Shown piece by piece: positions 1 through 42,277 of a DNA stretch of 42,277 nucleotides (position 1 is the first letter of the stretch; the number at the start of each line of letters is the position of its first letter). Position numbers and translations under genes: made by a program. Source of the stretch: Oscillospiraceae bacterium (GTDB lineage Bacteria > Bacillota > Clostridia > Oscillospirales > Ruminococcaceae); the NCBI GenBank assembly GCA_022511485.1, contig JAFLUJ010000002.1, positions 1 through 42,277 of the forward strand, read 5' to 3'. The notes below the pieces were generated by a model that did no database searches, was not told the origin of the DNA, and worked only from the letters and a program-made list of their open reading frames with translations.

Positions 1-2231
1 GCGACCACACCGATATGTATGCGCAGGCTTACTTCGCTTATGACTCCAAGAAGTCCGGCGGCGTAACAGTATCCCACCTGCGTTTCGGCAAGACACCTAT
101 CAAGTCCACATACCTTGTTAATATGGCTGACTTCGTTGCTTGCCACAACCAGTCCTATATTGACAAATATAATATGGTACAGGACATCAAGCCCGGCGGA
201 ACATTCCTCCTTAACTGCCAGTGGAGCAAGGACGAGGTTGAAAACCGTCTCCCCGGTCAGGTAAAGAGATACCTTGCAGAGAACAACATCAAGTTCTACA
301 TTATCAATGGTGTTGATATCGCAAGAGAGATCGGTCTGGGCAACAGAACATCCACAGTTCTCCAGTCTGCATTCTTCAAGCTGGCTAAGATCATTCCCGA
401 GGCTGACGCTATCAAGTATATGAAGGAAAAGGCTCTTGCTTCCTTCGGCAAGAAGGGCGACGATATTGTTCAGATGAACTACAAGGCTATCGACGCCGGC
501 GCTCAGAATCTCGTTGAGATCGAAGTTCCCGAGGCATGGAAGAAGTGCAAGGATTCCAAGATGGGCGCAGAAAAGGCTACAGGCGACAGAAAGGATCTCG
601 TTAAATTCGTAAATGACATCCTTATCCCTGTAAATGGTCAGATGGGTGATAGCCTCCCTGTTTCCACATTCAAGAATATGCCTGACGGTACTTTCCCGCA
701 GGGCTCTGCTGCTTATGAGAAGCGCGGTATCGCAGTTGACGTTCCTGAGTGGAATCCGGACAACTGTATCCAGTGTAACTTCTGTTCTTATGTATGTCCT
801 CACGCTGTAATCCGTCCTGTTGCTATGACTAACGACGAGCTTACAAAGGCTCCCGCCGGTACAAAGGGACTTGCAATTGCAGGTATCGACAAGATGAACT
901 TTGTTATGACTGTTTCCGCTCTGGACTGCACAGGCTGCGGCTCATGCGTAAACGTATGTCCCGGCAAGAAGGGTGCAAAGGCTCTTGCAATGAAGCCTCT
1001 GGATTCACAGCTTGAAAAACAGAACCTCTTTGCTTACGGACTTGGTCTTCCTGAGAAGGCTGAGGTTGCAGAGAAGTTCAAGGAGACCACAGTTAAGGGT
1101 TCACAGTTCAAGCAGCCTCTGCTTGAATTCTCCGGAGCTTGCGCAGGCTGCGGCGAAACTCCTTATGCTAAGCTGGTAACACAGCTCTTCGGTGACAGAA
1201 TGTTCATTGCCAACGCAACAGGATGTTCTTCCATCTGGGGCGGTTCTGCACCTTCAACTCCTTATACAGTAAACAAAGAGGGCAAGGGTCCTGCATGGGC
1301 TAACTCCCTGTTTGAGGATAACGCAGAGTACGGCTACGGTATGTTCCTTGCTCAGAATACTCTCCGTCAGAGAGCAGTATCCAAGCTTCTCGAGCTCCAG
1401 AAGGGCGCAAAGGGCGGCTTCAAGACTGCTATTGAGAATTACCTCTCAACTCTCAACGACGGCAACGCTAACAAGGCAGCTACTAAGGAGCTTATCAAGG
1501 CTCTCGAGGATAACAAGTCAGCTGAGGCTACAGAGATCCTTAACCTTAAGGATTACCTGGGTAAGAAATCCCTGTGGGTATTCGGCGGCGACGGATGGGC
1601 TTACGACATCGGATTCTCCGGTCTCGACCATGTAATAGCTTCCGGCGAGGATGTAAACATCTTCGTATTCGATACAGAGGTTTACTCAAACACAGGCGGA
1701 CAGTCCTCCAAGGCTACACCTACAGGCGCTGTTGCACAGTTCGCAGCTGCCGGTAAGGAGACCAAGAAGAAGGATCTTGCAGGTATTGCAATGAGCTACG
1801 GTTACGTATATGTTGCACACATTGCTATGGGTGCTGATATGAACCAGTGTATCAAGGCAATTTCCGAGGCTGAGGCTTATAACGGACCTTCACTTATCAT
1901 TGCATATGCTCCTTGTATCAATCACGGTATCAAGGCTGGTATGGCTAAGGCAATGGAAGAGGAGAAGAAGGCTGTTGAGGCAGGTTACTGGCATCTGTTC
2001 AGATACAATCCTGCACTTAAGGCAGAGGGCAAGAATCCGTTCTCTCTGGACAGCAAAGCTCCCGCTGTTGATGATAAGTACAAAGAGTTCCTTATGGGTG
2101 AGGTTCGTTACAACTCACTTGCACGTGCTAATCCTGACAGAGCTAACGCTCTCTTTGACAAGGCACTTGCTAACGCTAAGGATCGTTACGATTACCTTAC
2201 AAGACTTACAAAGCTGTACGGTACTGACTGA
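1..2231 (+). CDS. nifJ: pyruvate:ferredoxin (flavodoxin) oxidoreductase, 5'-truncated by window edge
   Basis: ORF contains two 4Fe-4S motifs (CIQCNFCSYVCP, CTGCGSCVNVCP) and PFOR TPP-domain motifs (GCSSIWGGSAPSTPY, GGDGWAYDIGFSGLDHV). Confidence 0.95.
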   Translation, partial: DHTDMYAQAYFAYDSKKSGGVTVSHLRFGKTPIKSTYLVNMADFVACHNQSYIDKYNMVQDIKPGGTFLLNCQWSKDEVENRLPGQVKRYLAENNIKFYIINGVDIAREIGLGNRTSTVLQSAFFKLAKIIPEADAIKYMKEKALASFGKKGDDIVQMNYKAIDAGAQNLVEIEVPEAWKKCKDSKMGAEKATGDRKDLVKFVNDILIPVNGQMGDSLPVSTFKNMPDGTFPQGSAAYEKRGIAVDVPEWNPDNCIQCNFCSYVCPHAVIRPVAMTNDELTKAPAGTKGLAIAGIDKMNFVMTVSALDCTGCGSCVNVCPGKKGAKALAMKPLDSQLEKQNLFAYGLGLPEKAEVAEKFKETTVKGSQFKQPLLEFSGACAGCGETPYAKLVTQLFGDRMFIANATGCSSIWGGSAPSTPYTVNKEGKGPAWANSLFEDNAEYGYGMFLAQNTLRQRAVSKLLELQKGAKGGFKTAIENYLSTLNDGNANKAATKELIKALEDNKSAEATEILNLKDYLGKKSLWVFGGDGWAYDIGFSGLDHVIASGEDVNIFVFDTEVYSNTGGQSSKATPTGAVAQFAAAGKETKKKDLAGIAMSYGYVYVAHIAMGADMNQCIKAISEAEAYNGPSLIIAYAPCINHGIKAGMAKAMEEEKKAVEAGYWHLFRYNPALKAEGKNPFSLDSKAPAVDDKYKEFLMGEVRYNSLARANPDRANALFDKALANAKDRYDYLTRLTKLYGTD

Positions 2232-2344
2232 GCAGGGCGAGGAAGCCCCCGCGGGCAGATCGTTGCGTACTGCATCGGTAATAAGTAACAGAAGGACACG
2301 GTAACATACTGTTGTTGCAATGTTACAAAAATTCGCGAATAACA

Positions 2345-2384
2345 AAAATCGCCGTCCGAAGCGCTTCGGGCGGCAGTTTTGTTT
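2345..2384 (+). terminator. Rho-independent terminator after nifJ
   Basis: gccgtccgaagcgcttcgggcggc hairpin followed by a T-rich tract. Confidence 0.75.
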
Positions 2385-2492
2385 TTATTGACATATGCGG
2401 AAAAATGTGCTAAAATGCAAATATGGGTACGTCAATAAAATTGTAACTGGATTAAACAGCACTATAAACCGGAATTTGTGGGGGGATGTTTT

Positions 2493-3014
2493 ATGACAGG
2501 TATTATTCTATATCAATCAAAATATGGTGCAACCAAAAAATATGCAAATTGGCTATCAGCAGAAACAGGATTTTCATGTGTTGAAACCAAGAAAGCAAAT
2601 GTTAGTGAAGTTGCAAACTATGATGTCATTATATTAGGAGGGGGCATATATGCATCTGGAATAGCGGGACTATCTTTCTTAAAAAAGAACATAGATGCCT
2701 TAAATGAAAAGAAAATCGTTGTGTTCTGCTGTGGTGCATCACCATATGAAAAAGAAGCATTTAAAGAAATCGTACAGCACAACATGAAAGACAAGTTAGC
2801 AAAAATTCCTTGTTATTATTGTCGTGGTGCATGGGATATGAATTCTATGTCTTTTACTGACAAGACATTATGTAGTATGCTTAGAAAAGCAGTTGCAAAA
2901 AAGAATCCAGATGAATACGAGGTTTGGGAAAAGGCTTTAATGGCTGCTGGTGATGAATCATGTGATTGGACAGACAAATCATATTTGAACCCCATTTTAG
3001 AAATCATTCAATAA
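2493..3014 (+). CDS. flavodoxin-domain protein
   Basis: N-terminal MTGIILYQSKYGATKKYA FMN-binding-like loop; GGGGG Shine-Dalgarno before ATG 2493. Confidence 0.8.
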   Translation: MTGIILYQSKYGATKKYANWLSAETGFSCVETKKANVSEVANYDVIILGGGIYASGIAGLSFLKKNIDALNEKKIVVFCCGASPYEKEAFKEIVQHNMKDKLAKIPCYYCRGAWDMNSMSFTDKTLCSMLRKAVAKKNPDEYEVWEKALMAAGDESCDWTDKSYLNPILEIIQ

Positions 3015-3039
3015 TAAATTCCTGTTTGGTCGAACAATA

Positions 3040-3086
3040 AAAAGGGACATGATCTCCTCATCGAAGTGTCATGTCCTTCTCTGTTT
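3040..3086 (+). terminator. terminator-like hairpin
   Basis: agggacatga...tgtcatgtcctt inverted repeat. Confidence 0.5.
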
Positions 3087-3155
3087 TACAAACGTTCTCC
3101 TTTTAGCAGACAGTTTCATCTTACCACAAATGAGCCGTCAGCCGTTGTGTATTAA

Positions 3156-3239
3156 GTGGCAGAAAACACCCTTTACACATTAACATTCATATGCAACTTC
3201 GTTCAGATCTTGCAGAATAGCAATAACAAAAAGAAATAA
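3156..3239 (+). CDS. possible 27-aa hydrophobic micropeptide (GTG start) ending in NNKKK
   Basis: VAENTLYTLTFICNFVQILQNSNNKKK*; stop lies inside the hairpin shared with the minus-strand sRNA; no good RBS seen. Confidence 0.3.
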   Translation: MAENTLYTLTFICNFVQILQNSNNKKK

Positions 3240-3316
3240 CCGCCCCACGTTCCAAAGGTGACGGTTATTTTACAACTTGATCTTGAGGGCGACCATCTAA
3301 CGGACGTACCCTTTAA
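3234..3316 (-). ncRNA. candidate small antisense-type RNA ending in a bidirectional terminator hairpin
   Basis: Minus-strand consensus promoter TTGACA (3344-3349) / 17 bp / TATAAT (3321-3326), then hairpin aaataaccg...cggttattt (3234-3270). Confidence 0.6.
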
Positions 3317-3458
3317 TATTATTATACACACTCCTGACAAATATGTCAAGAGTTTTTTACTGGCAGCATATCTTTTTATTTATCCATTGCAAATTGTCAT
3401 AAATCGTGATATAATTAAGACAGTGTCAAACGCCCTGACTGAAAGGATAGTGTAGAAA

Positions 3459-4169
3459 TTGCTCAAATTGAAGTTAGCGCTTATTTATCTGGGATATATC
3501 GCAGCGATAGCGATATTGTTCAGTAAAAATCTGATAAACATCATGTCATACTCAGGGGGAAAAGCAGCGGGTATTATTATATTTGTACTGCTCACAGCTC
3601 TGATATTGTATCTGACCTTCGATTTTGTCAGAAAGGAAAATATGAACGCTCTTAAAGCGATCGCAGATAAGAGCGTCAGGGAAGCAACTATTGAAGATCA
3701 GCTTCAGGGCTATCGTGAATATGCCAGATCCTTTAAAAATAAGGGAGACTACCGCATAGCTGATGAGATACAGAAGCTTGGAGAGCTTGCAGAATCCATG
3801 CTCAAAAAGCTGGAAAACATTGACGGACTGCTCCTGAACACGTTTTCCCGGACAGACCTGACCTATATCACATACAAGGAAAGAATAACGGACGTAATGA
3901 AGGTCTATCTCAGGAACTGTCAAAGCGTCAGAACAAGAGCGGATACCTTTGATAACAAGTGGGAAAAGGAAAACAACACCGCACTTACATTTGAAAGTGA
4001 GATGCAGACCTATTTGGGACAGAACGAATCCATATTATCACAGGTAGATAACCTTATGCTGGAGCTTATCCGTCTCGGGGACATCGGTGACGAAAGTGCT
4101 AAAGAACAAATGCTTAAGCTTATCGAGGAAACTAAAGATTATGCAAGTATTCGGGGAGGAACAAAGTAA
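3459..4169 (+). CDS. membrane-anchored coiled-coil protein, first gene of VWA cassette
   Basis: Two N-terminal TM segments then a helical domain; TTG start; ends overlapping the next ATG. Confidence 0.7.
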   Translation: MLKLKLALIYLGYIAAIAILFSKNLINIMSYSGGKAAGIIIFVLLTALILYLTFDFVRKENMNALKAIADKSVREATIEDQLQGYREYARSFKNKGDYRIADEIQKLGELAESMLKKLENIDGLLLNTFSRTDLTYITYKERITDVMKVYLRNCQSVRTRADTFDNKWEKENNTALTFESEMQTYLGQNESILSQVDNLMLELIRLGDIGDESAKEQMLKLIEETKDYASIRGGTK

Positions 4170-5905
4170 TGAATAATAAGCTTTCAATTATTATTGCCGC
4201 AACAGTAGTAGTTATCATAGGAATAATTGTTGCTGTGGTGGTATCAGGCGGCGGTGAGACTGATCCCGGACCTGAACCTGACCGCAGCTCCGGTTTTAAC
4301 TCTATATCCGACGGTGCCGCATCTCTTACCGAAACAGACGCCGCGTCAATGCTTGAAAATGCTGTGGGAAAAGTAAAAATAACATCCAAGGCGCCGTCAA
4401 AAGCTGCCATTTCCTTTGATGAGATCGACGCCGCTGTGGAGCTTCCCCCTATTGACAACGCATATCCTGTTGTGGTAGAGCCAAGCCGTAAGGACATCGT
4501 AATAGAGGTCTGGACCTCTCCCGAAAAGGGCGGAACAGGCGTTGAAAGCTGGATGAGAGATATGGCGGAGGAGTTCAATAATGCAGATCAGTCAGTAAAC
4601 GGAAGATCTGTAGGCGTGAGACTTCGTTCTATTTCCTCAGGTACACAGCTTGATTACATAATCCCATCCGTTGCTGTCCCTGACGCTATTTCTCCCTCTG
4701 CTTCCCTGTGGGCTGATATGTTACAGTCCGAGGGTATCAGGACAGAGTGTATCAATCCCCGTATCGTAGGAAATGTAGCGGGAGTCCTTATCAGCAATTC
4801 AACAATGGACACTCTTGCAGAAACCTATGGAAAAGCGGATATAAAGGCGATCGTGTCCGCAACAGAAGCAGGAACAATAACAGCAGGATATACAAATCCC
4901 TTTGCAAGTACAAGCGGACTTAATTTCCTTGCAGCTACCCTGTATAATTATGACAGTACAAATCCTCTCAGCGAGACTGCTGTCAATGGATTCAACGCAT
5001 TCCAGTACAATGTTCCGTTTGTTGCCTTCAATACGATGCAGATGAGAGACGCCGCGGAGAGAAACACATTCACAAGCATGATACTGGAATATCAGACATA
5101 TTATAATACTCCCGACCTGAAAAACAACTACGAGTTTATCCCTTACGGGGTACGTCACGACAATCCGCTCTACACTATAGGAAATCTTAATGAGGAGCGT
5201 AAGGATGCAGTTAAGCTGTTCAATGATTACTGTATGACAGACAAGGCTCAGCAGGCAGCTGCAAGTTATGGCTTTAACCAGCTTGATGATTATGTTTCCG
5301 ATATGCCGGCAACAGACGGCAAGACCTGGATCCAGATACAGAAGCTCTGGAAGAAGCAGAAGAACGCTGCAAAGCCCATTGCAGCCGTATTTGTACTTGA
5401 TACCTCCGGTTCAATGGCAGGAGAGCCTTTGAAGCTTCTTAAGAATTCTCTTACAAACTCCCTCAGATACATTAATTCCGACAATTATATCGGTGTAATA
5501 AGCTACGGCACTGATGTAAATGTGGATCTGTCCATCGCACAGTTTGACATCAATCATCAGTCATATTTTCAGGGTGCAGTTGACGGACTTATGGCAAACG
5601 GCACAACAGCTACATATTCCGCAGTTGCAAAGGCAGTTCAGATGCTTAACGAGTTTATGGAAACAAATGCTGATGTGCAGCCTATGATATTCCTTTTAAG
5701 TGACGGACAGTCCAATGGAAAAGCTTCCTATGATTCCATATCTCCTGCGTTGAAGTATTATCAGATACCTGTATATACGATAGGATATAATGAAAGCATT
5801 CCAGAACTGGAAACCATCGCAGAGCTGAATGAAGCAGCGTGCATCAACGCCACAACCGATGATGTAATATACAAGCTGAAAAATCTCTTTAATGCAAATC
5901 TGTAA
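4169..5905 (+). CDS. solute-binding-protein-like domain fused to a C-terminal VWA domain
   Basis: N-terminal TM anchor; MIDAS motif DTSGSM, conserved T and LLSDGQSN. Confidence 0.8.
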   Translation: MNNKLSIIIAATVVVIIGIIVAVVVSGGGETDPGPEPDRSSGFNSISDGAASLTETDAASMLENAVGKVKITSKAPSKAAISFDEIDAAVELPPIDNAYPVVVEPSRKDIVIEVWTSPEKGGTGVESWMRDMAEEFNNADQSVNGRSVGVRLRSISSGTQLDYIIPSVAVPDAISPSASLWADMLQSEGIRTECINPRIVGNVAGVLISNSTMDTLAETYGKADIKAIVSATEAGTITAGYTNPFASTSGLNFLAATLYNYDSTNPLSETAVNGFNAFQYNVPFVAFNTMQMRDAAERNTFTSMILEYQTYYNTPDLKNNYEFIPYGVRHDNPLYTIGNLNEERKDAVKLFNDYCMTDKAQQAAASYGFNQLDDYVSDMPATDGKTWIQIQKLWKKQKNAAKPIAAVFVLDTSGSMAGEPLKLLKNSLTNSLRYINSDNYIGVISYGTDVNVDLSIAQFDINHQSYFQGAVDGLMANGTTATYSAVAKAVQMLNEFMETNADVQPMIFLLSDGQSNGKASYDSISPALKYYQIPVYTIGYNESIPELETIAELNEAACINATTDDVIYKLKNLFNANL

Positions 5906-6043
5906 GCATAAGGAAAGTAGTGATGTTTTAAAATCAAAGATTTTAAAACTGCGAGTTTTGTTTTCATCGCTGCCGCTCTGAATTTTGCTTCGCAAAACCA
6001 CAAAACGTCGGAGAAAGGAGGACACATTTTCCCTAAAGGGAAA

Positions 6044-6652
6044 ATGGTCATAATAGTGTTTATAGATGAATTAACCGAACTGAACGCAGATCTTCAGAAA
6101 ACCGTGGATGCTTGCAGCAAAAAGGATAATATAACTATGGTCTTGACAGAGGATATAGAAATGTTCAGACAGCTTGTAAATGAATTAGACCCCTCCAAGA
6201 TCAACTTTGCAAAATCGGGATATTTCAACAGCAAAAAAATAGAAGCATACTGGAGCAAATTTGCCGAGCTGTCCCCAAGCCTGCAAACGTCGGTATCAAG
6301 GATAAAAACTCATAATACCGTGGTGTCAAATACACTCACGGTATTAAGGAGACAGCTGAAACAGGCGTCAGAAACGGTACAGAGGATAAAGTCCGAATAT
6401 ACGAACGGTCAGGTCGATGAATCCCTTATGGCACAGTTCATTGTAACAGACACATATATTTCTGTTATGGAGAATCTTATAACCGAGTATACAGTATGGC
6501 AGGACAGAATAAACAGGATCACGACCACAAGCTCTGCCGCTCTGGATCAGGCAATATCATTTGCCAGACTGGATCAACGAATGGGAAATTATGATACAGT
6601 GAAGTACAAATCCGACTATGAAGCCATGAAGTCAGCGTGTATTATAGGATAA
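6044..6652 (+). CDS. coiled-coil protein, third gene of VWA cassette
   Basis: Co-oriented helical ORF; start codon uncertain (SD at 6014-6021). Confidence 0.6.
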   Translation: MVIIVFIDELTELNADLQKTVDACSKKDNITMVLTEDIEMFRQLVNELDPSKINFAKSGYFNSKKIEAYWSKFAELSPSLQTSVSRIKTHNTVVSNTLTVLRRQLKQASETVQRIKSEYTNGQVDESLMAQFIVTDTYISVMENLITEYTVWQDRINRITTTSSAALDQAISFARLDQRMGNYDTVKYKSDYEAMKSACIIG

Positions 6653-6673
6653 GATAATATTAACAAAAAATAA

Positions 6674-6716
6674 CAAAAATCGCCGTCCGGATATTTCTCC
6701 GGGCGGCGATTTTCAT
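6674..6716 (+). terminator. Rho-independent terminator of VWA cassette
   Basis: aaaatcgccgtccg...cgggcggcgatttt. Confidence 0.75.
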
Positions 6717-6733
6717 ATTTGTCAAAATAGTTT

Positions 6734-7084
6734 TTAAAATTTAAATGTTGGTTCGTGTAATTCATTATAGAATCTTACAAAATTCTCAGTTCTTTCTATT
6801 AATGAATTTAATGCTTCTCTTGTTATATGGGCATCTTCTTTTATTTCTTCAAGATCATTATCAATATCATTAAGATGCTCCTCTATTTTATCAAAACGCT
6901 CATCCATTTTATCAAGGCGCTCATCCACCTTATCAAGGCGTTTATTAGTTTGTTTCTGTTCTTCAAAAAGTTGCTTCTGTCCTTCAAAAAGCTGCTTCTG
7001 TCCTTCAAAAAGTTGCTTTTGACCTTCAACAAGCTGCAATAACATTTCTTCTGTTGTCATATCTATCACTCCTGTCTTGTACAA
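6734..7084 (-). CDS. heptad-repeat coiled-coil protein
   Basis: GQKQLFE and RLDKxDE heptads; promoter TTGACA-17-TATAAT on the minus strand at 7115-7143. Confidence 0.6.
   Translation of the reverse strand: MYKTGVIDMTTEEMLLQLVEGQKQLFEGQKQLFEGQKQLFEEQKQTNKRLDKVDERLDKMDERFDKIEEHLNDIDNDLEEIKEDAHITREALNSLIERTENFVRFYNELHEPTFKF
6961..7044. repeat. 21-bp tandem repeats encoding heptads
   Basis: cttcaaaaag(t/c)tgcttctgtc repeated about four times. Confidence 0.8.
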
Positions 7085-7188
7085 AAATATAACTATCAGT
7101 CTTCTTCAATTTTAATTATATATCATTCTTTTCACATTGTCAAGTTTTTTTCGTATGACCCCATAAATCAATCTATTGAGACATTTAA

Positions 7189-7452
7189 TCATAAAACTTC
7201 CCGTCTTTGTCCGATATTCAGTGCGAGTATAATTAATTCCCCGTCATTGATACGGCATATCAGCCTGTAATCACCGATCCGGTAATGCCATTCCCCTATG
7301 TGATCTTTGACCAGAGCCTTGCCGTTAGTCCATGGATCTTCACAATTAACAAGATTCCTTTCGATCCATACCTTTATCATCTTCATAGTATATCTGTCAA
7401 GCGCTTTGAACTCTCTGTCAAATCGTGAAGCAGTTTTTACTTTGTATATCAT
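7189..7452 (-). CDS. RelE/ParE-family toxin
   Basis: RFDREFKALDR...WHYRIGDYRLICRI pattern typical of RelE-type toxins. Confidence 0.85.
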   Translation of the reverse strand: MIYKVKTASRFDREFKALDRYTMKMIKVWIERNLVNCEDPWTNGKALVKDHIGEWHYRIGDYRLICRINDGELIILALNIGQRREVL

Positions 7453-7670
7453 AGGTCAAGCTCCCGCCATAATTCTTCAATAGGACGGCTTTTCATTCCC
7501 TCCTGAAAATATTCCTTGTATGATTCTTCAAAAATACTGATGTCATATTCATCCTCTATCTTTTCAAACAAAGCTTGCTTAAATGCCTCCCCAAGAGACA
7601 TGGAGTGAATACGGGCATAGCTTTCAGCCAACTTTTTTTCATGCTCGGTCAGTCTGATCGAAAATGCCAT
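7449..7670 (-). CDS. RHH antitoxin (DUF6290/RelB-like)
   Basis: MAFSIRLTEHEKKLAESYARIHSMSLGEAFKQAL; 4-nt overlap with toxin gene. Confidence 0.85.
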   Translation of the reverse strand: MAFSIRLTEHEKKLAESYARIHSMSLGEAFKQALFEKIEDEYDISIFEESYKEYFQEGMKSRPIEELWRELDL

Positions 7671-7687
7671 AATATCATCCTCCTTTG

Positions 7688-7809
7688 TAGTACACTGTAC
7701 TATATTTTTCTTTCATCAACAATATATACGAACCAACATATAGTACATTGTACTATCTTTTTTTTTTTGTAAAGATTATATGCAAATTCTTTTGTAGTAC
7801 ATTGTACTA
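7688..7809. promoter_or_regulatory. three palindromic operators TAGTACANTGTACTA
   Basis: Sites at 7688-7702, 7741-7755 and 7795-7809, spaced 53 and 54 bp. Confidence 0.8.
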
Positions 7810-7824
7810 TTATTTTTTTCTATG

Positions 7825-8667
7825 CTATATCTCTACATGAGCATGACGTGTAACGTGACAGCCGATGTTGACCGCTACCGGAAGTCCTGCAATATGTGTG
7901 GGAGCCTCCTCTATCCCCACACTGAGCGCAGTGGTAGTCCCTCCGAAGCCCTGAGGACCTATACCAAGCTTGTTTATTCTTTCGAGTATCCTTTCTTCCA
8001 TGTCCTTATAAAGCTCCTTGGGATTTTTCACAGCCACATCACGACAGAGAGCCTTTTTCGCAAGATAAGCACAGTATTCAAAGTCTCCTCCTATGCCTAC
8101 TCCGATGACCATGGGAGGACAGGGATTGCTTCCTGCCTTAGAAGCAGTTTCCACAACAAAATCTTCAATATCCGTAATGGACGCCGAAGGAGTGAACATT
8201 TTCATTGCGGACATATTTTCACTTCCGAAGCCCTTGGGACATACAGAAATGGATACCTTATCTCCCTCAACTATTCTGGTATGAACAACAGCAGGAGTGT
8301 TGTCTCCTGTGTTGACACGCTCCAATGGATCGGATACTATAGAACAGCGGAGATACCCTTCTGTGTAACCTCTGGATACTCCCTTATTTATCGCTTCGGA
8401 AAGAGAGCCTCCCACAAAGTGGACATCCTGACCCACATCGAGAAAAATCACCGCCATTCCGGTATCCTGACAGATAGCAAGCTCTTCACTTTCCGCCGCT
8501 TCAATGTTGCGGACAAGATCGGAAAGGACCTCCTTTCCTGTAGGAGATTTTTCCGTTTTCAATGCACAGCCTATACATTCAGCAAGGGATTCAGGCAAAA
8601 ACCGGTTTGCTTTTATACAAAGGTCACGGACGGTATTTTCAATTTCGATAACATCTATTTCACACAT
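7825..8667 (-). CDS. fumarate hydratase class I, alpha subunit
   Basis: Class I fumarase/tartrate dehydratase alpha motifs (CQDTGMAVIFLDVGQ, SNPCPPMVIGVGIGG). Confidence 0.9.
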   Translation of the reverse strand: MCEIDVIEIENTVRDLCIKANRFLPESLAECIGCALKTEKSPTGKEVLSDLVRNIEAAESEELAICQDTGMAVIFLDVGQDVHFVGGSLSEAINKGVSRGYTEGYLRCSIVSDPLERVNTGDNTPAVVHTRIVEGDKVSISVCPKGFGSENMSAMKMFTPSASITDIEDFVVETASKAGSNPCPPMVIGVGIGGDFEYCAYLAKKALCRDVAVKNPKELYKDMEERILERINKLGIGPQGFGGTTTALSVGIEEAPTHIAGLPVAVNIGCHVTRHAHVEI

Positions 8668-8689
8668 AAAAAACTCCTCTGTAAATTAA

Positions 8690-8872
8690 AACTTCTCCAT
8701 ACAGCCGCTGTTTCATTATATCAAAGATTTTTAATGACATCAAGGTCAGAATGAACAGCAAGCCGTCCTGATGTTTTTGCAAAGCAAAAACTCGGAAAAG
8801 CCGCTTGCGGCTTTTTTTGACGTGCATTAAAAATCTTTGATCTGTTTCAATCAGCGGTTGTAGGGAGAAGTA
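8690..8872 (-). repeat. structured intergenic repeat, copy A
   Basis: Outer arms cttctcc.tacagccgctg / cagcggttgtagggagaag; inner stem atcaaagatttttaatg / cattaaaaatctttgat; apex gaatgaacagc. Confidence 0.8.
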
Positions 8873-8900
8873 TGACTTCATCAGATATATAAGTGAGCCA

Positions 8901-9143
8901 CTAAAAATCCTCGCCAGAACGGTCGTCGGAATCAGGATCTGCTCCGTCCAAAGCGCTGAGATCATCTAAATCACGGTCAAGATCATCTGCGCAGTCGCAA
9001 TCGTTGAAATATGTCTCATCGTCATCATCAAAATCGTAATCGTACTGCTCGATCTCCTCACGTTTTTTCATAGCATAAGCGGCAGCAGCAGCACCGGCAG
9101 CAGCAGATGTTATTGCCAGCATGATCGCACCAAAAGCTTTCAT
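8901..9143 (-). CDS. small acidic membrane-anchored protein
   Basis: MKAFGAIMLAITSAAAGAAAAAYAMKKREE followed by a D-rich tail. Confidence 0.55.
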   Translation of the reverse strand: MKAFGAIMLAITSAAAGAAAAAYAMKKREEIEQYDYDFDDDDETYFNDCDCADDLDRDLDDLSALDGADPDSDDRSGEDF

Positions 9144-9433
9144 GAAAATCAACTCCTTTGTTTTTGACAGAATATCTATGGTATTAGTATATCACATATT
9201 TTACAAAATTACAATAGTTTTTTTTGAAAAATTGTTATATTTTATAATGACTTGCCATTACACTCTTCCTGTTGACAAACAGTGGTATGATCGTTATGCA
9301 AACTGCGGTCTGAATTGCTATTCATAAAAATTTCACTTGTGAATTAACCGTAAAATAATGGCATTAATGCTTGCATTTGAATGAAATTTATGCTATAATA
9401 TAATAGTATATTATGCTGGATGAGAGGTGCGAA

Positions 9434-10789
9434 ATGAAATCCTTTGATGACGTTTTTGAAATGGTGCGGGAATACTGCATGGAAAAAATAGAAAAAGGGG
9501 AATTGACAAATGTTGCTTACAATCTTTGGATAAATTCTCTTAAACCAGTCAGTCTTGATGAGAATATAGCACATTTTTCCGTTCAGTCTGAATTTCAGGC
9601 TAACATCATAAAAAATAACTATACAAAGATAATTAAAGAGGCTCTTTATGAAGTCCTTGGCTTTGATGTGGAAATAGATATATCCGTTTCCGAAGCTTCA
9701 GAAACGGAAACAGATGAAGACGACGATCCGAGCAAAAAGAAGCCGGAGCTTGAAAGATTATTTTCAAGCGCTGAATACAGCTATACATTCGATACATTTA
9801 TCGTGGGACGTTCAAATGAGTTTGCATATGCAGCCTGCACAGCTGTTGCAAAGGATCCGGGAAGCGCATACAATCCCCTTTTTATACACGGACCTTCCGG
9901 TCTGGGAAAAACGCACCTTGTAACTGCTATCAGCAATGAAATAAAACGTCTCGATCCCGACAACAACATCATTTACGTCACCGGCGAAGCCTTTACAAAC
10001 GAGCTTATCGACGCCATCAAGCAGAAAAAGGACACCGGTCCTTTCCATCAGAAATATCGAAGCGCAGACGTCCTTATTATTGACGACGTCCAATTCATAG
10101 CGGGAAAGGAATCCACTCAGGAGGAATTCTTCCACACATTTAACGAGCTTCACAAGATAGGAAAACAAATAGTGCTAACCTCAGACCGTCCTCCCAAGGA
10201 TATAAAAACCCTGGAGGACAGGATCAGGAACCGGTTCGAGTGGGGTCTTATAGCGGATATATCCACTCCGGATTTTGAAACAAGGGTAGCGATCATCCGA
10301 CGGAAGGCAGAGCTTCTTGATCTTACTCTTACAGATGAAATATCCGAGCTTATAGCCAACAAGCTGAAAAGGGACATCAGACAGCTTGAAGGCTGCGTGA
10401 AAAAGCTTAAAGCAGGACAGCATCTTATGGGAACTCCCCCTACTCTGGCACAGGCTCAGAACGCTATCAGGGAGATAATTTCCGAGGAGCAGCTTCCTCC
10501 CATAACAATAGAAAGGATACTTTCAGAGGTTGCGGGAGTTTACGGAGTAACTGTCGAGGACATATACTCAAAAAAGAGAAGCGCGCAAATATCCATAGCA
10601 AGAAAGGTAAGCTCCTATGTTATAAAAGATGTTATGGATATGTCCTTCCAGTCAATAGGAATGGAGCTGGGTGCAAGAGATCACAGCACAATAATGTACT
10701 ACTATGAGGATGTCACCAAGCTGATAGCAAAGGATCAGCACACAAGGGAAATGATCGAGGATATAATCAAGAACATAAAGACGGTGTAA
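9434..10789 (+). CDS. dnaA: chromosomal replication initiator DnaA
   Basis: Walker A GPSGLGKTHL, VLIIDDVQF, C-terminal GARDHSTIMYYYE. Confidence 0.97.
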   Translation: MKSFDDVFEMVREYCMEKIEKGELTNVAYNLWINSLKPVSLDENIAHFSVQSEFQANIIKNNYTKIIKEALYEVLGFDVEIDISVSEASETETDEDDDPSKKKPELERLFSSAEYSYTFDTFIVGRSNEFAYAACTAVAKDPGSAYNPLFIHGPSGLGKTHLVTAISNEIKRLDPDNNIIYVTGEAFTNELIDAIKQKKDTGPFHQKYRSADVLIIDDVQFIAGKESTQEEFFHTFNELHKIGKQIVLTSDRPPKDIKTLEDRIRNRFEWGLIADISTPDFETRVAIIRRKAELLDLTLTDEISELIANKLKRDIRQLEGCVKKLKAGQHLMGTPPTLAQAQNAIREIISEEQLPPITIERILSEVAGVYGVTVEDIYSKKRSAQISIARKVSSYVIKDVMDMSFQSIGMELGARDHSTIMYYYEDVTKLIAKDQHTREMIEDIIKNIKTV

Positions 10790-10842
10790 AATATAACTTC
10801 CGATACTTTTTTAACAGAAATATGCCTGATTTTTCTTCCCCA

Positions 10843-10940
10843 CCGCCCCTTGACAGGAGCTTAATAAAGTAAATCTCTTAATTTTACCAACTTTAGGGTA
10901 GAACAAGCCCGCGGGGGCTTCCCCGCCCGCATCGTAAAGG
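10843..10940 (-). repeat. GC-rich modular repeat (family 2), copy a
   Basis: ccgccccttgacaggagcttaataaa...aagcccgcgggggcttccccgc shared with 42087-42180. Confidence 0.7.
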
Positions 10941-10967
10941 TGAAATTACAATCTGTTTAAAAATAAG

Positions 10968-11150
10968 TTTTCCACAGTGTGTGGAAAACGTTGTGGAAAA
11001 ATAAAAATCCTATGTTTTCTGCTTAAAAATATCTTATTACTTCTTGTATTATAAAAGTTTTCCACATTTTTAAGAGAATACCATTTTTTAGTTGTTGGTT
11101 TTCCACATTTTTTTCCTTTCCACATTGGTGACTTTGAACATATTCCACGG
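10968..11150. other. oriC: oriC DnaA-box cluster
   Basis: TTTTCCACA-type boxes at 10968-10976(+), 10980-10988(-), 10992-11000(-), 11058-11066(+), 11099-11107(+), partial 11116-11124(+), between dnaA and dnaN. Confidence 0.85.
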
Positions 11151-11443
11151 TGAAAATGATCTTTCCTCTTTTCAACGATCATGGAGGAAAAAAGTGTGAA
11201 ACGGCTGTCCCTTTTGCTGAAAGGTCCTGACAGGCTTTTCAACAGTTTGAACATACTCTACTGCTGCTGCTATTTATTATTTATCATTGATATTGATATA
11301 ATTGCAGCGAACCGAAACACGAAGATCAAATTTAACAAATTGCTTCTCAGAAAACAGGATATAAGAGATAGGGAGTATTGATATTTATCTTGCCTCCTGC
11401 TTCTTAAACATCTTGCTTCTGGCAGCTGAAAGGATCATGCTAT

Positions 11444-12550
11444 ATGAAATTCTCATGCAGACAAGCGGAGCTTAACGAAGCTCTTGCAAATGTATCAAGA
11501 GCAGTACCTCAGAAATCCCCTATTTCTGCTTTGGAAGGCATAAAAATTTTTCTGAACAAGAATGTTCTGGAGCTTACCGGCTACGATCTGGAGCTTGGTA
11601 TACAGACAAGGATAGAAGTGGTCTCCGAGGATGTGGGAGAGTGTATCCTGAACAGCAAGCTTTTCTGTGATATTGTCAGAAAGATGCCCTACGAAAAACT
11701 TGAAATAGAGATCGACGAGAAGCTCACTACTCTTATAAAAGGCGAAAAGGCAGAGTATAAGATTCTTGCGCTGCCGGCTGACGAGTATCCCTCTATCCCG
11801 GACGTTGACACCGGAGACAGCTTTTCCGTTTCCCAGCCCATGCTGAAAAACATGATAAATCAGACCATCTTTGCCGTTGCCGTTGTGGATAACAAGCCTA
11901 TCCTTATGGGAGAGCTTTTCGACATTATGGATCATAATTTCAACCTCGTAGCAATAGACGGCTTCCGTCTTGCAGTCCGTTCGGAAAGCATCGAATCGGA
12001 CGATCATTATAATTTTGTAGTAAAGGCGAAGGCTCTTTCCGAGGTATCAAAGCTTCTTAAGGATGAGGAAAAGGAAAATGTAACTATGCACGTCTCAAAG
12101 AAGCACATTATTTTTGAGATCGGCAAATACATGGTTTTGTCAAGACTTTTGGAGGGAGATTTCCACAATTACAAGGGATCTATACCTCCAAGTCACGATA
12201 CGGAGATCATCATCAATACCCGTGATCTTATAAACAGCCTTGAAAGATGTATGCTTCTTATCAACGAAAAGGCAAAAGCTCCCGTTAAGTGTCTTTTCAA
12301 GGACGGAATAGTAAAGATCTCCTGCTCCACTTCCTTGGGAAAGCTCAATGACGAGTTTACTGCCGATATATCAGGACCTTCCGTTGAGATAGGCTTTAAC
12401 TGCCGGTATCTTCTTGACGCCCTTAAGGCTTCCGAATCTGACAAGGTAAAGCTGCAGCTCAAGGGTGGTCTGTCTCCTATGAAGATAGTTCCCATGACCG
12501 GAAATGCGTATATTTTCCTTGTTCTCCCAATGAGATTAAAGTCTGAATAA
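11444..12550 (+). CDS. dnaN: DNA polymerase III beta sliding clamp
   Basis: Clamp-like sequence, C-terminal FLVLPMRL, canonical synteny. Confidence 0.95.
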   Translation: MKFSCRQAELNEALANVSRAVPQKSPISALEGIKIFLNKNVLELTGYDLELGIQTRIEVVSEDVGECILNSKLFCDIVRKMPYEKLEIEIDEKLTTLIKGEKAEYKILALPADEYPSIPDVDTGDSFSVSQPMLKNMINQTIFAVAVVDNKPILMGELFDIMDHNFNLVAIDGFRLAVRSESIESDDHYNFVVKAKALSEVSKLLKDEEKENVTMHVSKKHIIFEIGKYMVLSRLLEGDFHNYKGSIPPSHDTEIIINTRDLINSLERCMLLINEKAKAPVKCLFKDGIVKISCSTSLGKLNDEFTADISGPSVEIGFNCRYLLDALKASESDKVKLQLKGGLSPMKIVPMTGNAYIFLVLPMRLKSE

Positions 12551-12635
12551 GCAAGGCGGCGAGGAAGCTTCCGCGGGCAGTCCGTTGCGTAATTTTTTCA
12601 ATAAATTAAAATACGACACGGAAATAAACTAAATA
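12551..12635 (+). repeat. GC-rich modular repeat (family 2), copy e, abutting dnaN stop
   Basis: TAA|gcaaggcggcgaggaagcttccgcgggcagtccgttgcgta. Confidence 0.65.
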
Positions 12636-12658
12636 GGAGTATGATTATAACTTAAAAT

Positions 12659-12868
12659 ATGGATAATACTGTTAATATAACTACCGAATATATCAAGCTT
12701 GACCAGCTTCTGAAATTTGCAGGAGCGGTGGCTATCGGTTCGGAAGCAAAGGAGCTTATTTCCCGGGGAAAGGTCTCAGTAAACGGAGAGGTATGCACAA
12801 TGAGGGGAAAAAAGATCCGTCCCGGAGATGTGGTCTCCGTAGACGGTCAGGAAATTAAAGTAGAATAA
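12659..12868 (+). CDS. yaaA: S4-domain protein YaaA (RlbA)
   Basis: [13 protein letters not shown]4 motif; dnaN-recF synteny. Confidence 0.9.
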
Positions 12869-12869
12869 A

Positions 12870-13991
12870 ATGATAATTAACGATCTGAAAGTTCACGGCT
12901 ATAAAAACCTTGATGGCGTGGAAATAAGCCTTGATCCGAAAATGAATATAATTTGCGGAGAAAATGCCCAGGGGAAAACAAATCTTATCGAAGCTGTCTG
13001 GCTTTGCTCCGGGTGCAGATCATTCAGAGGCACAAGAGATAAGGATTTCATAGGCTTTGATAAGGATTCGGCTTCCGTGGAATTAAAATTTACCGATTCG
13101 GTAAGAACTCAGGAAATATCCTTTTCGGTAAAAAAAGGAGCTCTTAAGGATAAGCTGGTCACTCTTAACGGAGTGAAGCTTCCCCTGCTTTCAAAGCTGT
13201 TCGGAAGCTTCCGCTGTGTGGTATTTACTCCGGAGGATCTGAACCTGACAAAAGGGTCTCCCGATAACCGGAGAAGCTTCACCGATCTTTCAATAGCCCA
13301 GATAAAGCCGTCATATATAAGCGCCCTTAATAAATATAATACAGTTTTGTCCCACCGGAATGCCCTGCTTAAAAGCATAAATTTCGGAGGCAGCATAAAT
13401 GCCGACCAGATGGACATATGGAATGAGCAGCTTGCTCAGTCGGGAGCGTATATTTCCGTGCTGAGAAATACTTTCTGCGCTGTTCTGAATGATAAAGTAA
13501 GAAAGCTTTATGATACTATAACCGGCGGCAGAGAGGATCTCGAATTAAAATATCAGTCCACAGTCTATGACGACCTTACAGACGAGACAGACCACAAGGG
13601 CAGACTTGCGGAGGAATATAAACGCAGACTTGAAGAAGCGGTTGATTCCGACATAAAAGCAGGATTCACAACAGTGGGAGTTCATCGGGACGACCTTGGA
13701 GCATTTATAAACGGTCTCCCTATAAGGGAGTTCGGCTCTCAGGGACAAGCCCGTTCAGCAGCTCTGTCAATGAAGCTTGCCCACGCTCAGATAATAAAGG
13801 CAGAGTACGGAGAATATCCGGTGATATTGCTGGATGATGTTTTATCCGAGCTTGACCCTATGAGGCAAAAATTTATTTTAAATAATATAAACGATATGCA
13901 GGTGGTAATAACCTGCTGCGACAGCAGAACAGTTACTGACATGAGAGAAGGCAGAGTGTTCACCCTTAAAAAAGGAAGGATAAAGAAATAA
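12870..13991 (+). CDS. recF: DNA replication/repair protein RecF
   Basis: ENAQGKTNLIEAVW Walker A; ILLDDVLSELD Walker B. Confidence 0.95.
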   Translation: MIINDLKVHGYKNLDGVEISLDPKMNIICGENAQGKTNLIEAVWLCSGCRSFRGTRDKDFIGFDKDSASVELKFTDSVRTQEISFSVKKGALKDKLVTLNGVKLPLLSKLFGSFRCVVFTPEDLNLTKGSPDNRRSFTDLSIAQIKPSYISALNKYNTVLSHRNALLKSINFGGSINADQMDIWNEQLAQSGAYISVLRNTFCAVLNDKVRKLYDTITGGREDLELKYQSTVYDDLTDETDHKGRLAEEYKRRLEEAVDSDIKAGFTTVGVHRDDLGAFINGLPIREFGSQGQARSAALSMKLAHAQIIKAEYGEYPVILLDDVLSELDPMRQKFILNNINDMQVVITCCDSRTVTDMREGRVFTLKKGRIKK

Positions 13992-14242
13992 TGTATCTGC
14001 ATCTTGGAGAAGAAACAGTGGTCAGAAAGAAAGACATAATCGGGATCTTTGATATAGAAAACACATCCATAAGCAAGCATACAAAGGATTTCCTTGCAAG
14101 GTCGGAGAAAGGCGGCAGGGTCGTAACGGTAAGCTATGAGATGCCCAAGTCCTTTGTTGTGTGCAAGGAAAACGGCGGAGAGGAAAAGGTATATATCTCC
14201 CAGATCTCAGCGTCCACTCTGAAAAAGCGGGCGGCAGAATGA
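13991..14242 (+). CDS. remB: DUF370/RemB extracellular matrix regulator
   Basis: MYLHLGEETVVRKKDIIGIFDIENTSISK; recF-gyrB synteny. Confidence 0.88.
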   Translation: MYLHLGEETVVRKKDIIGIFDIENTSISKHTKDFLARSEKGGRVVTVSYEMPKSFVVCKENGGEEKVYISQISASTLKKRAAE

Positions 14243-14257
14243 ATAAAAAAAGATAAT

Positions 14258-14386
14258 AGCCTACAACCGCAATCTTATTATATCAAAAATTTAGCCGCTG
14301 TCAAGGTTGAAATGAACAGCGAGCTGACCTTGACAACGGCTAAATTTTTGATTTGCTGTAACGAGCGGTTGTAAGGCAAAGTATGA
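14258..14386 (-). repeat. structured intergenic repeat, copy B
   Basis: acaaccgc/gcggttgt outer arms; 25-bp inner stem tcaaaaatttagccgctgtcaaggt / accttgacaacggctaaatttttga; apex gaaatgaacagcgagctg. Confidence 0.85.
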
Positions 14387-14413
14387 TACAATATTTTATT
14401 TAGGAGGATTACG

Positions 14414-16369
14414 ATGTCTGATATTCCGAATAATGAGAAAGTAAACGAAGTATACGACGAAAGTCAGATACAGGTCCTGGAGGGACTTGACCCGGTAAGA
14501 AAGCGTCCCGGAATGTATATAGGCTCAACAGGTGAAAAGGGTCTCCACCATCTGGTATATGAAATTGTGGATAACGCCATCGACGAAGCTCTTGCAGGCT
14601 ATTGTACGGAAATAAAGGTCAATATCTTAAGGGACGACATTATTGAGGTCTCGGATAACGGACGAGGCGTCCCCGTTGGTATCCATCCTACCGAGGGAAT
14701 TTCCGCAGCGACTGTAGTTTATACCGTCCTCCATGCGGGAGGAAAATTCGGCGGCGGCGGATATAAAGTAGCCGGAGGTCTCCACGGCGTTGGTGCTTCC
14801 GTTGTAAATGCCCTTTCCGAATGGCTGGAGCTTACCGTCTATGACGGAAAGAACATCCACTATCAGCGTTTCTACGACGGAGGAAAATACGACGAGGATC
14901 TTAAGGTCATCGGCGATACAGACAAGACTGGTACTACTGTACGGTTCAAAGCCGATCCCACCATTTTCACAGAGACCACTGTCTATAATTATGAGACCCT
15001 CCTTAAAAGACTTCGTGAGCAGGCTTTCCTTAACGCAGGAGTAAAGATAATCTTCTCCGATCTTCGGGACGAGAACAATATCCAGTCCGAGGAGCTTTGC
15101 TATAACGGAGGTATCCGTCAGTTTGTTGAGCATATCCATAAGGTAAAGGGTCTGGAGGCTCTTTCCCAGGAGGTCATCTACCTCAGCGGACAGAAGGGAG
15201 ATTCCTCCGCAGAGATCTCCCTCCAGTGGAATGATTCCTACAACGAGGATATACGCTCTTTTGCAAACAACGTCCATACAATAGACGGCGGTACGCATGA
15301 GACAAGCTTCCGGAACTCTCTCACAAAGGTCATCAACGAGTACGGAAAGAAATTCAATCTTCTTAAGGATAACGACGATAAGCTTTTGGGTGAGGACGTC
15401 CGGGAAGGACTTACTGCTATCGTTTCCGTAAAGCTCACCAACTGTGAATTTGAAAGCCAGACTAAGGTAAAACTGGGAAATCCGGAGGCAAAGGCTCTGG
15501 TAGACGAGATCGTTACCGATAAGCTTATGTGCTGGCTGGAGGAGAATCCCTCCGAAGCAAGGACTATTTTCGATAAATCCCAGGCAGCTCAGAAGGCAAG
15601 AGAAGCGGCTAAGAAAGCCCGTGAGACCGCAAGACGCAAGTCTGCAATGGAATCGGCTTCACTGCCGGGAAAGCTTTCGGACTGCTCCGAAAAGGATGTG
15701 GAGCTTACCGAAATTTACATCGTGGAGGGAGACTCTGCGGGAGGCTCTGCAAAACAGGGCAGAGACAGACGGTATCAGGCTATACTTCCTCTCTGGGGAA
15801 AAATGCTTAATGTTGAAAAGGCACGTATAGACAAGGTGTACGGCAACGATAAACTTATGCCGGTAGTTACCGCTCTGGGAACTTCCATAGGCGAGGACTT
15901 TGACATCACAAAGCTCCGTTACGGCAAGGTAATAATCATGGCGGATGCGGACGTGGACGGAAGCCATATCAGAACACTGCTGCTGACCTTCTTTTTCAGA
16001 TATATGCGTCCGCTGATAACAAACGGAAATGTCTATATCGCACAGCCTCCCCTGTTCAAGGTCACAAAGGGAAAGCAGACGAGATATGCTTTCTCCGAGC
16101 CTGAAAGGGACAAGCATATCAGCGAGCTTAAAGGGGATAACGAAAACGCCAAGATAGACGTACAGCGTTATAAGGGTCTTGGAGAAATGAATCCGGAGCA
16201 GCTCTGGGAAACTACAATGGATCCCGCTACAAGAACAATGCTCAGGGTCACAATGGAGGACGCTGTAAGGGCTGACGAAATTTTTACAATCCTTATGGGT
16301 GATAAGGTAATGCCCAGACGTGAGTTTATTGAAAAGAACGCCAAGTATGTGGAGTCTCTTGATGTTTAA
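14414..16369 (+). CDS. gyrB: DNA gyrase subunit B
   Basis: [44 protein letters not shown]. Confidence 0.97.
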
Positions 16370-16437
16370 AATAATGCATAATGTGTAATGCATAATGAGT
16401 ACATTAATTATGAATTAAAAATTACGCATTATACGGG
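16370..16437. repeat. AT-rich imperfect inverted repeat (taatgcataatg type)
   Basis: ataatgcataatgtgtaatgcataatga...aattatgaattaaaaattacgcattat. Confidence 0.6.
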
Positions 16438-16449
16438 GAGGGTAGGCTT

Positions 16450-17250
16450 ATGGGAGAAAAATTCATATCGGCAAAGCTTGATATCGTATTTAAGAAGCTT
16501 TTCGCCGAGAATACTGACATACTAAAGGAATTTTTATCTGATATACTGGATATTCCCATAGAAAAAATAAAAGGTATCACGGTTTTGAATCCTGATATTC
16601 TCCCGGAAAGCGTGGGAGAAAAAAGTTACCGTCTTGATCTGCTGCTTGATGTGGACGGACAGTTCATCAACATTGAAATACAGGTGAGGTCGGAAAAATA
16701 TTTTGGTGACAGGATACTTCTTTATTGGTCAAAGATGTACTCCAATCAGCTTGACAAAGGGGAAACATACAAAAAACTAAGACCCTGCATGGTAATAACA
16801 ATAGTGGACTTCAATCTTTTCGATCATGAGGACTATCATTCCGAATTTGGCGTCTGGGACGCCCTACACAACAACAAGCTTTCAGACAAAATGTCTATAC
16901 ACTTCTTTGAGCTTAACAAGATCACCGGAGATATTGAAAAAAGCAAACGTAAGGAACTATGGCTCCGGTTCATAAAAGCAGATAGCAAGGAGGAGTTTGA
17001 TATGTTGGAAAGAACAAATGTGACAGGTATCCAGAAGGGCATACAGGCAGTATATAAAATGAGCGCAGACGAACGCACAAGAGAGCTTATCCGCATGAGG
17101 GAAAAGGCTCTCCATGATGAAGCTTCTCTTATTGAAGAGGCAAGAGAAGAAGGCATGGAAAAGGGCGAAGCAAAAAAAGCAGCAGAAATAGCTGAAAAAA
17201 TGAGAGCAGACGGAGTTCCGGAAGAAATAATTAAGAAATATCTTAGTTGA
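16450..17250 (+). mobile_element. Rpn/PD-(D/E)XK nuclease family putative transposase (CDS)
   Basis: FKKLFAENTDILKEFLSDIL...YRLDLLLDVDGQFINIEIQVR nuclease motif. Confidence 0.85.
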
Positions 17251-17328
17251 GGCAGTTTCAAATGAACAGTATGTACAAAATGTCCCCTTTTCTTTAGGCA
17301 TAAGGATTTGTTTGAAAGGAGGTATCCT

Positions 17329-17994
17329 ATGGGAATATTAAGTGAAATGTTTGACGAAGAAGAAAACCGGTATTCTGCTGCTCCTGTGGGAGAGCTTCTT
17401 GCACAGGGCGACTATGAAAGCAGCCGGGAGAAAATGCTGTCCGGATATAAGGAGTTCAGAAAAAAATATGCGGTGAGATCCCTTATAGGACGGCTTCTGG
17501 TCGTACTGCTCGCCACAGCATCGGCAATATTTATGGTAGTCACAAGCAGCAGCGATCAGAGAGATGTACCTATTTTCTGCCTTATACTCTGTCTTTTTAT
17601 AGGAGGATGGTTTATAAGCCAGTCAGTTTCAAACAAGAAAAAATATATGGCAGGTGTGGATTCTCTGACAGGTATCCCGTATCATGCTGAGATATACACC
17701 GATAAAGTAAAAATAGTGGATATGTCCCCCATCCCGGAAGTCTCTCAGGAGGAACAGTCAGAGCTCACCGAAAATAAAGAAGATGGAGTTCCGGAAAAAG
17801 CGGAAGAAAACCCCTCCACTGTCATACATCTTGATGAATATATAGTAGATATTCTTGACAGAGAGGATGTATATGTACTTGTTGTGAGAAAGGCATATGT
17901 TTTTATAATACCAAAGGATGCATTTACAGCTGAGGAAAATCAGAAGGTCAAAGAAAAATTATCCGCAATAATGGGTATAAGATACAAGAAATAG
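17329..17994 (+). CDS. hypothetical membrane protein
   Basis: Two TM segments; AGGAGG before ATG 17329. Confidence 0.65.
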   Translation: MGILSEMFDEEENRYSAAPVGELLAQGDYESSREKMLSGYKEFRKKYAVRSLIGRLLVVLLATASAIFMVVTSSSDQRDVPIFCLILCLFIGGWFISQSVSNKKKYMAGVDSLTGIPYHAEIYTDKVKIVDMSPIPEVSQEEQSELTENKEDGVPEKAEENPSTVIHLDEYIVDILDREDVYVLVVRKAYVFIIPKDAFTAEENQKVKEKLSAIMGIRYKK

Positions 17995-18002
17995 TAGTTG
18001 AA

Positions 18003-18018
18003 TGTTCCATGTGGAACA
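18003..18018. promoter_or_regulatory. parS-like site
   Basis: TGTTCCATGTGGAACA, one base from TGTTCCACGTGGAACA. Confidence 0.5.
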
Positions 18019-18055
18019 ATATAGTGTGATCTATTCACAAGGGGAGTTGTTAAGC

Positions 18056-20596
18056 TTGAACGACGAAAATACAAAGGTTATAAATGTAGATATAGAAAGC
18101 GAAATGAAAAAATCATTTCTTGAATACTCCATGTCGGTAATCGTTGCAAGAGCATTACCGGACGTCCGTGACGGTCTGAAACCGGTTCACAGACGTATCA
18201 TATACAGCATGAACCACGAAGGAAATACCGCCGATAAGCCTTACCGCAAGTGCGCGTACACTGTCGGAGAGGTTCTGGGTAAGTATCATCCACACGGCGA
18301 CGCTTCCGTTTATGACGCGCTGGTGCGTCTTGCTCAGGATTTCTCACTGAGATACCCTCTTGTTGACGGACACGGAAACTTCGGCTCTATGGACGGAGAC
18401 CCTCCGGCTGCTTACCGTTATACAGAATCCAGAATGTCAAAGATTGCCGGAGAAATGCTTTCCGACATCGGCAAGGACACTATCCCCTACCAGCCTAACT
18501 ACGACGACACTATCAGAGAGCCGGAGGTGCTCCCCTCCCGTTTTCCCAATCTGCTTGTAAACGGTTCTGTCGGTATCGCTGTAGGTATGGCAACAAATAT
18601 CCCTCCCCATAATCTCCGGGAGGTAATAAACGCTATCCAGGCAATGATAAAGCATCCGGATATTTCCCTTGAAGGTCTTATGGAGCATATCAAGGGTCCG
18701 GATTTCCCTACCGGCGGAATAATCATGGGCAGAGCCGGCATCCGTGCTGCTTATGCAACAGGACGGGCAAAGCTGACCCTCCGTTCCCGCACGGAAATAG
18801 AGGAAATAAAGGGCAGACAGTGTATCATCGTCACCGAGATACCCTATATGGTAAACAAGGCACGTCTTGTTGAGAGCATTGCCAATATGGCAAAGGAAAA
18901 GCGTATTGACGGTATCCACTATGTAAATGACGAATCCGATAAGGAGCATAAGGTAAGAATAGTTATCGAGCTGAAAAAGGACGCCGTCCCTCAGATCGTC
19001 CTGAATAAGCTTTTCACCTATACGCAGCTTCAGGACACAGTGGGAGTCATAATGCTTGCTCTTGTAAGAGGCGAGCCAAAGGTTCTGACATTGAAGCAGT
19101 GTCTTAGCGAATACATTGATTTCCAGGCGGAGGTCATCCGCCGCAGGACGGAATACGATCTTAAAAAAGCAAGAGAACGTGCCCATATTTTAGAGGGCTT
19201 GATGATAGCAGTGGACAACATTGACGAGGTGGTAAAAATATGCCGAACCTCAAATGATGCTGCCGAGATCAAATCCAGACTTATCGAGCGTTTTGAAATA
19301 ACGGAGGCTCAGGCGGAAGCTATCGCTCAGATGAGACTTGTTCAGCTTTCCGGTCTGGAGCGTCAGAAGCTTGAGGACGAGCTGAATGCCCTCCATGCTA
19401 AGATAGAGGAATATATCGGGATACTTGCCAGCTATGAAAAGATTCTTGGTATCATCTCCGACGAGCTGGAAGCAATAAAAAATAAATTCGGAGACGAGCG
19501 GAGAACGGACATTGAAGCGATCTCCGGCGAGGTGGACTTAGAAGACCTTATCCCGGAGGAGACCTGCGTCGTGACCTATACAAACGTGGGATATATCAAG
19601 CGTCAGCCTGTTTCTGTATATAAAGCGCAGAACAGAGGCGGCAAGGGAGTTTCCGGAATGAAGCAGCGGGAAGAGGACTTCGTTCAGGAAATGTTCATCA
19701 GCTCCAGCCACGACAACGTCCTGTTTATTACAAACAAGGGTATCATGTATAAGCTTCGCTGCTTTGAGATACCGGAGGGCTCAAAGCAGGCAAGGGGACT
19801 TAATATAGTAAATATCCTTCCCACCGGCGAGGGAGAAAGCGTTGCCGCCATGCTTAATACCGCTGATTTCAGCGAGGGCAAGTATGTAATAATGGTGACT
19901 AAGAACGGAAAAATAAAGCGTACCTCTCTGGACGCATACAAGAACGTCCGGAAGAACGGACTTATCGCAATAGGTCTTGACGAGGGAGACGAGATCGCAT
20001 CTGTTGTTCTGACAGACGGCTCTGCTGAAATAATGATAGCAACGAAAAACGGTATGGCTATCCGTATAAGGGAAAGCTGTATCAGAGCAATGTCCCGTTC
20101 AGCCCACGGAGTAAAGGCTCTCAGCCTCCGTGAGGGAGACTGTGTTGTTTCCATGGCAATAGTAAGAGAGGGAGCGGACGTCCTTACCGTAACTGATAAG
20201 GGTCTGGGAAGACGTACCTCCATCGACAGCTACAGGGTACAGAACAGAGGCGGCTTCGGTATGCTTAACTATAAGGCGTCCGATGAAAAGGGTCATGTCT
20301 GCGGAATACGCTTCGTTACCGATGACGAGGACGTAATAATGATCTCCACCGACGGTATCATAATCCGTATAAGAGTTTCCGATGTACGTCTCATGGGACG
20401 TTACGCAACCGGCGTGCGGCTCATGAGAGTTTCCGGGGACGTGAGAGTAGTTTCCTTTACAGCAGCGGATCACGACGACAATGCAGAGACTGAAAAGGTA
20501 GAAGAGCCTGATCCCGCGGACATCGAAGCGGCAGAAGCTGAGGAATCAGGGGAAGTGATCGAGGAGAACGAACCCGATCTGACAGACGAAGAATAA
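18056..20596 (+). CDS. gyrA: DNA gyrase subunit A
   Basis: [25 protein letters not shown] start 18056 after AAGGGGAG fits better than ATG 18002. Confidence 0.95.
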
Positions 20597-20600
20597 AACG

Positions 20601-20690
20601 AAAACCGCTTCCGGTAAGGTGATAGCGATATAGAAGTAAATTATCATTTAATTTCTATACTACTATCACCCTTACCGAAAGCGGTTTATA
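20601..20690. terminator. long bidirectional hairpin between gyrA and rsuA
   Basis: aaaccgcttccggtaaggtgatag...ctatcacccttaccgaaagcggttt. Confidence 0.75.
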
Positions 20691-20692
20691 TT

Positions 20693-21412
20693 TTACTCTT
20701 TTATCATTCGGACTTCCTCCGCTGTCAGCTCCCGGCATTGACCCTCGGCAAGAGAGCCGTCCAGTTCAAGACCTCCGATGCGGACACGTTTAAGATATAA
20801 GACCCTGTTTTCCACAGCTTCCGCCATCCGTTTTATCTGGTGGTATTTTCCCTCCCGGAGAGTTATAAAGACTTCCCCTGGTTTTGACCCGGATTCAAGC
20901 TTTGCGGGAAGACATTTTTCTCCCCCGTCAATTGTGATCCCGGAAGCAAAAGCTTGAATGTCATTTTCAGTAATGGGAGCTTCAAGAACCACAAAATATT
21001 TCTTTTCCACGTGCTTTTTGGGAGAAAGAATATCGTGAGCAAGCTCGCCGTCGTCGGTGATAAAGACAAATCCCACAGTGTCCTTATCGAGACGTCCGGC
21101 GGGAAAAAGACCCTCCCGGCGAAGCTCCTCCGGGATAAGCTCCAGGACGGTTTCGGAAAGCCTGTCCCGGGTGGCGCAGATCACTCCGGCAGGCTTGTTC
21201 AGCATAATGTAAATGTGTTTCCTGTACAGGATAGTCTTTCCCTCGCTGACAACGGTGTCGGAGACGGGATCTATTTTCATGTCAAAGAGCCTGGCGGTCT
21301 CTCCATTGACGGTTACAAGACGCTTTTTTATAAGCTCCTTGGCATCGTTACGGGAGATATTCAGCTGATTGGACAGAAATCTGTCAAGGCGAATGTAATT
21401 TGACTTAGACAT
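20693..21412 (-). CDS. rsuA: RsuA-family rRNA small-subunit pseudouridine synthase
   Basis: S4 domain RLDRFLSNQLNISRNDAKELIKK; GRLDKDTVGFVFITDDG. Confidence 0.9.
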   Translation of the reverse strand: MSKSNYIRLDRFLSNQLNISRNDAKELIKKRLVTVNGETARLFDMKIDPVSDTVVSEGKTILYRKHIYIMLNKPAGVICATRDRLSETVLELIPEELRREGLFPAGRLDKDTVGFVFITDDGELAHDILSPKKHVEKKYFVVLEAPITENDIQAFASGITIDGGEKCLPAKLESGSKPGEVFITLREGKYHQIKRMAEAVENRVLYLKRVRIGGLELDGSLAEGQCRELTAEEVRMIKE

Positions 21413-21435
21413 AATTTTCTCCTCGAAATATGTTG

Positions 21436-21572
21436 GATGACACCACACAACCGCTATTCCATTTTATCAGAAATTTCGGAGGCAGTCAAGGTTAAAATGA
21501 ACGGTGATCCGACCTTGACTGCCTCCAAAATTTCTGATTTGCTGTAACAAGCGGTTGTAAGGTGAAGTGTGC
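21436..21572 (-). repeat. structured intergenic repeat, copy C
   Basis: acaaccgc/gcggttgt outer arms; 26-bp stem tcagaaatttcggaggcagtcaaggt / accttgactgcctccaaaatttctga; apex aaaatgaacggtgatccg. Confidence 0.85.
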
Positions 21573-21611
21573 TTCAAGAAGCCGGTGACAAGATGAATCG
21601 GGATACTTCGG

Positions 21612-22766
21612 CTAAAATTTTGAATAGACTGCTTTCCCATTTATCATAGTCATTTTTATATCAGTCATAATTTCAAGAGGATCGCCGTCAGTGAGGACAA
21701 GGTCAGCGTCAAGACCCGGAGCAATGTTCCCTGTAATGTCTCCGATACCCGCGATCTCCGCCGCCGTGGAGGTTATCCCCCGGATCGCTTCCTCGTAGGG
21801 AAGTCCCGCCTTTACACAGTATGCCGCACTGGTGCACAGATATTGTATCGGCACTTCCGGATGGTCGGTGCAGATGGCTGTCCGTACTTTGTTTTTGTAC
21901 AGGATGGACGCGTTTTCCACAGTCTGACGGGAAAGCTCCGGCTTTCCCCTGTCGCAGATAACAGGACCAACCACAGCAGATGCATTTTTTTCTCCAAGGA
22001 TGTCCGCAGCAAGATGTCCCTCGGTGCAGTGGATAAGTACATAGTCCAGCTTGAATTCCTCAGCTATCCTTACAGCAGTGAGAATGTCGTCCGCACGGTG
22101 ACAATGAAAATGAGCCTTTATCTCCCCTTTGAGCAGGGGTATAAGAGCCTCCGATTTTATATCAAATTCGGGAAGGGAATCTCCGCTTTCCTCTGCGTCG
22201 GCTTTGTCTTTTGCGTAACGCTCCGCTTTGAACAGAGCCTCACGGATAATAGCCGCCGTCGCCATTCTTGTTATGGGAGCGGAATCCCGCTCGGAAAATG
22301 TGGACTTGGGATTTTCCCCAAGAGCGAATTTTATACCCACTCTGCGGACAAGCATTTCATCAGCGCAGCGTCCCGAGGTTTTTACTGCTATAAGGTCTCC
22401 CCCGATGGGATTTGTAGAGCCTACTCCGGTGACAACGCAGGTCACACCTGCTTTTACAGCGTCGGAAAAATATCCGTCGTTATGACAGAGACCGTCTATT
22501 GTCCGCAGATGAGGAGTGACAGGGTCGCTGTCCTCGTTTACGTCCTCTCCCTCTGCTCCCTGACCGTCCCCGATAAGCCCCATGTGAGTGTGGATGTCGA
22601 TAAATCCGGGATAGAGACGCAGTCCGTCAGCGTTAATGTCCCCCTCCGAAATTTTTTCAGGCGCACCCTCTGAGACCTCTACTATTTTGCCGTCCTCTAT
22701 ACGGACATATCCGCAGCGGATAATACTTCCTTTAGAGGGATATATTTCAGCATTATAAATAAGCAT
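21612..22766 (-). CDS. amidohydrolase family protein
   Basis: GFIDIHTHMG, HFHCHRADD, CTDHPEVP. Confidence 0.88.
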   Translation of the reverse strand: MLIYNAEIYPSKGSIIRCGYVRIEDGKIVEVSEGAPEKISEGDINADGLRLYPGFIDIHTHMGLIGDGQGAEGEDVNEDSDPVTPHLRTIDGLCHNDGYFSDAVKAGVTCVVTGVGSTNPIGGDLIAVKTSGRCADEMLVRRVGIKFALGENPKSTFSERDSAPITRMATAAIIREALFKAERYAKDKADAEESGDSLPEFDIKSEALIPLLKGEIKAHFHCHRADDILTAVRIAEEFKLDYVLIHCTEGHLAADILGEKNASAVVGPVICDRGKPELSRQTVENASILYKNKVRTAICTDHPEVPIQYLCTSAAYCVKAGLPYEEAIRGITSTAAEIAGIGDITGNIAPGLDADLVLTDGDPLEIMTDIKMTMINGKAVYSKF

Positions 22767-22778
22767 GGCGAACCTCTT

Positions 22779-22955
22779 TTAGGAAAGTCCGCATTCGTCA
22801 TAGTCCTTCCAGCGCTCGTTGTGACGGTAGGCAAGGACAAATTTGTATACTATGAAGCCTGCTGACAGAAGGAAGATGACCAGTGCAGCAGCAATAGGCG
22901 CGGAAGCTCTCAGATAATTGATGGTCTCGTTTTTGCTTTCGTTTTGATTGCTCAT
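22779..22955 (-). CDS. 58-aa small membrane protein (not in ORF track)
   Basis: MSNQNESKNETINYLRASAPIAAALVIFLLSAGFIVYKFVLAYRHNERWKDYDECGLS*; SD-like sequence upstream. Confidence 0.65.
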   Translation of the reverse strand: MSNQNESKNETINYLRASAPIAAALVIFLLSAGFIVYKFVLAYRHNERWKDYDECGLS

Positions 22956-23027
22956 AGAAAAAGCTCCTTTCGGTGTTTTGATATATTAATTATAATACAT
23001 ATTTTTGGATTAGTAAATAGGTAATAT

Positions 23028-23537
23028 TCAATTTTCTATATATTGTTGATACATATTATAAGTGACAGCATCAAAACAGGATAAAATTACATTCATCTCA
23101 TAGTCTTTATTGTCTTCAAGCCATTTGATGATAGTATCCGCCGCTATAGGGACAGCCTTATCCAGAGGATACCCATACACTCCCGTAGAGATAGCGGGGA
23201 AAGCAATGCTGTGGATGTCATTGTCTCTGGCTAAGTCCAGAGAGTTCCGATAACAATTGGACAGCATTTCCGCGTCCGAGGGCTTTCCGGAGTAGACAGG
23301 TCCTACTGTGTGGATAACATATTTTGCTTTGAGGTTATATCCCCCGGTTATTTTTGCTTCTCCCGTATCGCAGCCGCCGAGAGTTCTGCACTCTTCGAGG
23401 AGTTTCGGTCCTGCTGCACGGTGGATAGCTCCGTCAACTCCGCCTCCGCCAAGGAGGCTTTTATTTGCCGCGTTTACGATGCAGTCGCAGTCAAGCCTTG
23501 TGATGTCGCCTTTATCGAGTTTGATTTTTTCGTTCAT
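23028..23537 (-). CDS. macro-domain protein (O-acetyl-ADP-ribose deacetylase type)
   Basis: DCDCIVNAANKSLLGGGGVDGAIHRAAG; FPAISTGVYGYPLDKA. Confidence 0.93.
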   Translation of the reverse strand: MNEKIKLDKGDITRLDCDCIVNAANKSLLGGGGVDGAIHRAAGPKLLEECRTLGGCDTGEAKITGGYNLKAKYVIHTVGPVYSGKPSDAEMLSNCYRNSLDLARDNDIHSIAFPAISTGVYGYPLDKAVPIAADTIIKWLEDNKDYEMNVILSCFDAVTYNMYQQYIEN

Positions 23538-23608
23538 GGAAATTCCTCCTTGTCTTACACTAAAAATGGAACGGTGTTAAACCGTTCCATCTCAAATCTC
23601 TGTGGGAC

Positions 23609-24556
23609 TTATTTCGTGTTGGACAGCTTCCATCTGAAGGTGGAAATACGTTGCGCCTTTGTGTTGTCATAAGAAATATTACTGCAAGCCAGGCTGATGT
23701 CATTATAACGGTAATCTATCTTTGCTGTTTTTGAACCGAATGCCATTGCGGATTTTACAGCGTCTGCGCCGTAATTTCTCTGAATAACTGCGCCGAGCCT
23801 GTGATACTGACGTTCAAAATCAACAATATCCTTTGCGGCAATGGGTCTTGTATCGCAGACATTGTATATGCCCTGATAGTTTATTCCCTGAGGAGAATTC
23901 AGGATACCCACAATAAAATCAATAAGGTTATACAGACAGCAGAAGGAGAATCCATAATCTCCGTATCCGTAAACGTAGCAGCTGTTATCCTTGGGGTCGA
24001 AGATCTTGGTGTGGAGATTTGGTACAAAGTCCTTTGTATAGATAGGGCACACTCTTGCAATGACGCCCTTTATAGAAGCCGCGGATTTAATAGCCTTTGC
24101 CATAGCCCTTTCGCTGTCATACTTCATTTTTGCGTAAATAGTGACGGGCTTTTCATCGGCAGTTTCGCGGATAGGCTCACGGGTCTTCTGCTGAGCATAT
24201 ATCTGATGAGTGCTTACAAGTATCATGTCATTTGCTCCTGCCTGAACAGCAGCTTTAAAAAGATACTTATCAACAACAGTGGATTTCTTCTCTTCGGCGG
24301 CAGACAGGATATTCGGAAAATCGTTATCCACCGTACAGGCTGTGTGGATAAGCACATCAATACCCTGTTCCATCATAGCCGCTGTAACAGCTTCCTTATT
24401 GTCGATAGAAGTCTGTATAAATTTATAGTTAGGATTATCTATACTGGCAGTAGGAGTTTCACCTACACCAATAACTTTAAAGCCTTTTGAAAGCAGAACC
24501 TCAGACAACTCACTTCCTATAAGACCCGAAGCTCCTGTGACAAAAACGGTTTTCAT
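23609..24556 (-). CDS. NAD-dependent epimerase/dehydratase
   Basis: KTVFVTGASGLIGSEL Rossmann motif. Confidence 0.85.
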   Translation of the reverse strand: MKTVFVTGASGLIGSELSEVLLSKGFKVIGVGETPTASIDNPNYKFIQTSIDNKEAVTAAMMEQGIDVLIHTACTVDNDFPNILSAAEEKKSTVVDKYLFKAAVQAGANDMILVSTHQIYAQQKTREPIRETADEKPVTIYAKMKYDSERAMAKAIKSAASIKGVIARVCPIYTKDFVPNLHTKIFDPKDNSCYVYGYGDYGFSFCCLYNLIDFIVGILNSPQGINYQGIYNVCDTRPIAAKDIVDFERQYHRLGAVIQRNYGADAVKSAMAFGSKTAKIDYRYNDISLACSNISYDNTKAQRISTFRWKLSNTK

Positions 24557-24746
24557 AGTCAACCGCCCTCCGTTCGTATCAAACTATTTATCCATATACT
24601 ATTATAGCATAAAAACTGAAAATTTCAATAGCACTTTTGCATAAAAATACGCCGGACTATAGTAACTAATAGCATAGACATTTATTATTCTGAGCGGTCC
24701 GGCGAAGATGCAGCGGATGTCCCGCACAAAAAATGGCATAATATCC

Positions 24747-26207
24747 CTATTTTTTCGATTCCGGAAGATCGGACTGTACCATACCAAGCAGCAGCCAGAA
24801 GAAGGGAGCAACCGTCACCACGCTGGCGCTGAAAAACGCCTGTACGGAGTAAGCAAGGATCGCCGTCAGAAGTGCCGGACGAAACCATTTCTCCCGATCG
24901 GAAGCAAATTCCTTTATCCCTCTGCCGAGCCGCACAAAGGACACCGCCAGCAAAGCCAGATAAACTATCAGAGAGGGTATTCCCCGGGTCGCCGCTGTAT
25001 AAATATATTCGTTATAGCTGCGGTCAATGCTGTCTGTAAAGAGCATTGGGTCTTCGATCTGGAGCTTTGCCATAAGATCGGGACCTATGCCAAGAAAAGG
25101 ATGCTCCTTTATCATATCAAGGCTTCTGACCCAGGCAATCTGCCAGAGGGAATCAAAGTTTACCGGTGAGGGAGGTCCTATAATGAACAGTCTGTAGAAT
25201 GCGTCATTGTAGGCGATGGATTTATCCCTCATAACAGGTTCTCCCGTCTCGATAGGCTGATCGGTCAGATTTATTCCCTGGAGAGCGAAAACCAGTCCGA
25301 AAATAACAGCAAGGACTAACAGCAGTACAGCAAGACGTTTGCGGGAGGATCGCAGCTTTCCGGTCTCAAATTTTGTACCTCCCCTGCCTGCTGTGAACTC
25401 GATCACGATGGAAACAACAAGGACTGTACCAATTCCTATAAGGGGGACTATTGATGATGTGAAAAGTCCTGTAAGGAAAAACAACGCCGCCGCGCCTCCG
25501 TAAATAAGGGCACGGGTGGTATTTTTTTCATACAGCGCTCCTGCTGCGGCAATTCCGCTTACGAGAGTAAGGAAAGATCCATAGAAAATAGGACTGCCGG
25601 AAAGTCCGCTGGAAAGATGTACATCCTTCATAAGCACCAGCGCAGAGAGCTTCCTGAAATTTGAGGGGAAATCACAGGGTATGTGCTGTAAAATTGCAAC
25701 GATCGCCTGCAAAATTCCCGCGCCGATAAGAACGTCAAAGACCATTTTTACCGAGCTTTCTTTCCTTACCGCAGTGGCAAGAAGGAATATCCCGAAGTAG
25801 GCAAACAGAGCAAGCAGACCCTCATAGCGTCCCATTTCTCCAAGGAGAGCCGTGGTAAGATGCTCCTGGGAAGCTCCGCTCAGAACTACCCGGTAATAGG
25901 ATGCAAATGCAAGCACTGCAAGTCCCACTATAAGGAATGCAGCAGGATAGTTCTTAAAAAGTATGTCCTTGCGAAGCAGCAGCACTATATAAAAGAGTAT
26001 GCAGGAAAATCCTGTAGCATACAGAAATGCACCAAGAAAGGAGTTTGCGGCGTCCGAACCGGTGATAAACGTAATAAACATAGACCCTATCAGGGGTACG
26101 ATTATACAGGCGCATAAAAGTCCGCTTATCCATTTTCTTACCGTATTCTTGCTCATGTTCAGGATGAAGTTGGATTTTTCCGTTGTTCCGAATATCGTTT
26201 TTGGCAT
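24747..26207 (-). CDS. O-antigen ligase/polymerase-like membrane protein
   Basis: Multiple TMs; HPFLGIGPD motif. Confidence 0.8.
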   Translation of the reverse strand: MPKTIFGTTEKSNFILNMSKNTVRKWISGLLCACIIVPLIGSMFITFITGSDAANSFLGAFLYATGFSCILFYIVLLLRKDILFKNYPAAFLIVGLAVLAFASYYRVVLSGASQEHLTTALLGEMGRYEGLLALFAYFGIFLLATAVRKESSVKMVFDVLIGAGILQAIVAILQHIPCDFPSNFRKLSALVLMKDVHLSSGLSGSPIFYGSFLTLVSGIAAAGALYEKNTTRALIYGGAAALFFLTGLFTSSIVPLIGIGTVLVVSIVIEFTAGRGGTKFETGKLRSSRKRLAVLLLVLAVIFGLVFALQGINLTDQPIETGEPVMRDKSIAYNDAFYRLFIIGPPSPVNFDSLWQIAWVRSLDMIKEHPFLGIGPDLMAKLQIEDPMLFTDSIDRSYNEYIYTAATRGIPSLIVYLALLAVSFVRLGRGIKEFASDREKWFRPALLTAILAYSVQAFFSASVVTVAPFFWLLLGMVQSDLPESKK

Positions 26208-26232
26208 AATACACCACTTTTCTATTGTCTGT

Positions 26233-27801
26233 TTACTTAGCGTACTCTACTGCACGGCTTTCCCGGATAAGATTTACCTTGATCTGACCGGGATAATCCA
26301 TCTCATTTTCAATGCGCTGAGCGATCTCCCTTGCAACGATAGTCATTCTCTCATCGTTGATCTTTTCAGGCATGACCATAATACGAACCTCACGGCCTGC
26401 CTGGATAGCAAAGGATTTTTCAACTCCGTCGTAGGAGGTACAGATCTCCTCCAGCTTCTGGAGACGCTTGATGTAGTTTTCATAATTTTCGCTTCTTGCT
26501 CCGGGACGAGCCGCAGAAACTGCGTCAGCAGCCTGAACCAGAGTTGCAACAACAGACTTGGCTTCCACGTCGCCGTGGTGAGCCTCGATAGCGTGGATGA
26601 CCTCCGCGCTCTCCTTGTACTTGCGGCATACGTCCACGCCGATCTGAACGTGAGAGCCTTCGATCTCATAACTGAGAGCCTTGCCGACGTCATGGAGAAG
26701 TCCTGCACGGCGTGCAAGATTAGCGTCCACACCAAGCTCGGAAGCCATTATTCCCGCAAGGTGAGCGACCTCGATGGAGTGGCTCAGAACGTTCTGACGG
26801 TAGGATGTGCGGTAGTAAAGACGTCCGATAAGACGTACAAGCTCGTGGTTGAGACCATGTACATTGGTTTCCAGAACGGCGCGTTCGCCCTCCTGCTTGA
26901 TCTTGTGCTCAACCTCCCGGCGTGCCTTGTCCACCATTTCTTCAATACGGGAGGGGTGGATACGTCCGTCAGCAATAAGCTTTTCCAGAGCGATCCTTGC
27001 AACCTCCCGGCGGGCGTGGTCAAAGCAGGACAGGGTAATAGCCTCAGGAGTGTCATCGATAATAAGGTCAACGCCTGTAAGAGTTTCAAGAGTACGGATG
27101 TTGCGTCCCTCACGGCCGATGATACGACCCTTCATTTCGTCGTTAGGCAGCGGAACGACAGATACGGCAGTCTCGGAGACCTGATCTGCGGCGCATTTGG
27201 AAATAGCCATAGAAATAAGACCCCGGGCTTTTTCCTCGCACTCGTCCTTAAGCTGAGTTTCGTACTGCTGTATTTTCAGCGCCTTGTCATGTACAAGCTC
27301 GCTTTCAAGCATGGAGAGCAGGTGTTCCTTCGCCTGTTCCATGGTAAACTGGGAGATCTTTTCCAGTATCTCCATCTGGGACTTCTTGATCTTGTCAGCT
27401 TCCTCCAGCTTTTCCTCAGCCTGCTTGAGCTTTTTCTGGAGCTGCTCCTCTTTCTTTTCTATGTTGTCACTTTTCTTGTCAAGATTTTCTTCCTTTTGCT
27501 GGATACGTCTTTCCTGACGGGACATATCGTTCCGGCGTTCCTTGATCTCTTTTTCCAGCTCGGAACGGCTTTTGTGGATCTCGTCCTTGGCTTCCACAAG
27601 GGCGATCTTCTTTTTGCTTTCGGCTTCCTTTTTGGCGTCTTCGATAATACGTTCTGCTTCCTTTTCAGCGGAGCCGATAGCGGATTCAGCCTGCTGCTTG
27701 CGGTAGTTCACCCCGACTTTGAACAGGATAAATCCCGAAACGCCGGCACCTACAGCAAATGTAACGATACAAAATACTATAGTCATTGCTAATGTGACCA
27801 A
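26233..27801 (-). CDS. rny: ribonuclease Y
   Basis: N-terminal TM, coiled coil, KH ([17 protein letters not shown]), HD (LLHDVGKA). Confidence 0.95.
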
Positions 27802-27822
27802 ACCGGATACCTCCTTTTTTAG

Positions 27823-27896
27823 TGAGTCAGAGGACAGAGTACAGAAGATAGATGAGGGATCCTGACCCCTATCTTCTAACTTCTAACCTCTAATAG
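27823..27896. repeat. cagagg...agaagatag inverted repeat
   Basis: cagaggacagagtacagaagatag / ctatcttctaacttctaacctcta; related to 29483-29553. Confidence 0.6.
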
Positions 27897-28562
27897 CAAA
27901 TGCTTCGGAGGCTGATATAAGGCTTCATCATATTAAACTGTCATAAACCGACAGAAAATACATCGTATGTCATTTTCCGCGGATAAACGACAGAATTTTG
28001 TTTAAAATATAGGCACGGACGTAAGATCGTCCAGTCCTGCTTTGTATTTGTACGGGTCATACCGGATATTGTTCCTGATCTTGCCGGAAAACAGGGAATA
28101 TGATATTACACCCGCAATAAGAAAATATATCTTAAACGCAGGGAGAAAATTGATTTTGCCCGTCCTATGGTCATGCAGCAATGACCGTGGTCATAAAACG
28201 ACCGGACGGATACCTATAAATAAAAAATATATGAAAGCCTCTATTTAAGCCATAGAAGCATGAAAAAAATTGAACAGCAATTTATTTTTACGCCTTTGGG
28301 AGAATGTCCCTGAGACATCTATATTAATACAATTGCATTCATTCTTTTATTTTAATACAAATTCTTCTGTTTGTCAAGGAAATTTATACAATTTGTCACC
28401 ATTTAATAATATTTTAATCTTTTGTATGTAAAAAACGACGGTTGACAACAACGAAAGAATGGAACGCCCTTTGCGGGTCACAAAATGGGAGTTTTTACCG
28501 CTCCCATATTTTTTGATTTGGGATTAGTATTGCATCAACTCTATTGACAACGTAAGTTAAAC

Positions 28563-28591
28563 TTGACAATAATAATATAGAATGATATAAT
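28563..28591 (+). promoter_or_regulatory. sigma-A promoter
   Basis: TTGACA-17-TATAAT. Confidence 0.75.
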
Positions 28592-28625
28592 ATAACTGAA
28601 AGAAAATGTTTGGGAACGAAATAGA

Positions 28626-28982
28626 ATGAATGATATAACTAAGGAAAACATTTATATTGGCAGAAGCTTAGGAGCTTCCGGCAAAAATTATCCTGTAAAG
28701 CTTCCGAACGGAGGTCATGCAAAATTTGCCGAAGGCACCGAGATCACTGACATAAAAGTTTTTGCAGGCAAAGGAACTGATATACCAATAAAAAACGCTA
28801 AATTCCTTGAATCAGATTATGGAGTAGCAGCTGATGAATGGAAAAAAGTCAGAGGTACTGCATACATAACAGCAAATGGGAAAAATCGCAAAGCAGAAGT
28901 TCATTGGTATGAGGGTGGAAATCAAAAAGTTCAATTTAAAGTAAAGAGGTATTACGATGATGAGAGTCAAATATTTGGGTGA
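28626..28982 (+). CDS. small protein resembling an isolated polymorphic-toxin/phage C-terminal module
   Basis: ENIYIGRSLGASGKNYPVKLPNGGHAKFAEGTEI...AEVHWYEGGNQKVQFKVKRYYD. Confidence 0.5.
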   Translation: MNDITKENIYIGRSLGASGKNYPVKLPNGGHAKFAEGTEITDIKVFAGKGTDIPIKNAKFLESDYGVAADEWKKVRGTAYITANGKNRKAEVHWYEGGNQKVQFKVKRYYDDESQIFG

Positions 28983-29118
28983 AAGCAGTATGTTAGCGCT
29001 GCTCAACGGCAAAATATATAATGTTATTTCAATAGAAGAAGATTGGTACAGAATTATTGACGAAACAGATGAAGATTATCTTTATCCTCCGGAAGAGTTT
29101 GAGGTTGTTGAAGAATAG
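28957..29118 (+). CDS. 53-aa acidic protein overlapping previous ORF (not in track); immunity-like candidate
   Basis: MMRVKYLGESSMLALLNGKIYNVISIEEDWYRIIDETDEDYLYPPEEFEVVEE*. Confidence 0.65.
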   Translation: MMRVKYLGESSMLALLNGKIYNVISIEEDWYRIIDETDEDYLYPPEEFEVVEE

Positions 29119-29189
29119 ATTCTTTGAGGGGGCAAATTTCGCAGCGACCCCTTGACAAATCAAAAAAAACGTGATACACTGTAGTTGAT

Positions 29190-29480
29190 AACATTAATAA
29201 CAGAAAACGTCGATAAGGAAGGCACTATTCAATGGCAATTAAAATTGCCTGAGCGGATTTCAGAGAGCTCCCCCAAGCTGTGAAAGGAGTATTCCGCAGG
29301 ATATTGCACACCGCCTTTGAGTCCGTCCAATACACGGCGGGAAGCTCCCGTTACAGAGCAAATGAGATGTATGCTTCCGGAAGTGTGCCCTTGGAGGGTT
29401 TCCCTTCTCCGCATATGAATTTGGGTGGAACCGCGATAATATCGTCCCTTGATTAGAAAAATAATCAAGGGGCATTTTTT
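29190..29480 (+). promoter_or_regulatory. T-box leader of thrS
   Basis: Core GGGTGGAACCGCG at ~29423-29435; terminator cccttgattagaaaaataatcaagggg; upstream TTGACA-17-TACACT (29152-29180). Confidence 0.93.
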
Positions 29481-29482
29481 GT

Positions 29483-29553
29483 TAGAGGTTAGAAATTCAG
29501 AAGATAGAGGATAGAAAATAAAGTCTCCTCTTCTATCCTCTGACCTCTGTCAT
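29483..29553. repeat. agaggttagaa-type inverted repeat
   Basis: tagaggttagaaattcagaagatagaggatag / ctatcctctgacctct. Confidence 0.55.
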
Positions 29554-29603
29554 ACTAAAAAGCAAGTAATTAACAATAAAAAATTCTAAAAGGAGAAATA
29601 TTT

Positions 29604-31550
29604 ATGATCAAATTAACACTTAAGGACGGCTCTGTCCGAGAGATCGAAGCGGCAGCTCCCGCATCCGAAATTATCAAGGGCATCGGCATGGGACTTTACA
29701 AAGCCGCGTGCTGCGTAAAAATCAACGGTGAAGTTCGCGATATGCGTACCACAATTGACAAGGACTGCACATTCGAGGTCATGACCTTCGATACCGAGGA
29801 GGGCAAAAAGACCTTCTGGCATACAGCCTCCCATATTCTTGCTCAGGCGGTAAAAAGACTTTATCCCGATGTTAAGCTTGCCATCGGTCCTGCTATAGAC
29901 AACGGCTTCTATTACGATTTTGACACTGAAAAGGCATTTACTGCCGACGACCTCACCAAGCTCGAGGAGGAAATGAAGAAGATCGTCAAGGAGGGTATCG
30001 ACATTGAGCAGTTCGGTCTTGCTCCTGCGGAAGCTATCGCTCTGCTTGAAAAAATGGGCGAGCCCTACAAGGTGGAGCTCTGCAACGAGCACGCAGACAA
30101 GGGCGAGGACATCAGCTTCTATAAACAGGGAGACTTCACCGACCTTTGCGCAGGTCCACACCTGATGAACACTTCAACTGTAAAGGCATTCAAGCTTACA
30201 GCCTGCACCGGCGCTTACTGGCGGGGAGACGCAAAGGGTAAGCAGCTTTCCAGAATTTACGGTACAGCTTATCCTAAGGCAAGTCAGCTTGAAGAACACC
30301 TCGCCGCTGCCGAGGAGGCTAAGAAGCGTGACCATAACAAGCTGGGACGTGAGCTTGAATATTTCACAACAGTAGACTATATCGGTCAGGGACTTCCCAT
30401 TCTGCTTCCCAAAGGCGCAAGAGTTGTCCAGATACTCCAGCGCTGGGTGGAGGACGTTGAACAGAAAAAGGGCTGTCTGCTGACAAAGACCCCCTATATG
30501 GCAAAAAGAGAGCTTTATAAAATCTCCGGACACTGGGATCACTACCTTGACGGAATGTTCATTTTAGGAGATCCCCACGACGAAACAAAGGAGTGCTTCG
30601 CTCTCCGTCCTATGACCTGTCCGTTCCAGTATCAGGTATTTCTGAACAGAGCACGTTCCTACCGTGATCTTCCCATGCGTCTGACAGAGACATCTACACT
30701 GTTTAGAAACGAGGACAGCGGCGAAATGCACGGACTTATCCGCGTTCGTCAGTTTACTATCTCCGAGGGACACTACATTCTCCGTCCCGAGCAGCTTGAA
30801 GAGGAGTTCAAGGGCTGTCTGGAGCTTGCAAAATATATGCTTGACACCGTGGGACTTCTTGATAAGTGTACCTTCCGTTTCTCCCAGTGGGATCCTGCAA
30901 ATCCCAAGAACAAGTACGAGGGCACAAAGGAACAGTGGGAAGAAGCGCAGGCAGCAATGAAGAAAATCCTGGATAATATCGGAATCGAATACACCGTAGG
31001 AATAGACGAAGCTGCTTTCTACGGTCCTAAGCTGGATATTCAGTATAAGAACGTGTACGGCAAGGAGGATACACTGGTAACGATCCAGATAGATATGCTT
31101 CTGGCTGAAAAGTTCGGCATGGAGTATACCGATGTGGATGGCAAAAAGAGAATGCCTTATATCATCCACAGGACATCCCTTGGCTGTTACGAGCGCACAC
31201 TGGCATATCTTATCGAAACATATGCAGGAGCGCTTCCGCTGTGGCTCTCACCGGAGCAGGTAAGAATTCTCCCCGTTACGGACAGAGCAGCAGAGTACAG
31301 CCAGAAGGTATACGAAAAGCTGGATCAGAGAGGAATCAGAGTAACTATCGACTCCCGTAAAGAAGGCGTGGGCTATAAGATCCGTCAGGCACAGCTTGAA
31401 AAGATCCCGTATTTCCTTATCGTAGGCGACAAGGAGGCAGAGAGCGGGACGCTTTCACTCCGTTCCTGCAAGGAAGGCGATCTGGGCGTAATGCCGATGA
31501 ACGACGTACTGAATAAGATCTTTGAAGAGAACGAGACGAAAGCTCGGTAA
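29604..31550 (+). CDS. thrS: threonyl-tRNA synthetase
   Basis: TGS domain, HTASHILAQAVKRLYPDVKLAIGPAIDNGFYYD, class II motifs. Confidence 0.97.
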   Translation: MIKLTLKDGSVREIEAAAPASEIIKGIGMGLYKAACCVKINGEVRDMRTTIDKDCTFEVMTFDTEEGKKTFWHTASHILAQAVKRLYPDVKLAIGPAIDNGFYYDFDTEKAFTADDLTKLEEEMKKIVKEGIDIEQFGLAPAEAIALLEKMGEPYKVELCNEHADKGEDISFYKQGDFTDLCAGPHLMNTSTVKAFKLTACTGAYWRGDAKGKQLSRIYGTAYPKASQLEEHLAAAEEAKKRDHNKLGRELEYFTTVDYIGQGLPILLPKGARVVQILQRWVEDVEQKKGCLLTKTPYMAKRELYKISGHWDHYLDGMFILGDPHDETKECFALRPMTCPFQYQVFLNRARSYRDLPMRLTETSTLFRNEDSGEMHGLIRVRQFTISEGHYILRPEQLEEEFKGCLELAKYMLDTVGLLDKCTFRFSQWDPANPKNKYEGTKEQWEEAQAAMKKILDNIGIEYTVGIDEAAFYGPKLDIQYKNVYGKEDTLVTIQIDMLLAEKFGMEYTDVDGKKRMPYIIHRTSLGCYERTLAYLIETYAGALPLWLSPEQVRILPVTDRAAEYSQKVYEKLDQRGIRVTIDSRKEGVGYKIRQAQLEKIPYFLIVGDKEAESGTLSLRSCKEGDLGVMPMNDVLNKIFEENETKAR

Positions 31551-31553
31551 TAA

Positions 31554-31592
31554 AAATAAGCGGTTCAGTTTTTATGCTGAGCCGCTGTTATT
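31554..31592 (+). terminator. terminator after thrS
   Basis: agcggttcag...ctgagccgct then T-rich. Confidence 0.7.
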
Positions 31593-31681
31593 TACTTCAT
31601 TTCTGATTATGTCAATAGCATATGAGAATAAATAAGGCGATATCCATTTTGATGAAACTCCAAAAATATTTAAAAACCCCC

Positions 31682-31734
31682 TTGACAATTCTACAAGAGT
31701 GTAGTACAATAAAATTATTCTACAGCACTGTAGA
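31682..31734 (+). promoter_or_regulatory. promoter plus two BlaI-type operators
   Basis: TTGACA(31682)-17-TACAAT(31705); CTACAAGAGTGTAG 31691-31704; TCTACAGCACTGTAGA 31719-31734. Confidence 0.85.
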
Positions 31735-31754
31735 ATCTAAAGGAGGTTATACAC

Positions 31755-32129
31755 ATGAAGCATTTCAGGGAAATGTCCGAGACCGAACAGGAGATCATGG
31801 AAGTCCTGTGGGAGTCCGCACCAAAAACGTTAAATGAGCTCCGGGATCTCTTTGCAAACCAGCGGGGAAAGGTCTGGAAGCCCCAGACCCTCGCCACATT
31901 TATTTCGAGGCTTGTTGAAAAGGAGCTGATAATCTGGGAGCAGCGGGGCAGAGCCAGATATTACAGTCCCGCACTGACTAAAGCTGAATATGAGGGAGCA
32001 AAGGCGAAAACGGTGCTTGATACGCTTTTCGACGGTTCGCTTCAGAGCTTTGTGGCTGCATTGTATGACGGCGACGCTCTTTCTGAACAGGACATTGCTG
32101 AAATGAAAGAGTGGGTCGAATCAAAATGA
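31755..32129 (+). CDS. BlaI/MecI/CopY-family repressor
   Basis: SETEQEIMEVLWESAPKTLNELRD...QTLATFISRLVEKELI winged helix. Confidence 0.9.
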   Translation: MKHFREMSETEQEIMEVLWESAPKTLNELRDLFANQRGKVWKPQTLATFISRLVEKELIIWEQRGRARYYSPALTKAEYEGAKAKTVLDTLFDGSLQSFVAALYDGDALSEQDIAEMKEWVESK

Positions 32130-34363
32130 AAGAGGTTCTTATAATAACCGCGGAAATGAGCCTCTGCGGCTCAGCGGCATTTCTGCTGTATCTGCTGACC
32201 GTCCATTCCTCTCACAGACACCTTAGCTCCGGGGCAAGGTTTGTCTTTCTGAAAGCTGCTGCGCTGCTCTTTGTGCTGCCGGTTTCAAAGCTGCTCTCGC
32301 CGCTGTTTTCCCTGACCGGGAGATCAGCGCCTGCCGCCCCTGACGCGCCAGCCTATATTGTCCCGCCACAGTTTGCTGTGCCCGATGTCACTGTTCAGAA
32401 CATCCTCCCGCCTGCTGCGCCTACGCCGCCTGCCGCCCCTGATGTTCCCGATGTTATCAGGACTGCTGCAAACAGTATCGACATTCCGGCGGTTCTGGCT
32501 GTTATATGGATAACAGGCGTTGCGGTGATATTCATATGGCGGATTATATGCCGTCTGCGTTTCGAGCATAATATCAGACCCATTCTCCTTCCGGCGGATG
32601 ATGACATCATGTCGGTATATGTCCGCTGCTGCGAAAGCATGGGCGTCTCCCGCACCATACCGGTCTATATCTGCGAAAAGGTCTGTACTCCGATGATAGT
32701 AGGCGCAGTCAGACCGAAGATTATCCTCCCAAAGAAAGATATATCCCCAAAGAGCCTTGGATTTGTCTTCCGCCATGAGCTTACCCATTATCAGCGCAGG
32801 GACATTTTCGCCAAGATGTTTGTCTCCCTTGTAACGATGCTTCACTGGTTCAATCCATTGGTGTACGTCTTTGACCGGGAGTTTATCTCCGTGCTTGAGC
32901 TGTCCTGCGACGAAAGAGCAGGACGCGGACTTGACCACGACGGGCGCAAGGATTACTGCATGGCTATTTTAGAGACCGTCCCGGTTAAGAGGACTTCCAA
33001 CGTCGGGCTTATTTTCGGCACGTCCGGAAAGAAAAAATTAAAGCAGAGACTGGACAATATACTGAATTTCAGGAAAATGCGGACGTCACAGAAGATAGCA
33101 GCCGCCATTGCCGCAGTCCTTATCATCGGAGCGTCCTGTGTGATCGTTGCGATGTTTATACCTATCGACAGAACTGAACGGGACGATCTGTCCCCCATCG
33201 GAATATCGGATGAGACTGACGTGTCGGATTATTCCAATAATCTGGATACCTCAGAGAATGATAACAGCGTCCCGGATGATACCGTCTCCGATAAAACCGA
33301 TGACGAACTAACTCCGGACACAACAGGTGGGCAAGCCCAGACCACGACCGAACAAACTCAGGACACCACTGACGAACAGTCACTGCCAGCCGGCTACACG
33401 CTTAATCAGATAATGACAGGGACAGGTCATCTTCTTGACAGCGGCGGAACGGGCAGCATTGAGGGTATAGAAGACACCACAGTGCTTGTAAGCTTTGCTC
33501 TGCCGGAGGACTGGACATTCAACGGGTCCAGCGTTGCTAACGTTGGAGACACAAAGGTCTTTGAGATCGGCAGAGCTTACCCCACAGAGGAATATACTCC
33601 TGAAAAGGTGGGTTATTTCGGCGCGGATACGGTATTCCCTGCGGTCATCGAAAGCAATAATGCCGGTCACAGAGTTACTGTCTATAGTCAGGAGCTAAGC
33701 GATTCCGGGCTGTACGACTACAAGGAACACAGCAGCGCACTGCTTTCCACCGGAGATTATGATACATATGAATATATCGTTTCAAGAAACGGCTGGTCAA
33801 CATGGGTCATCTTTGTTGTAAACGAGTATTTCAGCGAGGATATTGTAGAAACGGTGCTGCGGTCGGCGAATATAACCACAGTAGAGCAGCTTCCGGCGGA
33901 GCTTGAAAGGGACATCACATATCTTCTGGACGGATTTATCCTGACCCAGGACTTTCTCTTTACCGAGCCGCCATCTTCCGGCAATGAGACCGCGGAGTAT
34001 AATGGCAGAGAATACTATAAAATAATCGACGAAAAATACGACACATGGGATGAATGGTCTGCACTGTTTTACAGCATATATACCGATGAATTTGCAAATG
34101 GTCTGCTGAACAATTTTGACACAGTGGTCAATATAAACGGCGAGACCTATTCCAACGGCGGAAGCAGGGGCGATGATACTGACAATGACTATGATTACAC
34201 GGTTATCTTTGCCAATGACAACGAGATAATGGTGGATATGACAAGAGGCTATCATCCTCAGGGAGACGAAAACTCCTTCATGGTGGACAGACTTGTCATT
34301 GTCAGAACGGACAGCGGGTGGAGAATTGAACTCTGCAACGGCTGGAAAGGTCAGGCAGAATAA
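32126..34363 (+). CDS. BlaR1-like M56 metallopeptidase with atypical extracytoplasmic domain
   Basis: RHELTHYQRRD HExxH motif; ATGA overlap with blaI. Confidence 0.85.
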   Translation: MKEVLIITAEMSLCGSAAFLLYLLTVHSSHRHLSSGARFVFLKAAALLFVLPVSKLLSPLFSLTGRSAPAAPDAPAYIVPPQFAVPDVTVQNILPPAAPTPPAAPDVPDVIRTAANSIDIPAVLAVIWITGVAVIFIWRIICRLRFEHNIRPILLPADDDIMSVYVRCCESMGVSRTIPVYICEKVCTPMIVGAVRPKIILPKKDISPKSLGFVFRHELTHYQRRDIFAKMFVSLVTMLHWFNPLVYVFDREFISVLELSCDERAGRGLDHDGRKDYCMAILETVPVKRTSNVGLIFGTSGKKKLKQRLDNILNFRKMRTSQKIAAAIAAVLIIGASCVIVAMFIPIDRTERDDLSPIGISDETDVSDYSNNLDTSENDNSVPDDTVSDKTDDELTPDTTGGQAQTTTEQTQDTTDEQSLPAGYTLNQIMTGTGHLLDSGGTGSIEGIEDTTVLVSFALPEDWTFNGSSVANVGDTKVFEIGRAYPTEEYTPEKVGYFGADTVFPAVIESNNAGHRVTVYSQELSDSGLYDYKEHSSALLSTGDYDTYEYIVSRNGWSTWVIFVVNEYFSEDIVETVLRSANITTVEQLPAELERDITYLLDGFILTQDFLFTEPPSSGNETAEYNGREYYKIIDEKYDTWDEWSALFYSIYTDEFANGLLNNFDTVVNINGETYSNGGSRGDDTDNDYDYTVIFANDNEIMVDMTRGYHPQGDENSFMVDRLVIVRTDSGWRIELCNGWKGQAE

Positions 34364-34367
34364 TGCA

Positions 34368-34405
34368 ATAAAAGCGGACGGTTTTTAAGCCGTCCGTATT
34401 TTTGT
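34368..34405. terminator. terminator hairpin
   Basis: gcggacggtttttaagccgtccgtattttt. Confidence 0.7.
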
Positions 34406-34406
34406 A

Positions 34407-35345
34407 TTACGCTCTCTGTCCTTGTATAGTGCTGCGTCTCCTTAGCTCCTTGTCAATGCCGTTAAGGACGGCTCGCTTATCCCTGCTCCATAAGGGAGCG
34501 ATAAGGGACTTCCATGCTCCGTCCCCGGTAAGACGTTCGATAAGCACATCCGTCGGAAGCAGTTCAAGCTGATCGCAGACAAGCTCGATGTATTCCTCCA
34601 GCTCCATTGCCCGGAATTCTCCCGGTTGATACTGCTCCGCAAGGGGCGTCCCCTCTATAATATGGAGAAGATGTATCTTTATCCCATGTATGCCAAGCTC
34701 ACCGACCCTGCGGACAGTTTCAAGCATCATCTCCCGGGTCTCCCCCGGAAGTCCGTTGATGATATGGACGCAGACATTTATCCCCCGGTCTTTCAGCATA
34801 TGGAATCCCCGGAGAAAATCCTCATAGGTGTGACACCGGTTTATTTTTTCTGCGGTGACATCGTGGACGGTCTGCAAACCCAGCTCTACAGAAAGGTATG
34901 TCCGCTTGGAAAGCTCTCCAAGATAGTCGGCAGTTTCCGGGGAAATACAGTCGGGGCGTGTGGAAATTGCCAGACCCACAACATTTTCAAAGGAAAGAGC
35001 CTCCTCGAAAAGAGCTTTCAGCCGGGGCAGGGGAGCGTAGGTGTTGGTGTTCGCCTGAAAATATGGGATGTACCGGACATCCTTTCCCCATTTTGCTTCA
35101 AGGAGCTTTTTGCCCTCTGAAAACTGCTCCGGTATGCTTAAAAGAGGACTTCCCGCAAAGTCTCCGCTTCCTGAGGCAGAGCAGTAGATGCAGCCTCCCG
35201 TCCCCTTTGTGCCGTCTATGTTGGGACAGGTAAATCCACCGTTGAGACTTATCTTGACGGTTTTTGCGCCGAAGCGTTTTTTCAGATAGTCCCCCATCTG
35301 GTTGTATCTTTTACCTGTTTCCGGGTCGGGGAGAGTAAATTTCAT
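34407..35345 (-). CDS. TIGR01212-family radical SAM protein
   Basis: GGFTCPNIDGTKGTGGCIYC; VELGLQTVHD. Confidence 0.9.
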   Translation of the reverse strand: MKFTLPDPETGKRYNQMGDYLKKRFGAKTVKISLNGGFTCPNIDGTKGTGGCIYCSASGSGDFAGSPLLSIPEQFSEGKKLLEAKWGKDVRYIPYFQANTNTYAPLPRLKALFEEALSFENVVGLAISTRPDCISPETADYLGELSKRTYLSVELGLQTVHDVTAEKINRCHTYEDFLRGFHMLKDRGINVCVHIINGLPGETREMMLETVRRVGELGIHGIKIHLLHIIEGTPLAEQYQPGEFRAMELEEYIELVCDQLELLPTDVLIERLTGDGAWKSLIAPLWSRDKRAVLNGIDKELRRRSTIQGQRA

Positions 35346-35407
35346 AGGGATACCTCCTTAAATAAAAACAGCGGCAAGGCAATATTTATTGCTTAGCCGC
35401 CGTTTTT

Positions 35408-35497
35408 AAATCGCCCCCTGGACGGGGGGCTTAATAAACTGAATTATTTGTGTCAATTAACCGTGGGGGTCGATAATCGTGCAGGGCGTCGCCTTGC
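35408..35497 (-). repeat. GC-rich modular repeat (family 2), copy b, abutting rpsR stop
   Basis: Minus strand TAA|gcaaggcgacgccctgc...; plus strand gccccctggacggggggcttaataaactgaattatttg matches 42090-42130. Confidence 0.7.
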
Positions 35498-35749
35498 TTA
35501 ATCTGCAACGTAAGGCAGAAGAGCGATATATCTTGCACGCTTGATAGCAACTGTGAGCTCTCTCTGATGATAAGCGCAAGTGCCGGTCACACGTCTGGGG
35601 AGGATCTTAGCTCTCTCAGTCATGCACTTTTTAAGTCTTGCAACATCCTTGTAATCGATCTTTTCTACTCTGTCAGCGCAGAACATACAAACCTTTTTAC
35701 GGGTTCTCTTTGCGCCTCTCGGAGCTTTTTCCTTTATATCCTTTTCCAT
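35498..35749 (-). CDS. rpsR: 30S ribosomal protein S18
   Basis: [24 protein letters not shown]. Confidence 0.95.
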
Positions 35750-35786
35750 TATGAAACCTCCTTAAAGTATAGTTGTTTTCCGCGGA

Positions 35787-36296
35787 TCAGAACGGCAGAT
35801 CGCCGTCGCCAATTACCTCTTCAAAGTCACCCAGATCTCCGAAAGAAACAGCAGGTGCAGGAGCGTTCTGCTGTGGCGCTGCATACTGCTGAGCCGGCTG
35901 CTGACCATACTGCTGATTTGAATAACCGCCGCCCATTCCGCCGCCTTGTGACGAAGACTTTGTTTCCCCGAAGGAAACATTTTCAGCTACGACCTCGCAG
36001 GTGTAGTGTTTTACATCCGGGTGGTTGCGGTCATCGTAAGAGCCTGTCCTGAGATTTCCCTCAACAAGGATAAGCTTTCCCTTGTTAAAGTATCTGGAGA
36101 CAAATTCTGCTGTCTGACGCCATGCTACCACTGTAATAAAGTCAGTACGGCGTTCATTTGTGGTCTGGTTATTAGGACCGTCCACAGCGACAGTGAAACG
36201 GCAGGTAGAAATACCGCTCTGGGTCTGTCTCAGCTCAGGATCGGCAGTAAGCCTGCCCATAAGGATCACCTTATTTATTGCACAAGCATTCAGCAT
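35787..36296 (-). CDS. ssb: single-stranded DNA-binding protein
   Basis: NKVILMGRLTADPELR...acidic tail GDGDLPF. Confidence 0.96.
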   Translation of the reverse strand: MLNACAINKVILMGRLTADPELRQTQSGISTCRFTVAVDGPNNQTTNERRTDFITVVAWRQTAEFVSRYFNKGKLILVEGNLRTGSYDDRNHPDVKHYTCEVVAENVSFGETKSSSQGGGMGGGYSNQQYGQQPAQQYAAPQQNAPAPAVSFGDLGDFEEVIGDGDLPF

Positions 36297-36320
36297 ATTG
36301 GTACAGTCTCCTTTCAGGTC

Positions 36321-36611
36321 TTACTTGACAGTGGTAAGTGAACGCATAACGCCATCAGTGATCTTGAACACACGGTCAAGCTCAGCAGGGAAATCGGGCT
36401 TGCTCTCAAAAGTGTAAAGAACATAGTAGCCCTCTGACTCGTAATTGATGTCGTAAGCCAGCTTTCTCTTGCCCCATTCGTTGACAGATTCCATTGTGCC
36501 GTTAGCCTCGATCAGAGCCTTGAACTTTTCGGTAAGAGCCTTTACTCCGTCCTCACCGTTTTTCAGGCTGAAAACCGCCATGGTTTCATAAGTTTCCTTT
36601 AATTTAGCCAT
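36321..36611 (-). CDS. rpsF: 30S ribosomal protein S6
   Basis: S6-like sequence; rpsF-ssb-rpsR synteny. Confidence 0.95.
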   Translation of the reverse strand: MAKLKETYETMAVFSLKNGEDGVKALTEKFKALIEANGTMESVNEWGKRKLAYDINYESEGYYVLYTFESKPDFPAELDRVFKITDGVMRSLTTVK

Positions 36612-36789
36612 TTTAAAACACCTCCTCTTGGATTACGTCCGTGACGATACGCGGACGAGGATACGCTATTTATTATATCATTTCCGGATTGGTTTGTCAA
36701 GGGTAAATTTTTGTGTAATATTAACAAAATTACGAAAATATCTGTTGACTTCATTCTCCATTACTCAATGATATTAAGACGTTCAGATG

Positions 36790-36962
36790 TTAATTTTTGA
36801 GAATAGTGCATTTTTCAACCATGGGTATCAAAGCCGTATGATCGTCATAGGAAGTTATGAATGCTTCCAATATATCTTCTTTATTAATATATTTGTTTCC
36901 TCGTAACAATAAAGAGACTGATATGATGTATACACCTCATATTTTGAAAAATCAGATGCCAT
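36790..36962 (-). pseudogene. decayed Fic-family toxin remnant
   Basis: MASDFSKYEVYTSYQSLYCYEETNILI.. then shifted frame INKEDILEAFITSYDDHTALIPMVEKC; no HPFxxGNGR core. Confidence 0.45.
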
Positions 36963-36963
36963 T

Positions 36964-37149
36964 TCAGCGCACCTTATACTTTTCGCAAATAATGGATACC
37001 GCTTCTTTTTTTGATATTTTTCCTTCCAGAACCTTATCAGCAAGCTGTAACGTGCTTTTAGACGGCTTCAACCCTTCAATCGCAAACGAAGCAAGGGCGC
37101 TTCTGCGCAAATTTTGATGCGAAATTTTGGACGAGTTCATATAAAACAA
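36964..37149 (-). CDS. VbhA-like Fic antitoxin
   Basis: SALASFAIEGLKPSKSTLQLADKVLEGKISKKEAVSIICEKYK includes SxxxEG inhibitory motif. Confidence 0.6.
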   Translation of the reverse strand: MFYMNSSKISHQNLRRSALASFAIEGLKPSKSTLQLADKVLEGKISKKEAVSIICEKYKVR

Positions 37150-37426
37150 ACCTTTCGTATTATTTAATTTGTATTATATCATGGATCAAAAAAAATATCA
37201 AGTGGCGGATATGATCATTTCAGAAGATATTTTGTTTTCATTCTCCATTACCCAACATGTCAAGACCTTCAATAAGCTTGTTCCTGATTCTTTACATCTA
37301 AATAGTTGTATTTTTCTCAAAATGCATTTATTTATATGCAAATCCACCACTTTTTTTGAAAGAGTGCTATAATTAGATTGGTACTACCACAAACAGTGCT
37401 AATATCATTATAAAGGAGTTTTCCCC

Positions 37427-37702
37427 ATGTACGATACCATTTATAGCCTATACTACAATGACGATGCAAAAATTAATCAATATTTTTATTCCCACACCCT
37501 GAATGAAAACAATGAAAAGTGCCACAAGCTTATAAAGGAGCTTGAAAGCCGTCTTGACGAGGAATCCAAAACACTGCTTAAAGAATATACAGGCATACTT
37601 CCGGAAATAGAGGATGAAGAAAAACGCCGCGCCTTTCTCTGCGGTGTACAGACCGGTGCGCGGCTTATGATCGAAATTTTTACCGATGATCAGGACGGAT
37701 AA
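37427..37702 (+). CDS. DUF6809-like small protein
   Basis: Intact ORF with upstream aaaggag; FLCGVQTGARLMIEIF. Confidence 0.6.
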   Translation: MYDTIYSLYYNDDAKINQYFYSHTLNENNEKCHKLIKELESRLDEESKTLLKEYTGILPEIEDEEKRRAFLCGVQTGARLMIEIFTDDQDG

Positions 37703-37766
37703 AACTCTTGACACTTTCATCTATCGTGTGATATAATATTATCAGATAGTACAAAGGATTGATAAC

Positions 37767-38354
37767 ATGACAGTTGATGAACTGCCTGACATCGTATATC
37801 ACGGAACAATGTCAGTACATAAAGAAAGCTTGATTGCAGGAATAGACATAAACAAGGGATATGCTTCTACAGATTTTGGTCAGGGATTTTATACTACAGG
37901 AAATTATGAGCAGGCTGTAAGTCTTGCTAATGATAGAGCAGAAACATATAACGAAAGACACGAACAGAGTGAGAAAACATATCCAATGATTATATCGTAT
38001 TCAGTAAACAAGCGTTTATTGTCTGCTTGCAAGGGGCTGTTCTTTGATACTCCGGATGATAAATGGAAAGAGTTTATTTATAATAATCGTGTGGGAAATG
38101 GCTTTGCTGTTTCAAGTTATCATAATATCAACAGGAAATATGATTTTGTTTACGGTTTTGTCGCTGATTCAAAGATTGTCGATATGACTAAAGAGGTAAG
38201 ATGGAAAAAGGCAACTTACGGAATGTTTGTCGATAACTTAAAGCCTTTGAAATACGGCTCTTACGATCAGTTGTCTTTTCATTCAGACAAGTCAGCAGCA
38301 GTTTTAAATATTTTGAAGATTGAAATAATAGATAAGGAGGTATCGTTACTATGA
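37767..38354 (+). CDS. DUF3990 protein (ADP-ribosyltransferase-fold family)
   Basis: YHGTMSVHKESLIAGIDINKGYASTDFGQGFYTTGNYEQA; TTGACA-18-TATAAT at 37708-37737. Confidence 0.8.
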   Translation: MTVDELPDIVYHGTMSVHKESLIAGIDINKGYASTDFGQGFYTTGNYEQAVSLANDRAETYNERHEQSEKTYPMIISYSVNKRLLSACKGLFFDTPDDKWKEFIYNNRVGNGFAVSSYHNINRKYDFVYGFVADSKIVDMTKEVRWKKATYGMFVDNLKPLKYGSYDQLSFHSDKSAAVLNILKIEIIDKEVSLL

Positions 38355-38539
38355 ATAAGACTTTATTATATGTGGCTGATTCCATAAGCGAAATGTATAA
38401 CATAGATATGGAAGAGGCTCAAAGAATTGTGATGGATTCATGGTTTCCTAAAATATTGAATAAATTACCCGATTACGTTCAACATTACGATGCCGATTAT
38501 TGGGCAAAAGAGATCATGGATGATGTTGCTGTAAGATAA
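38351..38539 (+). CDS. small partner protein (candidate antitoxin) overlapping the DUF3990 gene
   Basis: ATGA overlap; 62-aa helical protein. Confidence 0.65.
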   Translation: MNKTLLYVADSISEMYNIDMEEAQRIVMDSWFPKILNKLPDYVQHYDADYWAKEIMDDVAVR

Positions 38540-38550
38540 GGTATCAAATA

Positions 38551-38589
38551 ACCCGCTGCCCTTTAATGAAAGAGCAGCGGGTTTTTGTG
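38551..38589. terminator. terminator hairpin
   Basis: acccgctgccctttaatgaaagagcagcgggttttt. Confidence 0.75.
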
Positions 38590-38598
38590 TATAAAAGC

Positions 38599-41500
38599 TC
38601 AGCCTTGTGCATTGCCTTTCATAACGTCGATCACCTTCTGCATCAGCTCGATGGGCTTTTCACCCTTCATCTTTACCGCCACATATGCCTTGTCGCTGCC
38701 GTTTACCGTGACCCGTCCTTTGAACGCCGAGGTCAGAGCCTGTATCTGCTCCATGGTGGCAGTCTTAAGATAGAAAAGCATTATACCGTTTTTCTGAGTT
38801 ATCTCTGTGATGGTAAGCTCGCTTGCCATGTTCCGTATCAGGGCGACGTTTATAAGTCCCTGTATCGCTTTGGGAGGATCTCCGTAACGGTCGATAAGCT
38901 CGTCGATCAGATCCATGCTGTCTTCGTTGGTACGGAGGGCGGCTATTTTTCTGTATATATCCAGACGTCCGGCGAGACTTTCAATGTAGTCGTCCGGAAT
39001 GTGAGCGTCTATCTGGATGTCCACAAGACAGTCCTCCGGCTTGGGAGGGGGAAGCTCTCCCTTTTCCTCGGCAATAGCTTCGCTGAGGAGCTGTAAATAC
39101 ATATCGTATCCTACCGCTTCCATGTGACCGTGCTGCTTTCCTCCGAGGATAGAACCCGCACCACGGATCTCAAGGTCACGCATTGCAATGCGGAATCCGC
39201 TGCCGAACTGGGTGAACTCCCTTATGGCGTCAAGACGGCGGGCGGCTATTTCCGTGAGAGCCTTGCCACGTCGGAATGTAAAATAAGCGAAAGCTCTCCT
39301 GTTGGAACGCCCTACCCGTCCACGGAGCTGGTAAAGCTGGGAAAGTCCAAGCCTGTCGGAATCCTCAATAATAAGGGTGTTTACGTTGGGAACGTCCACT
39401 CCCGTTTCAATAAGAGTGGTGCAGACAAGGATGTCTATTTCATTTTCAATAAGCTGCCGCCATATCTCGGAAAGGTGTTCTTCTGTTATCTGTCCGTGAG
39501 CAACTCCGATACGGGCGTCGGGAAGCTGCTCGGCAAGCTTTGCAGCGCACCGGTCTATGCTGTCTATCCGGTTGTGGATATAGTATACCTGACCTCCCCG
39601 GCGAAGCTCCTTGGTTATCGCCTGAACTACGACCCCGTCATTATGCTCCATAACATAGGTCTGGACAGGATGTCTGTCAACGGGAGGTTCTTCAATGACG
39701 CTCATGTCCCGGATACCGCTCATCGCCATGTTTAGAGTTCTTGGGATAGGCGTTGCGGAAAGGGTCAGCACGTCCACTCCTGCAAAGGCTTCCTTGAAAC
39801 GTTCCTTGTGGGCAACTCCGAAACGCTGCTCCTCGTCAATGATGGCAAGACCCAGACTTTTGAAAGCTACGTCCTTTTGTACAAGACGGTGAGTTCCGAT
39901 TATCATGTCGATGTTTCCCCGTTTAAGCTCCTTTAAAATTTCCTCCTGCTCCTTTTTTGAGCGGAAACGGGAGAGCAGCTCTATTTTCATCGGGAAGTGT
40001 TCAAACCGTTTGAGTGCCGTCTGGTAATGCTGCCACGCAAGAACGGTGGTGGGTGCTAAGATAGCACACTGCTTGCCGTCCTCCATGCATTTGAAAGCCG
40101 CCCGGAAGGCAACCTCTGTTTTTCCGAAGCCAACGTCGCCGCAGAGAAGTCTGTCCATTGGGATAGGCTTCTGCATATCCTCCTTGATCTCCTGAGTGGA
40201 ACGGAGCTGATCGTCGGTCTCAGTGTAGGGAAAACGGGTCTCGAAATCGTGCTGCCAGTCATCGTCCTCAGAAAAAGCAAAGCCGGGGGTCTGACTGCGC
40301 TTGGCGTAAAGCTTGGTAAGCTCGTCAGCCATGTCCCTGACCGCCTTTTTGACGCGAGCTCTTGTTTTCTGCCACTCCATTGAGGACAGCTTGTTGAGCT
40401 TCACTGACCCGTTGTCCCTTGGACCTATATATTTAGACACCATATCAAGCTGATTTACCGGGACATATAAAACGTCCGTGCCGGCGTACTGGATGGTGAT
40501 GTAGTCCTTTGTGATACCTTCCATTTCAAGCTTGCGTATGCCCACAAATTTACCGATACCGTGCATTGCGTGGACGACAAGGTCTCCGGCGGTGATGTCG
40601 GACAGGGACTTTATTTCCTCGCCTTTTTTGGCTTTCCGGAGTTTTTTCTTTGACACGGTTGCTCTTGCCTGAGTGATGAGAGCGGTCTTCGTGTCGGGAT
40701 AATCATATCCCGCCCCGGTGCAGCCGGTCATAAGCAGGATCGACCCGGGAGAGAAGACAGAATCCTCCCTTGCTATGCCGCAGGGGATGCCCTCGTCCTG
40801 CAGGTCTTTTGCAATTATAGGGAGGGTCTTTTCCGAGCCTGCCATGACAGCTACCGAATAGTTTCGCTCCCGGAAGCTTTGCAGGTCTTCTATAAGCTGA
40901 CGGATCTCCCCACCCCAGGGAGCGGTCTGGTTAGCGGTCACGGAAATAAGCTTCTTGAAACGGAGGTCAGTGCCCCGCAGGAACGTGTCAAAATGAAGCA
41001 GGGGAAAATGTCCTGCCAGAGAGTACACCTGTGCAAAGTCCAGCATATAACCTTCAAGACCTTTGCAGAGCTCTCCCGATTCAAGAAGTATCTTTACGTC
41101 CTCCATGTGGTGGGAAAGGACGTTTCTGGACTTTTCAAGAGCGTTCTGATACTCGCTGAAAATTACCGGACTGTTTTCGGGAAGATGGTCAAATATAGTT
41201 TCGGGACGCTCGTATGCAACAGGGAGATACTTGTCGATGTTTCCCAATTCAAGCCCAGTGTTTACCCGGTCGATGTCACGTGCAAGAGCGTTTTTAACGG
41301 CTTCTGCACGCTTTCCCCTCGCCGTCCCACGAAGCTTCTCAAGAGCGGATCTCAGGGCGTCTGTACTTTCAAAAAGGGTTTCCATAGCAGGAGCTATCCG
41401 GATATTTTCGATTGGGTCGGTGCGCCGCTGGGATTCAGGGTCAAAACAGGACATGGTGTCTATGTCGTCTCCCCAGAGCTCAATACGGATGGGGAAAGCC

Positions 41501-42060
41501 TCCTGAACGGGGAAAATGTCTATAATAGAGCCTCTCACCGAAAATTGGGAAGCACCGTCTACAGTGTCGCAGCGGGAGTATCCGGCAGCGATAAGACGTT
41601 TCATAAGGTCTTCGATGTTTATTTCCATTCCCCTGGAAATATTTATCGTCCTTGAAAGGAGCACATCTTTTGGCAGAGTTACCTGCATGACGGCTTCCGC
41701 GGAAGCGCAGACTATGATGTTTTCTCCCGCGGCTAACTTTGAAAGCACGCCCAGCCGGGAGTGTTCGTATTCCCGGGAGACAACCTCCACCGCAGTAAAG
41801 GTGAAATCCTTTGCGGGATAAACGTAAGAAACTGTCTGAGCCGCCAGAGCGTTGATGTCGTCGGAAAGTCGCTTTGCCGCGGCTTCGTCGTCGGTGATGA
41901 TAAGCATGGGGGAGTCCGAGTGCAAACCAAGAGCGAAATGGGCTTTGTGTATAGCCGAAATGCCCGACACCGAGACAGGGGTCAGGCTGTTTTTCAGCGC
42001 GTCCGTCAAATCACGGAAGGGCACAAGGTTTTCTATAGCGTTTCTGAAAATATTTTGCAT
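38599..42060 (-). CDS. mfd: transcription-repair coupling factor
   Basis: LLCGDVGFGKTEVAFRAAF, IIDEEQRFGV, RID domain VHAMHGIGKFVG. Confidence 0.97.
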   Translation of the reverse strand: MQNIFRNAIENLVPFRDLTDALKNSLTPVSVSGISAIHKAHFALGLHSDSPMLIITDDEAAAKRLSDDINALAAQTVSYVYPAKDFTFTAVEVVSREYEHSRLGVLSKLAAGENIIVCASAEAVMQVTLPKDVLLSRTINISRGMEINIEDLMKRLIAAGYSRCDTVDGASQFSVRGSIIDIFPVQEAFPIRIELWGDDIDTMSCFDPESQRRTDPIENIRIAPAMETLFESTDALRSALEKLRGTARGKRAEAVKNALARDIDRVNTGLELGNIDKYLPVAYERPETIFDHLPENSPVIFSEYQNALEKSRNVLSHHMEDVKILLESGELCKGLEGYMLDFAQVYSLAGHFPLLHFDTFLRGTDLRFKKLISVTANQTAPWGGEIRQLIEDLQSFRERNYSVAVMAGSEKTLPIIAKDLQDEGIPCGIAREDSVFSPGSILLMTGCTGAGYDYPDTKTALITQARATVSKKKLRKAKKGEEIKSLSDITAGDLVVHAMHGIGKFVGIRKLEMEGITKDYITIQYAGTDVLYVPVNQLDMVSKYIGPRDNGSVKLNKLSSMEWQKTRARVKKAVRDMADELTKLYAKRSQTPGFAFSEDDDWQHDFETRFPYTETDDQLRSTQEIKEDMQKPIPMDRLLCGDVGFGKTEVAFRAAFKCMEDGKQCAILAPTTVLAWQHYQTALKRFEHFPMKIELLSRFRSKKEQEEILKELKRGNIDMIIGTHRLVQKDVAFKSLGLAIIDEEQRFGVAHKERFKEAFAGVDVLTLSATPIPRTLNMAMSGIRDMSVIEEPPVDRHPVQTYVMEHNDGVVVQAITKELRRGGQVYYIHNRIDSIDRCAAKLAEQLPDARIGVAHGQITEEHLSEIWRQLIENEIDILVCTTLIETGVDVPNVNTLIIEDSDRLGLSQLYQLRGRVGRSNRRAFAYFTFRRGKALTEIAARRLDAIREFTQFGSGFRIAMRDLEIRGAGSILGGKQHGHMEAVGYDMYLQLLSEAIAEEKGELPPPKPEDCLVDIQIDAHIPDDYIESLAGRLDIYRKIAALRTNEDSMDLIDELIDRYGDPPKAIQGLINVALIRNMASELTITEITQKNGIMLFYLKTATMEQIQALTSAFKGRVTVNGSDKAYVAVKMKGEKPIELMQKVIDVMKGNAQG

Positions 42061-42086
42061 ATCAGTAACCTAATTTCTGTATTTTT

Positions 42087-42180
42087 GCCGCCCCCTTGAG
42101 GGGGCTTTGCAAACTAAATTATTCGTATTTATTAAGGGTGGGGGTGGAAAAGCCCGCGGGGGCTTCCCCGCTTGGCATAA
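42087..42180 (-). repeat. GC-rich modular repeat (family 2), copy c
   Basis: gccgcccccttgagggggctttgcaaactaaattattcg...aagcccgcgggggcttccccgc. Confidence 0.7.
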
Positions 42181-42202
42181 TAAACACCTCAATAATGGGT
42201 TT

Positions 42203-42272
42203 CCAAAGGGGGCGCTTGCCCCCTTTGGCGGGGTCGAGGGGCAGAGCCCTCGCCGCCGTCCGCAGACGGCGG
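42203..42272. repeat. three consecutive perfect GC-rich hairpins
   Basis: ccaaagggggc/gccccctttgg; cgaggg/ccctcg; ccgccgtc/gacggcgg. Confidence 0.8.
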
Positions 42273-42277
42273 AACTC

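Follow-up and report, generated by a model that had tools for sequence, protein, structure and literature searches.

A probable degenerate copy of a multi-copy type I toxin–antitoxin-like module in an Oscillospiraceae genome

Introduction

Downstream of a flavodoxin gene, the window (the whole stretch of 42,277 nt analysed here, from an Oscillospiraceae bacterium) contains a minus-strand promoter that faces a short plus-strand reading frame across a hairpin. Is this arrangement a functioning toxin–antitoxin pair, what is left of one, or an ordinary terminator? The initial annotation, made from the sequence alone, had read it as a type I toxin–antitoxin-like locus with a possibly eroded toxin. 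Annotation can easily overlook genes of only about 28 codons. Here we propose, with a probability of roughly 0.86, that the sequence represents a degenerate copy of a multi-copy chromosomal type I toxin–antitoxin-like module found in the order of the Oscillospiraceae relatives. The interest lies in this undescribed family rather than in the window relic itself.

Structure of the window copy

On the minus strand, direct reading confirmed the exact TTGACA-17-TATAAT promoter claimed by the initial annotation (Table 1). Exact TTGACA-N16–18-TATAAT sites occurred six times in the whole window, against 0.01 expected from dinucleotide shuffles. The hairpin described on the same strand was also present, with approximately 50 nt separating its stem from the −10 box; the distance of about 80 nt given earlier between promoter and hairpin was too long. 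The start and end of an sRNA were predicted from the promoter and the U-tract, its 5' end near position 3314 reading AAAGGGUACGUCC... The sRNA matched covariance model R1 with 85 bits (E = 2.9e-17). Its predicted fold of −24.9 kcal/mol was, taken singly, only modestly more stable than that of shuffled sequences (−19.7 ± 3.0 kcal/mol, z = −1.7). The structure was nevertheless supported, because its base pairs co-varied across 30 homologues: both stems together contained six double-changed pairs (2.8 ± 1.0 in shuffles) and 95% of cells were paired (92.5% in shuffles), and three of the seven pairs of the 5' stem-loop were changed on both sides. The better U-tract of the shared hairpin (TTATTTCTTTTTG) was on the sRNA strand. 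Since this U-tract complements the plus-strand lysine codons, the same sequence provides the KKK tail of the peptide and the sRNA terminator, an overlap likewise present in MTW-type relatives. The window copy thus keeps the sRNA promoter, both sRNA stems and the terminator, with identities to L019 and L037 of 33/40 and 35/40 in the promoter and 62/80 and 58/77 in the sRNA body, respectively.

The plus strand was less complete. The short hydrophobic frame noted earlier exists, running from GTG at 3156 to AAA AAG AAA TAA at 3239, and its stop (TAA, 3237–3239) sits within the left arm of the shared hairpin. The GTG is immediately preceded by a stop codon and a ribosome-binding site (RBS) is absent. 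Positions 3187–3238 were identical to the intact module L019 at 49/52 nt and to L037 at 48/52 nt. Identity to the closest intact relatives fell to 14–16/36 at 3151–3186 (L019: 14/36) and to about 22/61 in the sequence 5' of 3151 (L019: 22/61), and local alignment scores upstream of 3187 did not exceed those of shuffled sequence for most relatives. Of the peptide frame in the initial annotation, the codons from about 3187 (the CNFVQILQNSNNKKK part) are therefore homologous to toxins, whereas VAENTLYTLTF is not toxin, because the match to the closest intact relatives starts only at base 3187. No plus-strand promoter-like site was found at 3015–3186.

Table 1. Features of the window copy and of its flank, with their coordinates in the window
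Feature	Position	Strand	Basis or remark
Terminator-like hairpin of the flavodoxin gene	~3043–3081		Direct reading; gene upstream of the module
Front of frame, non-toxin	3156..3186	+	No RBS; stop directly before GTG
Putative toxin gene remnant, C-terminal half (...CNFVQILQNSNNKKK, stop)	3187..3239	+	Homology to intact relatives
Predicted antitoxin-like sRNA, ~90 nt	3221..3314	−	Predicted start ~3314, end ~3221–3228
U-tract of sRNA terminator	3222..3238	−	Complement of toxin Lys codons AAC AAA AAG AAA
Shared hairpin/bidirectional terminator AAATAACCG..CGGTTATTT	3234..3270	both	Reading, folding, covariation
5' stem-loop GGGUACGUCCGUUAGAUGGUCGCCCUC	3284..3311	−	Conserved family element, alignment A2
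Predicted antitoxin sRNA promoter	3316..3355	−	−35 TTGACA 3349–3344, 17-nt spacer, −10 TATAAT 3326–3321; sigma-A-type

In the alignment with intact relatives, the window copy lacked the toxin promoter, leader, RBS, start and first ~11 codons (the N-terminal half), which bore out the suspected toxin erosion; with its 5' half, RBS and promoter absent, it does not contain the intact toxin gene of a type I module. An otherwise complete toxin altered by point mutation (a start-codon change plus a frameshift) was considered and rejected, as for most relatives the upstream sequence resembled the toxin leaders no more than shuffled sequence did. A 5' truncation or complete loss is favoured over point mutation on this alignment. 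Judged from its sequence, the window locus itself is a relic, an antitoxin-only remnant. Its homology, anatomy, covariation and truncation were observed directly.

Homologous modules

The window's own genome (2.7 Mb, 363 contigs) was inventoried for copies by sequence searches of the contigs, and a covariance model was built from 30 copies of this genome and its relatives. Eleven strong covariance-model copies were found in the own genome. The inventory comprised about ten sister copies besides that of the window, and in at least seven of these the peptide gene was complete. Each of the 21 genus genomes searched contained copies (19 with E < 1e-6), and the covariance model also found them in 50/197 genomes of the order, where a genome can carry up to ~20 copies of the module. 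The closest paralogue of the window copy, on contig C35, shared 76% identity over 172 nt (E = 3e-27) and encoded an intact 28-aa peptide, MTWNEFLTLILVICNIIQIMQSSNSKKK, with RBS and promoter, opposite an sRNA of like build.

Approximately 80 of the 101 distinct modules inspected carried an intact toxin frame convergent with the sRNA across the shared hairpin. The intact toxins were 23–39 aa long, with a single hydrophobic stretch and a Lys/Arg-rich tail. Their genes started with ATG, in a few cases GTG; most had a clear RBS, and a TTGACA/TATAAT-like promoter was usual. At the family level, a hydrophobic peptide with a charged tail and its own promoter and RBS was found in 80/101 modules, and the antisense overlap, consisting of a convergent promoter and a shared hairpin, was found with the window copy included. 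These homologues support the earlier type I toxin–antitoxin-like reading, for which homologous loci without a peptide beside the hairpin had been named as the counter-evidence.

Antitoxin-only or 5'-truncated copies occurred elsewhere, e.g., L115, L022:1801, L024:1537 and L092:919, as did toxin-less tandem copies (L090:887, L114:718 and L126:501), in whose three pairs the sRNAs were 35–57 nt apart; the search was anchored on the sRNA and these cases are blind to how often a toxin outlives its sRNA. Five more copies without a visible toxin were interrupted where the contig or locus ended. The flavodoxin and 236-aa genes that flank the module here had different surroundings in relatives, with no module there, and the window sequence had no match in phage, plasmid and viral collections. 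The open-access literature searched contained no description of such modules in Ruminococcus, Oscillospiraceae or rumen bacteria, and the titles and abstracts of open-access work on solitary or orphan type I antitoxins and of type I toxin surveys did not describe the family. Within the libraries searched (open-access literature, Pfam, NCBIfam and Rfam), the module family is undescribed.

Leader structure and shared 5' elements

In 75 of 80 leaders of intact modules, the Shine–Dalgarno (SD) sequence formed a stem with a CU-rich tract 5' of it. This masking stem co-varied, with a cognate energy of −7.92 kcal/mol compared with −7.37 ± 0.14 kcal/mol for permuted combinations (lowest of 10,000: −7.88 kcal/mol). 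Since the SD is masked and the stem co-varies, fresh toxin mRNA is likely poorly translated, by analogy with Fst, AapA and ZorO, whose fresh toxin mRNAs are SD-masked and poorly translated (PMC8167048, PMC8309996).

Both RNAs of one module opened with a common same-sense element of ~28 nt, GGGYAYACC...GCUCCC. When, in 72 modules (e.g., L019, L036 and L142), the toxin leader was compared with the 5' end of the sRNA, the same-sense likeness of the 5' elements was 9.96, versus 6.39 ± 0.21 for permuted pairs, and none of 10,000 permutations was as high. The mutual duplex of the 5' elements was only slightly better than in permuted pairs (−9.6 versus −8.7 ± 0.26). The 5' element is an inverted repeat in the DNA, evolving in concert module by module. 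A role of the sRNA GCUCCC as a locus-specific anti-RBS pairing with the toxin SD was not supported, since cognate pairs were not favoured over permuted ones (−16.5 versus −16.4 ± 0.3; 80 modules).

Genomic neighbourhood

Within the genus, modules less than 1 kb apart formed tandem arrays in 21 of 22 cases. Where modules were 1–5 kb apart, the sRNAs pointed outward in seven pairs and inward in one, and one pair was tandem, a pattern of small numbers from fragmented assemblies. Outward inverted pairs were located in G000 at C222:13104-16091 (L138), C320:66-2736 (L140) and C306:784-4234 (L141), and in other genomes at G005:C5, G016:C142, G004:C185 and G015:C140 (L176–L179). The 2–3 kb bracketed by paired modules contained flagellin, type IV pilin-like or secreted-protein genes. 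In other genera of the bacterial family, tandem arrays with a spacing of ~330 bp were observed (G132:C1:290976-292421; G055:C17), and G055 had 20 module copies. These patterns could be joined into a wider picture, an order-wide chromosomal family with a shared, concertedly evolving 5' element, in which inverted pairs guard surface-protein cassettes or assist their exchange and antitoxin-only copies cross-protect; we regard this picture as speculative and rather unlikely.

No partner module was found elsewhere in the window, where only ordinary terminators were seen. The window copy would face a three-gene run at 3459–6652, encoding transmembrane and secreted VWA proteins: a 236-aa transmembrane protein without family, whose gene was found in one further genome of the genus only, a 578-aa VWA/solute-binding-like protein whose N-terminal region includes a hydrophobic segment, and a 202-aa protein that weakly matches TelA. 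A type II pair was located 4 kb from the type I remnant (7189–7670, minus strand), with a ParE/RelE-like toxin (PF05016, E = 2e-10) and a RelB-family antitoxin (NF046040, DUF6290). A second perfect TTGACA-17-TATAAT promoter (7115–7143, minus strand) was positioned just 5' of an ORF for a 116-aa coiled-coil protein in which EGQKQLF is repeated in tandem.

Proposed mechanism and alternative explanations

Transcription, toxicity, silencing and any activity in trans are predictions from the anatomy described above. In intact copies, a consensus promoter would drive a toxin mRNA with its SD masked by the leader hairpin, encoding a putative membrane peptide of ~28–35 aa with a Lys/Arg tail. A second consensus promoter on the opposite side would drive an RNA of ~90 nt, and one hairpin would end both transcripts; because the convergent transcripts end at one hairpin, the 3' ends of both RNAs would be fully complementary. 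The sRNA would most likely pair from the hairpin and 3' overlap, giving an RNase III target or a translation block, as in TxpA/RatA.

Transcription of the window sRNA probably continues, now as an antitoxin with no toxin of its own. This RNA may be a mere relic, or it may form a partial duplex with the mRNA of its nearest intact paralogue, the C35 copy. In a trans-pairing test, in which the toxin-mRNA segment extends past the hairpin and the absolute energies are inflated, the window sRNA paired with the C35 toxin mRNA at −70.7 kcal/mol, the other non-cognate own-genome sRNAs tested at −57 to −67 kcal/mol and the cognate sRNA at −139 kcal/mol, about twice the value of the window sRNA. Its pairing with the six remaining toxins of the genome was unremarkable for a non-cognate sRNA. 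Protection in trans against the C35 toxin is possible according to these modelled energies.

Retention of the sRNA as an independent regulator, or as an anti-addiction RNA silencing related toxins in trans, would be a functional variant of the degenerate-copy explanation and compatible with it. Such a role would fit the sharp asymmetry between the retained sRNA promoter and stems and the vanished toxin front, the recurrence of other antitoxin-only, 5'-truncated and toxin-less copies, and the rank of the window sRNA as the best non-cognate pairer with the C35 toxin. However, that pairing reached only about half the cognate energy and was unremarkable beside the six other own toxins, and a recent truncation without function would leave an identical picture. 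We consider retention for this role possible but doubtful.

That the pair still functions, the 27-aa GTG-started peptide being made and toxic, is very improbable: the frame is open, with a hydrophobic stretch, a KKK tail and a stop in the hairpin, but it has no promoter and no RBS, a stop just before the GTG, and an N-terminal half unrelated to any toxin of the family. Least probable of all is a plain bidirectional terminator separating the flavodoxin gene from the adjacent gene, with a promoter arisen by chance close by; the hairpin is shaped like an intrinsic terminator, but this reading is contradicted by the homologues, in which promoter, 5' stem and hairpin recur together at unrelated sites alongside intact peptides and the 5' stem-loop co-varies, and by the separate hairpin of the flavodoxin gene (GGGACATGA...TCATGTCC).

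The working covariance model makes copies of the module countable and testable, and the antitoxin-only copies could be used to ask if a solitary antitoxin RNA confers protection from sister toxins.

Comparison with known type I systems

The parallels to TxpA/RatA and Fst drawn by the initial annotation held as mechanism, whereas the tests at sequence level failed. In TxpA/RatA and BsrG/SR4 of B. subtilis, a small hydrophobic toxin gene and an antisense RNA are convergent and overlap at their 3' ends (PMC8167048), the same layout as in the window-family modules; in TxpA/RatA, duplex formation is followed by decay or translational block (PMC6563280, PMC8167048). In contrast to these systems, the window sequence had no match in phage or plasmid collections, the family peptides are 23–39 aa rather than 59 aa long, and no sequence match in the family exceeded any cutoff. 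On the toxin strand of a distant copy, L035, the Rfam BsrG model gave a sub-threshold match (E = 0.018, 26 bits versus a cutoff of 55), which hints at a remote kinship of the family with TxpA/BsrG. None of the Rfam antitoxin RNAs reached its gathering score.

The par/Fst system of pAD1 has convergent RNAs, a common bidirectional terminator, 5'-end repeats and an SD in a leader stem-loop (PMC8167048, PMC8309996). The window family is likewise convergent with a common bidirectional terminator, carries a 5'-end repeat on each RNA and masks the SD in 75/80 leaders. The 5' repeats are direct in par, whereas those of the window family are same-sense in both RNAs and thus inverted in the DNA. The toxin helix of the Fst/Ldr superfamily contains an APxxxG motif (PMC8309996); the APxxxG of Fst, Lpt and SprA1 was absent from the window-family alignment A3, and proline was missing in nearly all family peptides.

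The putative holin-like toxin Hol_Tox (PF16935) shares size, an MVTY.-like N-terminus, a hydrophobic helix and a Lys tail with the family. Weak Hol_Tox matches were obtained for 3 of 26 members (best E = 0.04, 14.2 bits versus a cutoff of 23.3) and for none of the singly scanned MTW-type toxins, those closest to the window copy. No scanned member reached the NCBIfam and Pfam cutoffs; PADLOC gave nothing among the members scanned, PHROGs gave weak, scattered matches only, and a search of the toxin profile against the PDB found no type I toxin. With the motif absent and the cutoff missed, the window family is not assignable to Fst/Ldr or Hol_Tox, respectively.

Compared by description only, the type I systems of C. 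difficile (CD2517.1/RCd8 and others), which are multi-copy and combine an antisense RNA with peptides having a hydrophobic N-terminus and a Lys-rich C-terminus (PMC6563280), have peptide build, antisense RNA and multi-copy occurrence in common with the window family. Eight type I systems of strain 630 are placed in prophages or the skin element (PMC6563280), whereas the window-family copies inspected sit among chromosomal genes. Failing the sequence tests for both TxpA/RatA and par/Fst, the window family would, judged by its anatomy, work like one or the other.
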